This document shows positions 1 to 64,000 of a DNA stretch of 64,000 nucleotides, in pieces. The notes under the pieces are model-generated. The model was not told where the DNA came from and made no database searches. It saw only the letters and a list, made by a program, of their open reading frames with translations. Origin of the DNA: Aeoliella mucimassa (GTDB lineage Bacteria > Planctomycetota > Planctomycetia > Pirellulales > Lacipirellulaceae); assembly GCF_007748035.1 (NCBI RefSeq), contig NZ_CP036278.1, positions 4,340,001 through 4,404,000 of the forward strand. Direction: 5' to 3'. The position numbers were made by a program, and so were the translations under genes. The first letter of the stretch is position 1. Every line of letters begins with the position of its first letter.

Positions 1-362
1 TGCCGCCCGACCTCGATGCCTTGGTGCCGGGTTACTTGCCGAGTGCTCCGGTCGATCCGTTCGGCCAAGCGATGGTTTATCGGGTAACGGACGATGGCTT
101 CCTGCTGTATTCCAAAGGAGAAGATCGAGTCGATCAGCAGGGATCGAACTCGGTGTACAAGCTATATCAAGGCAGGCCAATGCCTGAGACCGATTGGGAC
201 CCTCAAGCGGACCTCGCGCAACTTGGGCCGCCAGCGGTCGATATGGCCGAGAAGTTTGGCGTCCTCAAAACGCCCGGCCAGTTACAGAGCCACTGCGATG
301 ACCTTCCGCTGCGGTTTCCCATTTATCCACGTGAGTTGCCGGAGTTCACTCCGCCCGACTAA
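1..362 (+). CDS. C-terminal part of an unrecognised, probably exported protein (5' end outside window)
   Basis: The frame is open from base 3 without a convincing start, so about 119 C-terminal residues of a longer protein are seen. It contains LVPGYLPSAPVDPFGQ followed by Y-R-V-T-D-D-G-F-L-L-Y-S. This 'position, PVDPF, then a value read-out' pattern recurs in planctomycete proteins and resembles the tail of GspG-like pseudopilins, but no fold can be proved here. It ends in a proline-rich stretch, with a TAA stop at 360-362. It converges on the reverse-strand gene that follows. Function unknown; family resemblance is inference. Confidence 0.6.
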   Translation, partial: PPDLDALVPGYLPSAPVDPFGQAMVYRVTDDGFLLYSKGEDRVDQQGSNSVYKLYQGRPMPETDWDPQADLAQLGPPAVDMAEKFGVLKTPGQLQSHCDDLPLRFPIYPRELPEFTPPD

Positions 363-375
363 CAACGCAGTAGAG

Positions 376-855
376 CTATTCGCTGGAGTCCGCAGCCGGT
401 GAGTCCTCGCCGCGCAAGGTTTTGAGTAGCGACTGCACTTCGTAGTTCTCTTTCCACGGATAATACGAGCCGATCGGTTTGACCGCGTCGAACTCTTCGG
501 GTTTCTGGTGGGCGATCGCTTGCGGGTCGGCGGCGAAATCCACATACACTCGCTCGGCAATCTGGTCGCGATCCTCCGGCCAGCGATAGCCGCTACCAAT
601 GACCTTAGGCGGCGGCACCGCGGCCAGGTCGTCCCAACTTTGCGGCCACTGCCCGTCGTGCTGCTTGACGTAACTGTGAATCAGGTCGACCGTGAGCATG
701 GTCGCGTTCAACGTTTTCGTGGCGTCGCGGGCGGTGGTTACGCCTTGGTAGATGGCCACCCCGCCGATCAGCAGCACGGCCACGATCACTCCGTAGCCAG
801 CGCGGATAAACCACTTTAGTTGCGAGCTAGGAGAAACTTCGGAATCGCGAGTCAT
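376..855 (-). CDS. Single-pass membrane protein of unknown function
   Basis: This is a 159-residue protein. After a short polar N-terminus there is one clear hydrophobic helix at about residues 16-36 (YGVIVAVLLIGGVAIYQG), then an outward soluble domain of about 120 residues. Residues about 50-75 (LIHSYVKQHDGQWPQSWDDL) resemble the soluble part of pseudopilin-like planctomycete proteins, where a P-x-S-W-D-D-L motif follows a helix, yet there is no FTLVE prepilin motif. It has an ATG start and converges with the preceding partial gene. No enzymatic motif was recognised. Confidence 0.6.
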   Translation of the reverse strand: MTRDSEVSPSSQLKWFIRAGYGVIVAVLLIGGVAIYQGVTTARDATKTLNATMLTVDLIHSYVKQHDGQWPQSWDDLAAVPPPKVIGSGYRWPEDRDQIAERVYVDFAADPQAIAHQKPEEFDAVKPIGSYYPWKENYEVQSLLKTLRGEDSPAADSSE

Positions 856-1182
856 CGTGGTTCACCGGGGGTCGAAGGAAGTTCCTGCATTTTAGTCGGA
901 CACAATAGCCAGCTATAGGGTTGCTGACGGAGGTCGGTGAGAAGTCGCATACAGGCCAAAACGCCTAAGAGCCGGGTTTCAGCGATATTTCGCCGCTAGC
1001 ACTGCAAAAGATAGGTAAGCTGCAAAGGATAATATCGTCCTGCCAGAAGTTCCGCAGGTCGCCCAGGTGCAAGGTCGATACTCACCTCAGGCGACACTAG
1101 CCAGCAGCCTTGCGCGCTGGCGATCGTCGCTGCCTATACCCCGCACACTTCATGCTCCAACCCCTTGGGGGACGAGGAAATC
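856..1182. other. Gene-free divergent spacer
   Basis: About 327 bases lie between two divergently read genes, so promoters in both directions are expected. I saw no strong hairpin, no T-tract terminator, no RNA gene and no repeat here. Confidence 0.4.
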
Positions 1183-1785
1183 ATGCACGGCACGACCCTT
1201 CGCCTATCTGCAAATCTACTGGCCACCTGCCTGATGGTCAGCACTGCCCAAGCGTTCTGGGGTACTCAAAGCACCGAGTGCTGTGGTCCCTGTCAGCCGC
1301 AGTCGCCTGCGTCCGATGTGTGTGCCTACCTGAAAGCGGGTTACGATACCAACTCGATGTGGCCCTACCCGTATGTCTGCCCCGACCGCGTTCGGGCGCA
1401 CGCCCCGTTCGAGGTGATGGTTCAAAACGGCTGGCGTCGTCAGAACCTGTTGGGTGCTCATTACTTCGATCGTGAAACCGGCAAACTGACCCGCGCTGGC
1501 GAGTTGAAGATCGAATGGATCTTGACCCAAACACCCCCGAGCCGCCGCCAGGTGTTCGTGGAGCGCTCGATGGATACCAGCGTCACCCAAGAACGTATGA
1601 CTCAGGTCGAAACGTTTGCGAACAACATTCAAACCAACGGCGAGCAAATCGCGGTGATAGATACCCACATCCGCAGTGCCAGCCGGCCGGCCAGCATGGT
1701 CGATGCCGAACGTAATTCGTTTATCGAAAGCCGCCCACCAGCGGTACTGCCGGCCGGCACCACCAGCACCACGACTGCAAACTAA
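1183..1785 (+). CDS. Secreted protein of unknown function, Cys-rich N-terminus
   Basis: This is a 200-residue protein. The ATG at 1183 was chosen over an in-frame TTG at 1165 because a purine-rich GACGAGG site lies just upstream. The first 24 residues (R-L-S-A-N-L-L-A-T-C-L-M-V-S-T-A-Q-A) form a signal peptide with an A-Q-A cleavage site. The mature protein begins with a cysteine cluster (TECCGPCQP), then aromatic and charged sequence containing PYVCPDRVRAHAPFEVMVQ. The middle (about 130-160) is Gln/Thr-rich and probably helical. It lies 85 bp before a TPR protein on the same strand, so the two may share a transcript. Function not recognised. Confidence 0.65.
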   Translation: MHGTTLRLSANLLATCLMVSTAQAFWGTQSTECCGPCQPQSPASDVCAYLKAGYDTNSMWPYPYVCPDRVRAHAPFEVMVQNGWRRQNLLGAHYFDRETGKLTRAGELKIEWILTQTPPSRRQVFVERSMDTSVTQERMTQVETFANNIQTNGEQIAVIDTHIRSASRPASMVDAERNSFIESRPPAVLPAGTTSTTTAN

Positions 1786-1869
1786 GACACACACGCGATC
1801 GGCCAGGATGGCCATCGCGCTTGCTACCATACGCGACTGCGAACGCACAGATTCCAGGGAGGCAATGCC

Positions 1870-2958
1870 GTGCGGAAGGTAATACTGACATCCAGCTTGT
1901 TGGCGGCGATCACTTGCCCTGCTTGGGGTGGCATGCCCGTGCTGCATAGCTCCAGCACCGAGCAACCTGCAACAGCGGTGCAGCCGAAAGAGAAGACCCA
2001 TTGGTGGTCGCGAATGTGGAAATCGGAGCCGGAGAAATCCGAGCCGACCTTCTTCTATCGCCCGCCGGTCGAAGAGCCTTCGACCACCGAACGCATCACC
2101 ACAGCGATGACCGACAATGCGGCGGTGCGTGCGGCCAAGAGCTGGGTAACGCCCAATAAGGACGAAGCCCCTCAGCAGGTCGATCCGCTCTCGCTTGCCA
2201 AGCCCACCGGCAAGCCTACTCCGGAACTGATGCGGATGATGGCGCAGACTCGTGAAGGCCAGCAGGACATTGCCGGGGCTCGCGAGATGTACATGAAGGC
2301 TCTCGCTGCAAATCCTCGGAGCGTGAAAACCTTGCGAGCATTGGGGCACTTCGAGGATCGTCAGAACAAGCTGCTCGACGCCGAACGGTACTACACTCAA
2401 GCCGTGCAGATTGAGCCGGAGAATCCTGCGTTGCTCAACGACCTGGCGCTGTGCCTGGCTCGACAGGAGAAGATGCTGCCATCGGTTCAGGTGCTCGAGC
2501 GAGCGATTGCCCTGGCGCCGACCAAGCCGCTGTATCGCAACAATCTGGCTACAGTGTTGATGGAGCTTGGCGACCAGCAACATGCCATGCAGCACCTGAT
2601 GGCGGTGCACTCGCAGCCAGCAGCTTACTACAACATGGCTCACCTGCTCGAAAAGCGTGGCCAGCAAGAAGCCGCCCTGGCCCACTATGCCGAAGCACTG
2701 CGTCTCGATCCCTCGATGCAGCCCGCCGAGTTGGCCGTAGCCCGGTTGTCGAACATGGCCGACCAGCAGGTCGCCCAAGTGTCGCCCGAAACTACCCAGC
2801 AAGTCGCCCAGACCGCAATGGCCCCGGCCGACTCAGAGCAGCAACAAATCGAGATGCCGCAAATCGAGTGGCCCTCGGAGCCAATCCAGCTGCCGACTGG
2901 CACTTCGAATGCCAACGAGCCCTCGTTCGGCCCCCAATTGTTCCCCGCCGGGCAATAG
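1870..2958 (+). CDS. Exported TPR-repeat protein
   Basis: This is a 362-residue protein read from GTG at 1870, with AGGGAGG about seven bases upstream supporting that start. It has an N-terminal signal peptide (ILTSSLLAAITCPAWGG). A low-complexity, Trp-containing segment follows to about residue 110. At about residues 115-300 come four to five TPR units, recognised by A-x-x-x-Y-x-K/Q-A-L and A/N-P-x-x-P/S periodicity (for example ALAANPRSVKTLRALG and AVQIEPENPALLNDLA). The C-terminus is Gln/Pro-rich and likely disordered. TPR arrays bind proteins, so a scaffold role at the envelope is an inference. Confidence 0.75.
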   Translation: MRKVILTSSLLAAITCPAWGGMPVLHSSSTEQPATAVQPKEKTHWWSRMWKSEPEKSEPTFFYRPPVEEPSTTERITTAMTDNAAVRAAKSWVTPNKDEAPQQVDPLSLAKPTGKPTPELMRMMAQTREGQQDIAGAREMYMKALAANPRSVKTLRALGHFEDRQNKLLDAERYYTQAVQIEPENPALLNDLALCLARQEKMLPSVQVLERAIALAPTKPLYRNNLATVLMELGDQQHAMQHLMAVHSQPAAYYNMAHLLEKRGQQEAALAHYAEALRLDPSMQPAELAVARLSNMADQQVAQVSPETTQQVAQTAMAPADSEQQQIEMPQIEWPSEPIQLPTGTSNANEPSFGPQLFPAGQ

Positions 2959-3180
2959 TCGCAAAGTTGCGGGCGAAACGCCCGATTGCTTGCGAAAACG
3001 TCCAAACCGGTCAACCTTGGTGCGATTCCATTACGCACCTGGCTGCTAGCGGATGCCCCGCTGCCCCGGGCCCATTGCTTGACAGCCAGCCCCACCCGTG
3101 CGAGTGTAGAAGCTCGGTGTCGTGTTTGTTCGCGAATGCGACAGGCGGCTTCTACATTTCGATACGCGAAAGGGACAGGC

Positions 3181-4461
3181 ATGTTGGCAAGGGCGTGGAA
3201 ATTCAAGTGGCTCGGAATTTGGTCGTGCACGTTATGCCTGCCGAGCTTGGTGCAAGCCGATAACTCTCCTGCACAAAGCAGTCCCTCGAACAGTGCCTGG
3301 TCGCAGAATGTTGCCACCGCGCTGGAGCGACTCGAAGGCGAGCGCATCGCGTTGGCCGATTCCGACAACGCCCGCGACCTGTCGATCGTCGAAGGGGTTC
3401 GTCGGAACCTGAACGCAACACTCGAGTTGTATTCGGCCGATGGAGAGACACTTCCCTCTCCTCCGCATGGCGAAGTCGCCCACCCGCTGAACTCCGAAGT
3501 CATCAAGCCCAACGAGACTTCGGTGGTCGTTTTGGTGAAAGCCGAGGACGAAGAACCATCGCGAGATGCTCTGCAACGAGAGCGTCGCGCGGCAAGGTCG
3601 GAAGAGGCAGCCCGCGAGGGGGCTCGTGAACAAAGCGAGCAACGCATGCAACGTGCACTGCTTGAACTTCGTGAACAAGCCGAAGCCCAGCGCAAAGCAT
3701 CCGACACCTTCCGCGAAACCGATCGCGACCGCTCGCCCGAGCGTCGTGAGCTAGGAGCTCGGCGGGAGATCGAAGCCCGCATGGCCCGCGAGCGAGAACA
3801 GCAACGTGACCATGACATCTTGCCGCAACCAGAGCGTCGCGATTCGCCGGCCGTGGCCGCTCCTCACCCGCGGATCGTTCGCGCCCTGAGTGAGCAACAG
3901 CAACAGCTGATGAAACTGACCGAGCGACTGGAACAGCTAGAGCAAAAGGTAGCTCGTCTCGAAAAGAACTCGGATCGCAAGCCCAGTGGGCAGTCGGTCC
4001 TGCAGCCCTGGGGTAGCTCCGACTCCCGAGCCAACTCGCCGGAGCAAATGAAAGCGATGACCGACGCTCTGCGGCAACGGGCCGAGCAACGCGAACAAGC
4101 GCTGCAGCAAACACGCATGCAAGCGGAGCTGGTAAAAGTGCAGGAACAGATCGAGCGACTTGTGCTTGAACAGCACGAGATGCAGCAGGGCTTGGCCGAC
4201 GCCGAACGTCGCAAAGCGGAAGTCATCAAGGACATCGAGCAACAGCTAAATAGCCGCCGACAAGCCCTGGAAGAGCTGGAACAGCATGACAGGGAGCTGC
4301 GTGCCCATCGCGACGAATTGCGGAAAGAACTCGAGAAACGGTTTCGGGAGCGCATGGAGCAGAATAATGGCCGCACACGTGAGTCGAACGATCGGCTACG
4401 CAACGAACCAAGCCCGCGTCGTGAGGTTCGCCGTCCAGCAGTTCCAGCCGATGCTATCTAA
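3181..4461 (+). CDS. Exported Arg/Glu-rich coiled-coil protein
   Basis: This is a 426-residue protein starting at ATG 3181. The open frame extends upstream to 2986, but the signal peptide (W-L-G-I-W-S-C-T-L-C-L-P-S-L-V-Q-A) begins only here. From about residue 120 onward it is almost entirely charged helix: runs of E/R/Q with Leu heptads (EQQQQLMKLTERLEQLEQKV) predict long coiled coils at about 120-210, 230-270 and 295-400. No enzymatic motif is visible. It follows the TPR gene on the same strand by 222 bp. A structural or cell-envelope role is only an inference. Confidence 0.65.
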   Translation: MLARAWKFKWLGIWSCTLCLPSLVQADNSPAQSSPSNSAWSQNVATALERLEGERIALADSDNARDLSIVEGVRRNLNATLELYSADGETLPSPPHGEVAHPLNSEVIKPNETSVVVLVKAEDEEPSRDALQRERRAARSEEAAREGAREQSEQRMQRALLELREQAEAQRKASDTFRETDRDRSPERRELGARREIEARMAREREQQRDHDILPQPERRDSPAVAAPHPRIVRALSEQQQQLMKLTERLEQLEQKVARLEKNSDRKPSGQSVLQPWGSSDSRANSPEQMKAMTDALRQRAEQREQALQQTRMQAELVKVQEQIERLVLEQHEMQQGLADAERRKAEVIKDIEQQLNSRRQALEELEQHDRELRAHRDELRKELEKRFRERMEQNNGRTRESNDRLRNEPSPRREVRRPAVPADAI

Positions 4462-4524
4462 CTTAGGTTAGGGATTCGCGAGCTGACGGATCCCCATCAA
4501 CAGCACTTAAGCACTTGCTGGCTA

Positions 4525-4929
4525 CTATCGTAGAAACTCGGGATGGCGGGCCATGTTCGAGTTGTTCTCGTCGTCGCTGGCTTCCCAGCTAGCGGCCGGA
4601 ACACTCGGCCAGGTGTCGTCTAATACCGGGGCGACACCCAATGGCTGTACGGTCGAATCTTCCTTCAGCGTCTGCGGACGGAAGCGATGAATCGCTTCGT
4701 CGGGTGTTGACGTTGCCGGAGTCAATTGCGCCCGTTCGGCGTTGGTCTTCGGCTCCACCCGCGGGGTATCGGCCACGCCGATCAGCACTCGCAGTGCCCC
4801 CAGCCCTGCTAGCAACACGACACCGGTAACCAACCAGAGTGCGCGGCCGTTGTCGTGCACGCGTAGCTGCGGCACCTCGTGCGTAGAGCTATCATCGATA
4901 GCATTCGTGCTGGTCGCTAGTTCGGTCAA
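4525..4929 (-). CDS. Small bitopic membrane protein downstream of rsmH
   Basis: This is a 134-residue protein read from TTG at 4929; an in-frame TAA just upstream leaves no ATG. A short cytoplasmic region of about 30 residues precedes one transmembrane helix (ALWLVTGVVLLAGLGALRVL). About 80 polar, Pro/Thr/Glu-rich residues follow. In many bacteria the gene after rsmH is ftsL, a bitopic division protein. Here the topology fits but the outer part lacks the FtsL leucine-heptad coiled coil, so I do not name it ftsL. The start overlaps the stop of a 24-codon ORF, implying translational coupling to rsmH. Confidence 0.55.
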   Translation of the reverse strand: MTELATSTNAIDDSSTHEVPQLRVHDNGRALWLVTGVVLLAGLGALRVLIGVADTPRVEPKTNAERAQLTPATSTPDEAIHRFRPQTLKEDSTVQPLGVAPVLDDTWPSVPAASWEASDDENNSNMARHPEFLR

Positions 4930-5000
4930 GGCGATAGGTTGGCGTAGCGGTAGTAGGTGTTGAAGCGATTGGGAATGTCGATACCCAGTTTATCGGTCAA
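4926..5000 (-). CDS. Candidate 24-residue ORF between rsmH and the bitopic gene
   Basis: A TTG codon overlapping the rsmH stop opens a 24-codon frame (MTDKLGIDIPNRFNTYYRYA then N-L-S-P). Its TGA in turn overlaps the TTG of the next gene. AGGTGA lies five bases before its start. Both junctions have the same form, TTGACCGA. The peptide has no membrane segment. It could be a real small protein, a coupling leader, or the N-terminus of the downstream protein separated by a frameshift. Confidence 0.35.
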   Translation of the reverse strand: MTDKLGIDIPNRFNTYYRYANLSP

Positions 5001-5905
5001 TCTTCACCTGTAGGGTCAGTTTGAGGTCGCTCTGCAACACGTAATTTTGCACTTCGTGACCTGGGGTTTACCGATTGCTCGGCCACGCTTGCTTCCAGCG
5101 GCTTTTTGGTCAACACGTCGAGGAGTTCATGACCGCGAAACGCACGTTTGACCATGCGGTCTTCCAATGAATGGAAGCTGATAATCGCCAGCCTGCCCCC
5201 CGGTGCTAGCATCGACGGTAAACGCTCGAGCGCCAGTTCCAGGTTTCGGAGTTCGTCGTTTACAGCAATTCGCAAAGCTTGGAAAGTGCGAGTTGCCGGA
5301 TCGATGCGATGATTCTTCGACCTCGGCACCACGCGTCGCACCAAGTCGGCCAACTCGGCGGCAGTTTCGATGGGATGATCCCGGCGAGTCTCCACAACCT
5401 TGCGCGCAATCCGCCGACTGAATCGCTCCTCGCCGTATTGATAGATGATGTCGGCCAGATGCTCGGCGCTGAGTCGCGAGATCAGCCGGCTGGCTGGCTC
5501 GCCGCGCGTGGGATCGAACCGCAGATCGAGCGGCCCATCCGCATGGAAACTAAACCCCCGCGAATCGTCCGCCAGTTGATCGCTGGAGAGCCCCAGGTCG
5601 AGCAAAATGCCATCGACCGCGTCGATGCCGAGCTCGTCGATCACCTCCGGAGCGTCGGCGTAGTTTGCATGCACGCAGCTTACGTTCGCGAGCCCCGCCA
5701 GTTTCGCTGCGGTGCGTTCGACCGCTTCGGGATCGCGATCGAGCCCAATCACACGGCCCTCCGCACCCACCAGGTCGGCAAACAATTGCGTGTGACCTCC
5801 GCCGCCGAGAGTACCATCGATCACTATAGCACCAGGCGAGAGAGCAAGCTGCGCGACGACTTCGTCGGGCATCACAGGAACATGAATCGTGGATTCTTCG
5901 GACAT
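4997..5905 (-). CDS. rsmH: 16S rRNA (cytosine-1402-N4)-methyltransferase
   Basis: This is a 302-residue protein starting at ATG 5905, where MSEESTIHVPVMPDEVV matches the family's N-terminus; the frame extends further upstream without family similarity. It uses AdoMet to N4-methylate C1402 in the 30S decoding centre. Signatures visible are the AdoMet loop VIDGTLGGGGHT, acidic motif GLDRDPEAV, the family core LLDLGLSSDQL-DD-SRGFSF with PLDLRFDP, and the C-terminal ISFHSLEDRMVKRAF. Length is typical for RsmH (about 300). No mraZ or division genes adjoin it, consistent with the reduced dcw clusters of planctomycetes. Its stop overlaps the next small ORF. Confidence 0.95.
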   Translation of the reverse strand: MSEESTIHVPVMPDEVVAQLALSPGAIVIDGTLGGGGHTQLFADLVGAEGRVIGLDRDPEAVERTAAKLAGLANVSCVHANYADAPEVIDELGIDAVDGILLDLGLSSDQLADDSRGFSFHADGPLDLRFDPTRGEPASRLISRLSAEHLADIIYQYGEERFSRRIARKVVETRRDHPIETAAELADLVRRVVPRSKNHRIDPATRTFQALRIAVNDELRNLELALERLPSMLAPGGRLAIISFHSLEDRMVKRAFRGHELLDVLTKKPLEASVAEQSVNPRSRSAKLRVAERPQTDPTGED

Positions 5906-6128
5906 TTTGGCGCTTCGCAAGTGAATTCGAGGGCCAGATTGACGCAAGATCCAAGCTGCGACATGCTTTCCCGGCCTGTAGCTGCCAAGTATACTATGAA
6001 CTATGCGAAGAATCTCTGCCGGGCTCGCGCGTTCGCATTTCAGGGGCAACGGCTTTCGCAGCACTAGCGTCTCGAATACTTGCAGCTACTTATCGCTATC
6101 CGCTTGCCACCTCAGCTTGGAGCATCCG

Positions 6129-7109
6129 ATGACCGCTCGCACGACTTCCCTTGCGTTCCTTGCGACACTGCTTGTCATGAGCTGGCCTTGCTCGGTGGTG
6201 AAGGCCGATACGCAATCGCTCGATTTTCAGCTCTTGCCGTATACCGATACGGTCAATCGCCTGAATGTGACCGTGGAATCTTCGGGCAGTTCCGACTCGG
6301 AACTAGCCCGGCTCACTGGCAATTCGCTCGGCACCATCCGCTACGACATCGTCAATCGTACTCCGGTAATCGATCAGATTTCTTTCTCCGGTGGTGAAAT
6401 CCGGGTGCTTGGCGAGAGTAGCGAAAATGCTTCGCTACGGCTCAACTACTCGATTCTCGGACGAGTCGACATCGCAGTGAACGAACTGCGAATCACCGTC
6501 GAAACGATCGATCCGCCAGGGAGCGTGGACACGAGCACGTTTCCGTTCGACGAACATGTAATTGTACCGACCAACGGCATCATGTCGGCCAAAGGTAGCG
6601 TGCTTGGCGTTGGTAGTATCGATGAGACAATCGATCTGACCCAAGAAGACATCTCGTTCACCCAGGCTGGGACTGCATCGATCAAACTCACCCAACTCTC
6701 GGCCATTGGAACTGAACGAACCTACGAAGTGAAGATTACGATACCGGTCGACACCACGGAGTCGTTCGAAGTAACCACGGGAGTGACAGCCGACATCACG
6801 CTGGAAGGACAGGTTGTCTCAAGCGATACGTTTACCATCCACGTGAACCCCGATGGTGACTTCAACAACGATGGCGTCGTGGATCTGGCCGACTACACCG
6901 TGTGGCGCGACAACCTCGGTGCGGCCGCAGGCACGTTGCCTAACGATCCGAATGCCGGCTCTGTCGGCTTTGCTCAGTACGAAACGTGGAAGGCGAACTT
7001 CGGCACCGCCTTGCCGCCCCCTCTCGCGACGGCCGCGGTTCCCGAGCCATCGTCGCTCGTGCTGCTGGGGGGCCTGTCGGCCTTGATCGTCGCGGGTCGT
7101 CGTTGGTAG
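6129..7109 (+). CDS. PEP-CTERM protein with dockerin-like repeat
   Basis: This is a 326-residue protein. ATG at 6129 is preceded by TTGGAG and opens a signal peptide (LAFLATLLVMSWPCSVVKA). Residues about 30-235 are Thr/Ser-rich beta sequence without a recognised domain. A calcium-loop segment follows (GDFNNDGVVDLADYTVWRDN, then a partner ending YETWKANFG), the dockerin type I-like pair frequent in this bacterial group. The end is VPEPSSLVLLGGLSALIVAG plus R-R-W: sorting motif, TM helix and basic stop, substrate features for an exosortase. A surface protein; ligand unknown. Confidence 0.8.
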   Translation: MTARTTSLAFLATLLVMSWPCSVVKADTQSLDFQLLPYTDTVNRLNVTVESSGSSDSELARLTGNSLGTIRYDIVNRTPVIDQISFSGGEIRVLGESSENASLRLNYSILGRVDIAVNELRITVETIDPPGSVDTSTFPFDEHVIVPTNGIMSAKGSVLGVGSIDETIDLTQEDISFTQAGTASIKLTQLSAIGTERTYEVKITIPVDTTESFEVTTGVTADITLEGQVVSSDTFTIHVNPDGDFNNDGVVDLADYTVWRDNLGAAAGTLPNDPNAGSVGFAQYETWKANFGTALPPPLATAAVPEPSSLVLLGGLSALIVAGRRW

Positions 7110-7548
7110 CTGGCATCGACTTTGGGGAGAAGAATCGACGTCTTACCCCGAGCACATCTTGTGCTCGAGGCAGCGCGACGCCGGTAGACGCAGTACGGGC
7201 TGCGTGTGACCTCTCCGCCCTCGCTAGTATGGATTCCGTTCCTTGCGAGGTATTGCCCACCCACCGCACCAGTCGGAGGCGACTAGCTGGCGAGAGCGTG
7301 GCCGACCCTCGCCATTGGCAACGTAGGCCCACGGGGTGCGGATGGATCCCCGTGGTTCCAGGCAAACGAGCATTGGCTTGTGAGTTCGACCCCCTGCTTC
7401 CGTGCTCTTGTTTGTTGGATAACACCCAAAGTTATCCATCCCACAAACGTCGTCAACGCCGGAATGTGGCTGCTAGCAGTTAAGTTATGTTCATCGCTAT
7501 CATGCACGAAGCGCGTATTCTTCGAGCAACGATCGACCTGCCCGCATT
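7110..7548. ncRNA. Hairpin-rich gene-free stretch, possible structured RNA
   Basis: There is no credible coding sequence. Perfect or near-perfect stems occur in series: CGAGCACA/TGTGCTCG (7149-7156 with 7160-7167), CGCAG/CTGCG just after, CCTCGC/GCGAGG around 7217-7250, GGCGAG/CTCGCC around 7290-7313, CCACGGGG/CCCCGTGG (7329-7336 with 7348-7355) and TGGATAAC/GTTATCCA (7416-7423 with 7431-7438). An intrinsic terminator follows on the plus strand. I looked for tmRNA, RNase P, SRP RNA and tRNA consensus sequences and found none. An unassigned transcript is an inference. Confidence 0.3.
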
Positions 7549-7569
7549 AAACTCTTTTTGAGTTTTTTT
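7549..7569 (+). terminator. Intrinsic terminator upstream of queA
   Basis: AAACTC and GAGTTT (7549-7554, 7560-7565) form a stem around a T5 loop, followed by a T tract to 7569. It is AT-rich but of classical layout, and would end transcription coming from the hairpin-rich stretch before queA. Confidence 0.6.
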
Positions 7570-7684
7570 ATCCGCCCGTTCGACAGGTCAACCGCTCGAA
7601 CGTTTCGTAGAATGGGGCTAACATAGCTACCTGCATGGCGGCTATCATGCTTGCTATTCAATCGTATCCCCTGCCCTGCCCCTT

Positions 7685-8767
7685 TTGCCCGTACTGAGCC
7701 AAGCTGTGCCCGAAGACCCGTTATTCTTCGATTACGACCTGCCCCGCGAACTGATCGCGCAACAACCGCTCCGCAATCGGGCGGATGCCCGACTGATGGT
7801 GGTTAACCGATCGCGACAAGAGATCTCGCACTGGCACGTACGCGACTTGCCCGAGTTTCTTCGCCGTGGCGATCGGCTGGTGCTGAACGAGACCAAGGTG
7901 ATTCCCGCCCAGCTTTTTGGGCGACGTAAGCAAACCGGCGGACAATGGCAGGGGCTGTTTCTCCGTGGTGAGGAAGATGGCCACTGGCGAATCGTATGCA
8001 AGACACGTGGGCGGCTGGCTCCCGGCGACGCAATCGTGCTGTTCGATCGCGATGGCCGCGACTCAATAACGCTCTGGCTGCTTGAGCGTCTCGAAGGGGG
8101 ACAATGGCTCGCCCATCCCGAGTCGGAAGACCCGCTCGAGGCGATTCTCGAACAAGTGGGCCGGGTGCCGCTGCCGCACTACATTCGCGGGGGCCGCATG
8201 GTGGATGCCGACGTCGGCAGCTATCAAACTGTGTTTGCCAAACAACCCGGCGCAGTAGCCGCCCCGACAGCCGGCTTGCACTTCACCAAGGATCTGCTCA
8301 AGCAGATTCGGGAGTCTGGTGTCGACTTTGCCCCGGTAACGCTGCATGTCGGTCTTGGTACGTTCCGCCCCATCACGGCCGAGCGAGTAGAAGACCACGA
8401 CATGCACAGCGAGTGGGGCGACCTGTCGGCGGAGAGTGCAGAGTCGCTAAACACGTGTCGCGATAACGAGGGACGCATCGTCGCTGTCGGCACCACCGCA
8501 GTGCGTGTGCTCGAGTCGGCCGCTCAGTCGAAGGAAGCCGGCCAACCGCTCTCCGCCTGGCAAGGCGACACCAACCTGTTCATCTACCCCCCTTACGAGT
8601 TTCGGGCGGTCGATGCGTTGATGACGAACTTCCACTTCCCCCGCACGACGCTGCTACTTCTCGTGCAGGCGTTCGGCGGCACCGAGCTAATCCGTCATGC
8701 GTACGAACAAGCCGTAAAGGAAGAATACCGCTTCTACAGCTATGGCGACGCGATGCTAATCGTATAG
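7685..8767 (+). CDS. queA: tRNA preQ1(34) S-adenosylmethionine ribosyltransferase-isomerase
   Basis: The protein is 360 residues if read from TTG at 7685; GTG at 7706 (V-P-E-D-P-L-F-F-D-Y) is an equally plausible start, and neither has a strong ribosome site. QueA transfers and isomerises the ribose of AdoMet onto preQ1 at tRNA position 34, the penultimate step to queuosine. Signatures are FDYDLPRELIAQQP, LVLNETKVIPAQLFG, the family core VAAPTAGLHFT and LHVGLGTFRP, and the C-terminal NFHFPRTTLLLLVQAFGG. It is monocistronic, converging with the response regulator cluster after only 19 bp. Confidence 0.95.
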   Translation: MPVLSQAVPEDPLFFDYDLPRELIAQQPLRNRADARLMVVNRSRQEISHWHVRDLPEFLRRGDRLVLNETKVIPAQLFGRRKQTGGQWQGLFLRGEEDGHWRIVCKTRGRLAPGDAIVLFDRDGRDSITLWLLERLEGGQWLAHPESEDPLEAILEQVGRVPLPHYIRGGRMVDADVGSYQTVFAKQPGAVAAPTAGLHFTKDLLKQIRESGVDFAPVTLHVGLGTFRPITAERVEDHDMHSEWGDLSAESAESLNTCRDNEGRIVAVGTTAVRVLESAAQSKEAGQPLSAWQGDTNLFIYPPYEFRAVDALMTNFHFPRTTLLLLVQAFGGTELIRHAYEQAVKEEYRFYSYGDAMLIV

Positions 8768-8786
8768 CTAGGCAAATCCCTGTCGC

Positions 8787-9254
8787 TTACACCTGCGTGG
8801 GGAGCTTCACCCCCTGGAACCAATGCGCGCTCAGTGCTTTGAGCACTCGACGGTAATCACTGAGATTCACAGGTTTGGTAACGTAGCCATTTGCCCTATC
8901 CTCGTAGCTACGATGAATATCGCGAGAATCTTCGGAAGTCGTTAGCACAATCACAGGAATCAATTGCAGATTCGGATCGGTCTTCACTCGCTGTAACACT
9001 TGCCGGCCGTCCATGCGGGGCATATTGAGATCGAGCAGAATCACATCAGGGCGCGAAGAATTCTCGTACTGACCGGTTCCATACAAGTACTCCAGCGCTT
9101 GCACACCATCCTCCACACGGCTGATACTGCAAGCGCAAGCATGATCAAGTAACACCTTGCTGGTGAGCAAGACGTCGTCGTCGTCATCTTCTACAAGCAG
9201 CACCTTAAGCAAGGGCAAGGTCTCGTGGCTCGCGATTGAATTGGTGAGGTTCAT
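8787..9254 (-). CDS. Rcp1-type response regulator, receiver only
   Basis: This is a 155-residue single receiver domain. The acidic pocket is VEDDDDD, the phospho-acceptor Asp sits in DVILLDLNMPRMDG, the switch Thr in VIVLTTSED, and the conserved Lys in YVTKPVN. The alpha1 and PDVILLDLNMP layout with DP-x-L-x-x-I-P is typical of Rcp1-like regulators that pair with phytochrome-type kinases. There is no output domain, so it likely acts by protein contact or in a phosphorelay. Its start lies 50 bp inside the end of the upstream histidine kinase, so the pair is co-translated and very likely cognate. Confidence 0.9.
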   Translation of the reverse strand: MNLTNSIASHETLPLLKVLLVEDDDDDVLLTSKVLLDHACACSISRVEDGVQALEYLYGTGQYENSSRPDVILLDLNMPRMDGRQVLQRVKTDPNLQLIPVIVLTTSEDSRDIHRSYEDRANGYVTKPVNLSDYRRVLKALSAHWFQGVKLPTQV

Positions 9255-11271
9255 GATGGTCTCCTTCTTCCACGGTGGCTTTCATCGTGAAATGAAAAGT
9301 GCTTCCCCGTCCCGGCTCAGAATCTACCCAGATTATTCCCCCTGAGCGTTCAACGATCCGCTTGCAGAGAGCTAGGCCGATACCAGTTCCGCTATACTCG
9401 CGGCGATTATGCAATCGTTGGAAGATCTGAAAGATCTTGTCGTGAAATTGTTTGTCGATTCCAATCCCATTGTCACACACCGAGAATTCGCATTGCTCGC
9501 CTACTTTCTTGCCCGAGATATGGATCACCGGCGATTCGTCGCCGCGGTACTTAAGGGCGTTACCAATCAAGTTCTGGAAGAGTTGTGTCAACTGACTCGC
9601 GTCGGTCATCACCCCAGGCAGTCGATCGACAATAATCTCCGCGCCCGACTCTTCGATGCTCATTTCAAGGTTGGCGACGGCCTCTTGAACAGAAGTATTT
9701 GAATCGACCGCTTCCAGCGCCTGACCTCTCGTTGTAATGCGTGAAAAAGTAAGCAAGTCTTTCACCAGTTGGCTCAATCGTTCCGAACCACGCATGGCGA
9801 CATCCAAATAGTCCAGCCCTTCTTCATCGAGCATGTTGCCTTTTTCGTCCTTCAGCAGACTGCAATAGGCGGAAATCTTTCGAAGCGGCTCCTGTAAATC
9901 ATGCGACGCGATATAAGCAAAATGTTCAAGTTCCGAATTACTCTTCGTTAGAGTCTCATTCGCGTACTGCATTTCTTCTTCGGCTTGCTTGCGAATGGAG
10001 ATATCGCGAACCATCCCGACGAACCCCACGCGGTCGGGCAACATAATTTCACTTACCGATAACTCAATCGGAAACGTCGACCCATCCTTCCGCTGAGCCA
10101 TCGCTTCGCGTCCGATACCAATCACTTTCCTCTCTCCAGTGGTCAAATACGCCTGGAGATAAGAGTCGTGATTCGAGCGATAGGGATCCGGCATGAGCAT
10201 CTTGATGTTTCTTCCCCGAACCTCCTCGGGGGCGTATCCAAATAGCTTTTCCGCTGCTGGATTGATGAGCTCAATTTCGCCTTGGCAATTGATCGTGACG
10301 ATCGCATCGACCGCGACATCAAAAATGGCTCTGGCGCGTTCATTCGAAATCTGACTCTCGTCACGCAATTCCTGCATGCTCAGTTGCTGAGCCAAGATCA
10401 CATCGTGGAGCCGGCGTGTCTCGCGAATGTAGCGTCCGAAGCAGAGCATCATGGCAATGCCAAGGCCCCAGGCACCGAGGAGACCAGCTTGTTCCCCCAG
10501 ACTCGCATGTACCCACGAGATAACTCGCGACATCATCACAGCGACCACTGGTGCAATACACACTATTGGTAATAGGTAGCGAAAGTTGACTGCCAGAAGT
10601 CGGTTGCCGCGCATGGCAGACACCCAGTAGTGGCCTTCGTTCAATAACCATAGCGATACTCCCAGTCCACCCACCAGCAAAGCGGTATATACCGAGGTGA
10701 AGTACCCGTAAAGCGCTCGCACTCCCATCAGGTGCCCTAATAGCATGAGCACCGCTAGGGCAATCACGGTTTGGGCACCATACTTGCCAATCTTCGAACC
10801 GCTGCTGCTGCGTAGAGCATGAGACAAAACAGAAACCGCTAACAGTCCCAACATGAAGGACGTAGCCGCCGACATACGACAGACTGCTGGTCCCGCTGCA
10901 GTCGAAATATCAGGAAACAGCCACTCATCCGGACACGTATACCATCCCGTTAGCCATCCGATGAAATTCGTGGCCGAAATCATCACGCAGAAACAGGCCA
11001 GCGAAGTGGAAACACCGCCGGTGAAATCATCCACCGAAGTAAGCTGGCTCGATTTGACCGATGTCGAACGCAACAACAAGGCCGTTGCAACCAGGCACAC
11101 ACTAATCGCTGTCAACGGGTGGGTGGCCGGCATCCCTGAAGCTGGGCGGACGAATTGATCGACCTGCCACCACCATCCACTTAGTACTAGGAGTGCGGCA
11201 ATCAATACCGACCCGGCTAGCACCATCGACGTAATGCGACAGTACCTAAATACAGCCTCGCGTTCTGTCAT
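9205..11271 (-). CDS. Membrane PAS histidine kinase
   Basis: The protein is 688 residues from ATG 11271; the frame is open to a TTG at 11385, which would add 38 polar residues. ATG was preferred because the first membrane helix follows directly. Residues 1-290 hold about eight hydrophobic helices forming a MASE-like sensor. A PAS domain follows at about 320-440 (AIFDVAVDAIVTINCQGEIE, ending FVGMVRDIS). The HisKA helix carries the phospho-accepting His at about 457 in YIASHDLQEPLRKI. The HATPase_c boxes are N (FQNLIGNALKYRG), G1 (DNGIGID) and G2 (GTGIGLALCKRIVE). The SHDLQEPLR type is that of bacteriophytochrome-like kinases. The ligand is unknown. Confidence 0.9.
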   Translation of the reverse strand: MTEREAVFRYCRITSMVLAGSVLIAALLVLSGWWWQVDQFVRPASGMPATHPLTAISVCLVATALLLRSTSVKSSQLTSVDDFTGGVSTSLACFCVMISATNFIGWLTGWYTCPDEWLFPDISTAAGPAVCRMSAATSFMLGLLAVSVLSHALRSSSGSKIGKYGAQTVIALAVLMLLGHLMGVRALYGYFTSVYTALLVGGLGVSLWLLNEGHYWVSAMRGNRLLAVNFRYLLPIVCIAPVVAVMMSRVISWVHASLGEQAGLLGAWGLGIAMMLCFGRYIRETRRLHDVILAQQLSMQELRDESQISNERARAIFDVAVDAIVTINCQGEIELINPAAEKLFGYAPEEVRGRNIKMLMPDPYRSNHDSYLQAYLTTGERKVIGIGREAMAQRKDGSTFPIELSVSEIMLPDRVGFVGMVRDISIRKQAEEEMQYANETLTKSNSELEHFAYIASHDLQEPLRKISAYCSLLKDEKGNMLDEEGLDYLDVAMRGSERLSQLVKDLLTFSRITTRGQALEAVDSNTSVQEAVANLEMSIEESGAEIIVDRLPGVMTDASQLTQLFQNLIGNALKYRGDESPVIHISGKKVGEQCEFSVCDNGIGIDKQFHDKIFQIFQRLHNRREYSGTGIGLALCKRIVERSGGIIWVDSEPGRGSTFHFTMKATVEEGDHHEPHQFNREPRDLALA

Positions 11272-11438
11272 CAATCTTGCCCCGCTGTTGATGAACTGAT
11301 TTGCTAGTTTTGGAGTCTCATATCCCTGCACAAGATCATCTATCTCTCCAGGCTTCTGCAACGAAAAGGGCGTCGCTCGTTGCAAGCCATAGAGTCACTT
11401 GGCACGAGACTCCATAAAGTCTCAAAGATTCTCTTCGG

Positions 11439-12413
11439 CTAACCGGCGGCTCCCACAGGAACATGGTGGGAAGTTTCCGGGATATCCAGGTAATCACTCA
11501 AATGACGACGCAACTCACTCCACTCGAACGGCTTGGTGAGAAACGCCGCAGTCCCGAGACTGCGCATCTGTCGTTCGATCGCACCTTCCCTGCGCCCGGT
11601 TAAGGTAATCACCGGAATGTCACGAGTAGCTTGCGATTCCTTCAAACGCCGCAGTACGTAGTCGCCGTTGCCATTGGGTAACTCGTAGTCGAGCAAAATG
11701 GCAGTCGGCGCCTCCATAAACGCGCGACGATACCCCTCGCGTCCTTCGCAGGCCCGCACCAGTTCGATGCCGACACTATCAAGTCGCATGCGCAAGGCCG
11801 CTACGACATCATCGTCGTCTTCGATCGAAAGTACCCACGGCTGGGCCTCTGGCTCGTCACCTTCAGAACCTATCCCGGCCTCCGTTTCCTGGGTATCGGG
11901 TTCGGCGAGAATGGCAAACACTGCATCCAGCAGGTCGCTATTCTCGGATGCACGCTTGGTTTTCTCTTTAGGTGGCAAGGGAGACTCTAGCTCGATCGGA
12001 GGCAAGATAGTCATGGTGTCCTTCGTTGAGTTAGCAGGTTCGAGGTCGGGAAATAATTCGTGCAGCAGCGGTTCAACCCGCGACCACACCTGGGGACATT
12101 TGGGGATGTAATAGGCACACAATTGGTGGCATCTCCGCACCACGTCTTCGGTCTGCAAACCAGTTAGCATGATCACGGGAATCGACTTCAAATCTTGATG
12201 ATTGCTCATCATTTCTGCGACACTCAGCCCACTGCCCGAAGGCATTTCGACATCGAGCAGCACAACATCGGGTGTGGTTTCTTCCACCTTTCCCAGGGCA
12301 GTCATCGCGTTATTGGCAGTGTCGACTCGAAACCCAATGGACTGGCAGCGAATCATCAGTAGTTCGACTAGGTCGTCGTCGTCATCTGCAATCAATAGCG
12401 TTGGCGTAGGCAT
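11439..12413 (-). CDS. Tandem-receiver response regulator
   Basis: This 324-residue protein has two complete receiver domains and no output domain. Receiver 1 (about 1-125) shows IADDDDD, DVVLLDVEMPSGSG and VIMLTG, but its lysine region reads YYIPKCPQ rather than the usual K-P. An acidic/proline linker (about 130-190) separates it from receiver 2 (about 190-315), with SIEDDDD, AILLDYELPNGNG, VITLTG and FLTKPFE. Two phospho-acceptors in one chain suggest an integrating or phosphate-sink role. It lies between the two kinase genes on the same strand. Confidence 0.9.
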   Translation of the reverse strand: MPTPTLLIADDDDDLVELLMIRCQSIGFRVDTANNAMTALGKVEETTPDVVLLDVEMPSGSGLSVAEMMSNHQDLKSIPVIMLTGLQTEDVVRRCHQLCAYYIPKCPQVWSRVEPLLHELFPDLEPANSTKDTMTILPPIELESPLPPKEKTKRASENSDLLDAVFAILAEPDTQETEAGIGSEGDEPEAQPWVLSIEDDDDVVAALRMRLDSVGIELVRACEGREGYRRAFMEAPTAILLDYELPNGNGDYVLRRLKESQATRDIPVITLTGRREGAIERQMRSLGTAAFLTKPFEWSELRRHLSDYLDIPETSHHVPVGAAG

Positions 12414-12485
12414 TGTTCTGAACCTTCTGAGATGAGATTTCCTTGTACCAGTCAGAATTATGCTTTGAGCTATATCCCTAGCAGC

Positions 12486-12860
12486 CTACGAAGCCTGCCC
12501 GATCGACACTTTGACCGCTGAAACTAACGATCGCCCATCGTAAGGCTTGTGCACGAAGTATCGGGCTCCGGCATCCAAAGCCCGCTGTTCGTCACGAAGG
12601 CTGGCAGAAAGCATGACAACAGGAATATTCCTGGTCGCCAGACTGGAACGCAAATGCGAAAGGGTTTGCATACCATCCATGCGAGGCATGAGCACATCGA
12701 GCAAGATGCCATCGGGTTTGTAGGTTTCGGCAAACTCGATGCCTTGTTCTCCATTCACTGCTGCTACGGTATCGTAGCCAGCTGAACGAAGCCACAAACT
12801 GGCTCCTTCGCGGATGTCAGGCTCGTCATCAACGATTAATACTCGCTGCTTTTCACTCAT
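12486..12860 (-). CDS. Single-domain response regulator
   Basis: This is a 124-residue stand-alone receiver. It shows VDDEPDI, GILLDVLMPRMDGMQT with the acceptor Asp, VVMLSAS as the switch region and FVHKPYDG with the conserved Lys. Every residue of the receiver active site is present and there is no effector. It starts 25 bp after the hybrid kinase stop, so it belongs to the same transcript. The CheY/Spo0F-like form suits a phosphorelay or protein-contact output. Confidence 0.9.
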   Translation of the reverse strand: MSEKQRVLIVDDEPDIREGASLWLRSAGYDTVAAVNGEQGIEFAETYKPDGILLDVLMPRMDGMQTLSHLRSSLATRNIPVVMLSASLRDEQRALDAGARYFVHKPYDGRSLVSAVKVSIGQAS

Positions 12861-12884
12861 GCTTCCTGCCCCTTAAGCACGTGG

Positions 12885-14489
12885 CTAACGGTCAAACTGG
12901 CACACCTTACCGTCGGATGCGCCAACCAATTCCTGAACCTTCTCCTCAAACTCTTCTAGCATTTCTGGAGTCGCTTCTTGTGAATCCCACTGTCGACAAA
13001 CACGGGCTTCGTACTTGGGAAGCGGTCCCAACGGACGATTGCGATTGTGGCGGTTGAACTCCTGCTCGATACGCTGGAACCATTGCCCCCCTTCACTGTG
13101 GGGCACACACTGCAGCAGCATCCACTCCGTGCGAGTCAACCGGAACAGCAAATCATCCGAACGCAGCGAACAGTTGAGGAAACTGTCGAAGTCGTTCGCT
13201 TCGCCATTCTGAGGATTCTCGGTATTGCGAATATGGAGCATCCGCAGCACACCATTGCACTGGCGATCGGTCGAAAGCCAGCGACGACTCACTTCAGTCG
13301 GGTCGGCGTAAGGGAGTGTGAAAGAGAAGGTCGATCCTTTACCAACTCGACTGTTCACACTCAGGTCTCCTAAATTCAACCGCACCAATTTCTGGGCAAT
13401 ATTCAGGCCTAAACCAAAGCCTTTGACACTCGATGCCACATGGCTGTTGACTTGCTGGAAACGTTTGAAAATGCGGGCGAGCGATTCCGTGTCGAGCCCC
13501 GGACCATTGTCGGTGACCCCAACGCGAATCTGGTTGCCGACCGGATCGTCTTCGACCCACAAACGAACCTCACCATGTTCACCAGCAAACTTGATGGCAT
13601 TCACAGCCAGGTTCGTAATGACCCGTCCTGCTTTCTCAGCATCACAGTAGACTTCGGGAAGATCTGGATCGCAGGCAACAGTGAAGTTCACTCCTTTCAC
13701 CTGGGCACGTTCTGCGAGCAGCGAGGCAGCGCGGTCCACGATTTCCTGAACCGTGATGTTCCGTCGCCAGGCTCCTAACAACCCAGCGTCGAGTTTACTG
13801 ACATCCAGCAAATCGTCGACCATGTTATTGAGATCGTCGGCGCGCACCGCGACCTTACTGAGCATGGCATGCTGCTCGCTGGTGACCTGCCCCACCATCC
13901 CCTCGCGGATGATGTTCACGTAGTCTTTGATCACCGTCAGCGGCGTCCGGAAGTCATGCGACACGTTGTCGACGAACTCTTGAGCGGCACCATACAATTG
14001 GCGAAGGCGGCGATTCTTTTTCTTAAGAAGTAACGCTTGCTGCCGCAACAGTTGCTGACTGTGCTCGAGTTCGACCACCAGGTCATTCATCTCGTTCGTG
14101 GTTTGCTGCCGCTGCACGGCATGCAAAATGGAACGCATGACAATACGACCTGGCACTTCTCCCTTCACCAGGTAGTCCTGCGCACCTACGTCGAGAATGT
14201 CCTTCTCCAGCACTTCGTCGTCGAGCGAGGTCAGCACGATAATCGGAGTCGTCCCCGACTTCTTACGAAGATTCGAAACCGTTTCGAGTCCCACGCTATC
14301 GGGTACCGACAGGTCGGTAAGTACGATGTCGTACGACTGGCGACTCAGTTTCTCCAGCGCCGAGGCCAAGGTCTGAGCCCAGTCGGTCACCACATGATGA
14401 TGGGTACCACTCAGTTTCTTGGCCAGCAGGCGCTGATCATCGGGATCGTCCTCCAGCAGAAGTAGCTTTATCGTTTCTTGATTCAGCAT
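12885..14489 (-). CDS. Receiver-histidine kinase hybrid with degenerate GGDEF-like tail
   Basis: This is a 534-residue cytosolic protein. An N-terminal receiver (about 1-125) contains LEDDPDD, DIVLTDLSVPDS and YLVKGEV, where Gly replaces the usual Pro after Lys. A coiled linker (about 130-170) precedes HisKA with the His in DNVSHDFRTPLTVIK, then HATPase_c with N box NLAVNAIKFAG, G1 DNGPGLD and G2 GFGLGLNIAQKLV. After the kinase core, about 130 extra residues resemble a GGDEF fold by pattern (R-S-D-D-L-L-F-R-L-T-R-T-E-W), but the catalytic G-G-D/E-E-F is replaced. Its start overlaps the upstream receiver gene by 7 bp. Confidence 0.88.
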   Translation of the reverse strand: MLNQETIKLLLLEDDPDDQRLLAKKLSGTHHHVVTDWAQTLASALEKLSRQSYDIVLTDLSVPDSVGLETVSNLRKKSGTTPIIVLTSLDDEVLEKDILDVGAQDYLVKGEVPGRIVMRSILHAVQRQQTTNEMNDLVVELEHSQQLLRQQALLLKKKNRRLRQLYGAAQEFVDNVSHDFRTPLTVIKDYVNIIREGMVGQVTSEQHAMLSKVAVRADDLNNMVDDLLDVSKLDAGLLGAWRRNITVQEIVDRAASLLAERAQVKGVNFTVACDPDLPEVYCDAEKAGRVITNLAVNAIKFAGEHGEVRLWVEDDPVGNQIRVGVTDNGPGLDTESLARIFKRFQQVNSHVASSVKGFGLGLNIAQKLVRLNLGDLSVNSRVGKGSTFSFTLPYADPTEVSRRWLSTDRQCNGVLRMLHIRNTENPQNGEANDFDSFLNCSLRSDDLLFRLTRTEWMLLQCVPHSEGGQWFQRIEQEFNRHNRNRPLGPLPKYEARVCRQWDSQEATPEMLEEFEEKVQELVGASDGKVCQFDR

Positions 14490-14935
14490 GGGTTTCCTCC
14501 CTCGTCTTCGCGGAGTCGTAGATCGATGAAACGGCTCATCTCGTGCACGAGGTCGTCGAACGCGATGGGCTTGTTCAAAAACACGTCGGCTCCGCCTGCG
14601 ATCAAGCGATTTCGTAGCACCGGATCACGCATGCCAGTCAAAACGATAATGGGAATGTTTGCCGTCGCCCGATTGCTCTTGATGCACTGCAGCAAGTACT
14701 CACCGTCGCCATTGGGCATGGCATGGTCCATTAGGATCAAGTCGGGCAGGGTATGGGCTGCTTCGACGATACCTTGCATTCCGTAGAACGCGCGTTCGAT
14801 CTTCACGTCGTAAATCTGCATCCGCAGTTCGAGATTCGTATGCAGATCGGGGTCATCGTCGACGCACAAGATTCGAGGGGTATGAACTGCCAAAGACATC
14901 TTGGTGGACTTCTGACGGTGCGCAGTGGCTATCAT
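14483..14935 (-). CDS. Single-domain response regulator, first gene of the two-component cluster
   Basis: This 150-residue receiver shows VDDDPDL, DLILMDHAMPNGDG with the acceptor Asp, IIVLTGMRD and VFLNKPIAF with the Lys. ATG is at 14935; a second in-frame Met twelve residues later is possible. It overlaps the hybrid kinase gene by 7 bp, so translation is coupled. No output domain is present. A short inverted repeat lies just upstream and may mark the operon control region. Confidence 0.88.
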   Translation of the reverse strand: MIATAHRQKSTKMSLAVHTPRILCVDDDPDLHTNLELRMQIYDVKIERAFYGMQGIVEAAHTLPDLILMDHAMPNGDGEYLLQCIKSNRATANIPIIVLTGMRDPVLRNRLIAGGADVFLNKPIAFDDLVHEMSRFIDLRLREDEGGNPC

Positions 14936-14951
14936 GAGAATTCTCCGAGTG

Positions 14952-14969
14952 AGACAACATGCGTTGTCT
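14952..14969. promoter_or_regulatory. Inverted repeat before the two-component operon
   Basis: AGACAAC and GTTGTCT are perfect 7-bp arms around ATGC, 17-34 bp upstream of the first receiver start on the opposite strand. It could be an operator or a 5'-leader hairpin. There is no T-tract, so it does not look like a terminator. Confidence 0.3.
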
Positions 14970-15721
14970 AAGTATCATGAATTGGTTTCAATAGGTGGCT
15001 ACAAATACACAGAACGAGCTTAAGGTGGCTCTAACAACGGCGTTGTGTTTCTATGGCAGTTTGCGACTGCGGGGATGAGAGTCCCTGGTGTATGTAGCTT
15101 CGAAAGTGGAAGCGCGATGCTAATGATCGCGCAGAAAGTTGCGGCAAATACCAGCCCCTAGGTGCTGTTTTGCTGCTGGATGAGTTACGAATGCAATTCG
15201 TAGCTACCTGAAAGCTATGGCATCTTGAGCGAAAAGCAAGCGAGTTGACTAGAATTATTCTTGAAGATCACCTTTTACACTGGTGATAACACACGAGCCT
15301 AGCGATTCGTCGTGTGGAACCCTCGGCGAGCGGCCGAAGGAAAAAAATGGCGGCTCTTCACAGACAGGAATGGGGCAGGTATTCCCGTAGAAAGCAAAGA
15401 GCCGCCTTGATCACGTCAAGCGTGGTTTTCGTTAGAATTAAACCATCTAACCTTGCACCTAGTGGCTAAGCCAGAGGGTTCGCTGAGGTGCTTTAAGATC
15501 GTCGAAGGTGGACCTCCGTCCGACACCTTAAGTATCGGCCATCTATAGCGTGGCCTTTAAGTGTTCGCCGCAAGAGTTTGAAAACTTCTCAAGACATCTA
15601 GCAAAAGGCCTGTGCTAGAACGCGCGCAGCACACCTCGGCGTACACAAACGCCGACGCGCAGTGCGGTTAGAGCACAGTTACCCTGCACCAGGATGACTC
15701 GATTCAGCTCCTAATCCGAAC
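14970..15721. other. Long gene-free spacer with a hairpin array
   Basis: About 750 bases separate the two-component operon from the Flp pilin and no open frame looks coding. Besides a GCGCGAT/ATCGCGC stem near 15113-15140, a dense hairpin series occupies 15349-15678. From left to right it has a 10-bp stem GGCGGCTCTT/AAGAGCCGCC (15349-15358 with 15397-15406), GCACCT/AGGTGC (15455-15460 with 15486-15491) enclosing TGGC/GCCA, GTCG/CGAC (15501-15524), GGCCA/TGGCC (15537-15555), and CTGTGCT/AGCACAG (15610-15616 with 15672-15678) enclosing inner stems. Transcription direction cannot be told. Confidence 0.4.
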
Positions 15722-15901
15722 CTAGGAGCCGAATACCGTCGCCAGCTGATCCGCCGAGTTTTCGAAACTGTCTGCCGTTGCGTTCGCCATGCCGGTAGCT
15801 GCACCAACACAAGCAATCACAATAAGCGCCAGCAGCACCGCGTACTCGACAGCCGTTGGGCCATCATCTCTAGACAGGAACTCTTTGATGAAACGTAGCA
15901 T
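15722..15901 (-). CDS. Flp/Fap-type pilin component
   Basis: The protein has 59 residues. ATG at 15901 was chosen over a start at 15964 because GAGGTG sits five bases upstream and the family begins exactly here. The sequence MLRFIKEFLSRDDGPTAVEY continues into a hydrophobic helix (AVLLALIVIACVGAATGMA) and a short polar end. G-x-T-A-V-E-Y is the Flp prepilin processing site, with cleavage after Gly by a TadV-type peptidase and Glu at +5. Flp pilins build Tad tight-adherence pili. No tad genes are visible in this window, so the machinery must lie elsewhere. Confidence 0.9.
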   Translation of the reverse strand: MLRFIKEFLSRDDGPTAVEYAVLLALIVIACVGAATGMANATADSFENSADQLATVFGS

Positions 15902-16166
15902 GGGGGCACCTCGAAGAGTATTTATAAGACACCCTATCACGAGCGTCAGAAAAGTAGGGACCATGCTCCTATCAAATTAGCGAGGGGAGAGACATGGCCG
16001 TCCATTAAAAATCTATGTCAACTTTGTTTCGCAGGAGACGAAAACAAACATGGCAAATGGCCAAAGCTCTTCGGCTAGCTGCATGCGGTGCGTGTTGTAT
16101 CGATTGTGCGGTTTGAGAATGGATAGTCGGACGCGGGGCTACTCACCTGCATAATCGCGCATAGAA

Positions 16167-16199
16167 ACAGGCCATCGCGCGTGGTGCGCGATGGCCTGT
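16167..16199 (-). terminator. Strong terminator after the A-type carrier gene
   Basis: Fourteen-base perfect arms (16167-16180 and 16186-16199, beginning ACAGGCCATCGCGC) surround a GTGGT loop. On the reverse strand the hairpin is followed by TTTCTAT. It lies 30 bp beyond the stop of the Fe-S carrier gene. Confidence 0.75.
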
Positions 16200-16228
16200 C
16201 TATGACTTCTATATTGTCGGCGTTGCAA

Positions 16229-16561
16229 CTAGGCTTGGAACGAGCTTCCGCAGCCGCAAGTCTTTACCGCGTTGGGATTGTCGAAGCGGAATCCATAACC
16301 TTGCAGGTCGTCCTGGAAGTCGACGGTCACGCCTTCGAGGTACAGAGCGCTTTTCTTGTCGACCACCACTGGCACGCCGTGGCAATCGTACTTGCTGTCG
16401 GCTTCTTCGCTAAAGCTGGTATCAAACGCAAGACCATAGCTGAACCCGCTGCAACCGCCGGCGGTGATCTTCACGCGGAGCATCGAGCTATCATCCATCT
16501 TTTGGTCGTCCATCCGACGCTTAACTTCAGCAGCTGCCTTTTCGGTGAGCACTACGGACAT
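16229..16561 (-). CDS. A-type iron-sulfur carrier (HesB/IscA/ErpA family)
   Basis: This 110-residue protein has the usual family length. The three ligand cysteines are present: one in TAGGCSGFSYGL and two in the terminal TCGCGSSF. A-type carriers receive Fe-S clusters and pass them to apo-enzymes in the cytosol. The start MSVVLTEKAAAEVKRR is typical. Whether it is IscA, ErpA or SufA cannot be decided from motifs. A cysteine desulfurase gene follows upstream by 1.6 kb on the same strand, separated by an unrelated membrane protein. Confidence 0.92.
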   Translation of the reverse strand: MSVVLTEKAAAEVKRRMDDQKMDDSSMLRVKITAGGCSGFSYGLAFDTSFSEEADSKYDCHGVPVVVDKKSALYLEGVTVDFQDDLQGYGFRFDNPNAVKTCGCGSSFQA

Positions 16562-16780
16562 TCAGAAAACTCCTCTATTGGTTTGCCGATGAAAATGGGC
16601 ACGGTTGGCGTCTGGGCACATTTCGCACGGTGCGAAATAGCACATACTAAATTATAGCAATCATCAGCAAAAGGGAAGGGAAAACCACCGCACCCCTATT
16701 TCCACAGAGGTTCTCGCGGGTGGGCCGGGGCGGATTCGCCGGTTTTCCGGGCAAATCCGCGATCGCCGGCCCTGGTTCCC

Positions 16781-18019
16781 CTAGCCCGAAGTCACCGGCG
16801 TGCTGGCCGGCGGGGTCTCGGATTCCCCGGTGCTCAGGCCCCACAGCGGAATTCCGTTGGCCTGCACTATCGGCATCAGCAGCATCGCTGCGATGAAGTA
16901 AGCCAGCACGGTCGCGGTGAGCAGGATGCCCTGCAGCTCGGGCCAGATGGTTGCCGACAGCGACACAGCCATGATCGCGGCGGCTGGTACCACGATGCCA
17001 GCCAGGCCGAGTCGCCAGCCCATGAGAATCGATGCAACCACCGCGATGATCACGATCGATACGCAGCCCGACGCTGCCACGGCCGGGACCAGCGAAATGT
17101 ACTCCTGGGCGAAGTACATCAGTGGGTAGGCACCGGCAAAGGTGCCGATCACCAGCAGCAACATCCAGACGTCGAACTTCTCGACCGCGGCGGCTTGCGC
17201 TACCAAACCAATCAGCAGCCCAAACAGCACAATGCTCAGCGGCCCCAGCCAGGTGAGTTCGCCAAGCTGGTCGATCGGGGCAATGCCGAGCACGTCGACG
17301 CGCACCGGTCGGCCGAACAGCAAGCGTTCGTAATCCCAACGATAGGTGCTGCTCCCCCCGGTGCGTTTGATATTGGTCGGTTGCAACGACAGCTCCAGGA
17401 GTCTTACGTCGGAGCCATTCGCGGTGAGCGATACGTCGTAGTCTTCCAGCAAACCACCAGGAGCAACAGCTAGCTCATACAGACCTTTGCCGACCGCGGT
17501 ATAGGTTACCTTGAGCGGGGTCGGCTCGGCCGGCAGGTTGCCTTGCCATACGAGCTTGCCCTGCTTCATGGTGACATGATCGCTCGGTACTCCGTCGAGT
17601 TCGATCGACAAGTCGGCCAGCGAGATACTCTGCGGCGGAAGCGGCAGCACGATCTCGCACGGACCATCCACTCCCTCAGGAGCGGCGGCCTTCATCTCGC
17701 CGACAAACGCAGCTTCGTAAATCGACTCGGGAGTCACCGTGCCGACGCTCAGCTTCGGTGTCAGGGCGATCTCGGCTTCGAACGCGGTCAGCCTGGCAGC
17801 AGGCAGTAGCTTCTCCACCCCCTCCCCTGGAGGCCCTTCAAACGGTGCAATCGCGGGATAGTCTCCCAGCTTTTCCGACTCCCAACTCAAGCTCGACCTT
17901 CGAGCCGACTCCCTGGCCGACTGCACTGCCGGCAATAGCAGCGCGACTAGTGTTCCGATAATGGCGATAACGACAAGCAACTCCACAAGTGTAAACGCAC
18001 AACGATGGCGAACCGTCAT
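16781..18019 (-). CDS. Prepilin-type signal fused to a polytopic membrane protein
   Basis: This is a 412-residue protein. Residues 1-35 ([20 protein letters not shown]) are a textbook type IV pilin/pseudopilin N-terminus with the Phe-Thr-Leu-Val-Glu processing site. A soluble beta-rich region (about 45-250) follows, then about five to six hydrophobic helices (about 260-395). The helices resemble the inner-membrane protein CreD in layout ([20 protein letters not shown]), which I regard as tentative. Pseudopilins normally have one membrane helix, so the combination is odd. The frame is uninterrupted and codon use is uniform. It could be a fusion, or a membrane protein reusing a pilin-like leader. 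Confidence 0.7.
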
Positions 18020-18116
18020 TAGTGAACTCCAGTCAGGTGAGATAAGCGATGGTCGGGAAGGCCCCTGACTTACGACGATTCTAGATTCGTATTAGTTCCC
18101 TGAAAATATTCCCTCC

Positions 18117-19328
18117 CTAGGTGCCCCCTAGCTGGCGGACTTTTCTCACCGCCGCGGCTACCAACTGCACTGTCCGGCGCACTTGCTCATCGGTGGTCCA
18201 TCGCCCGATGCAAAATCGCAAGCAGCTTCGCGCCTCATCGGGCGAAAGACCCAGCGCCTGCAGCACATGACTCGGCTCGTCGTTGCCCGTGCTACACGCG
18301 GCGCCGCTGCTGCAGGCCACCTCGGGCATGGCAAGCATCAAGGCCTCGCCATCGGTGCCTGGAAACATCATGTTCAAATTGCCAGGCAACCGCATCGGCG
18401 TGCCATCCGCCCATTCGGCCGTGAGCGGTGGCCCCATCACTGCTACTTCGGGCACCGCTTGCTGGATGCCCTCGGCCAGGGCGTTGCGAAGTCGCATTAC
18501 TCGGGGCGACTCCTCTGGCATCTCTTCCATCGCTAGCCGCACTGCTTCGGCAAACCCAACGATGCCCGGCACGTTCAGCGTCCCGCTTCGCCGCCCTTGT
18601 TCTTGACCGCCCCCCGTCTGTTGAGGCAGCAATCGTACGACCGGATTCCGCCGTCGCACGTACAGGGCCCCCACTCCCTTGGGTCCATACAGTTTGTGAG
18701 CCGTGAAGCTCATCAGGTCGACTCCCAACCGATCAACATCGACCGGAAGCTTGCCGACCCCCTGCGTCGCGTCGCAGTGCAGCAGGGCTCCGTGCTGTTT
18801 GCAAAGCGCGGAGATCTCGGCCAGCGGCTGCACGACGCCGATTTCGTTGTTCACCAGCATCACGCTCACCAGGCAGGTCGTGTCGGTGATCGCTTGCTCA
18901 AGCTGGGCAAGATCGATAACGCCGGGCGACTTGGCGTCGCACGCGGCGACATCCACGAGCACCACGTCGTATCCTCGCTCGCCGAGATGCCCTAACGGAT
19001 CGAGCACCGCGGGATGCTCGGTCCACACGCTCACCAACCGGTCGCCGCGTCGGCGGGGACGCTCAGCAACTCCGCGAATCGCCAGGTTGTTGCTCTCGGT
19101 CGCCCCGCTGGTAAACACAATCTCGCTCGGCTCGGCGCCGATCGCTGCGGCGATGCTCGCCCGCGCGGCAGCCACCGCCTCGCGGGCGGCTTCGCCATAC
19201 GCGTGCGTGCTGCCGGGATTGCCGAACTGCTCGCACATGTACGGCCACATCGTTGCGGCCACGCGCGGGTCGACCGGCGTGGTCGCGTGATGATCCAGGT
19301 AAATCGGGTCGTCCATCTCAGAAGTCAC
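18117..19328 (-). CDS. Cysteine desulfurase (IscS/NifS family)
   Basis: The protein is 403 residues from GTG 19328; ATG 19316 (MDDPIYLDHHATTPVDP) would remove four residues and fits the family start. This PLP enzyme takes sulfur from cysteine for Fe-S and thio-modification pathways. Visible are the N-terminal YLDHHATTPVDP, HCDATQGVGKLPVD, the PLP lysine in SFTAHKLYGPKGVG and the catalytic Cys loop VACSSGAACSTG. It begins three bases after the stop of the sulfatase gene, so the two are probably co-transcribed, though no functional link is obvious. Confidence 0.93.
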   Translation of the reverse strand: MTSEMDDPIYLDHHATTPVDPRVAATMWPYMCEQFGNPGSTHAYGEAAREAVAAARASIAAAIGAEPSEIVFTSGATESNNLAIRGVAERPRRRGDRLVSVWTEHPAVLDPLGHLGERGYDVVLVDVAACDAKSPGVIDLAQLEQAITDTTCLVSVMLVNNEIGVVQPLAEISALCKQHGALLHCDATQGVGKLPVDVDRLGVDLMSFTAHKLYGPKGVGALYVRRRNPVVRLLPQQTGGGQEQGRRSGTLNVPGIVGFAEAVRLAMEEMPEESPRVMRLRNALAEGIQQAVPEVAVMGPPLTAEWADGTPMRLPGNLNMMFPGTDGEALMLAMPEVACSSGAACSTGNDEPSHVLQALGLSPDEARSCLRFCIGRWTTDEQVRRTVQLVAAAVRKVRQLGGT

Positions 19329-19331
19329 GGG

Positions 19332-20726
19332 CTACTTCGCTTTAAATCGTTTCGGTTTTGGCAACTCATCCAGCATGGCTCGCAACTCGGCGACCACCGC
19401 GGGTTGCTCGTCGGCCAGGTTGCGTGTTTCTTGCGGATCGTCTTGATAATCGTACAACTCATACTCCGGTTCGTCGCCGGGCCCCTTCCACTCGACCAGC
19501 CGGTAACGCTCGGTGCGAATCGTCTGTCCCAGTCGCTTGCCGCGGGGATATACCTGCACAGCGGCGTTACGAACCACTGAGTCGTGGTCGGTCAGCACCT
19601 GAGCAAAGCTCTTTCCGTCCAGCGTATCGGGAGCGGTGATGCCCGCGAGTTCGCAAAGGGTCGGATAGATGTCGACCGTCTCGACTAGCGAGTTCTTAAC
19701 CACACCAGGTTCGACGCCTGGCCCAGCGATGATCAGCGGAATCCTCGTCGCCTGCTCGTAGTTCGTATGTTTACACCACATGCCATGGTCGCCGAGGTGC
19801 CAGCCGTGATCGCCCCACAGCACGACGATGGTGTTCGCCGCCTGGCCTGTCTCGGCAAGCACGTCCATCAACCGCCCGACTTCGGCATCCGTATAACTTA
19901 CCGCTGCGTAATAGCCATGAATCAGCTCTAGTTGCAGCTCATCGGAAAGCGGACCGGTTTTCGGAATGTTGCCATAGTTCCGTAGCTCTCCCCAGGTGGT
20001 TGGGGCGTACGAGGGGGCACCCTCGGGGGCGGTGCGATATTCGGGCAACTCGAACTCATCGCGATCGTACAAATCCCAGTACTTCTTCGGGCTGTTGAAT
20101 GGCAAATGTGGGCGATGGAAGCCAACCGCCATGAACACCGGCGGATCGTCCTCCGAGCGAGGCTTCCGCAAACGCTTAACCGCCAGGTCGGCCAGGATGC
20201 CGGCCGTGTACTTCGAATCGTCGACATCGGCTGCTTCGAACGCCGGACCACGCCGACCATCTTCGCTCGTCGCCGGCGAGTCCAAGTAGATCATGCCGGG
20301 CGTCCCGCGGAACGGTTCGCTCCACGACGACCGATCGTCACGATTGCCATGCGCGGTGTGATAGATCTTGCCCATGCCGAGCGTGTGATACCCCTGCTGC
20401 TTGAAGCATTGCGGCAACGTTACCGCATCGGGCGCGGAGAGCCGGAAATACGTCCCCAGGTCGTAGATGCCGAGCGTCTGTGGTCGCAAGCCCGAAAGCA
20501 GCGAATTGCGCGAGGGAGCGCAGACCGCCTGGTTGCAGTACGCCCGCTCGAACAACACCCCTTGCGCGGCCAGGCGGTCGATATTCGGCGTCTGCGCCAA
20601 GGGGTCGCCATAGCAACCGAGCGTCGGCTTTAGATCGTCGACGCAAATCAGCAGCACATTCGGCGACGACGCAAAGCACGTCAGCGGAGCGAGCAGCACG
20701 ACGCAAAGCCAAAGCAGGTTACGCAT
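19332..20726 (-). CDS. Secreted sulfatase, iduronate-2-sulfatase-like
   Basis: The protein has 464 residues from ATG 20726, chosen for AAAGG upstream and an immediate signal peptide (LLWLCVVLLAPLTCFA). Type I sulfatases hydrolyse sulfate esters using formylglycine made from the first residue of C-x-P-S-R; here CAPSRNSLLSG is present. Metal-binding ICVDDLKP and LWGDHGWHLGDHGMWCKHTN are intact, and the GMGKIYHT block is characteristic of the iduronate-2-sulfatase branch. Sulfatases are abundant in planctomycetes that feed on sulfated marine glycans. It precedes the cysteine desulfurase gene. Confidence 0.92.
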   Translation of the reverse strand: MRNLLWLCVVLLAPLTCFASSPNVLLICVDDLKPTLGCYGDPLAQTPNIDRLAAQGVLFERAYCNQAVCAPSRNSLLSGLRPQTLGIYDLGTYFRLSAPDAVTLPQCFKQQGYHTLGMGKIYHTAHGNRDDRSSWSEPFRGTPGMIYLDSPATSEDGRRGPAFEAADVDDSKYTAGILADLAVKRLRKPRSEDDPPVFMAVGFHRPHLPFNSPKKYWDLYDRDEFELPEYRTAPEGAPSYAPTTWGELRNYGNIPKTGPLSDELQLELIHGYYAAVSYTDAEVGRLMDVLAETGQAANTIVVLWGDHGWHLGDHGMWCKHTNYEQATRIPLIIAGPGVEPGVVKNSLVETVDIYPTLCELAGITAPDTLDGKSFAQVLTDHDSVVRNAAVQVYPRGKRLGQTIRTERYRLVEWKGPGDEPEYELYDYQDDPQETRNLADEQPAVVAELRAMLDELPKPKRFKAK

Positions 20727-20810
20727 GGTTTCAGCCTTTCGAAACAAAGGATACGGACGCTATCAGCCTACCACAGCGGCAACGGGAAAGCTGCCATCGC
20801 CCGCCGAGCC

Positions 20811-21917
20811 TTACGGGTCGAACATACCCCCTAAATCACGCAGATAATCGAGTGCCTCGTCGAGTTCCGGTGCTTCCACGCCCGATTGCCGGCCCGCTCG
20901 GTCGCACTCCCCGAGCACTAATAGGTCGTCGTACCATTCGCACTCGCGAAGCCGGCGGTGTGCGCGGGCGCCGATCGCTCCGTCGGCAATCAAATGACAA
21001 TGCATGTGATACTCAATCAACCATGCGGTCCGCTCGGTCACAAATCCTTCGAGCGCTTCGAGGCCAGCATTCACGTGATCGCGAGGATCGATGCCCTTGC
21101 CGACGTCGTGCAGCAGTGCCGCGGTAAGGAACTCCTCGTCGTAAGGCATCTCGTCCCGAGCGTGGTCGAACACTTGCAGGCTGTGATAAAGCACGTCGCC
21201 TTCGGGATGGTACCGCGGGTCTTGCTTCACGTCTTCGAGCGGCAACAGCAGCGATTCGAACAATCGATAACAATCGACGCCCGCTTCGTGCTCCTCGATG
21301 GCCGCTTCGATGTCGAGATCCGGATACTCGCTGGCCAGGAACTGCTCGAGCTGCGGAATGCTCGCCCGCTCGATCGCCTTGCCGGTGATCGAACTTTTGA
21401 ACACGTAGCTATGTTGGTCGGGCGTGTACATGGTGAGTTCGAACGAGTATTCGCTGCGGACATGGATATGGGTGTAAATACGTTCTTCGCCATCTTTGCG
21501 AACCTGCTTGCGTTCCACCTGATAGGTGAGCCCGTCGTAGTCGAGCAGGTGCGTAATGGCCTCGGCCGAGTCGCTGAACACATGCAGATCGATGTCGGAA
21601 CCTTGCCGAGTATGGCCAGTCAGCACGCTGCCAATCAGTCGCGGGCGGAACGCTTGCAGCCGGCGCATCATGCGGAGCGCGGCCACGCGCATCGATTGCA
21701 GATTTTCGTTTCGCTTATCCCCTTCGAGCAACCGAGCGAACGATTGAATCGCCTCGCGGATTTCAGCGTTCGAAGGTAGATCGGCCGGTTTCACCCAGCC
21801 TTTGCAAATGCGGCTAGCAGCTTTCTGTTTGGCTCGGTAGTACTCGGATTCTTGCCGGTCGTACATCAGCCGGGCGGCTTCGAAAGCAATTTGCCGCCGG
21901 AGTTTCGAGTTTTTCAC
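20811..21917 (-). CDS. Nucleotidyltransferase-HD domain protein
   Basis: This is a 368-residue protein. Residues about 90-175 form a pol-beta-type nucleotidyltransferase core: GSVLTGHTRQGSDIDLHVF carries the G-S and D-x-D metal motif. Residues about 245-340 contain an HD domain, with H in VLYHSLQVFDHA and LLHDVGKGIDP giving the H..HD..D metal set. The N-terminal 60 residues are Arg/Lys-rich and helical. The order NTase then HD recalls CCA-adding enzymes with HD tails, but the RNA-binding blocks of those are not evident, so the substrate is unknown. Start ATG 21917. Confidence 0.75.
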   Translation of the reverse strand: MKNSKLRRQIAFEAARLMYDRQESEYYRAKQKAASRICKGWVKPADLPSNAEIREAIQSFARLLEGDKRNENLQSMRVAALRMMRRLQAFRPRLIGSVLTGHTRQGSDIDLHVFSDSAEAITHLLDYDGLTYQVERKQVRKDGEERIYTHIHVRSEYSFELTMYTPDQHSYVFKSSITGKAIERASIPQLEQFLASEYPDLDIEAAIEEHEAGVDCYRLFESLLLPLEDVKQDPRYHPEGDVLYHSLQVFDHARDEMPYDEEFLTAALLHDVGKGIDPRDHVNAGLEALEGFVTERTAWLIEYHMHCHLIADGAIGARAHRRLRECEWYDDLLVLGECDRAGRQSGVEAPELDEALDYLRDLGGMFDP

Positions 21918-22072
21918 AGCTTGTGCGTCGTAAGCCCAGAACCGACGCGAGTGGGCATCCAGGAGAGTAAATCACCAAAAAATTGGGATTGCGTATCGAC
22001 GTAGTATATCGGCTCGAAGGGAGATCGCAAGCGAACTTTTCCGCCCGCGATACGCCTGAATAGCTGAGGGGA
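21918..22072. other. Spacer upstream of the NTase-HD gene
   Basis: This is the left part of a 994-bp gene-free interval. It likely carries the promoter of the reverse-strand gene. A short AAATTGGGA at about 21980 mirrors the TCCCAATTT of the first repeat unit to its right. Confidence 0.3.
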
Positions 22073-22295
22073 GAATAGATTCCCAATTTACCCACCGATG
22101 GGAAAATTGAATCTGCGCCCACACTGCAAAACCAGTGGTTTTCGCGCCCGAATAGATTCCCATTTCCCAAAACGCATCCGATGGGAATCTATTCTCGCGG
22201 TCCCCGGCGGTCGCAAGTCGTTTGTTAGCAGTGGTTTGCATCAACACCTCCGGGATAGTTGCCCAAAATAGATTCCCACCCATGGGAAACTATTC
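22073..22295. repeat. Three copies of a GAATAGATTCCCA inverted-repeat unit
   Basis: Unit 1 spans 22073-22113 (GAATAGATTCCCA with a degenerate return arm). Unit 2 spans 22150-22194 with perfect 14-base arms GAATAGATTCCCAT and ATGGGAATCTATTC around 17 bases. Unit 3 spans 22267-22295 (AATAGATTCCCA and TGGGAAACTATTC). Arms are more AT-rich than the surroundings. They could be REP-like or MITE-like intergenic repeats, or a cluster of protein sites. No open frame crosses them convincingly. Confidence 0.65.
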
Positions 22296-22911
22296 TGGGG
22301 AGGATTCAGGATTCGGGGGTCAGGGGGCAGGGAATGTCATTCTGAGGGAGCTTCCGGCGACTGAAGAATCTCGGCTTGCCACTTCGAGCGTGTTACCAAC
22401 GTACGCCCCGTAGGATGTGGTCCAGGAGCGACAGCGACGCAGCCCCATCACCCACATTACCCACACGCGCAGCAGCCAGCGCCCACGCAAGCAACTATTC
22501 GCCTGCGAGTCGCTAGATGTCTGATTTAAGAACAAGCATTACATCTCAATCACCTCCAATCACTAAGAAGCCGACAGCCTCGACTACCTATTCATTAGAA
22601 CACTACAAGTGGCCAATTGCCAGCGAAAACCCTGAAAACCCTAAAGGCACCCAGCCATCCAGAATAGCCCCGCTTGTGGATAGCAGAAAAACAGGATTTT
22701 TCCCAGCGAAGGGTTTGACACTGGCACCCACCAAACACTGTCAGAAAAACCTGCATCCCCCGGAAAAGCATGATGATCCGTGCCTCGCATCCCCCCCATT
22801 CAAACCACCGAACTATCGCTGAGAGCAATCACCTCCTTACAATAAACACCTCGCCGCATTTGCTAACGAACGATAGCGGCCAAGTATCGAAGTCGCGAAG
22901 GACACCGGACG
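22296..22911. other. Gene-free stretch
   Basis: Short frames occur on both strands but show low-complexity, non-family sequence and no ribosome sites. Composition is more AT-rich than the flanks between about 22500 and 22850. I see no RNA gene or terminator here. Confidence 0.35.
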
Positions 22912-23865
22912 ATGGATTCGCAAAGCCCTGCTCAACCGCGCTGGTCGGTTCGTGGTTTGTTGATACTCACCACGCTCGTAGCACTGCTCAGCACTGGGGC
23001 CATCTTCTGGTTCACCAACCGCAACCCCTACGAACAATGGGTCGAACAGGCTAAGCAGCAAGAGCCTTCGCTGACGGTCATCATGGTTACCATGTTGGCG
23101 GCGGTGCTTTTACCGATGACCGTTGTTGCCTTGCTGCTGAGAAGACTGTCGCGCGAAGCGGCCTTTTACACGGCGTTGCCGATGGTGCTCGCCTGCATTT
23201 TCACGCTGTTCTTCATCGCCAGTGTCTTGTTGCAAGACACTAGCGGCGAGCAAGATTATAGTCCCGACCTCACGCTCTATGGCCTGGTCTGCTGGTCGGT
23301 CGTATTGACCCTGATTTCGATCCTGCTCGGAGCAGCAGGCATCCTCACGGCAATCCAGAACCCCATGATGATCCTCGAAACCGCCAGGCTGCAACTAGAA
23401 CTCGAATCACTCGAACAGGCCCGCGAGCGTCTAGCGAATATGCCCGAGGAGTTTCGCGAGATGATTTCCGCGGACTGGCTGCAACGTTTCGAAGAGGCCA
23501 GCGAGGGTGATTTCTGGGTCCTGGGCTTCACCGTGCGGCTGACGGATAGCCAGCAGGAGATTGGGCAATGCGGATTCAAAGGTCCGCCCGATCAAGAGGG
23601 GGTGGTGGAGATTGCCTACACCATCGACGACGAGCAGCAAGGCAAAGGCTACGCGACCGAGATAGCGATGCGTCTCACGGAGTTTGCATTTCGCGAGCCC
23701 GATGTCCACCTGGTGTGCGCCCACACGCTGCCCGAGCAGAATGCGTCGACTCGCGTGCTCACCAAGTGTGGGTTCACGAAGGTCGGCGAGAGCATCGACC
23801 CTGAAGATGGGCTCGTTTGGCGGTGGGAAATCCAATCGGGCGATCCTCCCGATCCAACCATTTAG
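22912..23865 (+). CDS. Four-helix membrane protein fused to a GNAT acetyltransferase
   Basis: This is a 317-residue protein from ATG 22912. The N-terminal half (about 15-160) has four hydrophobic helices (GLLILTTLVALLSTGAIFWF is the first). From about residue 165 a cytosolic GNAT domain of the RimJ/RimL type follows: VRLTDSQQEIGQCGF, VEIAYTIDDEQQGKGYATEI with the acetyl-CoA pyrophosphate loop (Q-x-x-G-x-G/A-T), and NASTRVLTKCGFTKVGE. GNATs of this type acetylate N-termini or small amines. Tethering one to a membrane domain is uncommon. Acceptor unknown. Confidence 0.8.
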   Translation: MDSQSPAQPRWSVRGLLILTTLVALLSTGAIFWFTNRNPYEQWVEQAKQQEPSLTVIMVTMLAAVLLPMTVVALLLRRLSREAAFYTALPMVLACIFTLFFIASVLLQDTSGEQDYSPDLTLYGLVCWSVVLTLISILLGAAGILTAIQNPMMILETARLQLELESLEQARERLANMPEEFREMISADWLQRFEEASEGDFWVLGFTVRLTDSQQEIGQCGFKGPPDQEGVVEIAYTIDDEQQGKGYATEIAMRLTEFAFREPDVHLVCAHTLPEQNASTRVLTKCGFTKVGESIDPEDGLVWRWEIQSGDPPDPTI

Positions 23866-23967
23866 AGAGACGCCGCCCAAGCAGGCGGGCTGAGTGTCTC
23901 GGCGTCGCTTACGATACCACCGAGGCAGAGGACAACGGCAAGAAGCCGTGTGTCCTGCGCATAGAAA

Positions 23968-23997
23968 AAGCCGCGAGCGGCTCTCCGCTCGCGGCTT
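23968..23997. terminator. Bidirectional terminator hairpin
   Basis: Thirteen-base perfect arms AAGCCGCGAGCGG and CCGCTCGCGGCTT flank a CTCT loop between the ends of two convergent genes. A-tract on the left and CTT on the right allow function in both directions. Confidence 0.8.
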
Positions 23998-24014
23998 CTT
24001 GAGTTTGGATTCGA

Positions 24015-24485
24015 CTAACCAACCATGTTCACCAATTGGACTTCGGTGTCGGCCGAAACGTCGACAGCGCGGCCAGCGATGTAGCCACGACAGTTCTCGG
24101 CACCACACGAACAGGGGAACGGGCGGTACAGCACGTCCTCGGTTTCGTCGTAGTCCATGGTGAGCAAGTCGCCCGGCTCGATGTCCTTAACTGCCGTGAA
24201 CAGGCGAGTGGTCGGATCGAGGCGCGAGTTCGGATCGCAACTGTGCAACACCCGACCAGCGAAGTCGGGGTCGTCCAGGTGCCAAAGCTCGTCCATTTGC
24301 AAAGTGAACTGTGTCATTTCCTTGGTCAGGGTACCGTTCATCCGAAACAGCACCTCACCAGCCTTGTAGGCAGTCAGTACCAGAACGCCACGTCCGCGAG
24401 TCTTATCGACATCGATCACGCGAAAGTTCTCGGCCGCGGGTTCGTCCGGGATCACCGGAAGATGTTCAGGATAGATTCTGGTCAT
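24015..24485 (-). CDS. SET-domain protein methyltransferase
   Basis: This 156-residue protein is a compact SET domain. RGRGVLVLTAYKAGEVLF is the N-terminal SET-N motif, VLHSCDPNSRLD is the near-invariant N-H-S-C-D-P-N box with the first Asn replaced by Leu, and GDLLTMDYDETED is the G-E-x-L-x-x-D-Y box. The tail F-P-C-S-C-G-A-E-N-C-R-G-Y is a post-SET zinc-binding cysteine motif. SET proteins methylate lysines with AdoMet. The start ATG overlaps the stop of the AdoMet decarboxylase-like gene (ATGA), so the two are translationally coupled. Target unknown. Confidence 0.87.
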   Translation of the reverse strand: MTRIYPEHLPVIPDEPAAENFRVIDVDKTRGRGVLVLTAYKAGEVLFRMNGTLTKEMTQFTLQMDELWHLDDPDFAGRVLHSCDPNSRLDPTTRLFTAVKDIEPGDLLTMDYDETEDVLYRPFPCSCGAENCRGYIAGRAVDVSADTEVQLVNMVG

Positions 24486-24871
24486 TTTCGGTAAAGAAGC
24501 TCCGTCTTAACGCTGGTGGGGGCCAAGAATTCGTCGAGCACCTTGCGCACGGTCGACTCTTCGAATGTCTTGCAGCTGAAGACATCGAGATACATGTCGC
24601 GGTGAGCATCGTTGGTGTGGAACATGATCGCGCTGGTCTCGATCAGTTGCACGCCCGACAGTCCAGTTTCGATCCCGCCACCGAAGCGGGCGACAATCGG
24701 TGGTCCGTAGCGGACCATGTCGATCTCGTCAGCCATGTTCTGTAGAAAGTGATACATGCTCTCGATTGAGAGGATGTTTTCGTTACAGCCCAGTGCTGTC
24801 ACCAACAGGTGCTGCCCGTAATGGGCTTCGCCCTGATGTTGAATTCGGCGGTATTCTGTTAATACCTGCAT
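24482..24871 (-). CDS. S-adenosylmethionine decarboxylase-like protein (SpeH family)
   Basis: This is a 129-residue protein from ATG 24871, near the usual SpeH length. SpeH self-cleaves before a Ser to form a pyruvoyl cofactor and decarboxylates AdoMet for spermidine synthesis. Here LIETSAIMFHTND aligns with the E-S-H-I-S-I-H-T block: the Ser five before the His and the His itself are present, but Thr stands at the position before Ser and Ala replaces the following His. DVFSC provides the catalytic Cys. It may be active or a divergent regulator. It is coupled to the SET gene rather than to speE. Confidence 0.75.
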   Translation of the reverse strand: MQVLTEYRRIQHQGEAHYGQHLLVTALGCNENILSIESMYHFLQNMADEIDMVRYGPPIVARFGGGIETGLSGVQLIETSAIMFHTNDAHRDMYLDVFSCKTFEESTVRKVLDEFLAPTSVKTELLYRK

Positions 24872-25163
24872 CTTGCGCAAAACTCCGAAACACGAGAAAC
24901 AGAAACCGGCGTCCCCTAGCGTTACGCTAACGCAGAACTTTCCGGCAGAGAGATAGACTCGGATGAACCGTTGTTTGCCTATACGGCCGCTTCTTCGGCC
25001 AGGCGGGTGAGAAAAACTACATGCAAAGAACGGTCCACGGACAGAAGCCGTGTGATGCGCAAATGTTATCGTCCGCTAGGCCCTTCGTCTATAGGGTAAG
25101 AGGACGTTTTGGGAGATACTGGTAAGTATTTCCGAGGCTATGACTTCTAGCCTATTTAAAGAG
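24872..25163. other. Spacer before the AdoMet decarboxylase-like gene
   Basis: This 292-bp interval is gene-free. It contains TAGCGTTACGCTA, a short near-palindrome at about 24918-24930, and AGAAGCCGTGTG at 25043-25054, which repeats the same 12 bases at 23941-23952 on the other side of the SET pair. No terminator with a T-tract was found. Confidence 0.3.
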
Positions 25164-25850
25164 TCATTCTGGCTTTACTAGCTTCGCTAGCAGCTCCTCG
25201 GTTTTTCGCTCGTGCAGGTCGGTTTCGGCCCCCCGTCCGATGGCCAGCCGAGCTTCCACCAATTGCAAAAGGTGAGTGGCCCGACCGTCGCGGGCGCCCG
25301 ACTCCGCGGCCGCGGCGCGCGAGGCCTCGAGAATCCAGTCGTGGTCGGTCGCCTGGACCCGGGCCGGGTCGATCGGTAGCCGGATCAGCTCACTACAACA
25401 GAGCCGCAAGTCGCGATCGCGGGCCGAAGCACGGCCAAATAAATAGGTCGCCCCGCCGCCCACTATCCCCAAAGCCAATGCTCCCAGAGCAATTCTGAAT
25501 GCTATTGCCGCAAAATCGTCGAGGTGCTCCCCGGTGAGCATCATGATGCCGACGAAGAGAACGGGAATGAACCCTAACAAGGCGAATGCCCCGAACACCC
25601 CTCGCAGGTAGGCCATTACAACCGATGCTCGATCGAGCGACGCGAGCGGTATGGCCGGCATCGTACTCTTGCTGTGAGTCGCGAGCATCGGGACTCCGGT
25701 GGTCTCACGGGTGCTCTCCCCCAGAGCGTACCAGGAGGCGAGCGGCCAGAGCGGCAGCATATGCAGCATGGCAAACTTGGTGACAATCGGCACACCAGCT
25801 ACCGATTTCACCCTTCCGTACGTATCGCTGCCCGCAACCACCGTGACCAT
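25164..25850 (-). CDS. Two-helix membrane protein of unknown function
   Basis: This is a 228-residue protein starting MVTVVAGSDTYGRVKSVAGV, an N-terminus that recurs in planctomycete proteins of unknown role. Two hydrophobic helices lie at about residues 83-105 and 115-135 (AFALLGFIPVLFVGIMML; GALALGIVGGGATYLFG). The remaining 90 residues are soluble, helical and charged. There is no signal peptide and no catalytic motif. It stands alone on the reverse strand. Confidence 0.6.
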   Translation of the reverse strand: MVTVVAGSDTYGRVKSVAGVPIVTKFAMLHMLPLWPLASWYALGESTRETTGVPMLATHSKSTMPAIPLASLDRASVVMAYLRGVFGAFALLGFIPVLFVGIMMLTGEHLDDFAAIAFRIALGALALGIVGGGATYLFGRASARDRDLRLCCSELIRLPIDPARVQATDHDWILEASRAAAAESGARDGRATHLLQLVEARLAIGRGAETDLHERKTEELLAKLVKPE

Positions 25851-26184
25851 CGAATCGCTCTATCCCCGTCCCACACTTCCGCGCGAATTAGATGCGAGTG
25901 AGCATACCTCGGGCTCGGCGAGCCAGCAATCCGCCGCCCCCTACGAGGGAATCAGATCCAAAAGCCGACAAGATTGTCGTTGTGGCCCCAGACGGAAGTC
26001 GCTTCTGATGCGCCGCAGCGCGATCGAGCGCTGGCTCTTTGGCAACCGACAATAACCACAAGCTGCTAGCTGCAGAACGCTAGCATTGCAGGCGTGAAAC
26101 ACCTGGCGAAGAGAGCTGCCAGACAACCGCTAGCAGTGACAGCAACAAAACACCCCAGAACCGGCGAGCCGCTCGCCCTCAGCA
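25851..26184. other. Gene-free spacer
   Basis: Frames crossing here are short and lack family-like sequence. It contains repeated GCTAGC motifs (about 26063-26133) but no clear structured element until the GC hairpin at its right edge. Confidence 0.3.
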
Positions 26185-26212
26185 CCCCCTCCCCGCCGAG
26201 GCGGGTGAGGGG
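26185..26212 (-). terminator. GC-rich hairpin after the ribbon-helix-helix gene
   Basis: CCCCTCCCCGCC pairs imperfectly with GGCGGGTGAGGGG around a GAG loop, about 28 bp beyond the stop of the reverse-strand gene. The T-rich tract is weak and distant, so efficiency is uncertain. The sequence also resembles dispersed GC-rich repeats. Confidence 0.4.
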
Positions 26213-26239
26213 CGGAGGAGACGAAGGCTATCAATCGGT

Positions 26240-26815
26240 TTACCAGTTGGTCTTCAGCGGGTTGGCCGGACCGGTGCTGGTGAAGGGACTGTTCGGAGCA
26301 GGGTTGCTGCTCGGCGTGGGGGTATGTCCCTGATGGGTGTAGCCCAAACCGTTGCTCGTGGGAGTCGGCTGCGGTTGTGGCAACGGCTGAGGAGCCGAAG
26401 TAGCACGACGGCGAGCCGGAGCGGTCTTCTCGGCGGGGATCATTTCTTGATCGACCACCTGAAGCAGCTTCGAGATGCAGAGCTTGTTCATGCTGGTCCG
26501 CAGATCATGAGCTTCGGTCCGCAGGTACTCGTGCATGCTCTTCGGCAGACGCACGGTAATGACGCGAGTTTGCTCGGTTTCGCCATCGCCCGAGTTCTTC
26601 TTTTCGCGAAGCTTGACCAGGATTCGCTGAATCGCGGCGTACTGCTCACTCTTTTCAAATTCGGTCAGTTCATCAAACGTGGGAAACGCTTTGCGGATCA
26701 AACCATCGATGCCAACTACTTCGCGAAAGAACGAAACCCAATCGAGATCTCGCTCGGCGAGCGAGCGGGCGGCGGTGAGGACTTGGTCGTAGCGCTGTTG
26801 TTTTTCAGTTGTCAT
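26240..26815 (-). CDS. Ribbon-helix-helix-like protein with proline-rich tail
   Basis: The protein has 191 residues from ATG 26815, supported by GGAAGGAG upstream; an earlier in-frame start is possible. Residues about 85-125 (RVITVRLPKSMHEYLRTEAH) look like a ribbon-helix-helix/Arc-type DNA-binding segment with a beta strand of alternating residues then two helices. The N-terminal 70 residues are helical and acidic. The last 60 residues are Pro/Thr/Ser-rich and disordered. It may be a transcriptional regulator or CopG-like antitoxin, but no toxin partner gene adjoins it. Confidence 0.6.
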   Translation of the reverse strand: MTTEKQQRYDQVLTAARSLAERDLDWVSFFREVVGIDGLIRKAFPTFDELTEFEKSEQYAAIQRILVKLREKKNSGDGETEQTRVITVRLPKSMHEYLRTEAHDLRTSMNKLCISKLLQVVDQEMIPAEKTAPARRRATSAPQPLPQPQPTPTSNGLGYTHQGHTPTPSSNPAPNSPFTSTGPANPLKTNW

Positions 26816-27162
26816 GGCACTTGTCTCCTTCCGTAGTGCTGTGGGTAACACGGTTGCGGCCGATGTTCGGCTCGCCTGTTGGGGGCATCATCGAGTGCTG
26901 TCAAGTCAATGCTTGCATCTCGTTGCTATTATTGGACTTACGACGATCGGGGCGGCCTGCCTATCCTCAGGCAGGCCCTGCTCAATCGCCAGGCACGGCC
27001 GGTTGCACAAAAACCATGCAGCCAACACTGTCCCATCAACAAAGTGTCCAGCTGTCGTTGATAGCAGGTAAGTACAAGTTTTCTGCTAGCAAAACAAGGC
27101 CGATATTGGATTCGGAACCTTTTTTCTAAAGTTCCGACGGGTCAAACCACGGCATTAAAAAA
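26816..27162. other. Gene-free spacer
   Basis: This stretch of about 347 bases lies upstream of the ribbon-helix-helix gene and presumably includes its promoter. No coding frame of family-like sequence, repeat or RNA gene was seen. Confidence 0.3.
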
Positions 27163-27184
27163 GCCGGCCTCCGAAGAGGCCGGC
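27163..27184 (-). terminator. Intrinsic terminator of the TIM-barrel gene
   Basis: GCCGGCCTC and GAGGCCGGC are perfect 9-base arms around CGAA. On the reverse strand they are followed by TTTTTTAA. It lies 55 bp beyond the stop of the downstream reverse-strand gene. Confidence 0.85.
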
Positions 27185-27239
27185 CATGGTCAGAAGTGAT
27201 AGAGCCTTACCGGCTCGGCTGCCGATTTGGCAGGGAGTG

Positions 27240-28169
27240 CTAGCTAAGCTCCTCGCGAACGCGGAGCAGCAGGTCGCGAGTCAGGCGGATGCCTTCCTTC
27301 TCGTCCTCTGGCTTGCCACCTTCCCACTCGATACCGACGTAGCCGTGGTAGTCGGCTGCTAGCACGATCTTCATCATGCGGAAGTAGTCGGTCTTGGTCT
27401 CGTTGCCTTCGGCGTCGAACTCGTGGCTCTTGGCACTCACACTCTTGGCGAATGGCATCAACTCCTCGACCCCCTTATAGCGGTCGTAGTCGTGGAAGTT
27501 GCCGAAGTCGGGCAGCGTGCCGACGTTCGGACGGCCAACTTGCTCCATCACCGCTTTCAGCCACTGGCCGTCGGACGACAGACCGCCATGGTTCTCGACG
27601 AGTACGTTCAGACCATGCTGATCGGCGAACTCACCAAGTCGCGAGAGCCCGTCGGCCGCCCGGTCCCGCTGCTCGGTGCGGGAACCACTAGATTGCGCAT
27701 TCACGCGAATCGAATGGCAACCCAGGAATTTGGCCGCTTCGACCCAGCGATAGTGGTTCTCGACCGCTTCGGTCCGCTTGGCGTCGTCGGCGTCACCCAG
27801 GGCACCTTCGCCGTCGCACATGATGAGTACGCTGCGAATTTCGAGGTCGTCGCAGCGTTTTTTCAGCTCCGTGAGGTAGTCCTTATCCTTGGCTTTGTCC
27901 TTGAAGAACTGGTTGACGTACTCCACGCCCTCGATGTCGAACTCTTTGGCGACCGCGGGGAAGTCGAGATTGGTCATTTCGCCCTTGAAAAGCAGCTTAT
28001 GGAGCGACCATTCGGCCAGCGACAGGCGGAACAGCGGCTCGACGGTTTTTTCCGCCTTTTCCTCGGCCGAAACCAACCGCGGCAGGCCCAAAGCACCAAC
28101 AGCCAGGGCGCCGGCACCAACGGCGGAGGTTTTGAGGAAATGACGACGGGGGATCGAAGGCGTAGACAT
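27240..28169 (-). CDS. Tat-exported sugar phosphate isomerase/epimerase-like TIM-barrel protein
   Basis: The protein has 309 residues from ATG 28169, with AAGGA seven bases upstream. It has a twin-arginine leader ([20 protein letters not shown]), so it is exported folded, probably with a bound metal. The body is the xylose isomerase-like/AP endonuclease 2 TIM barrel: [34 protein letters not shown] with a metal Glu, [16 protein letters not shown] with metal residues, and YVGIEWEGG. These act on sugars or inositol-type ligands. Substrate cannot be told. It is transcribed divergently from icd. Confidence 0.88.
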
Positions 28170-28363
28170 CACAGAGTCCTTACAGAAAGGGTGAATATGT
28201 TTCGCGGGCAGATTCTCTAATTCTGACCTGCGGGCGGCGGGGACGCAACTTACCTGCCTAACTAGGCCTCAATTCGGTTTTCGCCCATTGACCGCCCCCT
28301 CGGAGGTGCCGAGAATCGGCTGTTTGCGAGAAATCACTTAAAACGAATCGAGGACTACTTATC

Positions 28364-29608
<1,245 letters not shown>

Positions 29609-29632
29609 TACTGGCCCATCGGCTTTGAACTT

Positions 29633-29670
29633 CATGGGCCTCCAAACACGGCCGTGTTTGGAGGCCCATG
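29633..29670. terminator. Perfect 38-bp palindrome after icd
   Basis: CATGGGCCTCCAAACACGG is followed immediately by its exact reverse complement, giving two 19-base arms with no spacer. TTATTT follows on the plus strand. It sits 24 bp after the icd stop and 37 bp before the end of a convergent gene, so it probably terminates both. Confidence 0.75.
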
Positions 29671-29707
29671 TTATTTCCACGCATCTAGTTCCAGAAGCTT
29701 CGGAAAG

Positions 29708-30007
29708 TCACTTGATCCAGGCACCTTTCTGTCCGCACGCTTGGCACTCAAAGGCCATGCTTCCTTCGTTTGTCTTGCTGTTGGTCACCAACTTTCCGCA
29801 TTGGGGACACTTTCCTAGCGCAGAGTCACCCCAAGACCAGACGACTCTCTTGCCTGACACATGAGCCAGCAATCGCCTCGCGCTCTCAATGCACCGTCGC
29901 CGTAGCGGTGCCACCCATTTCGCAAGCGATCGCCGGAAGTGAAACAACACCAGCGGAACCACAACGATCAGGATGATTCCGATAGCCGATCGGATTTCGT
30001 GATTCAT
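29708..30007 (-). CDS. Small membrane protein with C-terminal zinc ribbon
   Basis: The protein has 99 residues from ATG 30007; longer frames reach further upstream but run through the preceding gene. The N-terminus has a hydrophobic helix (IGIILIVVVPLVLFHF) followed by an Arg-rich cytosolic region. The end is a zinc ribbon: C-P-Q-C-G-K and, 20 residues later, C-Q-A-C-G. Its ATG overlaps the stop of the upstream metalloprotease-like gene by four bases, so the two are coupled. Function unknown. Confidence 0.65.
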   Translation of the reverse strand: MNHEIRSAIGIILIVVVPLVLFHFRRSLAKWVAPLRRRCIESARRLLAHVSGKRVVWSWGDSALGKCPQCGKLVTNSKTNEGSMAFECQACGQKGAWIK

Positions 30008-30759
30008 GACTGCAGTGCTGGTTGATATTCGCAATCTTTGGTTTCCAAGATGTAACGGATACCTCGCTTGAGGGCCCCTTTTACATCGGGTCGAAGGTGT
30101 ACCATCCAGTCGGGAGATGCATCTTTCCGCGCAAGGGTATAAAGCGCCATCGCATAGCCATACATATCCATACTCAAGTATCCACGTCGCCCCATCGACC
30201 ACCCTGAATAATGGCCTTGCCTCCAAATCGCTTCGTGCACGACCGAATTGGCCTGGAAGATGCCAAGCCCTAAATAAACGGTAAGCAAATCGGTAAGCGG
30301 CTCGTGATCTTCCTCCTCGGGAGAGATTCTGTTCTGCCCCAACAACAGCACGTGGCCCACTTCGTGCGACAGTGTTCCCACGACGCTTGCGGGGTCTGCG
30401 AGCGAGTTAATCTCAAGCCAGATATCAAACTTCCCCTCTTCCGACTGCACATACAGCCCTGCTGTCCCGCTATGAACCATGCCTTCGAAATGCGGCTTAG
30501 TGTCGTCATAGAACCCAAGCTTCAAACAACCAGGTTCCACATCCATGTAGGATGCCACCAAGCACATCAGGTGGCGAATACCTTCCTCCGTACACTCGTA
30601 CTTTAACGGCAGAAACTCTTCAGTCGGTATGACGATGGGTGCATCCAGCAATCGATTGATCCCGAACTGATCGGTAAGCCATGAAAACCGGTGCTCTATC
30701 CAACGCTTCGAGGCCTCATCGACGGGGCAACTCGGCTTCGACCTGAACCAACTCAGCAT
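30004..30759 (-). CDS. Cytosolic HEVGH metallopeptidase-like protein
   Basis: This is a 251-residue protein without signal peptide or membrane helix. GTLSHEVGHVLLLGQ holds the zinc-binding H-E-x-x-H, and 17 residues later an acidic E-P-L-T-D-L-L segment could supply the third ligand, as in gluzincin-type enzymes. The rest shows no known family. It is coupled by ATGA to the zinc-ribbon membrane protein. Peptidase activity is inferred only from the motif; it could be an immunity or stress factor. Confidence 0.6.
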   Translation of the reverse strand: MLSWFRSKPSCPVDEASKRWIEHRFSWLTDQFGINRLLDAPIVIPTEEFLPLKYECTEEGIRHLMCLVASYMDVEPGCLKLGFYDDTKPHFEGMVHSGTAGLYVQSEEGKFDIWLEINSLADPASVVGTLSHEVGHVLLLGQNRISPEEEDHEPLTDLLTVYLGLGIFQANSVVHEAIWRQGHYSGWSMGRRGYLSMDMYGYAMALYTLARKDASPDWMVHLRPDVKGALKRGIRYILETKDCEYQPALQS

Positions 30760-31845
30760 TTCAGTCCTCTATAGCTGGCCATGTAAATCAATGATAAACT
30801 GACATTCCCGAGTCAGCAGCTCGAGTATATCACGATTCCTTTTGCACCGACAATGTTGTGACCCGATAGCGACAAGCTCGATGACATGGGTGCAAAGTAC
30901 TATGAGTTCGATCAGGTCGCCGATAACGCATAGAGTTCGCAAAGCAACACGGAGCTTACGATGGCAACCCTATCGTTTCTCCGTGACCTCCGTGATTTCT
31001 TCGTTAATCAAGAGTGCCGCTCGATGAGGTTGTCGAGAAAGTAGTTGATGTCCTCCGCCATGTCGGCGTGGAGCACGTCGTAGGCGAACGCGGCGCTGCG
31101 GGCGTGGTAGAGTTGCTCGCGGAGGTTAATGTCGCGGGTAATCGCCCTGGCAAATGCGGAGAGTACTTCGAGATGCCGCTTGCGGTCGGTCTCCGGCGTG
31201 GCCAGCAGCAAGATGGCGTGCACCGGGTGACCGTCGGGGGCGCCGAGGTCGAGCCCCTTGGAACTGATGCCGAGAATGCCGGTGATTTCTTCACCATCCT
31301 CCAGAATGGCATGCGGTACCATCAACCCTTGCGACAGACATGTAGTCGCTAGTTGCTCGCGTTCAAATACCTTTTGCACGAACTCGTCCTGCGAAATAGC
31401 CGGACGGTCTTTCGTGGTGTAAAGATGCGCGGCCAGCGTGCGAATGACATCTTCTTTTGTGTTGCCGATCACATCGACCGCAATATGGTGTTCGTCGAGA
31501 AAATCGAGCAACCGCGGCAAGTCCTTGCCCGCTTCTCCTGCCTGGAACAGGGCGAGTCGCGTACCGCTCGGTCCCAACAGTTGATTAATCGCCAGCGCGG
31601 CCAGACCAACCGTGGTAACGATCTGGGCCGAGTCGGTCAGATGCGGATCGTTCTGCACCAGCAGAATTAAACCAACCGCCACTCCGCCATGCGGTACCAG
31701 CGCCAGGCCGAGGTTGTTGCGGACTTTAGTGGGTACCTCGACCAACGACATGGCTCCAAACGCTCCCACGTATTTGCCGATGAATCGCGCGACGAAGTAC
31801 AACAGCACCAAACCCACCGCGTGCAATACCAGCGAGAAATCAAGG

Positions 31846-31854
31846 TTCATGCCA
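31846..31854. repeat. Target-site duplication, left copy
   Basis: TTCATGCCA immediately precedes the left end of the IS5-family element and is repeated exactly after its right end. Nine bases is the duplication size of the IS903 group. Confidence 0.9.
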
Positions 31855-32889
31855 GGCCTTGTTGAACAATTAGTCACAAACCTCCGTAAAAACTAACGTG
31901 GAATGGAACCACGTACCTTTTTTACGGAGATCGAACATGGCTACGAAAGAAAAACGAACCTACAAAGTCACGAACTGGAAGGAGTATAACAAGTCGCTCA
32001 TCGAGCGTGGAAACATCACTATTTGGTTTAGCGACGAGGCGTTGGAGAACTGGGAACATCCTAACGACCAGACAAAAGTCGGTCGCCCTTTTGTCTTCAG
32101 CGATACGGCGATCGAGTGCTTGCTGACGATTCGCGAACTGCTGAAACTTCCCTATCGGCAGACTGAGGGATTCGGCCGCTCGCTGGTGGCGATGTTGGGC
32201 GTCGAGGCAGCGATTCCCAATTATTCTTCGCTCGCCAAGCGAGCCAGCAAGCTGAATGTTTCGCTCGATATCGCTAACAAGAGGGGCGACATCGATATCG
32301 TGGTGGATAGCACCGGCATGAAAGTGTTTGGCGAGGGCGAATGGAAGATGCGGACGCATGGCAAGTCGAAGCGGCGGACATGGCGGAAGCTGCATTTGTC
32401 GGTGAATCCTGACACCCGCGAGATTGTGGCGGAGATTTTGACCGAGAACAGTTGCCACGATGCCGATGCGGTTCCCGAAATGCTGGAGCAGGTGGAGCAG
32501 CCCGTAAAAAAGTTTCACGGCGACGGTAGTTACGACAAGTGGAAGGTTTATGAAGGGCTGGAATCCGAAGGCATTGAGCCGGTGATTCCGCCGCAGCACA
32601 ACGCCAAGATCAAACAACATGGCAACTCTGCGGAGGAGCCTTTGCCCCGGGACGAGGCAATTCGTCAGATTCGACGCAAGGGGCGTAGGAGTTGGAAAGA
32701 GGAAGTGGGCTATCATCGTAGAAGCTTGGCGGAAACGACCATGTACCGAGTGAAACAAAGCTTTGGGAGCCATCTCAAAAACCGAGTATTCGAAAACCAA
32801 CAAACGGAAGCCCGCTTGCGCTGTAAAATCATCAATCAATTCACCCAACTCGGGCTTCCACAGTTCGAGTGGAGTTAGTCAACAAGGCC
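31855..32889 (+). mobile_element. IS5-family insertion sequence, IS903 group
   Basis: The element is 1035 bp. The left end begins GGCCTTGTTGAACAATTAG and the right end, read inward, begins GGCCTTGTTGACTAACTCC; eleven terminal bases are identical inverted repeats, close to the known IS903 end GGCTTTGTTGAA. It carries one intact transposase gene. A perfect 9-bp direct duplication flanks it, and the host gene is otherwise intact, so insertion looks recent. Confidence 0.92.
31937..32878 (+). CDS. IS5-family transposase (IS903 group)
   Basis: This 313-residue protein starts at ATG 31937 with ACGGAG upstream. The N-terminus KVTNWKEYNKSLIERGNITI and the blocks DSTGMKVFGEGEWKM (first catalytic Asp), ADGSYD-like FHGDGSYDKWK (second Asp) and VGYHRRSLAETTMYRVKQ (Glu) form the DDE triad of IS903-type transposases and match that group in length (about 307). 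No frame disruption is visible, so it is probably functional. Confidence 0.93.
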   Translation: MATKEKRTYKVTNWKEYNKSLIERGNITIWFSDEALENWEHPNDQTKVGRPFVFSDTAIECLLTIRELLKLPYRQTEGFGRSLVAMLGVEAAIPNYSSLAKRASKLNVSLDIANKRGDIDIVVDSTGMKVFGEGEWKMRTHGKSKRRTWRKLHLSVNPDTREIVAEILTENSCHDADAVPEMLEQVEQPVKKFHGDGSYDKWKVYEGLESEGIEPVIPPQHNAKIKQHGNSAEEPLPRDEAIRQIRRKGRRSWKEEVGYHRRSLAETTMYRVKQSFGSHLKNRVFENQQTEARLRCKIINQFTQLGLPQFEWS

Positions 32890-32898
32890 TTCATGCCA
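32890..32898. repeat. Target-site duplication, right copy
   Basis: TTCATGCCA follows the right inverted repeat directly and matches the left copy exactly. Confidence 0.9.
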
Positions 32899-34888
32899 GC
32901 AAAAGTATAGAACGCAGCAAACAGCACCCCGCCGATGGAGTGCAGGTAGGCTTCGACCGAGCGGACTACGTCGTGCTTTAGATTGGTAACCGCGATGCCA
33001 GCAAACGTACAAGCCAGGATGCCCGAGACTCCGAACCCAGTCGCCCCGCCCCAACTGGCGAGGATCAAAGCGACCATCGTAGGGCCGAGAAACGCTGGGC
33101 TGACGACGAACCGGGCGAACACCAGGGCGATCACCGCGCTCAGCGAGCCAACGATAAAGGCCATGCCGAACTCAACCCCGACGGTGGCGAACGCGGTGTG
33201 CCAATTGCTGTGCCACATCTCGCCGCCAGTGCCACCTTCAGCCAGGTAAGATGCCACAAATGCATAAGCGCCGACAGCGACCATATCGATTAACGCCACG
33301 GAAGCGACGAGCGTGCGGGTGAGGATGCCTCGCGAGCGGGCCTCTTCGACCACCAGCATCGTGGTGCCAGGTGCACCGGCGATCGCCACGGCCGCCAGCA
33401 ACCAGCTCGCGCGAATGGTCATTCGCTCGGGATCGATCCAGTGCCCGACGAAATACATGAGCAGCACGACCACGGCCGGGGGGACCAGCGCCTGCCCAAC
33501 GAGCAGAAAGCTGAGCCGTTTGGCCGAATTGCGCAGGCTGGCAAAGTGCAACGCGGCCCCCACCGTAAAGGCGATGTACCCGAGCACAAAACTCATGTAA
33601 GGGGCAAAGTTACTGACCGTGCCTTCGGCGAGTCCCGTGAATGCCTGATGCTGCGTGGCTGTCGCCCGCAGTACGATGCCAGTGACAATCCACCCAGTAA
33701 CCTTTGGCAACTTCAGGAAGCCAAATAGTTCGCCCCCTAGGATGCCAGCGATCAGCACAATCGCAAGCTGCAGGAGGATATCGTCAGGCGTAAACGGGAT
33801 CATCATGAGGCAATGGCTGCGGTTCTCAAGCGACACTTGGCAGCGTCGGAAAAGGCACGTGGTTTACGACGATTATAGTCGAACCGTCTTGCCGGTGGCG
33901 AGACTCTTCGATTGGGCGTAGCACATCTCCACCGCGTCGAGCGCGAGCTGTGCCCCCAGTGAATCGCTCGATTCGTCCTTGGTGAACGCCCGAGTCACTT
34001 CTTTCAGTTCCGCGGCAAAGGCATTCATCGGATCGCCATCGGCCATTTTCGGCGTTTTGACTTTGCCCGACTTGTCGAGCAGAGTCGGGGCACACAGGTA
34101 TTTGCCTTCGCCACCGGTCACGGCGAACTCAAACAGCAGAGTCGCTTCCTCGAGATGGATCTCAAACCCGTGATCAAACGCCCTGCCCTGCTGGTCGATG
34201 GTACCGCTAGTCGCCTCGACCGTTGCGCCCGACTCGAAGGTGAACTGCGAGTGCCAGAACTTCGGCAGCTCGTTGTGCATCCTTCCCGCGGTAGTCACTC
34301 CCGCAGGTCGACCGAACACCAGTCGAATGAAGTGGGCGTCGTGAATATGCAGGTCGAGCATCGGCCCGCCTACCTTGTCAGCGTTCCAGTATTGAGTGAG
34401 CCAGGTCGGCTCCGAGATCACCCGGCGGAACGCTCCCCCGAGCACCTTGCCGTACTTGCCACTGTGAATTTGCTTGAGGGCCCACGAGTATTCAGGAAAG
34501 AACGGAAGCACGTGCCCGATCAGCAGTTGCCGGCCATACTTCTCGGCCGCCCGCACCATCTTGCGACCGTCGGCGGTAGTCATCGCAATCGGCTTCTCGC
34601 AGAACACATGCTTACCCGCCTTGAGGGCGTTGATCGTTGCATCGGCGTGCATGAACGGCGGCAGCGTGATGTCGACCGCATCGATGTCGGCCTCGGCGAT
34701 CATCTCTTCGACGCCCGCATAGGTTTCGATGCCGGAGAGGTCCATCTTTTCGCCGGGAGGGCCAAAATTGCCCTGGATGCCCCGCCAATCGCCGGCGCGG
34801 CGTTCGGGCTCGGGGGTCGCGATGGCGGCCACTTTCACCCCACGCAGCTTGGCGTAGTTCAAATAGTGAACCATGCCCATGAACCCTA

Positions 34889-36048
34889 GTACGTCTTTCC
34901 TGAAATCCATTCCGCTGCTATATGCTGCGGAATGAAAAAGCACATTGTTTGCCTGGACCACCAGGCCCGTGGAGGTTTGGAGCAGCTAGCACGCTCAGGC
35001 GCCCGCGCGGCGCAAGTGGTGCGTCGCTGCCAGATATTATTGAAATCGGACTCGGGATGCACCGACGAAGAGATCGCCGAGCATGTGGGCTGCACGACGC
35101 GCAACGTCCGAGCCGTCCGAAAGCGGTTCTGCGAAGAGGGCGTCCAGCGGGCGGTGTACGATGCGCCTCGCTCGGGCCGCCCCCCAGAGTTCACCAAGCG
35201 GCAGCAGCAACAGGTAATCGCCCTGGCGTGCAGCGAGCCGCCCGAGGGACGGGCTCGCTGGACGCTGGAATTGTTGTGCGAGCACGCGGTGAAGGAAGGC
35301 TTCGTCGATTCGCTCAGCGTGACGGAGGTCTCGCTGTGGCTCAAGGAACACGACCTGAAGCCGTGGCGAAAAAAACTTGGTGCGTGCCCAAGCTGAACGA
35401 CGAGTTCTGTGAGCGGATGGAGGACGTCCTCGAGCAGTACGAGAAGCCGCTCGACCCGAACGAGCCGGTCGTCTGCCTCGACGAGCAGCCCTATCAGAGG
35501 GTCGACGACGCGCGGCCGCCCGAGCCCGCGGCACCCGGCAAGATCGCGAAGCAGGACTACGAGTACCGCCGCTGCGGAACCTGCAGCGTGTTCGTGGCGG
35601 TCGAGCCGAAGGCGGGCAAGCGATTCGTTCAGGCCAAGCGTCACCGCAAGCGAGCCGACTTCGCCCGGTTCGTCCGCGACCTCTTGAAGCGCTATCCCGA
35701 CGCAGAGCGGGTTCATCTGGTGATGGACAACCTCAACACGCACAACGAGAAGTCGTTGATCGAAACCTTTGGCGAGGAGGCGGCTCGGCCAATGCTGGAG
35801 CGGATTGTGTGGCATTTTACCCCCAAGCATGCCAGTTGGCTCAACATGGCCGAGATCGAAATCTCGGCCATACAGCGACAATGCCTGGGACGTCGGTTGG
35901 CTTCGCTCGACAAGGTTCAAAGCGAACTCTCCCACTGTTCACGCGACCGCAATCGGAAGAAAATCAAAATCAATTGGACCTTCCATCGAAAAGACGCCAA
36001 ACGCGTCTTCCCTGAACTCTATAGGAAATGACTTCCGGGACGACGTAC
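34889..36048 (+). mobile_element. IS630-family insertion sequence
   Basis: The element is 1160 bp, with ends GTACGTCTTTCCTGAAATC and, read inward from the right, GTACGTCGTCCCGGAAGTC: imperfect inverted repeats with 15 of 19 positions shared. Both edges abut TA inside CTAG, the known IS630 target, so the TA pairs at 34887-34888 and 36049-36050 are the target duplication. It carries a two-frame transposase. The exact restoration of the host frame argues for a recent event. Confidence 0.9.
34932..36031 (+). CDS. IS630-family transposase made by -1 frameshift
   Basis: The first frame (34932-35396, 154 residues) is the helix-turn-helix part (CTDEEIAEHVGCTTRNVRAV). The second frame, one base back, holds the DDE domain: CLDEQPYQ, VMDNLNTH and TPKHASWLNMAEIE. 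They join at A-AAA-AAA (35369-35375), where a -1 slip turns W-R-K-K-L-G into W-R-K-K-T-W-C-V-P, matching the family sequence. The fused product is about 366 residues, usual for two-frame IS630 elements. Programmed slippage is inferred; an indel in a pseudogene would give the same picture, but the slippery heptamer favours control. Confidence 0.85.
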
Positions 36049-36274
36049 TAGTCCGGCGATTCCAATACGTAACATGAGATTGCGCTTTCTCGCTGAATGT
36101 CGATAACCAGGCAAAGCCTACACCATGGTGGCTGCTGTAATACAGGAACGCCTAGTATAAGGAACCTCGCGCCGTTTTGGAGATGCCAATGCGGGGAGAA
36201 GCCGATAAGAAGACAAGAACCGATACATTATGAGAACTTTCGATTAAAATAGTGATTTCCCGCCCACCTGTGCC

Positions 36275-38443
36275 ATGCCCCTGCGAAGTGCTTTGCGAAC
36301 GCTTGCCAGCCAACTTTTGATCGTGACTTGCCTGCTGGCCGGATTTCAGCTTGCGGCCGAGGGAGCGAATTTTCGTGACGCCGACCGCTGGTACCAGACT
36401 TACACCGACGGATCGGGCCTGGAGCAAGGCGACCCGACTACTTTGCGATGGAGCATCGTGAGCGACGGAGTCGGCGTCGAAAGTAGCACCAGCAATCTGA
36501 TTGGGTACCTCGATTCGCTCTACGGCGCGGGGCCCGGCGGGGCGGACCTGACTACCCGACCTTGGTTTGCGACCATTGAGGATCAATTCAATAATATCGC
36601 CGCGAAGACCGGGCTGAGCTTCGAGTACGTCTCGGACGATGGCTCGGGCTGGAACCTCGCAGCAGCGACCGCCAGCCGAGGCGACATTCGCCTCGCGGGA
36701 TACGACCTGACCGCACCTGGACAACTCGGCCTCGCGCAGCTGCCGACCCAAGGGGGCGACATTCTGCTCGACACGGCCAATAGCTCGTTTGCGAACGAAT
36801 CGACCCTGGCCACGGTGTTTCAGCACGAGCTTGGCCACGCTCTTGGTTTGCTGCATGTTTCGGTTACCGGTCATAGTGTGTTGATGAATACCTCGAATCT
36901 GCCCCCTGCTGGCCCGCAGTTCGACGACCTGTACGCCCTCACCCGTTTGTATGGCGATGCGTACGAGTCGCCAGCGGGAAACGACGACTTGGCTACTGCG
37001 ACTCAACTTGGACTGCTGAGCACGACTACTCCGATTGCGATCGGTACGTCGTCCGACGATCAAACCGTCGCCCGCGACGAAGTCGATTTCGCTTCGATCG
37101 ATGGGGCGGCCGATGTCGACTACTACCAGTTCGACTTGGCGGCTCCCGCCGATCTTACTCTCGCGATCACTCCACAAGGTCCTTCCTATAGCTACACCTC
37201 CGAGGGTTCCGCGGCCGAATCGATCGTGGCCAGTGAACTGAGCGACTTGCGATTCGAGATCATCGACGTCAATTCCGGCGCACCGCTGGTATCGCTCAAT
37301 CTTGCTGGCATTGGCCAGAGCGAGTCGCTGGCTCACTTCACGCTGCCGACCGCAGGAAGCTACGCGGTGAAAGTCGCCGGCACGCAAGATGCCAACCAGT
37401 TTTATCGCTTGGATCTTTCGGCAACCGAGTCGACTCCTCCGTCGCCCTATCTGTTGTTTCACGATCGCTTCGACGGCACGACCGCGGGACTGAACTCCAA
37501 CCTGCAACTCACTGATCGGCAAGGCACCGGTTGGCTCGACTCTCCTTATTTGTCCTCCGCAGCGAATGATTCGGAGCTCACCAGCGTCGAAGTCTCGGAT
37601 GGCACACTGAGCATGACCGTTGTTCAAGGCGACGAGTCGACTGCCGCGCAGGTTGCCCCCTATCGCAACTTTGCCCCGCAGCTCGATGGCGAGCGGTGGT
37701 TGCTGTCGTTCGACTTGTCGCTTACTTCCAGCACCGCGCCCGATCAGGCAGCGTTTCAGTTTATGATCGACGACCAATGGCCCATCGGCGAACCGATGTC
37801 GGACGATCCCGAGATCAGTTTCCGACTCACCGCCGATGGCAGCTACCGGTTGGTCGAGAACGGCGGCAACGGTGGCGGCGAGGCCATTCGCACGGGCTCC
37901 GTGGATTCCGATGTTTATCACCTCCAGTTTCTTGTGGACGAAACGGTCTTCACTACTCGCATCTCGGTTGCGATCAATGGCACGAACGTCTTGGTTCGAG
38001 AGACCATGCGGATCAGCGATACCGAACATTATTTTGGTTTCGACACTCGCTTGCTCAGCGGACTCGCCGAGGGAGAGTGGGTGCAATCGACGATCGATAA
38101 CTTCTCCATTGTTCAACTTACCGACGTCATTGCCGGCGACTACAACCTCGATGGCGTCGTTGATCTCGGCGACTACACCCTCTGGCGCGACCAGCTGGGT
38201 GGGCGGGTGCTGGCGGGTACCTCAGCCGATGGCAATGGCAACGGGACGATCGACTCCGGCGACTACGACGTCTGGAAGGCCAACTTCGGCCAACACATCA
38301 ACCAGCACGCCAACTCGCTGACCGCGAGCGTACCGGAACCTGCGTCGCTGCTGACGATGTTGGTCGTTGTCAGCCTGCTTGTCGGCTGGCGAGTGGGTCT
38401 ATGTTCACAGTCTGTTATTGAGCGGCGTCCCCCTGTTGCTTGA
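36275..38443 (+). CDS. PEP-CTERM metalloprotease-like protein (matrixin type) with dockerin-like repeat
   Basis: This is a 722-residue protein. A signal peptide (LLIVTCLLAGFQLAAEG) precedes a matrixin-like catalytic domain (about 30-220) with zinc motif HELGHALGLLHVS and the methionine-turn region S-V-L-M-N. About 220-390 holds a pre-peptidase C-terminal-like beta domain (DVDYYQFDLAAPADLTLAIT). About 395-610 is a lectin/LamG-like beta sandwich. A calcium-loop pair follows (GDYNLDGVVDLGDYTLWRDQ), then VPEPASLLTMLVVVSLLVGW. The last 29 bases overlap the convergent sulfatase gene. Predicted to be a surface protease. Confidence 0.82.
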   Translation: MPLRSALRTLASQLLIVTCLLAGFQLAAEGANFRDADRWYQTYTDGSGLEQGDPTTLRWSIVSDGVGVESSTSNLIGYLDSLYGAGPGGADLTTRPWFATIEDQFNNIAAKTGLSFEYVSDDGSGWNLAAATASRGDIRLAGYDLTAPGQLGLAQLPTQGGDILLDTANSSFANESTLATVFQHELGHALGLLHVSVTGHSVLMNTSNLPPAGPQFDDLYALTRLYGDAYESPAGNDDLATATQLGLLSTTTPIAIGTSSDDQTVARDEVDFASIDGAADVDYYQFDLAAPADLTLAITPQGPSYSYTSEGSAAESIVASELSDLRFEIIDVNSGAPLVSLNLAGIGQSESLAHFTLPTAGSYAVKVAGTQDANQFYRLDLSATESTPPSPYLLFHDRFDGTTAGLNSNLQLTDRQGTGWLDSPYLSSAANDSELTSVEVSDGTLSMTVVQGDESTAAQVAPYRNFAPQLDGERWLLSFDLSLTSSTAPDQAAFQFMIDDQWPIGEPMSDDPEISFRLTADGSYRLVENGGNGGGEAIRTGSVDSDVYHLQFLVDETVFTTRISVAINGTNVLVRETMRISDTEHYFGFDTRLLSGLAEGEWVQSTIDNFSIVQLTDVIAGDYNLDGVVDLGDYTLWRDQLGGRVLAGTSADGNGNGTIDSGDYDVWKANFGQHINQHANSLTASVPEPASLLTMLVVVSLLVGWRVGLCSQSVIERRPPVA

Positions 38444-39941
38444 TTCGCTCGAGCAGCGACTGCATTTGCTCCACCCGCTCGGCGTTCTCACTCGCTACGT
38501 CGGTTTGCTCCTGCGGGTCGCTGGCCAGATCGTACAACGCTCCAGGCGGAGTCACTTTCACCCGATTCCAGGGGCCGAGCTTATCGGTCACTCGCCCAGG
38601 CGTCACGTACTTCCACTGGCCTTGTCGCAACGATAGTCCGTTGGCCTCTTCCGCCAGATACGTTCGTCCGCTGGAATCTTCGCCGAGCAGTGCGGGAAGC
38701 TGATCGAGCGAGTCTACCAACGTTCCCTCTTCGACCGAAGCGCCTGCGAGCGAAGCGAGCGAGTGCGCCCAGTCGATTTGTCCCACCAACGCGTCGCTGG
38801 TGGTGTTGGCCGGGATGCGGGCGGGCCATCTGACGATGGTCGGCACTCGGGTGCCACCTTCGAACTTCGAGTACTTGCCGGCCCGCCAGTCGGCGGCCGG
38901 GCGATGGTCGCCAAGCAGTTCGTTCGCCTGATCGGCGTAGCCATCGTCGAGCACGGGACCATTGTCCGACGAGAAAATCACCAGCGTGTTCTCCTCAAGA
39001 CCGTGCTGCTTGAGCGTCTTCATCACCTCGCCCACGCACCAATCGAGTTGGGCCATCGCATCGCCCCGCGGCCCATGCCCGGTGGTTCCGGCAAAACGGG
39101 AGTGCGGCACCCGCGGCACGTGGATGTCGTGCGAGGCGAAGTACAGGAAGAAGGGCTTCTCTTTGTTCCTCTCAATGAACTTGACCGCCTGCGAAGTGAT
39201 GACGTCGGCCATGTCTTCATCGACCCAGCGAGCTTGCTCACCGCCGGTCATGTAGCCGATTCTCGAGATGCCATTTACAATCGTGCGATCGTGCCCGTGC
39301 GTGACTTGCATCTTTAGCAAGTCGGGCCGCTCCTTGCCAATGGGTGCGTCGCCGATGCGTTTGCCATAGCTCACTTCAATCGGATCGGCCGGGGCAAGAT
39401 CGACCACGCGACCCTGCTCTACGTAGACACAAGGCACCCGGTCGCCAGTGGCCGGAATCAAAAAGTGATAGTCGAAACCAATCGACTCCGGTCCCGGCGT
39501 GATTTTGCCGTTCCAGTCAATCGGTCCATCGCCGAGTCCCAGGTGCCATTTGCCGACCACGCCGGTGGTGTAGCCGGCCGACTTCAGTCGCTCGGGCAGC
39601 GTGGCTGATTTTGGCTGAATAATCAGGTTCGCGTTGCCCGGCTGGATGCCGGTACGTTTGCCACGAAACGCGTAGCTACCAGTAAGCAGCGCGTATCGCG
39701 AAGGGGTGCAAGTGGCTGCCGAGCAATGGGCGTCGGTATGACGCAAACCTTCGGCGGCAAGCTGATCGAGATTCGGAGTTGCAATCGACCCACCGTAGCA
39801 AGCGACATCGCCATAGCCGACGTCGTCGCCGTAGATGAGCACGATGTTCGGCGGATCGGCTGCCGGTGCCTGGCACGCCATCGCGAACAGCAGGGAGACA
39901 GCCGTCAGCAGCATCACGGAAAGGGATCGATCGTTGCGCAT
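38415..39941 (-). CDS. Secreted arylsulfatase A-type sulfatase
   Basis: This is a 508-residue protein with a signal peptide (VMLLTAVSLLFAMACQAPAA). The formylglycine site is CTPSRYALLTG; metal ligands lie in IYGDDVGYGD and IFSSDNGPVLDDG, and GVVGKWHLGLG is the arylsulfatase A signature. Its end overlaps the convergent protease gene by 29 bp. It is divergent from the DUF1593 gene, with which it shares a 189-bp promoter region. Likely desulfates extracellular glycans; substrate unknown. Confidence 0.92.
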   Translation of the reverse strand: MRNDRSLSVMLLTAVSLLFAMACQAPAADPPNIVLIYGDDVGYGDVACYGGSIATPNLDQLAAEGLRHTDAHCSAATCTPSRYALLTGSYAFRGKRTGIQPGNANLIIQPKSATLPERLKSAGYTTGVVGKWHLGLGDGPIDWNGKITPGPESIGFDYHFLIPATGDRVPCVYVEQGRVVDLAPADPIEVSYGKRIGDAPIGKERPDLLKMQVTHGHDRTIVNGISRIGYMTGGEQARWVDEDMADVITSQAVKFIERNKEKPFFLYFASHDIHVPRVPHSRFAGTTGHGPRGDAMAQLDWCVGEVMKTLKQHGLEENTLVIFSSDNGPVLDDGYADQANELLGDHRPAADWRAGKYSKFEGGTRVPTIVRWPARIPANTTSDALVGQIDWAHSLASLAGASVEEGTLVDSLDQLPALLGEDSSGRTYLAEEANGLSLRQGQWKYVTPGRVTDKLGPWNRVKVTPPGALYDLASDPQEQTDVASENAERVEQMQSLLERIKQQGDAAQ

Positions 39942-40130
39942 GGTATTTGTCGTCTAAATCAGGGAAAGGAAATAGCGATTCGGATTATAGCACCGGTTCA
40001 ACCGGAAGGAAAAAATCGTCGCTTTACATTCGAAGCCACCGCACGCGGGTCCCTTCGATCGGCTACACTTGAGAACAGACGATCGGTTTACCGCTCCAGT
40101 CTCACAGCAACTTCTCCCACCACTCCTCTC

Positions 40131-41693
40131 ATGCATGGCATTCAGGTGTTTACACTTTCGGCACTCACGCGCTGCAAATGGCTGTTGATTGCGATGGTTC
40201 TCTGGCTGACACTGGGCAGCGTCGTCTGCTTGGCGGAAGAATCGTCGACTTCGTCGAAGCATCCCGACTCCTCGAGGCCGCGAGTGATCGTGACCACCGA
40301 TGGCGAAGTGGACGACCGCTGTTCGATGGTTCGATTCCTGCTCACCAGCAATGAGTTCGACGTGGAAGGTCTGGTGAACAGCAGCTCGCAGTTCCATTGG
40401 CAAGGCGGAACAGGCTGGAGTGCTTTTCATCGCCCGGAGTGGATTAAGGAGTACATCGGACTCTACCGCCAGGTCTACCCGCAACTGCGACAGCACGATG
40501 CCAACTACCCCGCGCCCGACGCATTGCTGCGGTGCTGGAAGATCGGCAACATCGGCCCCGACGGTGAATACGAACAGCGAACCGAGGGAGCCGAGTGGAT
40601 CGCCAACGTGTTGCTCGATGATAGCGACGACCGACCGATTTGGCTGCAGGCCTGGGGTGGCACGAACACCATCGCCCGCGCACTGCGCATCGTCGAGGAG
40701 GAACACCCCGAACGGATGCGCGAGGTGGCCGCGAAGACTCGGCTGTTTCTGATTTGGGAACAAGACAATACCTATCAAGATTACATCCGCCCTCATTGGG
40801 AAAAGTACCAGATGATCACGATCATCTCCGACCAGTTCGACTGCATGGCGTACATCTGGCCGAAGGTGCTTCCCGCTGAAACGCAGCGTTACTTCGACGC
40901 CGACTGGATGGGCGAGCATATCCTGCAGCAGCATGGACCGCTCTGTGCAGCGTACGAGCATGAGAACGGAGCCTTTCGCTCCGAGGGCGATACGCCTGCG
41001 TTTCTGCACGCGATACCAACGGGGCTACGGAGTACCACTTCGCCCGACTGGGGTGGTTGGGGTGGGCGGTTCGAGTTGGTGCGGAATCAAGTGTGGATGG
41101 ATCCTCCTCCCCGCGACGACTGGCTACACCCCACGGGTCGCTGGGGCTACAAGAATAGTTGGTCGAAGCGACTCGAAAATGCTTCGTCGCCCGAAGACGT
41201 GCAGATTCGCACCGAGTACTTCCGCCCGATGTGGCGGTGGTTGCCTCAGGTGCAGAACGACTTTGCCGCCCGGGCTGACTGGTGCGTGAACGGTTACGAT
41301 TCGGCAAATCATCCCCCTCAGGTTGTATTGAAAAATGGTTCATTGAATTTTTCGGCAACGCCTGGCGCGGTGCTGTCGCTCGATGCTTCGAGCAGCCGCG
41401 ATCCGGATGGCGATGGTCTAAGTTTTCACTGGTGGCACTACTGGCAAGCCGGGCAGTTTGCCGGCGAGCCTTTGCCGGAGTCGCACGCGACAACTTGCCA
41501 GGTGACGATTCCGAAGACCGCCAAGCCTGGCGATCGGTTTCATATGATTTGCGAAGTGACCGACTCCGGCACTCCTCCGCTCACGCGATACCAGCGAGTG
41601 GTGATTCGCGTACCGAGCGATAACGACTCGTCACCTAATAGAACCTCTGCCGAGTCGCCGGCCGAAGCTGGCAGCGACGACGAGGGCGAGTAA
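40131..41693 (+). CDS. Secreted DUF1593-type nucleoside-hydrolase-like protein
   Basis: This is a 520-residue protein. ATG at 40131 gives a signal peptide (CKWLLIAMVLWLTLGSVVCL); upstream frame is unlikely. PRVIVTTDGEVDDRCSMVRF has the acidic loop of nucleoside hydrolases (D-G-E-x-D-D), and the body follows DUF1593, a family annotated as cellulose-binding or sugar-acting. Residues about 395-500 form an Ig/cadherin-like C-terminal domain (ASSSRDPDGDGLSFHWWHYW). Its 3' end overlaps the convergent PEP-CTERM gene by 63 bp. Probable extracellular glycoside or nucleoside hydrolase; activity unproven. Confidence 0.8.
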   Translation: MHGIQVFTLSALTRCKWLLIAMVLWLTLGSVVCLAEESSTSSKHPDSSRPRVIVTTDGEVDDRCSMVRFLLTSNEFDVEGLVNSSSQFHWQGGTGWSAFHRPEWIKEYIGLYRQVYPQLRQHDANYPAPDALLRCWKIGNIGPDGEYEQRTEGAEWIANVLLDDSDDRPIWLQAWGGTNTIARALRIVEEEHPERMREVAAKTRLFLIWEQDNTYQDYIRPHWEKYQMITIISDQFDCMAYIWPKVLPAETQRYFDADWMGEHILQQHGPLCAAYEHENGAFRSEGDTPAFLHAIPTGLRSTTSPDWGGWGGRFELVRNQVWMDPPPRDDWLHPTGRWGYKNSWSKRLENASSPEDVQIRTEYFRPMWRWLPQVQNDFAARADWCVNGYDSANHPPQVVLKNGSLNFSATPGAVLSLDASSSRDPDGDGLSFHWWHYWQAGQFAGEPLPESHATTCQVTIPKTAKPGDRFHMICEVTDSGTPPLTRYQRVVIRVPSDNDSSPNRTSAESPAEAGSDDEGE

Positions 41694-44210
41694 CGCGCAA
41701 GAGACCGATGCCGGTTCGGGCACGGCCGCGAGGGCGTCGATGCGCACCCCGCCGGACGACACGGTGCGCCCGAAATTCGCTTTCCAGATGGAGTAATCGG
41801 CCGCGTCGACGGCGCCATCGCCATTCGCGTCGCCGGGCGAGTAGAGAGCTTGGCCGGTGAGGCCCAGGTGGTCGCGCCAGAGCGTGTAGTCGGCCAGGTT
41901 CACGATGCCATCGTTGTTGAAGTCGCCGCTGTTGGTCGGCAGCAGCGCGGCGATTTGCTCCGGAGTTAACGCGTAATCGTAGATCTGAAAATCAGCCAGC
42001 GATCCGCTAAATAAGGGATCGCTGGCCCACTGGCTATCGCCGATCAGGTTGATCGTGGGATTAATGTCGGTAGGGTCGAGCAAAATCTGCCCTGCGACTT
42101 GTGGCTGTCCGTTGATGTAGAGAATGCCGGTGTTGCCGCCGAGCGTGATGGCCAGGTGCACCCACTCGCCGATTGGTAGCGCGTCGGTCGCCAGTATCTG
42201 CTCACCGCCGTTGCTGCTGTCGGTAATCGCAAAACGCATGGTACCATCCGGCGCTTGCGGCGTGAGGAACATGTAGCTGTTGGTATCGTTGCCGAAATCG
42301 AAGATCCGCTGCCAGTCGCCGCCGCCGTTCCACTTTACCCAAGTGGCGATCGTCAGGTCCTCGCTACTGGCGATACCGCTCGGCAACTGCAGGTAGTCGT
42401 CGGCTCCATCAAGCACGATCGCCTGATTCGCCCGGCCGATGGGTCCCGTGGTGTACGTGGGGCTGCCATGCGTGGTCGCGTGATTCGAACCGACTGAGTC
42501 GTTGGCATTGCCACGCAGCAAGTATTGGGCGGTTGGTCCGTCGGTTGGGTTAGCGAGCACAAACTGCCACTGCTGATTCAGGCCGCCGTTGAATTGCCAT
42601 TGAATGATGTTGGTGCTCCCCAAATCGGCGTCGAGGTACATATGGCTATTCGCATTGCGAAGATAGAACGAGCCGTTGCCGGCCTCGTCGACGTACCACT
42701 GCTGACCAGAGTGATCGGCCGTGCCCCATTGGATGACGTCGCCGCCGTTGCCGAGCGATCGCCCGGCGACTTCGGCCGTGCGGCCGCTATTCGCGTTATA
42801 CAAATGGTAGTAACCATTGCGGGTGCGGGTGATTCGCCAGAGTTGATTCAGTCCTCCATCGTCGGAGGCCGAACGGATTTGGGCTCCGTCGTTGGTTCCG
42901 CCATCGACGACTTCCATCACGGAGCCATCGAGCGCGTTGACGATCTTCCAACGATACCCGTCGAGCGCGGGCACGCCGGAGTCGTCGAAATCGATATCCG
43001 CGTACGCCCCTTCGCTCGACCAGGAGCCATCGTTGGCGAAATCGTTGTCGGTATCCGACACCACATGATCGGTATTGGTTTGCAGCATGTATTCACGAAC
43101 GCGGATGCCATTGAAATAAACGTCCTGATCGGTGCTGACGAACCGATACACACTCGGACTGCCGGTGTAGTCGCGTTCGAGCCCACCGGCAAACGCATAT
43201 AGCTCGCCATCGGGGGCGCGATACACCGCGCCGGCCGACTGATTACCGAAATCCTCAGCGTAGCCGAGCCGGTCGCCATCGGAAGCCTGGATCAGCGTGC
43301 CGCGGCCGCGGAGCACGTCGGCCCAAACCATGCCCATGGTCATGCCGCGTTCGGCGCCGGCGAGTATCTCGCCCATGCTATGCAGCTCGGGATTCATGAA
43401 CGGATTGCCGGTGTTCTCGACGTGGTCGATGAAGTTGGTCCAGCTCGTAAGCGAGCCGGCCAGCAGGTGCGACGAGCCAGCGGTGGCTTCTGGCACCTGG
43501 TCGTACCACCATTGGGCGTTGTCGCTATTCAGCGTGCTGGGGGCCATGAAGTACGTGTCGTCGAACGCAGGGTACGTCTTTAGCTCGGCGATGATACTGT
43601 TGAGGTCCGCGGGATTCGCTTGCGTGAAGTTGAAATCGGGCTCGTTGAACGGCTCGACCGCGTACAACGGCGACGAAGTAAAATTCGGCCGACTGTTGAT
43701 GTACTCCTGGGTTGCCTTAATCACACGGGCGTAGTTGGTGACGTTGATGCCGGAGCCCGAGACGTAGCTCGGATCGATCGAGTCGGGGTCGCTGCCGCCG
43801 ATGCCGAGCGTGTAGGGCACGTTGATCCCAAGCTGTTGCGCCAGCTCGAGATGCTGATTCACCTTGGCCTTGGCGGCCGCATTGAGTTCGTAGTTGCCGC
43901 TGCCGAGATCCACCAGCGGCTCGTCGACGTAGACCAGCATGCGCACGATATCGACGTTGCTCCGCCCAATATTCTCAATGCTTTGCCGCACGTTGTCGTA
44001 ATTCGGCCAGGCGGTATCGACTCCCCAGGTGCCGACCGATTTCGACTCCCCCACCGCGGTGGGGCTGAACTCGATGGTGTTAATGGCCATCGCGGTCGCC
44101 TGCCAGCCAGCAAATACCAACAGCAACGAGCAAACGTGCAGCCGCGCAGCGAGAACGCTTCGAAATAGGGTCGGAAACCGAGCAGGCACTCTGCGGATCT
44201 CGCTATTCAT
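41631..44210 (-). CDS. Large PEP-CTERM glycoside-hydrolase-like protein with ricin-B and LamG domains
   Basis: The protein has 859 residues from ATG 44210; upstream frame to 44294 lacks sense. Signal peptide, then a TIM-barrel-like domain (about 45-400) with YAVEPFNEPDF, where N-E-P is the clan GH-A acid/base motif, and NPELHS as a possible nucleophile strand. A ricin-type lectin repeat region follows (about 425-570, QLWRITRTRNGYYHLYNANS and two further Q-x-W units), then a LamG/concanavalin-like domain (about 580-750), two calcium loops (GDFNNDGIVNLADYTLWRDH; GDANGDGAVDAADYSIWKAN) and VPEPASVSCALLALVVAASF. Probably binds and cuts an extracellular polysaccharide. Confidence 0.82.
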   Translation of the reverse strand: MNSEIRRVPARFPTLFRSVLAARLHVCSLLLVFAGWQATAMAINTIEFSPTAVGESKSVGTWGVDTAWPNYDNVRQSIENIGRSNVDIVRMLVYVDEPLVDLGSGNYELNAAAKAKVNQHLELAQQLGINVPYTLGIGGSDPDSIDPSYVSGSGINVTNYARVIKATQEYINSRPNFTSSPLYAVEPFNEPDFNFTQANPADLNSIIAELKTYPAFDDTYFMAPSTLNSDNAQWWYDQVPEATAGSSHLLAGSLTSWTNFIDHVENTGNPFMNPELHSMGEILAGAERGMTMGMVWADVLRGRGTLIQASDGDRLGYAEDFGNQSAGAVYRAPDGELYAFAGGLERDYTGSPSVYRFVSTDQDVYFNGIRVREYMLQTNTDHVVSDTDNDFANDGSWSSEGAYADIDFDDSGVPALDGYRWKIVNALDGSVMEVVDGGTNDGAQIRSASDDGGLNQLWRITRTRNGYYHLYNANSGRTAEVAGRSLGNGGDVIQWGTADHSGQQWYVDEAGNGSFYLRNANSHMYLDADLGSTNIIQWQFNGGLNQQWQFVLANPTDGPTAQYLLRGNANDSVGSNHATTHGSPTYTTGPIGRANQAIVLDGADDYLQLPSGIASSEDLTIATWVKWNGGGDWQRIFDFGNDTNSYMFLTPQAPDGTMRFAITDSSNGGEQILATDALPIGEWVHLAITLGGNTGILYINGQPQVAGQILLDPTDINPTINLIGDSQWASDPLFSGSLADFQIYDYALTPEQIAALLPTNSGDFNNDGIVNLADYTLWRDHLGLTGQALYSPGDANGDGAVDAADYSIWKANFGRTVSSGGVRIDALAAVPEPASVSCALLALVVAASFGRRLGRGSIR

Positions 44211-44735
44211 TCGGGATTGTGGACTTCGACGCGCTGGATTTGTGTGAACGGACCACCAGCAGCCATTGGCTGACCGCGGGCACATGGATCTCATTTTAAT
44301 TTAGTTACATCAACCTAACTCGAATGCGAATCGGGCACCCAAATTGCCAGTCGTCCGACACCATGCGACAATTGGCTCGTCGAAACGAGGATCGGCAGTG
44401 TTGGAAATGCCCCCAAATCCGGGAAACGCAATCGTGGGGGCAATTCTTACATCGACCGTGCATTCTGTAAACACTTATCTCCCTTCGGTTTGCAGTGACT
44501 CGAATCGACGTAAGTCCTTTTCAATTGCCCCCACCCTGGGGGCACCTTTTGTGCTTTTGCAATCAAATTCATCGGATATCTAACTCCTGCCACTCAGGTG
44601 TCATCTGTACACCACTATTAGAGCAGCATTGGTGGCCAATTACCACAAGAAAGTCGGCACTTTGCTGGGTGGCTGCCGATAATTAACAGGGCAGGCGGCA
44701 GGTCGCCTTTTACTCCCTTAGCACGCGAGCAGACG
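44211..44735. other. Gene-free divergent spacer with GC-box inverted repeats
   Basis: GTGGGGGCAATT (44434-44445) and AATTGCCCCCAC (44523-44534) are perfect 12-base inverted copies 77 bases apart. The second also forms a local hairpin TGCCCCC/GGGGGCA (44526-44544), and a further TGCCCCCA stands at 44409. They lie between divergent genes and could be operator or looping sites. No coding sequence is visible. Confidence 0.4.
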
Positions 44736-45179
44736 ATGGTCACCCTCGAAGCAGTCACCCGCGACAACTGGTACGCTTGCAGCCAGCTGCAATTGCGCGA
44801 CTCGCAACAAGGCAACGTTGCCAGCAATGCGTTTACGATCGCCGAGTCGAAGTTTGAGTCGCACTATCACTTGCGGGCGATATATGCCGATGGCACGTTG
44901 ACCGGCCTGCTCGCTTACTGCCATGAAGACGATCCGCTCGACTACGAGCTGTACTGGATCTTCCGGCTGATGATCGACAAGCAGCATCAGCGAAAAGGAA
45001 TCGGACGGGAGGCCATGAAGCTGGCGATCGCCGAGATCGAGTCGCTCGGCGCAAAGCGGGTGCGAACCATGCACAAGCCGACGAACACCGCCGCGGCAGC
45101 GCTGTACCAAACACTGGGCTTCCACAACATCGGCTTCCACGACGATGGCGACGTGCTGCTCGAGCGATCGCTTGCCTGA
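44736..45179 (+). CDS. GNAT acetyltransferase, diamine/spermidine type-like
   Basis: This 147-residue single GNAT domain has the family's usual length. The acetyl-CoA loop is QHQRKGIGREAMKLAI, and YELYWIFRLMID precedes it as in spermidine/diamine acetyltransferases (PaiA, BltD-like). PTNTAAAALYQTLGFHNIGF is the C-terminal box. Acetylation of polyamines is an inference from this resemblance. It is convergent with the SGNH hydrolase gene and starts at ATG 44736. Confidence 0.85.
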   Translation: MVTLEAVTRDNWYACSQLQLRDSQQGNVASNAFTIAESKFESHYHLRAIYADGTLTGLLAYCHEDDPLDYELYWIFRLMIDKQHQRKGIGREAMKLAIAEIESLGAKRVRTMHKPTNTAAAALYQTLGFHNIGFHDDGDVLLERSLA

Positions 45180-45211
45180 GCATAACACCTGGCAATCTGG
45201 AGCCGAGGTTT

Positions 45212-45982
45212 CTATTCAGAAACCGCGTTGTCGTCTTTCAAGGCCACGCGAATCGTCTCGCTAGCTTGCTCGCTGAGCAGCTTGTAGGCGGGGCCATTCC
45301 AGTGAAAGCTATCGCCGCGGGCGTGTTCGAGCTTGTCGGCTAACAGACCATAGAAGTCGCTGACCGGCACGTGCATTTCGTCCATTACTTCCGCGGCCAT
45401 GCGATTGTGCTCGACAATCACCGGATTGATTTCCGGCTCGAGTTGCTCGGGGTTGCCTTTCACCGTAACTGGTGTGCTGCTCGCCCAAATCAATTTAGCG
45501 TCTGGCTGCTTCGCCTGGATGACTTCGACCATCGCCTGCGTGAGCGGCTTGAACGTGCCCGGCTTAATCCGTCCCCGTTGCCAGCCATGCAGGCCGACGT
45601 TGAAATGGACCACGTCGTAAGTCTCGTCTTCGAGCACCTTACTCAGCTCCTTATTGTATTCCTCCGACTGGTAGTAGGGATTGATCCATACGTCGACCAC
45701 GGCTTCGCCTTCGAGCTGTTTGACCACCTGGCCACGGTAGCCGTTGAGAATCGAGTCGCCGATCAGCAGCACGCGGGGGAGCTGAGCATCGCTGGTTTCC
45801 TGGCGTTGGTACCCCCAGGCGGAACCATCGGAGTGCAATCGCTTGTCCGATTCCGCGGGAGCTTTCGCTGGCGACTCGGACTGGACCTGCTCGTTCGCGC
45901 TCGGCTCGTCGGCATTCACTACAGCAGTACTGCATACTGCGAGAACCAGCAGGCAGACCAGCAACGTTTGTAAGCGTTTCAT
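45212..45982 (-). CDS. Exported SGNH/GDSL hydrolase
   Basis: This is a 256-residue protein with a signal peptide ([19 protein letters not shown]). Block I is [11 protein letters not shown] with the catalytic Ser in [12 protein letters not shown] provides the oxyanion Asn; the catalytic Asp-His pair is in [14 protein letters not shown]. Members include carbohydrate esterases and rhamnogalacturonan acetylesterase-like enzymes. In a glycan-related neighbourhood it may remove acyl groups from polysaccharide; substrate unproven. Confidence 0.85.
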
Positions 45983-46060
45983 GGCGATATCGGGTTAGTG
46001 AGGACCGGCGGAAATTCTGCTGCCAGCAGCAATAGTCGTCTCAGGAGCGTTGAGAGCGAA

Positions 46061-47805
46061 TCACTCGACGGAGGCTGCCAACTCCAAGCGGGCCCCAGAG
46101 AACACCGCGTGGTCGAAGTTGGCCCCGTCGTAATCGGTGGTGACCAGTGTCAAGTATCGAGCGTGAGGGGGAATCGGAACGTCGAAAGCAACAAACCTGC
46201 CATCGGCTCTTAGGCTAGAGGCGAGTTCCTCCATCTCGGTATCGACGGAGAACACTCCGTTGCGTTTGCTGAGGAATACTTCCGTTCCATTCACATAAGC
46301 CGACAAGGCCCGCTCTTCGGTGCTGACGATGACCAACAGATTCGCGCAGGCTTTGTCCTTGTAATACGATGGCTGTGCTATATCAGCATCGTTAATACCT
46401 GCTCGCTCCACGACGAAGCGCATGGCGATGCCAGGCAATCGGCCGGCGGTGCGAAGCTCATCGAGATCGAAGGTGAGCAATTCGTTGGGACTCATCCCGA
46501 TGCCATCTTCCAACTTGCTGGTGAAATTCTCCTGGGTAAATTTCTCGCCCGTTGTACGAATCGGAACCGATGAGATGGAGCGGTAGGTATCGTTGGCTGG
46601 CAACCCGAGCACTGCTGCTCCGCCGCCACCGACGTTCAGGAAGTTAAACAGCACGCCATCTTCGGCCAGTCGGACATCGACATCGAGCCCCCCGTCGTGC
46701 ACCGCGGCGACGCCGAGATCGGTGATCTCCGCGGCCGCCTGAAACGTATCGGACTCTACCGCGTCGTGGAGCGAAGAGGCGATGCTGTCGTCAAACAGAT
46801 TACCCAGCGGTATCGAATGCTCCATAAATGATCGCTGGTTATCCGAGGGAATGTGGAGCGGAAAATCGCGAACGTCGGCGACCTTGCCCTCGCGCAGCAC
46901 CCCTTCTTCATCGAACCACAGATCTCGCCCGGCAGGATGTCGCGGCGGAGCCCCTTGCTGGTGACGTACCGCGCGACCGGCGTGCTCAGCGGGCTGGCGC
47001 CCAGAGCGTGCACGGCCACTTTGCCCTCGGCAGCGTGGTCGCTGGCGTGCACGCCAAACTCGCCGGCACTCAGCTGTACCCGGCCGGAGTTCGTTTCGAT
47101 GTGGAACGGAGCAGTCTCTGAAGGGACCACCACCGATAGCTTGCCGACGAAGAGTTTGCCCCCCTGCTCCGACCGCAACTCATACACCGCGGGCCCCTCG
47201 AGGGTGATGCCAACCCCCGATCGGTAGCTCAGCTCGAGTATGCCTTCTGCGATGCGAATCTGTTGCCCCGCCCGCAATCCGCGAGTCGGAAGCGAGTAAG
47301 GGCTCTCCGAGGGCTGCCAGACCAGATTCTTGGTATTTTGAATCCGCGCGACGACTTCTTCGTCGACTCGCCAGTTCCAGGGGAGCGGCAGAAACTTTGG
47401 CGGCATCACCACCAGCGTGGCCGCCAGGATGCCGACGCCGCATCCCAAACTCACACCGAGGGCGAGAATCGCTGCGGATACGCGATTCGCGAACCGATGG
47501 CGACTCGGCACCGGTGGTTGGCGGACGATCGGCAGTTCGGCCTGCGAATCGGCCGAGTCAGCCGAATCTTGAACGGGATGAATGCTCTCCAGAATCTTCC
47601 TCGAGCTGGCCGTCACCTGTTTGGCGGTCACCAAGTGGGCGACCAGCCGCGACTGCTTAAGGTACAGCGCCCGGGCTGCAGCATGCTGCTTTAATGCTTG
47701 CTGCAGCTGTTCGGCTTCGTCGGACGAGAGCTGCGCGTCGAAGCTTCGCTGAATGAGCGATACGATCTCGGGAGCAACCTCATTGTCGTGGGGATGCTGA
47801 CTCAT
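46061..47805 (-). pseudogene. FecR-type anti-sigma/regulator, broken by a 2-bp frameshift
   Basis: The first frame from ATG 47805 encodes an N-terminal domain, one membrane helix (AAILALGVSLGCGVGILAATL) and a FecR beta domain to about residue 295. Near 46915-46925 the frame changes. Reading ATC-TGG rather than ATC-TG-TGG would give G-E-I-W-F-D-E-E-G-V-L-R-E-G and continue through the 46061 frame. An extra TG explains it: 1745 minus 2 is divisible by three and yields 580 residues. The ATG overlaps the sigma factor stop (ATGA). Either a real lesion or a sequencing error. Confidence 0.8.
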
Positions 47806-48326
47806 GATTTTTCCTCGCGTACGAGTTGCATTTCGATACAACGAGCGAGATTCGAGCGAATTCGCTTGAGCGAATTGCAGACACTCGACTGAGTGCGATC
47901 GAGCAACTCGGAAATCTGCCGAGTGCCGAGTCCTAATTCATAGCGACACTCTACCAATTTGGCATCGGTCGGCGTCAGCTTGTGCAAGCACTGCGAAAGT
48001 GCGTTGAATTCCGACTCTACGTAATCGTTCGATAGCTCGGCCGCATCCTCGCCGAGTTGGGTCATCAGTTCGTCGTCGAAATAAATCGCGCTGCGTCGTT
48101 GATAGGTCAGGAATCGCAACGCTTCGTATTTGGCAATGGTGACCGTCCACCGAAAAAAATCGGTCGAGGTATCGAACTGGTCAAACTTCTGCCAAGCAGT
48201 AATCGCTGTCTGCTGCACAATATCCCGGGCGTCGGCTTGGCTACGAACTAGTCCAAACACGTATCCGAACAGCCGGAGTTGGTGCTTGCTGAAAAGCTCG
48301 GCGAAAACGTCGTGTTTTGATGCCAT
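47802..48326 (-). CDS. ECF RNA polymerase sigma factor
   Basis: This 174-residue protein has region 2 (ELFSKHQLRLFGYVFGLVRS, then DARDIVQQTAITAWQKFDQF) and region 4 (KLVECRYELGLGTRQISELL, with helix-turn-helix continuing RTQSSVCNSLKRIRSNL). This is the planctomycete/verrucomicrobial type that is paired with membrane FecR-like proteins. The stop overlaps the FecR ATG, so sigma and regulator are coupled. It is divergent from the tandem PEP-CTERM gene, a likely target. The start ATG is at 48326. Confidence 0.92.
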   Translation of the reverse strand: MASKHDVFAELFSKHQLRLFGYVFGLVRSQADARDIVQQTAITAWQKFDQFDTSTDFFRWTVTIAKYEALRFLTYQRRSAIYFDDELMTQLGEDAAELSNDYVESEFNALSQCLHKLTPTDAKLVECRYELGLGTRQISELLDRTQSSVCNSLKRIRSNLARCIEMQLVREEKS

Positions 48327-49026
48327 GAGAAGCTATAACGGTCTTGCCGGAATAGGAAGAGAAAGCCGCCAGTCTACCGCCTACACTGGCCGAAAGCTTG
48401 TTACTCCCACACCTATATACCCAAGGCTCGAGTGGCAATTCACTGCGAAACCGAGAAAACAAGCATAATTTTTAAACGGAAACCACCACCTGCTTCGCTA
48501 GTGAGGTTCCTCTATTCTCAGGGTTTCGATAAAATTACCAATCCAAGGGTGAAAAAAGTGTCACATCAGTGGTAACCTAATGAGACGAGTCATGTCGGGC
48601 AGCTGAACAGGCGGCTTTTCGATGTGCGTGAACGGATAGCTTGGTATTTGTTTCGCTTTTCCTAGGCTGAACGCCTAACGACGCACTTTGCAGCGACTTT
48701 TCCTAGATTTCTGATTTAGCCATACGTCGGAGTCTGCTTTTCCATTACTTAGCCGCTGGCTTCATCGACGAGACCCAATGGTTGGTATGCGAAGCACACT
48801 TTACTTCGACAGGCTGCGAACTTCGTAGAACTTATCCTTGTTCAGCCACAGCGGGGGCTTTGGCGGTTTTCACTTTGAAACATCTTTCAAAGACAGCGTC
48901 ATGTCCTGGCGTAGGTACAACGCACCTGCGCTGCGGGCGGTTTGTGAGTGTAACCATCTGAAACTCAACCGGCCCACTGCTGGTGGCAGTCGTTGTGTTT
49001 CAGGGCATTTCCTAACTTCTCTTTTG
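48327..49026. other. Gene-free divergent spacer
   Basis: About 700 bases lie between the sigma factor and the tandem PEP-CTERM gene. GGAAACC near 48479 resembles an ECF-type -35 element but no matching -10 could be fixed. The AT-rich stretch TTTTTAAA just before it may also be promoter. No RNA gene or strong hairpin was seen. Confidence 0.3.
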
Positions 49027-51732
49027 ATGGGACGAAATCTAATGCGCTTCAGACATTTCACTTGGGCGGTCTTGTGCGTGTCGTTTACTTGGGTTCTTAG
49101 TTCTTCAGCTTTTGCGGTGATCATTGCTCAGGACGACTTCAGTGCGACCGACTCAGGAACCGGTTGGGCGGCTGGTAACGCTTGGGAAACCCTCGACCTG
49201 GCCAATGAAAACGCCACGTCGATCAATCAAGTGGGCAGTTTCCGCGATCTGTCTTCGATGGTCGATGTCTCGAATCAGGTGACGTATGTCCGGTTCGACT
49301 TCCAGCGTCTCGCCGGCGGTGGGGCTACCTGGGGAGGAGTCGCGCTCTTCACTGGTCCGGAAGGCAATACTGGAGACGAGATCTTCTTTGTCGGCTCGCC
49401 TGGTTCGATGTCCGACTATGGAGTGGCCACCAAGTTCTACGGTGACTTCAGCAGCCAGATCCCCGTCGACACCGACGTGCACACCATTATCGCCGGGGTC
49501 GACACGACGACCGGAGCCAGCGGCACCGTGACGTACAAACTCTGGGTCGACCAATTTGCACTTAATTCCCCGAATGCAACGTTCACCGCTGAAGATCCAG
49601 AGTGGCCCGCGTTGCTGCCGGTCAGTACGGTTCGGCTGATGTCGAGTGATGTCGCCCACGACGTGTTCGACAATCTGACGCTTGCTACCGAATCGACCGA
49701 CGTAGAGTTGCTCGACCTTGCCAAGGCGACCCTTACGATCGACCGCTCCACCGGATCGGTAGCACTAAGCAGCGCAGCACCCATCGGCAATGTGCTGGGT
49801 TACTCGCTGATTTCTAACGCAGCAGCACTCAACTCCACTAGTTGGACCACCGTTGCTGGCAACTACGACGCGAGCCCCGGAGACGGCTCGCTCGATGCCG
49901 ACGATACCTGGAGCGTAACGAGCCCCGCTGGCAGTGCAACCGAACTGAGCGAAATGGTATCGAGCGCCACGCCTGGCGATGGAGGCACCCTGACCACCAC
50001 CGCCATCGACCTTGGCTCGCCCTGGATTCGGACTCCGGTCGAAGATGTGACCGCGATGCTGATGGTCGAGTCGAATGGCCAAGCAGTGCCTGTAAGAGTC
50101 GAAGTGGAGTACACCGGTGAGATACTACTGGGCGACCTCGACAGCGACAGCGACATCGACGTCGACGATTGGCTCCAGTTCAAATCGGGACAAACGCTGG
50201 TGAACAACCAACTGTCGGGAGTTGCCGCTTATCAACTCGGCGACCTGAATGGCGACTACGACCATACGCTCGAAGATTACATGGCCTTCCGAACCGCTTA
50301 CGATACCGCCAATGGGGCAGGAGCATTCGCCAGCATGGTTTCCGGAGTGCCTGAGCCTTCGACACTGGTAATGCTAGTGGGTGGGCTGGCGGGCTGCTTC
50401 TTCGCCCGTCGCCGGTGGGCGCTGCCTGGCTGTCTGATCGCAGTTGGCGTGATGCTCGGTCTGGCAAGACCCGCCGAAGCGGTCATTTACGCTCAGGACG
50501 ACTTCAGCGCGTCCGACTCCGGCTCCGGCTGGGCGGCCGGCGACTCGTGGGAGAATCTGGGAGATGGCATCGCCAGCACCGCCATCAACGACGCGGCATT
50601 CCGCGCATTGGCTTCACCAGTCACCGCTTACGAGGAGGAAGCCATCTACCTGGCTTTCGATTTCCGACTCGATGTAAAGGGGTCGTGGGGCGGGGTATCG
50701 TTCTTCGATGAGCCCGCCGGAGGCAACGAGGCAATCTTCGTCGGCGATCCTGGTAGCGATGCCAATTACGGGGCAGATCTGCATCCCGGAAACTTGGATA
50801 GTGGACTGCCAGCCGATAATGACTGGCACCGCATGATCCTCGGCATCACCTTCAACACGCCCGAAGGGTTCGACACCTACGATCTGTGGGTCGACAATTA
50901 CAACTATTCCGCTCCCAACGCGACCACGACTCTGTCGATCAATGACAGCCCGATTATCAATGCTTGGCAATCCGTCCGTATCCAATCGAATACGAACGAG
51001 CAATTGAGTGTCGACAATCTCATCTTTGCCAACCAGGACGAGATCGAAGCGATCTTTGCCGTTCCCCAGACAATCGCCGCGATCGTTGACAAAAGCACCG
51101 GCGAAGTGATGCTGCAAAACAACACCAGTGCTGCCATTCCGCTGAGTGGTTACTCGTTGAAAAGCAACAGTGGATCACTCGCTTCCGCGGTTGCCGAAGG
51201 CGACTACAACGACGATGGCGAAGTGAATCTGGCCGACTACACCATTTGGCGCGACAACCTCGGCGCAACCGAAGTCACCTTGCCCAACGACCCGAACGGC
51301 GGCACCATCGGCACCGCTCAGTACGATACCTGGAAAAGCAATTTTGGTCAGATGGCCGAGAGCCCCTGGAATAGCATCGCCGACCAGAGTCTAGCCGGAT
51401 TCCCGGTGGGCGATGGTTCGGGCAACGGCTGGGAAGAGGGCGACCTACTCGACCCGAATGAGTTGCGTGAGTATTACCTGCTCGGCGAATCGATGCTAGC
51501 CGCTGGCCAAGCCATCTCGCTGGGCAACATCTACACCGGTGGTGTCGATGGTACCGAAGACCTGGTCATCAGCTATGCGTCCGGTGAAGAACTGATCCAG
51601 GGTTATGTGCTCTACAACCAAGCGGCGGGCAGTCTGGTTGCTTCGAACCAGTCGGTACCAGAACCCTCGACGCTGATCATGCTTTCCATGGTTGGTGTCC
51701 TGGCGATCGGAGCTCGCCAAGTTCGTCATTGA
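49027..51732 (+). CDS. Tandem PEP-CTERM double protein with internal sorting and signal sequences
   Basis: The protein has 901 residues from ATG 49027 (ATG 49042 is equally possible). Module 1: signal peptide ending S-S-S-A-F-A, a lectin-like beta domain starting VIIAQDDFSATDSGTGWAAG, two dockerin-like calcium loops (GDLDSDSDIDVDDWLQFKSG; GDLNGDYDHTLEDYMAF), and a complete sorting tail VPEPSTLVMLVGGLAGCFFA plus R-R-R-W (50347-50418). It continues without stop into a second signal-peptide-like segment (ALPGCLIAVGVMLGLARPAE, to 50481). Module 2 starts VIYAQDDFSASDSGSGWAAG, with its own loops (GDYNDDGEVNLADYTIWRDN) and tail VPEPSTLIMLSMVGVLAIGA. Two whole proteins are fused. Confidence 0.85.
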   Translation: MGRNLMRFRHFTWAVLCVSFTWVLSSSAFAVIIAQDDFSATDSGTGWAAGNAWETLDLANENATSINQVGSFRDLSSMVDVSNQVTYVRFDFQRLAGGGATWGGVALFTGPEGNTGDEIFFVGSPGSMSDYGVATKFYGDFSSQIPVDTDVHTIIAGVDTTTGASGTVTYKLWVDQFALNSPNATFTAEDPEWPALLPVSTVRLMSSDVAHDVFDNLTLATESTDVELLDLAKATLTIDRSTGSVALSSAAPIGNVLGYSLISNAAALNSTSWTTVAGNYDASPGDGSLDADDTWSVTSPAGSATELSEMVSSATPGDGGTLTTTAIDLGSPWIRTPVEDVTAMLMVESNGQAVPVRVEVEYTGEILLGDLDSDSDIDVDDWLQFKSGQTLVNNQLSGVAAYQLGDLNGDYDHTLEDYMAFRTAYDTANGAGAFASMVSGVPEPSTLVMLVGGLAGCFFARRRWALPGCLIAVGVMLGLARPAEAVIYAQDDFSASDSGSGWAAGDSWENLGDGIASTAINDAAFRALASPVTAYEEEAIYLAFDFRLDVKGSWGGVSFFDEPAGGNEAIFVGDPGSDANYGADLHPGNLDSGLPADNDWHRMILGITFNTPEGFDTYDLWVDNYNYSAPNATTTLSINDSPIINAWQSVRIQSNTNEQLSVDNLIFANQDEIEAIFAVPQTIAAIVDKSTGEVMLQNNTSAAIPLSGYSLKSNSGSLASAVAEGDYNDDGEVNLADYTIWRDNLGATEVTLPNDPNGGTIGTAQYDTWKSNFGQMAESPWNSIADQSLAGFPVGDGSGNGWEEGDLLDPNELREYYLLGESMLAAGQAISLGNIYTGGVDGTEDLVISYASGEELIQGYVLYNQAAGSLVASNQSVPEPSTLIMLSMVGVLAIGARQVRH

Positions 51733-51753
51733 CGGGAGGTTTACCTCCTGCTT

Positions 51754-51793
51754 GGTGGTCGCACAGGACCATGGGCAGCCCTGTGCGACCGCC
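51754..51793 (+). terminator. Terminator after the tandem PEP-CTERM gene
   Basis: GGTCGCACAGG (51757-51767) pairs with CCTGTGCGACC (51780-51790), extendable with flanking GG/CC pairs. A smaller GGAGG/CCTCC hairpin precedes it at 51735-51749. No long T-tract, so partial read-through into the pseudopilin gene is possible. Confidence 0.55.
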
Positions 51794-51835
51794 TTGCTCT
51801 AGCTATACGCTAACCGACGATGGAGAAAGTTAACG

Positions 51836-52906
51836 ATGTTCGGTGAACAACGATTCCAGCTAGCACGCCATGATCACAAGCGAGCCTTTACTCTGGTCGA
51901 ACTGCTGGTGGTGATTGCCATTATTGGCATTCTCGTCGCCCTGCTGCTTCCCGCGGTGCAAGCTGCCAGAGAGGCCGCCCGCCGGTCGCAGTGCAAAAAC
52001 AACCTGAAACAAATGGGACTGGCCGCCCTTAACCTGGAAAGCAGCCAAGGGCACTTACCACACAGTGGCTGGGGATGGCGATGGGCCGGTGATCCCGATG
52101 GCGGATACGGCGACAAACAGCCAGGGGGTTGGTACTACAACATTCTAGAGTTCACCGAGAATGGCAGCCTTCGCGATCTGGGAAGCGACGGCAATTACTC
52201 CCGCCTTACCACGGCCCAGAAAGACCAAGCGAAGATTTGCGTGTCGACCTCGGTACCGATGTTCTACTGCCCGTCGCGTCGGGGAGCAGGCTATTACCCG
52301 TATGTCCACTCCGACAACTTCTTCAACGTAACACGCCCCGAAGTGCTCGGCCGCAACGACTACGCTGCCAATAGCGGTAGTTTGTTCCCTGGATCGATCT
52401 ACGAAGGACCTCCTGCTCCGCGATCGAACGCTGGCATGCCGGAGATTCGCGACTACTTGGACAATTTCATTGACCACAGCCTGCCGCGACAGATTCGCAA
52501 GAACGGTCGGCTCGGCAATGTCGATATCAGCGGCAACGGTCCCGTGCTGGCCGTTTATGGAGTACGATTGGCCCGGATCACCGATGGCACATCCAACACC
52601 CTATTGTTCGGTGAGAAACATGTAGCGATCGATCAATATGATAATGCGACGTCGTCCGGCAACGACCAGGGTTGGAACCTCGGTTTCGATATCGACATCA
52701 ATCGCTGGACCCAGTATCCGCCGGCTCCCGATTCCGATCCGCTGACGTACGGAGACAGCAGGAATTTCTCGATCTTCGGGAGTGCCCACAGCGGCGGCGT
52801 TCAGTTTGTGAACTGCGATGGTTCGGTCGACATGGTCGATTTCGATATCGACCCCACTGTCTACCTCGCCCGCGGCACCATCAACGGCGGCGAAGTCACT
52901 CAATAG
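51836..52906 (+). CDS. DUF1559-type pseudopilin
   Basis: This 356-residue protein has a prepilin leader R-A-F-T-L-V-E-L-L and helix ([20 protein letters not shown]), then REAARRSQCKNNLKQMGLAA, the diagnostic DUF1559 block. The C-terminal region has NTLLFGEKH and FGSAHSGGVQFVNCDGSV, the usual H-x-G-G ending of the family. These very numerous planctomycete pseudopilins are presumed surface or secretion components. It lies 103 bp after the tandem PEP-CTERM gene, as part of an ECF sigma/FecR/PEP-CTERM/pseudopilin unit. Confidence 0.93.
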   Translation: MFGEQRFQLARHDHKRAFTLVELLVVIAIIGILVALLLPAVQAAREAARRSQCKNNLKQMGLAALNLESSQGHLPHSGWGWRWAGDPDGGYGDKQPGGWYYNILEFTENGSLRDLGSDGNYSRLTTAQKDQAKICVSTSVPMFYCPSRRGAGYYPYVHSDNFFNVTRPEVLGRNDYAANSGSLFPGSIYEGPPAPRSNAGMPEIRDYLDNFIDHSLPRQIRKNGRLGNVDISGNGPVLAVYGVRLARITDGTSNTLLFGEKHVAIDQYDNATSSGNDQGWNLGFDIDINRWTQYPPAPDSDPLTYGDSRNFSIFGSAHSGGVQFVNCDGSVDMVDFDIDPTVYLARGTINGGEVTQ

Positions 52907-52928
52907 GAGTCCTCTCATTCGCTAGCAC

Positions 52929-52955
52929 CAGAGCCTGCGGCACACGCAGGCTCTG
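52929..52955 (+). terminator. Hairpin after the pseudopilin gene
   Basis: CAGAGCCTGC and GCAGGCTCTG are perfect 10-base arms around a 7-base loop, 23 bp after the stop. AAAT follows rather than a T-run. Confidence 0.6.
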
Positions 52956-53039
52956 CAAATCCGCTTCCCACTGCGGCTGGTAACGCTGCTATACTAGGTG
53001 CACTGCGGCTTTGGGGAACGGCCCCAGAGAATCGCTTGT

Positions 53040-54998
53040 ATGCTCCACTTACGATTGACAACGATGATACTGCTGGGATGTTCGCTCCGACCCTGGTTAC
53101 CCCTTTACTCGTTTGCCCTACTGGCGGTGCTGCTCCTTGGCCAGCAGCAGATAGCTAACGCAATTGAGATTCACTCGCCGGATGGCAACATCACGCTTGA
53201 GGTCGAGTTGAAGGAAGAGTCGGGCGAGGGAGTCGTTTGCTACTCGGTGACTCGCAACGGGACAGCAGTGCTGGCCGACTCGGCCATTTCGTTCACCACG
53301 GCGGATGGCAAGTCCATCGGCCAGCACCTCCGCCCGTTGGGCGACGCAGAGTTCCGTTCCGCGGATAGCACCTGGCACCCGGTGTATGGTGAGCGAAGCG
53401 AGATTCGCGATCAGTATCAACAAGTCTGCCTAAGGTACGAAGATACCACTGCCGATTGCCGGTTGCGGTTGGAGTTCCGCTGTTATGACATCGGCATCGC
53501 CTTCCGCACGGTCATCGAGCCTACACCTGGGCAGTCGTCGGTCGAGTTGGCCGCTGAGCATAGCGAGTTCCGCTTCGTCGGCGATCACCCCGCCTGGCGG
53601 ACCACCACTGCCCAGGGGAGCTACGACATGGTGCCGCTGAGTCAACTCGGCCGTAATGTGGAACGCCCACTCGTCGTGCAGATCCATTCGCAACTCTACG
53701 CAGCAATTCTCGAAGCAGGAGTCGTCGACTACGCACCCATGACGCTACGCGGTGACCAACAGAACGAAACCTGCGTGGTCAGCCAACTTGGCAGTTCGGT
53801 TCACGCTAAAGGGCCGCTGACCACTCCCTGGCGAGTCGTGATGGTCGCCGCTACTGCCGGCAAGCTGCTCGAAGGCAACGATCTGGTGCTGAACCTCAAC
53901 GAGCCATGCGCGATTGCCGATACCTCGTGGATCAAGCCGGGCAAGGTGCTTCGCGAGGTGAGCCTGACCACCGCCGGGGCGAAGCGCTGCATCGACTTCG
54001 CCGCAAAGCATCACCTGCAGTACGTTGAGTTCGACGCGGGCTGGTATGGCAATGAGTACAACGACAAGTCGGACGCAACCACCGTGACTGTCGATCCCAA
54101 ACGCTCCGCGGGTCCGCTCGACCTGCCAGAAGTAGTCAGGTACGCCAAGCAGCACGACATCGGGATCATTCTGTACGTCAACCGCCGGGCGCTCGAGCAA
54201 CAACTCGATGAGCTGTTGCCGCTGTATCAAGCGTGGGGCATCGCTGGCGTGAAGTACGGGTTCGTGAACACCGGTACTCAGCGGTGGAGCACCTGGCTGC
54301 ACGATGCGATTCGCAAAGCGGCCGCGCACGAGCTGATGGTCGACGTGCACGACAACTACCGCCCAACCGGATACTCCCGTACGTATCCCAACTTGATGAC
54401 CCAAGAGGGAGTCCGCGGCGACGAAGAGACGCCTAGCGGGAGTCAGGCACTTACCACGTTGTTCACGCGTTACCTGGCTGGTGCAGGCGACTTCACCGTT
54501 TGCTACTTCAACGAACGCGTGGCCATAAGCTGGACCCACGGGCATCAACTTGGCAAAGCGGTCTGCACTTACTCTCCTTGGCAGTTCTTGTTCTGGTACG
54601 ACGCCCCGCTCGACCCCGAGCACACGGGTTCGGTTCCGGCTGGTCGCATCGCGGAGACTCCAGAGCTGGAGTTCTTTGCAAAAATGCCTACCGTATGGGA
54701 CGAAACCCGCGTGCTAACTGGCGAAATCGGTGAATACGCGGTGATTGCTCGCCGTAGCGGGCAGCAGTGGTTCGTGGGAGCGATGAACAACAAAACCGAG
54801 CGCACCCTGCAACTACCGATGGACTTTCTATCTGAGGGCGAGCAGTACCAAGCGAAGATCTATCGGGATGATCCCAGCCTGGAGACGATTACTAAGATCC
54901 GTGTCGACGAAGAGAGCGTCGATGCGCAATCATCGCTATCGATCAAGCTGCTCCCCAACGGCGGGCAAGCGATGCTGCTCACCCCCGCGAAAGAATAG
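53040..54998 (+). CDS. GH97 glycoside hydrolase
   Basis: This is a 652-residue protein. ATG at 53040 precedes a signal peptide (YSFALLAVLLLGQQQIANA). Family features: N-terminal beta-sandwich starting EIHSPDGNITLEVEL, the TIM barrel with AAKHHLQYVEFDAGWYGNEY, KYGFVNTGTQRWSTWLHDAI and MVDVHDNYRPTGYSRTYPNL followed by QEGVRGDE, and a C-terminal beta domain. GH97 includes alpha-glucosidases and alpha-galactosidases. The Asp in VDVHD suggests the retaining (galactosidase-type) subgroup, which is an inference. First gene of a four-gene operon-like series. Confidence 0.88.
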   Translation: MLHLRLTTMILLGCSLRPWLPLYSFALLAVLLLGQQQIANAIEIHSPDGNITLEVELKEESGEGVVCYSVTRNGTAVLADSAISFTTADGKSIGQHLRPLGDAEFRSADSTWHPVYGERSEIRDQYQQVCLRYEDTTADCRLRLEFRCYDIGIAFRTVIEPTPGQSSVELAAEHSEFRFVGDHPAWRTTTAQGSYDMVPLSQLGRNVERPLVVQIHSQLYAAILEAGVVDYAPMTLRGDQQNETCVVSQLGSSVHAKGPLTTPWRVVMVAATAGKLLEGNDLVLNLNEPCAIADTSWIKPGKVLREVSLTTAGAKRCIDFAAKHHLQYVEFDAGWYGNEYNDKSDATTVTVDPKRSAGPLDLPEVVRYAKQHDIGIILYVNRRALEQQLDELLPLYQAWGIAGVKYGFVNTGTQRWSTWLHDAIRKAAAHELMVDVHDNYRPTGYSRTYPNLMTQEGVRGDEETPSGSQALTTLFTRYLAGAGDFTVCYFNERVAISWTHGHQLGKAVCTYSPWQFLFWYDAPLDPEHTGSVPAGRIAETPELEFFAKMPTVWDETRVLTGEIGEYAVIARRSGQQWFVGAMNNKTERTLQLPMDFLSEGEQYQAKIYRDDPSLETITKIRVDEESVDAQSSLSIKLLPNGGQAMLLTPAKE

Positions 54999-55017
54999 TG
55001 CTGGTGGGGATGCAATA

Positions 55018-57159
55018 ATGTTACGCTCGTTTCCGATGAACTCGCGGTCAACTACGATCACTAGGATGGCCGCACTTGGTTTCGCCATCGGCCTGGTCAG
55101 TTCGGTGTTGGCTGGCGATTGGCAATCGCAGGCGGACCGCTATGCCGAGTTAGCCAAGCTCCCCCCTCCGGCCGGCTATCCTCAAGCAGATGCCAACGAT
55201 ACGTTCTGCGAGCAGTCGTTCTCAGCATTCGCCGAAACCCGCCGCGAGGCATTCCTCCGCTACGCTGCGCAGAACCCACAATCCGGCGTCTGGAGTCAAC
55301 TCGTCCTGGCGGAGCGCGGCCTGCCAGTGTGGGAGGGTTCGATCTACCGCAATCTGCTTCGCATCGATCGCCGGGAAGACACGGCCGACTTTGCGCTGCA
55401 TAGCATCCTGCGGATGCTGTACCAGTACCACGACTCCCCGGCCTTCAGCCGCCAACTCATCGGGTCGGCCGAACGCACGGTGCTCGACTTCAAGTACTGG
55501 CCCGACGAACCTGGCGTCGATTCGATGTGCACCTGGTCGGAGAATCACCACATCCTGTTCGCCAGCGCAGGATACCTGGCGGGGCAACTCTATCCCGAGC
55601 AAACATTTACGAACTCTGGGTGGACCGGCAAAGAGCTGATGGCCAAGCATCGCCCCAGAGTCCTACGTTGGCTCGATTTGCGGTATCGAACCGGCTTCAG
55701 TGAATGGCTTTCGAACGTCTATTACGATGCCGACATGGCCGCCCTGCTCAGTCTGATTGAGTTCTCCGAAGACGAAGAGATCGCCCAGCGAGCGACGATG
55801 GTGCTCGATTTGATGCTCGCCGATATCGCGTGCAACCAGTTCCATGGCAGTCTGGCTTGCACGCATGGCCGAAGCTACGAGTCGCATAAGAAATCGTCCC
55901 TTCGCGAGGGAACCTCGACCGTAAACAAGCTTTGCTTCGGCACCGGCAAGTTTCGCAGCGGTTCGATGAGTGGTGTTTCGATGGTCCTCAGTCCCAAGTA
56001 CCAGATGCCGGAGGTGCTGTACTCGATTGCAAACGATCCCAACCAGCAAGGCATGGTGAGTCGCCAGCGCATGGGCATCCGTGTCGACGAAGCCGCGCGG
56101 TGGGGCCTCGGCTTCGACACTCCTGAGGACGGCATGGTATGGCTCAGCCTCGAAGCCTACGCCCACCCCAAAACGCTTCCTTTGTTTGTGAACATGCTCG
56201 ATGAGTTCCATTGGTGGCAGAACAAGTTCTTCCAACCATTTGCGAAACAGCAAGCGGTCATTCGAGAGGCCCAACGCACCAATCAACTCTCGGCGCTCGC
56301 TACGCAGTACGAGGTCGACATCTCGCGCAATCTGCGTGAAGAGGTCAACATCTACACGTATCGCACTGCGGACTACATGCTTAGCACCGCCCAGGACTAC
56401 CGCGCCGGACTCGGCGGCGATCAGCACTCCATATGGCAAGCAACCCTAGGGCCCGACGCGATGTGCTTTACCACGTATCCGGTGCTCAACGCCAAGGCCA
56501 CGCCTGACAACTGGACCGGCAGTGGTACCTTGCCGCGGGCCGCCCAGCACGAGAACGTCGTGATTGTCATCTACCACCTGGAGCAAACGCCATCGCTCTA
56601 CGTACCCGAGACGGCCGACTTTACCCACGCCTGGCTTCCCCGCGATCGATTCGATGAAGTTATTGAGCGCGACGATTGGGTCTTCGCCCGTCGCGGCGAA
56701 GGGTATCTCGCTCTCTGGTCGTCGCAACCGACGCACTGGCAAGATCAGCTGGGAGACGACTACCAGCGGGAACTCATCGCCGATGGTCGCGACTGCGTTT
56801 GGATCTGCGAACTCGGCTGCAAGACCCACGATGGCACGTTCGAGAAGTTTGCCGATCGTCTTACCGCCGCGCCGATCAGCGTTGCTGATCGCAAGGTCAC
56901 CTATCGTTCGCCGAGCCAGGGAGCGCTTGCGTTTGGCTGGGATGGCCCGCTACTGAAGAACGACGCTCCCATTCCGCTGCACGACTATCCTCGCTATGAG
57001 AACCGTTTCATCCACAGCGATTTCCCCGCCGAACGCGTAACACTGCAGCACGGCAAACAACACCTGGTGCTCGATTGGAGGACACTCGAGCGGACCACGT
57101 ATCCCCCGTTAGATTTCGAGTCGACCAATCCTGAGACAGTTCGCTCGACCAAACCTTGA
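55018..57159 (+). CDS. Secreted protein of unknown function, helical-toroid-like
   Basis: This is a 713-residue protein from ATG 55018 with GGGGATG upstream, 19 bp after the GH97 gene. A signal peptide (RMAALGFAIGLVSSVLAGDW) is visible. The middle (about 130-330) is rich in aromatic helix pairs, with WSENHHILFASAGYLAGQLY and a CNQFHGSLACTHGRSYE block. This recalls the alpha/alpha toroid of polysaccharide lyases and related hydrolases, followed by a beta-rich C-terminal half. No family can be named. Given its neighbours it may act on the same glycan, which is an inference. Confidence 0.75.
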   Translation: MLRSFPMNSRSTTITRMAALGFAIGLVSSVLAGDWQSQADRYAELAKLPPPAGYPQADANDTFCEQSFSAFAETRREAFLRYAAQNPQSGVWSQLVLAERGLPVWEGSIYRNLLRIDRREDTADFALHSILRMLYQYHDSPAFSRQLIGSAERTVLDFKYWPDEPGVDSMCTWSENHHILFASAGYLAGQLYPEQTFTNSGWTGKELMAKHRPRVLRWLDLRYRTGFSEWLSNVYYDADMAALLSLIEFSEDEEIAQRATMVLDLMLADIACNQFHGSLACTHGRSYESHKKSSLREGTSTVNKLCFGTGKFRSGSMSGVSMVLSPKYQMPEVLYSIANDPNQQGMVSRQRMGIRVDEAARWGLGFDTPEDGMVWLSLEAYAHPKTLPLFVNMLDEFHWWQNKFFQPFAKQQAVIREAQRTNQLSALATQYEVDISRNLREEVNIYTYRTADYMLSTAQDYRAGLGGDQHSIWQATLGPDAMCFTTYPVLNAKATPDNWTGSGTLPRAAQHENVVIVIYHLEQTPSLYVPETADFTHAWLPRDRFDEVIERDDWVFARRGEGYLALWSSQPTHWQDQLGDDYQRELIADGRDCVWICELGCKTHDGTFEKFADRLTAAPISVADRKVTYRSPSQGALAFGWDGPLLKNDAPIPLHDYPRYENRFIHSDFPAERVTLQHGKQHLVLDWRTLERTTYPPLDFESTNPETVRSTKP

Positions 57160-57340
57160 TGGAACAAAAGTAGGCCGCTACGGGTTGCTGCAACCCTGAC
57201 GCTTGGTCCCTCGATCCACCAACAGGTAGAACTTGCTCTTCGCCAGAAGGGGTGGTCGGCACAACTCGGCATGTGCTAAACTTGCTGCCGCCGTGGGGGG
57301 GACCCACGCGACGCGTCCTCAAGATTGCCTGCCGAGGCCC

Positions 57341-59143
57341 ATGCAACTTACAACCATCGATTGGGCGATTATTCTAGCTGTGATCGCGGTCGCTGTTGGC
57401 GTCGGGGCAGCGGTGGCCCGTCAGGCCGGCAAGAACGCGAGCCAGTTTTTTCTCTCCGGCCGCAGCATGTCGGGCGTTTGGCTTGGCATCTCGATCGTCG
57501 CAACCACGTTTGCGGCCGACACGCCTGGGCTGGTTACCGAGTTCGTCCGCCAGGACGGAATTGCCGGCAACTGGCGGTGGTGGGCGTTGCTTCTCACAGG
57601 CATGCTCACCGTGTTTCTCTACGCGCGGCTTTGGCGTCGTTCCGGCGTGACCACCGATTTGGAGTTCTACGAGCTTCGCTACAGCGGACCACCAGCGGCC
57701 GCCTTGCGGGCGTTTCGCGCCATTTACCTTGGGGTGGTGTTCAACGTGATTGTGATGGCCATCGTATCGCTGGCGGCCATCAAGATCGGCCAAGTGATGT
57801 TCGGCTTCACGCCTATTCAGGTCCTGCTGTGGGGTGGACTCTCCACACTACTGTTTAGCACCACCGGCGGATTTCGCGCGGTGATACTCACCGACTGCAT
57901 TTTGTTTGTCGTCGCGATCGGCGGGGCAGTTGCCGCGGCCTACTTTGCAGTCAACCATCCCGATGTTGGCGGCCTGGCGAACTTGCTCACCCACGAGCGA
58001 GTCGTTGGCAAACTAAACCTTGTGCCCGCCTGGGATTGGTCGAACCCCGACGCCCGTGAGTCGCTGCTAATGGTGTTTATCATTCCGCTCTCGGTCCAAT
58101 GGTGGAGTATGTGGTATCCGAGCGCCGAACCAGGCGGCGGAGGCTACCTGGCTCAGCGGATGCTCGCGGCGAAGAACGAGAACCACGCGGTCGGGGCAGT
58201 CATGTTGTTCAACGCCGTGCACTACGCGATCCGCCCTTGGCCATGGATTCTGGTCGCGCTCGCTTCGCTGGTGGTTTTTCCAACCGTGACCGATCTGGGA
58301 ATCGCCTTCCCCGACATTGCCCAAGACAAACTCGGCAACGACTTGGCTTACCCCGCGATGCTCACCTTCGCGTCTGAAGGCTGGCAAGGCCTGATCGTCG
58401 CCTCGCTGCTGGCCGCTTACATGTCGACTATTTCGACTCACCTGAACTGGGGCTCGTCGTACGTGGTGAACGATTTTTACCAACGATTTATCGAGCCCAA
58501 CGCGAGCGACCGCAACCTGGTTCGGGTGGGGCGTGTGTCGACCATCATCATGATGCTGCTGGCCAGCCTGCTCGCGCTATGGCTCAACACCGCCGAGCAA
58601 GGCTTTACCATCCTGCTACAAGTCGGAGCAGGCACTGGGCTCATTTATATCCTGCGGTGGTACTGGTGGCGCATCAACGCGTATGCCGAGATCGTGGCGA
58701 TGGTGATATCGTTTGCTATCGCTCTGTTCTTTCAATGGAGTCCCGACCTGCTGAGCGACTCGCAGCAACTCTGCGCAGGCGTGCTCATCACCACGTGCTG
58801 TTGGATGCTTACCATCATGCTCACTCCCGCTGAGTCGCGCGAAACGCTGGAGAGCTTTTGCCGCCTGATTCGCCCCGCCGGACCAGGCTGGGCCAAGGTC
58901 TACCGCGACGCCGAACAAGCTGGACAACCAATTACTGGGCCAGGCCCCGGCGAGAGCTTGCCGCTGGGCATCTTGCGGATGGTACTTGGCTGCATTGGAA
59001 TCTACGCGGCCTTGTTCGCGGTCGGTTACGCACTGTTTGGCAACACCATGGTGTGCATCACGCTCGGTAGTGTGAGCCTGGTTGCCGCCCTGCTGCTGTT
59101 GGCCACCTATCGCCGGCAACCAGCGAGGAGCACCCCGTCGTGA
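57341..59143 (+). CDS. Sodium:solute symporter family transporter
   Basis: The protein has 600 residues from ATG 57341 (the frame upstream lacks family sequence). About thirteen to fourteen hydrophobic helices are seen. SSS blocks: FFLSGRSMSGVWLGISIVAT near the N-terminus, TTFAADTPGLVTEFVRQDG as the sodium/substrate region, and LLAAYMSTISTHLNWGSSYV (TM8-like). This SSS branch is common beside glycoside hydrolases in planctomycetes and imports sugars or other solutes with Na+. The stop overlaps the cutC start by four bases. Confidence 0.92.
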   Translation: MQLTTIDWAIILAVIAVAVGVGAAVARQAGKNASQFFLSGRSMSGVWLGISIVATTFAADTPGLVTEFVRQDGIAGNWRWWALLLTGMLTVFLYARLWRRSGVTTDLEFYELRYSGPPAAALRAFRAIYLGVVFNVIVMAIVSLAAIKIGQVMFGFTPIQVLLWGGLSTLLFSTTGGFRAVILTDCILFVVAIGGAVAAAYFAVNHPDVGGLANLLTHERVVGKLNLVPAWDWSNPDARESLLMVFIIPLSVQWWSMWYPSAEPGGGGYLAQRMLAAKNENHAVGAVMLFNAVHYAIRPWPWILVALASLVVFPTVTDLGIAFPDIAQDKLGNDLAYPAMLTFASEGWQGLIVASLLAAYMSTISTHLNWGSSYVVNDFYQRFIEPNASDRNLVRVGRVSTIIMMLLASLLALWLNTAEQGFTILLQVGAGTGLIYILRWYWWRINAYAEIVAMVISFAIALFFQWSPDLLSDSQQLCAGVLITTCCWMLTIMLTPAESRETLESFCRLIRPAGPGWAKVYRDAEQAGQPITGPGPGESLPLGILRMVLGCIGIYAALFAVGYALFGNTMVCITLGSVSLVAALLLLATYRRQPARSTPS

Positions 59144-59907
59144 ACCACCCAGTAGCGCGACGCGTGCAGCTTGAGGTTTGTGTTGGCTCGCTGGCCGACG
59201 CCACCGCAGCCGCCAGCGCTGGAGCCAACCGACTGGAGCTTTGTAGCGCCCTCGAACTTGGCGGCCTTACCCCATCGCTGGCGCTTATTGAACAGGTGAT
59301 CGACGCAGTCGACCTGCCGGTGGTCGTGATGCTCCGCCCTCGTGCAGGTGGCTTTTGCTACTCGCCCGAAGAGCATCGCTGCATGCTTCGCGATGCGGAA
59401 CTCGCCCTCAATGCAGGAGCTGTAGGGGTGGTGTTTGGTTATTTAACACCGACCTGCGAAATCGACTCCCTGCGGACACGCGAGCTAGTCGACCTAGCCG
59501 GAGAGCATTCTACGGTGTTCCACCGCGCGTTCGACTCGGTTAGCGATCCATCGGCAGCGCTCGACACGCTCATCGATCTCGGAGTCACGCGGGTGCTCAC
59601 CACCGGCGGGGCTGCGAATGCCATCGACGGGGCCGACTCCCTCGGCCGACTCGTGGCTCAGTCGAACGGTCGCATCGAAGTAATGCCAGGCGGCGGAGTC
59701 ACCGCGGCCAACGTCGCCCAGATCGTCACACTCACAGGCTGCCAGCAAGTACACGCCGGCGCAGCAACGAGCGCACAAGACGAATCCATCCCCCCCGAAG
59801 TCGCCGCGCAGCTTTGCGACCTCAAACGCCTCACCGCCGGCCAGCTACGGGTGGTCGACCAGCAGTCGGTCGCTGAACTCTCCGAAGTGCTGCTTGGTTT
59901 GGGATAG
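59140..59907 (+). CDS. cutC: CutC-family protein
   Basis: This 255-residue protein has a GTG start overlapping the symporter TGA (GTGA). Family motifs: QLEVCVGSLADATAAASAGA, NRLELCSALELGGLTPSLAL, VVMLRPRAGGFCYSPEE, VFHRAFDS, and MPGGGVTAANVAQI. CutC is a TIM-barrel protein long linked to copper homeostasis on weak evidence; more recent views favour a carbohydrate-related enzyme. Its coupling to a solute transporter and a glycosidase here supports the metabolic reading. Confidence 0.92.
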   Translation: MNHPVARRVQLEVCVGSLADATAAASAGANRLELCSALELGGLTPSLALIEQVIDAVDLPVVVMLRPRAGGFCYSPEEHRCMLRDAELALNAGAVGVVFGYLTPTCEIDSLRTRELVDLAGEHSTVFHRAFDSVSDPSAALDTLIDLGVTRVLTTGGAANAIDGADSLGRLVAQSNGRIEVMPGGGVTAANVAQIVTLTGCQQVHAGAATSAQDESIPPEVAAQLCDLKRLTAGQLRVVDQQSVAELSEVLLGLG

Positions 59908-59919
59908 CTGAGCTTTCCC

Positions 59920-59935
59920 GGGAGGGGTTCCTCCC
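59920..59935 (+). terminator. Short hairpin after cutC
   Basis: GGGAGG and CCTCCC form a perfect 6-bp stem with a GGTT loop 13 bp after the stop; TACAAA follows. Small, but well placed to end the operon. Confidence 0.5.
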
Positions 59936-60058
59936 TACAAACCGATACGACGACGTGCCCTCTGCACTGTAGGCACAGCCGGATGTCCTGCGTAAAATAA
60001 AGTCGTCATCGTCTTCCCACGGTCACTCCTTCCGCCTGCTCGATAAGGCTTTCCCAGG

Positions 60059-60406
60059 ATGAGCACACACCTTGGCAACTCGCTACTGGAAGAACTGTCG
60101 CATCGCGGACTGCGTGGCATGTACTTCGATTACGCTGGCTACCAAGCGTTGCGTAGTCTGGCCACGGTCGAGCAAGTACAACAGTTTCTCGATACCAACG
60201 GGTATGCGTCGGTTCTCGCAACGGAGGACCCAGTCTGGATTGCCGACGGACTCGAAGAAGCCAAGGAAGACCAAGCGATCCCCTGGTCGGCAGCCTTCGA
60301 CATCGCCAGTTTCATCGTCTTTCCACTCTGGCTACTAGGTCGCCTACGTCCAAAGCGGAGAGTATTCCCAAGCCGCGTTCAACGAATGCCTGGCCACCGG
60401 CGTTAA
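60059..60406 (+). CDS. Small protein with C-terminal membrane segment, unrecognised
   Basis: This 115-residue protein runs from ATG 60059. A soluble helical N-terminal part (SLLEELSHRGLRGMYFDYAG) is followed by one hydrophobic segment (AFDIASFIVFPLWLLGRL) and an Arg-rich end. There is no signal peptide and no known motif. The ribosome site is weak. Sequence character is protein-like up to about residue 100, but the gene could be a remnant, as a clear pseudogene follows. Confidence 0.45.
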   Translation: MSTHLGNSLLEELSHRGLRGMYFDYAGYQALRSLATVEQVQQFLDTNGYASVLATEDPVWIADGLEEAKEDQAIPWSAAFDIASFIVFPLWLLGRLRPKRRVFPSRVQRMPGHRR

Positions 60407-60498
60407 TTCACAAATTGGTATAACACATGCTCATTCATATGAATCTGCACACCAACCCACACATAAGACTCTAGACGACGTGTCCACTTACACCATGA

Positions 60499-60867
60499 AT
60501 CGCAGAGACACTGGTCGCCCATTACCGTGGCGACGAGAAACCCTCCTCCACGCTCGTTGAGGCGGACGATGCAATTGTGCCTTTGCTCGTCGATAAACTC
60601 ACCTACTCCACGAACCATGAGCACCGCGCTAAGTTACTTGAGATCATCGGGTAACATCGACTTCCGAAGACCATTCCGTTCCTCGCGTCAACGCTCATGG
60701 ATGAACACCCCGATGTGTGGAAACAGGCCCTCGATGTACTTGTAACCATCGGTGACGAAGAGTCTAGACATGCCTTAGCTCGATGCCTTATCGCACTCGC
60801 ACCGGACGACTAGCGTGCAAGCTGGATTGCCGAAGCGATGGAACAAATCCAGTCGCAAACCAAGTAG
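60499..60867 (+). pseudogene. HEAT-repeat-like remnant with in-frame stops
   Basis: One frame gives I-A-E-T-L-V-A-H-Y-R-G-D-E, then AIVPLLVDKLTYSTNHEHRA-KLLEIIG, a TAA, then TIPFLASTLMDEHPDVWKQA-LDVLVTIGDEES..ALARCLIALAPDD, a TAG, then RASWIAEAMEQIQSQTK before the final stop. The repeated A-I-x-x-L/F-L-x-x-x-L and V-x-x-x-A-L-x-x-L-x-x-I-G pattern is that of HEAT-like repeats. No frameshift is needed to link the three pieces. The upstream end is lost. Decayed gene. Confidence 0.6.
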
Positions 60868-60946
60868 AACGCAGAATCTCGCCCCTTGGTGTATAATCGT
60901 TACATCGGCTGTTACTCGATTCGTGACTCCTCGGGGAGATTGTTCA

Positions 60947-61993
60947 ATGAAGCACGCTCATGTCGCTAGCGTGGTCTTGCTGCTTGCTGGATATTGGCTC
61001 TCAGGCCATGACTCGGTTCGGGCAGAGGATGATCGGTCTGGGGAGATAATCGACAAGATTGTGGAAAGCAATCCGAACCTCGCATTGGACGAGACTGGAT
61101 CCGAAACGGAAGTACGCCCTTTTCCAGCCAACCTCTCCTTAGTCATCGGTGGTGGTCAGCGAGTACTCGGCCAAACGCTTGACGCGCGTTTTGGAGTTTC
61201 GGGGTTGTACACCGCGGCGAGAGCAGATCGGCCGGATGTACCAGTAATTTGGGCATCCCCAGCAGTCGACAAATTACAACGAGTTCTGGCGCAGCCACTT
61301 AAAAAAGAAGGCCTGCAGTTTCAGGACACTCCGCTATCGGAAGTGGCCGATTTCGTCCGGAATGAATACAAGATTAAAGTACTGCTAGACATTCCCTCGC
61401 TCGATGACTTGGGGCTTTCACCAGACGAAAAGATCAATACACACCTAAGCGAGATGCCCTTAGGTGCGGCAATAAAGATCATGCTGCAAGAGGTCGATTT
61501 AACCACCATCATCGCGCACGATACCGTAGTGATTGCAAGTGAGGATGAAGCTTACAGCTGGCCTTTGGTCGCCATCTATCCGGTAGGCGACCTTCTTGAA
61601 GTAAAACAGCACGACGATTTTGCTCCCAAGCAACAAGGGGGTGCTCAATCACCGGAAGACATCGCCCATCTCACAACTCTTCTCAAGGCGACCTGCTGCG
61701 TGGATGGCTGGAGTAACGGCGAAGGCACCATCGCGACAATGCAGCCCAGCTTGTTTATTGTCAGGCACCGAGAAGAAGTACACCAGGAGATACAAGATTT
61801 CCTCTCGGCCTTGAGACTCGCCAAGCAACATCGGTTTGCCATTCCGTTAGAGCATCACCAGAACGACAAGAAGCGGGATACTCGCGCCAAGAGCAAAACG
61901 AAGCGAGTAGAGAACCGCGAGGATAGCGACACCGGCGGGATCGGGGGCCAAGGTGGATTCGGGGGTGGTTTCGGGGGTGGTGGAATGTTTTAG
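60947..61993 (+). CDS. Exported STN/secretin-like protein with Gly-rich tail
   Basis: The protein has 348 residues from ATG 60947, with CGGGGAG upstream. Signal peptide VASVVLLLAGYWLSGHDSVR. Residues about 100-200 (FQDTPLSEVADFVRNEYKIK; LPLGAAIKIMLQEVDLTTII-like block) have the pattern of the STN or secretin N-terminal fold, as in many planctomycete proteins where this repeat occurs without a secretin pore. The C-terminus is Lys/Arg-rich then GGIGGQGGFGGGFGGGGMF. No beta-barrel pore region is seen. Role unknown. Confidence 0.65.
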   Translation: MKHAHVASVVLLLAGYWLSGHDSVRAEDDRSGEIIDKIVESNPNLALDETGSETEVRPFPANLSLVIGGGQRVLGQTLDARFGVSGLYTAARADRPDVPVIWASPAVDKLQRVLAQPLKKEGLQFQDTPLSEVADFVRNEYKIKVLLDIPSLDDLGLSPDEKINTHLSEMPLGAAIKIMLQEVDLTTIIAHDTVVIASEDEAYSWPLVAIYPVGDLLEVKQHDDFAPKQQGGAQSPEDIAHLTTLLKATCCVDGWSNGEGTIATMQPSLFIVRHREEVHQEIQDFLSALRLAKQHRFAIPLEHHQNDKKRDTRAKSKTKRVENREDSDTGGIGGQGGFGGGFGGGGMF

Positions 61994-62071
61994 CCAACGC
62001 AATTTTCCACGCCTTTCTGAAACGTCCATCGCGTTAGAAATCCGCGAGTGGAAGTCGATGGCTGCAACGCT

Positions 62072-62842
62072 CTAGCAGAGCCCAACTGGCGGCTGGGCAA
62101 CATTAGGGCCTCCTCGGTGTGGTCCAGACACGTACCTCTCAGGCGTGCCAGGGAGGTGGCTTAGGCACTTTTTCGAGCATGCGTGAACGAGCAGCGGTAG
62201 CACATCAGTCGCCACCTTGAGGGAGATCCAAACTTGGTGAGGAATCGAGTCGCCGAACGGTCTGTTACACAAGCTGCATGTTTCCGGAGTTGCATCGAGT
62301 GCGGATTGGGGCAAATTCGGAAAAGGTGGACGGTACTTGTAATTGCCGTATAGAGCCCGCGTGCTCACAGTGCTGTCAATCAGTCTCTTGCAGCGGGTAA
62401 TCTCGAACGGCAACCAATGCAACCGATAGGAGGTGTATGGAGTGAAATTTTCGAGTGCCGCCATTTCTCCGATCTGTGGAGGTATGCGGACTAAACTACT
62501 GCCATAAAGAGTGAGCCGCCGAACGCGAGTCAATTTGGCAATAGACGCGGGCAACGTAACGATTTGTGTCCAATCATGCGGGTCGATATCTCGCCCTGGT
62601 GCGAACTCCTCACGCCCATCTGCTGCTGCTTGTTCGATCAGCTCTAGCAACTGAATCCAAGCAGGTGCCCGCTCGTCTTGCACCTCGCCATGAAGTGCAA
62701 GGTTAGGCCATCGTCCGCCGCTGTATTGCGCATTCAGACAGTTGCACGATGGGCGTGTGACCGCTACCACTGGCGGATCTTCCATCTGGACATTTGGGGA
62801 TTGCGTGGGCCTTCTGAATTGATTTCTTAACCAGTTAAACAC
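62072..62842 (-). CDS. Leucine-rich-repeat-like protein with Cys-rich C-terminal part
   Basis: The protein has 256 residues from GTG 62842, preceded by GGGAGGTG at an ideal spacing; the frame further upstream is discounted for that reason. Residues about 90-165 (IVTLPASIAKLTRVRRLTLY then LVRIPPQIGEMAALENF) are two to three leucine-rich repeats of the bacterial P-x-x-I-x-x-L type. The C-terminal part has C-S-L-C and later H-A-C-S-K-K-C, a possible zinc site. No signal peptide. A protein-binding role is inferred. Confidence 0.6.
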   Translation of the reverse strand: MFNWLRNQFRRPTQSPNVQMEDPPVVAVTRPSCNCLNAQYSGGRWPNLALHGEVQDERAPAWIQLLELIEQAAADGREEFAPGRDIDPHDWTQIVTLPASIAKLTRVRRLTLYGSSLVRIPPQIGEMAALENFTPYTSYRLHWLPFEITRCKRLIDSTVSTRALYGNYKYRPPFPNLPQSALDATPETCSLCNRPFGDSIPHQVWISLKVATDVLPLLVHACSKKCLSHLPGTPERYVSGPHRGGPNVAQPPVGLC

Positions 62843-63007
62843 GTAGTCACCTCCCCCTGCTGATCCGACATATGAGACCACGAGTATAGCAGCTCACCCA
62901 ATCTAGTATCCACCAACCAGGAGTATGAAGCGAGCTTTCACTGCCTCCGAACCCAGAAGGCCGTGTTCGTGTCAAACAAGGGGAACAAACTCGACAGCGA
63001 GACCGCG

Positions 63008-63253
63008 ATGGACTCAAAGACGAAAGCACTCTTGGACCGTATCGAGCACCTTGAAGATGCAATTACTAAGGCACGAGAGTACCTGGAAAGCGGCAAGCAC
63101 GCCCACTGGCACGGCTTTCGCCCGTTGTTCGATTCCAAGTCCCGAGCCGACAAGACACTTCCACCGCACAGGGATTGGGTGAAGAATGTGTTCCTACCCC
63201 GGCGAGAAAGGGCACTCGATCGAGCCTATCGGAAACTGGAGAGACTGACGTAG
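63008..63253 (+). CDS. Small Arg/Lys-rich helical protein, unrecognised
   Basis: The protein has 81 residues from ATG 63008; GTG 62963 would extend it to 96. It is helical and charged (ALLDRIEHLEDAITKAREYL), with an HWHGFRPLF segment and a basic end. No family recognised, no signal peptide, no clear ribosome site. It reads like a real protein but support is weak. Confidence 0.4.
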   Translation: MDSKTKALLDRIEHLEDAITKAREYLESGKHAHWHGFRPLFDSKSRADKTLPPHRDWVKNVFLPRRERALDRAYRKLERLT

Positions 63254-63449
63254 AGTACGTCAGCGGCGCGGGCCGCACATCCCAGCTCGCACAGACTGGT
63301 TCTCTCCCCACAGCGACCAGTGTGCCATTCGGAGTGAAGATGCGGGGACGGGATGCGACTCGCATCGCCCGGCATGTGTTGAGTCGTTAGAATTGAACTC
63401 TCGCTTGTCGGGTTAGCTTGCCCAGCCAGAGAATTGTGAAAGTGGAATC

Positions 63450-63830
63450 ATGCCAGATCGTGCCGAAATAGTTGACCTCGGCTTCTCCGTTGCGGATGCC
63501 GATAATGTATCGTTCAGATTCAACGGGGAGCACTTGGTACTCGATTTCACTGACTGGCGAGAGCAACCTGTGTCAGTCAGGTTTGAGAATACAATCGGAT
63601 TGCGCTACCAACTTGCGGAGTATACGTTATCACGCGAGGAGCGTTTTGACTCAACGCACGTGATCCACGAATCGGAGTGGTTGAAGGCTCACATAGACCA
63701 GAGTGAGGCGTGGGATGGCCCCAACTGGGTTCACTACAAACTCAATTTCAACGCTGGTCCGACAGTTGAAATCTTATGCACGGGAGTTGGTCGAACTGGA
63801 GATTCTGAAATCTCTGACGTTTCAGAGTGA
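63450..63830 (+). CDS. Small protein of unknown function
   Basis: This 126-residue protein runs from ATG 63450. It is mixed beta and acidic (NVSFRFNGEHLVLDFTDWRE, later WVHYKLNFNAGPTVEILCTG). This resembles small immunity or house-keeping proteins in general character, but no family was recognised. No membrane segment or signal peptide. A continuing frame in a neighbouring phase after residue 110 could mean a nearby frameshift. Confidence 0.5.
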   Translation: MPDRAEIVDLGFSVADADNVSFRFNGEHLVLDFTDWREQPVSVRFENTIGLRYQLAEYTLSREERFDSTHVIHESEWLKAHIDQSEAWDGPNWVHYKLNFNAGPTVEILCTGVGRTGDSEISDVSE

Positions 63831-64000
63831 CATGCACACCATTTGGAGCAAGGAAGCGGGGGCGGAGTTGGATGACGTCTCACGAATGATGTGGCAGGAT
63901 GTCAGCGGTTGTCCAAGTATGGCGAGAGATTCAGCGTGTACTCGATTGCTCCCGTCCGATTGCTTGTGATTTGGTACAGGGCCTCGCCAATTGTCGATTT
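63831..64000. other. Right edge, nothing supported
   Basis: No start, terminator or repeat could be fixed in the last 170 bases; short frames run on but do not show family-like sequence. Confidence 0.3.

Follow-up and report, generated by a model that had tools for sequence, protein, structure and literature searches.

Certain bacterial surface proteins are probably synthesized as a single long chain that is later cut into its parts. Within the window, the stretch of 64,000 nucleotides analyzed here, one gene encodes two homologous modules, each led by a signal peptide and each followed by a PEP-CTERM tail, one of the two tails lying inside the chain. The architecture recurs in the same genome and is conserved in other genera. 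We consider it likely that exosortase substrates are made here in a conserved polyprotein format, from which a helical hairpin would be excised at each junction by signal peptidase together with exosortase.

A sorting tail and a signal peptide inside one reading frame

The plus-strand frame at 48829-51732 is uninterrupted up to the TGA at 51730-51732. The likely start is the ATG at 49042 (or that at 49027), which fits the signal peptide MRFRHF...SSSAFA. The gene, its parts and its downstream neighbor are as follows.

49042-51732, + strand: gene for a PEP-CTERM polyprotein of two modules (open frame begins at 48829; the ATG at 49027 is another candidate start)
49042-49116, + strand: N-terminal signal peptide, predicted cleavage SAFA/VIIAQDD (our own reading of the sequence, made without SignalP)
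49117-50346, + strand: module 1, beta-rich with a likeness to L-type lectins in a moderate model and a helical pair after it (predicted structure, Foldseek)
50347-50418, + strand: internal PEP-CTERM tail VPEPSTLVMLVGGLAGCFFARRRW (PF07589, 30.2 bits; PEP invariant in 9/9 aligned relatives)
50419-50481, + strand: internal signal peptide ALPGCLIAVGVMLGLARPAEA, predicted cleavage AEA/VIYAQDD (-1 Ala in 9/9, -3 Ala in 8/9)
50482-51654, + strand: module 2, paralogue of module 1 (homology, predicted structure)
51655-51729, + strand: terminal PEP-CTERM tail VPEPSTLIMLSMVGVLAIGARQVRH (PF07589, 27.4 bits)
51836-52906, + strand: DUF1559/N-methyl prepilin-like gene, neighbor of the window gene

The first-pass annotation had described this layout, i.e., signal peptide, module, tail, signal peptide, module and tail in one frame, and it was right in both place and content. 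Both tails combine the PEP motif, a hydrophobic helix and a basic cluster, and both score above the PF07589 cut-off (30.2 and 27.4 versus 20.7 bits). C-terminal placement is true of the terminal tail only, as the internal one corresponds to residues 436-459 of 896. The segment ALPGCLIAVGVMLGLARPAEA directly adjoins the internal tail, and VIYAQDDFSAS comes next. Each of the two modules is preceded by a signal-like segment according to our own heuristic, and they are homologous to each other, with 40% identity across approximately 280 residues.

The modules were not named by any family in a Pfam scan of the window protein at E 0.01. The term "lectin-like", used for them initially, has no Pfam match behind it at that threshold, but Foldseek searches with the moderate structural model retrieved L-type lectin folds, with low TM-scores. 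Similarly, "dockerin-like" loops gave no Pfam match in the window protein itself, but when seven sister polyproteins were scanned with Dockerin_1, four exceeded its cut-off. The predicted structure of the whole protein (mean pLDDT 68.7, pTM 0.39) has two beta modules and, at the junction, a helical hairpin at residues 439-454/457-473 modeled with low confidence (pLDDT 37-50).

The fused junction is conserved between genera

Relatives of the window protein were found at E 1e-60 in at least 7 of 59 genomes, our own included, among the best 15 candidates scored per genome; the remaining 52 had no match at this threshold among those candidates. Counting our own genome, the fusion is present in five genera, and the relatives are 44-48% identical to the window protein. 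All ten matches span the junction, with a stop in one only (L032), inside module 1. The comparison of related genomes that had been proposed as a check thus revealed a fused state found in several genera and conserved.

The other option in the annotation, that tandem paralogues fused recently and locally, is not supported, given that the fusion is present in six other genomes at 45-48% identity. A sequence artifact, or a recent fusion through loss of a stop codon, might be entertained since single-tail genes in tandem with short spacers do exist. The occurrence of the same fusion in six other assemblies, and of at least 24 such frames in one genome, makes the probability of either negligible.

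The alignment comprised nine of the ten matches, L032 being left out because of its premature stop. The internal P-E-P and the -1 Ala are invariant in all nine, and the -3 Ala is present in eight. No invariant column occurs among the 40 that separate the P-E-P from the -1 Ala, compared with 112 of 666 module columns. Such invariant ends with a free middle are the pattern that would be expected of two cleavage signals flanking a disposable hairpin. In the closest pair, dN/dS was 0.42 for the junction and 0.08 for the modules, and in the next pair 0.52 and 0.20, respectively; synonymous change at the junction is saturated in five of eight pairs, which makes dN/dS uninformative in those. The two usable values mark the junction as coding but quick to evolve, as is typical of discarded signals, and they are also compatible with a loosely constrained linker.

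Frames with several tails recur in the genome

The genome is that of an Aeoliella-like planctomycete; Aeoliella is placed in the Lacipirellulaceae. A search of it with PF07589 yielded 137 matches, often two or three per frame. Stretches were picked for several tails, long frames or similarity to the window protein. The first set contained 23 frames with at least two tails and 37 internal tails, to which L133, a find of the junction model described below, and L041 were later added. The genome thus has at least 24 frames with two to five PEP tails, plus L041, and 24 is a lower bound because part of the genome was read. The raw count of internal tails was 40; one junction of L150 repeats a junction of L012, leaving 39 unique tails. 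All 39 have a signal-like segment within the next 75 residues, as judged by a simple script of our own rather than SignalP; among 790 segments placed at random in the pooled polyproteins, 231 score as signal-like. The tail at residue 1967 of L111 seemed at first to break this rule, but it too has a signal peptide, located beyond a longer loop.

In L041 (3813-7262, - strand; G000:C1:3991812-3995261), an internal PEP tail and a signal peptide precede an alpha-L-fucosidase with an F5/8 type C domain, and at the end of the chain stands a VPESSS segment that resembles a tail but has no P-E-P. L037 has no clear N-terminal signal. Three of the 24 frames (L012, L032 and L036) begin inside a module and therefore look broken upstream. 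Two of these are paralogues of the window protein. L032 (3705-5027, + strand, and upstream) has a premature in-frame stop in module 1 and an intact internal tail; L036 (1570-3837, - strand), where the start of module 1 matches in another frame more than 1 kb away, is apparently disrupted.

The genome contains three exosortase-like genes, two of which are above the TIGR02602 cut-off. L033:2-3448 (- strand; G000:C1 near 1482000-1485450) joins an exosortase domain to an extended PrsT-like TPR region within a frame of 1742 residues.

Junction anatomy in the family

The pooled family set comprised 70 frames with 118 internal tails. A signal-like segment follows each of the 118 tails (231/790 random segments in the same pool), and a strict A-x-A is found in 91 of the junctions, as opposed to 30 of 790 random segments. 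The loop between the two helices has a net charge of +2 or more at every junction. PEP and the predicted cleavage site lie a median of 48 residues apart.

Internal tails could be the decayed, non-functional remains of fusions, as the 2006 founding paper suggests for PEP-CTERM sequences in atypical positions (PMC1569441). Using a tail model built from the stand-alone tails of our genome, we obtained mean scores of 24.1 bits for internal tails and 30.9 bits for those stand-alone tails, which are the training set; stand-alone tails of other genomes averaged 22.8 bits, and the lowest internal score was 1.8 bits. The lower mean of the internal tails relative to the stand-alone tails of our genome would fit decay. 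They nevertheless score near the terminal tails of multi-tail frames (25.7 bits; p 0.12), and PEP is retained at 45-48% overall identity. We regard decay as extremely unlikely, and for this group the data presented here speak against non-function of atypically placed PEP-CTERM segments.

Another explanation is that internal start codons give rise to the downstream modules, the open frame across the junction being incidental. A suitable ATG for the next protein is indeed present in 41 of the 118 junctions, preceded in 20 of them by a purine-rich stretch, and in several junctions of G016 a Met stands right before the signal helix. However, 77 of the 118 junctions lack a suitable ATG, versus 19 of 151 N-terminal signals, and 31 lack any ATG, GTG or TTG, versus 5 of 151. 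Past the tail helix of the window protein, the only candidates are a GTG and an ATG, and both lie so far into the signal helix that no signal peptide could begin there. Fusion is not obligatory, since PEP genes often stand in tandem as separate frames (50 neighboring pairs). No frame bias was seen among these 50 pairs, which occupy all three relative frames (18, 18 and 14), whereas the fused state is old (see below). Internal initiation therefore appears very improbable.

An old three-module chain

Eleven frames of the genome share a common last module, starting with NDRxYxFGDD or a variant. A model of this third module with its junction matched 63 stretches in 19 of 43 family genomes; the other 24 had no match to it. 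We used 62 of the 63 stretches, leaving out G016:C266, which lies at a contig edge. A model of the module alone identified 62 copies, of which 50 are fused behind an internal PEP, one is fused behind VPEG (L075), and 11 are stand-alone or first in their chain. The 51 fused copies come from 15 genomes, and the internal PEP is intact in 50 of them, a proportion somewhat favored because the candidates came from a model that includes the tail.

On a quick tree of the module, in which 21 of 59 inner branches are well supported, the fused state changes only four times over the 62 rows, compared with a mean of 10.3 after shuffling, arguing that the fused state is old. The predicted cleavage site most often falls four residues upstream of the conserved module start, both in fused copies (28/51) and in stand-alone or first copies (5/11). 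In L045 (1798-6783, + strand), three single-tail frames follow one another without being joined; the last starts like the third module (RLDRLYLLGDE), and the trio might be an unfused counterpart of the three-module chain.

Proposed processing of the chain

As architecture, the polyprotein reading suggested initially is strongly supported: the layout is conserved, it recurs in the genome and it is spread across the order. For the topology, for cleavage at both internal sites and thus at the junction, and for equal stoichiometry of the products, we infer the following. The chain would enter the Sec pathway through its N-terminal signal peptide, and module 1 would cross the membrane. The helix of the internal PEP tail would stop transfer, with its arginines in the cytoplasm, and the next helix would act as an internal signal peptide that restarts it. 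Tail and signal would form a helical hairpin in which one basic loop serves both. Signal peptidase I may then cut after A-x-A, giving module 2 a free N-terminus, and exosortase may cut at PEP, so that module 1 is released or attached and a hairpin of approximately 45 residues is discarded. Repeated at each junction of longer chains, this would turn a single message into several surface proteins, equal in amount. The proposed topology rests on the positive-inside rule and on the published placement of PEP at the periplasmic face of the membrane (PMC1569441).

Alternatively, the chain may remain uncut, its hairpins staying in the inner membrane and its periplasmic modules resembling beads on a string. 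The hairpin topology by itself would give such an arrangement, and the junction sequence does vary freely, hydrophobicity and charge aside. However, neither P-E-P nor A-x-A would be required of a plain anchor; in the junction of the window family it is PEP and the -1 Ala that are invariant, and PEP is kept in almost all fused copies of the third module. In addition, stand-alone copies of this module have a signal peptide with a similar offset. We consider an uncut chain unlikely.

Comparison with known systems

The PEP-CTERM/exosortase system (EpsH; TIGR02595, PF07589, TIGR02602) shares with the frames described here the anatomy of the tail, a signal peptide before each module and the exosortase genes in the genome. 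Described substrates differ in having the tail near the C-terminus (PMC1569441), whereas in the window protein a tail lies within the chain and a further signal peptide and module come after it. One working model in the literature is that PEP-CTERM proteins lose their Sec signal and remain anchored until exosortase acts (PMC12188702).

Two other systems offer parallels. FbcH, the cytochrome b/c1 precursor of Bradyrhizobium, is a membrane polyprotein cut by signal peptidase at an internal signal peptide, and thus a bacterial precedent for cleavage at such a site. It has one junction, no sorting tail and products that are subunits of one complex, whereas here two dozen genes of one genome carry two presumed cleavage signals per junction. 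Viral envelope polyproteins also place a hairpin, made of a stop-transfer helix and an internal signal, between one ectodomain and the next. Here, in contrast, the genes are cellular, bacterial and equipped with exosortase tails, and the likeness is one of layout. Searches of open-licence literature, mostly at the level of titles and the beginnings of abstracts, gave no report of PEP-CTERM polyproteins and no paper with both PEP-CTERM and polyprotein.

PEP-CTERM is defined as a C-terminal signal. If a group of bacteria uses it internally, and dozens of times in a single genome, exosortases would act at internal sites, bacteria would apply virus-like polyprotein processing to their own surface proteins, and automatic annotation would take such genes for single large proteins. 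A polyprotein would also provide a direct test of exosortase cleavage, as separate products and new N-termini can be predicted from one chain.

Distribution in the order and the phylum

A junction model built from 31 junctions matched at least 51 of 146 genomes of the order at E 1e-7 among the best 44 candidates per genome; these are candidate fusions. Outside the family, 20 stretches from nine genomes contained 22 frames with 61 internal tails, after removal of one false motif in L126, with up to ten tails per frame. A signal-like segment follows 61/61 of these tails, with a strict A-x-A in 42/61, but the signal rate is not independent evidence because the loci were chosen with the junction model; this selection and that of the third module both lean toward intact junctions. 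The frame with ten tails belongs to G262, a genome 81% complete in about 710 contigs. G279 has a frame with seven tails and FGE-sulfatase domains. In L119 (1594-8874, - strand), a chain of 2427 residues with seven tails, six FGE-sulfatase stretches and near-identical junctions apparently arose by tandem duplication.

A tail-only survey of five genomes of other families (TIGR02595, E 1e-3, best 150 candidates per genome) gave 135 matches, no two in one frame, and this made the format look confined to one family. This survey is insensitive: with a slightly stricter threshold, it found one double-tail frame (G026) in four family genomes and missed the known frames of G014. The impression was overturned by the junction model, which found frames with two or three tails in G038 and G048, both included in the tail-only survey. 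Among 197 genomes drawn from the phylum, the model of the third module matched our own genome alone. Among 294, the junction model at 1e-9 had three matching genomes, our own and a pair from outside the class. One of the pair, G129, has a two-tail frame carrying a sulfatase module; in the other, G376, an internal tail with its signal peptide stands in a frame truncated where the stretch ends.

The modules of such chains include sulfatase, FGE-like, GDSL-hydrolase and fucosidase domains. It seems fairly likely that Pirellulales produce a portion of their surface proteins in polyprotein form, with 2 to 10 exosortase substrates per chain, a reusable hairpin excised by signal peptidase and exosortase, and equimolar delivery of the products.

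Neighborhood of the multi-tail genes

Among the stretches read, 36 of 70 multi-tail frames have a prepilin motif in the 2.5 kb downstream, versus 9 of 95 single-tail frames. The neighbors of the window gene (41634-44294, - strand; 47805-48326, - strand; 51836-57159, + strand) encode a ricin-B/LamG lectin-domain protein with a PEP tail, an ECF-type sigma factor, the DUF1559 prepilin-like protein and a GH97 protein, and the neighborhood looks like a polysaccharide-use locus.
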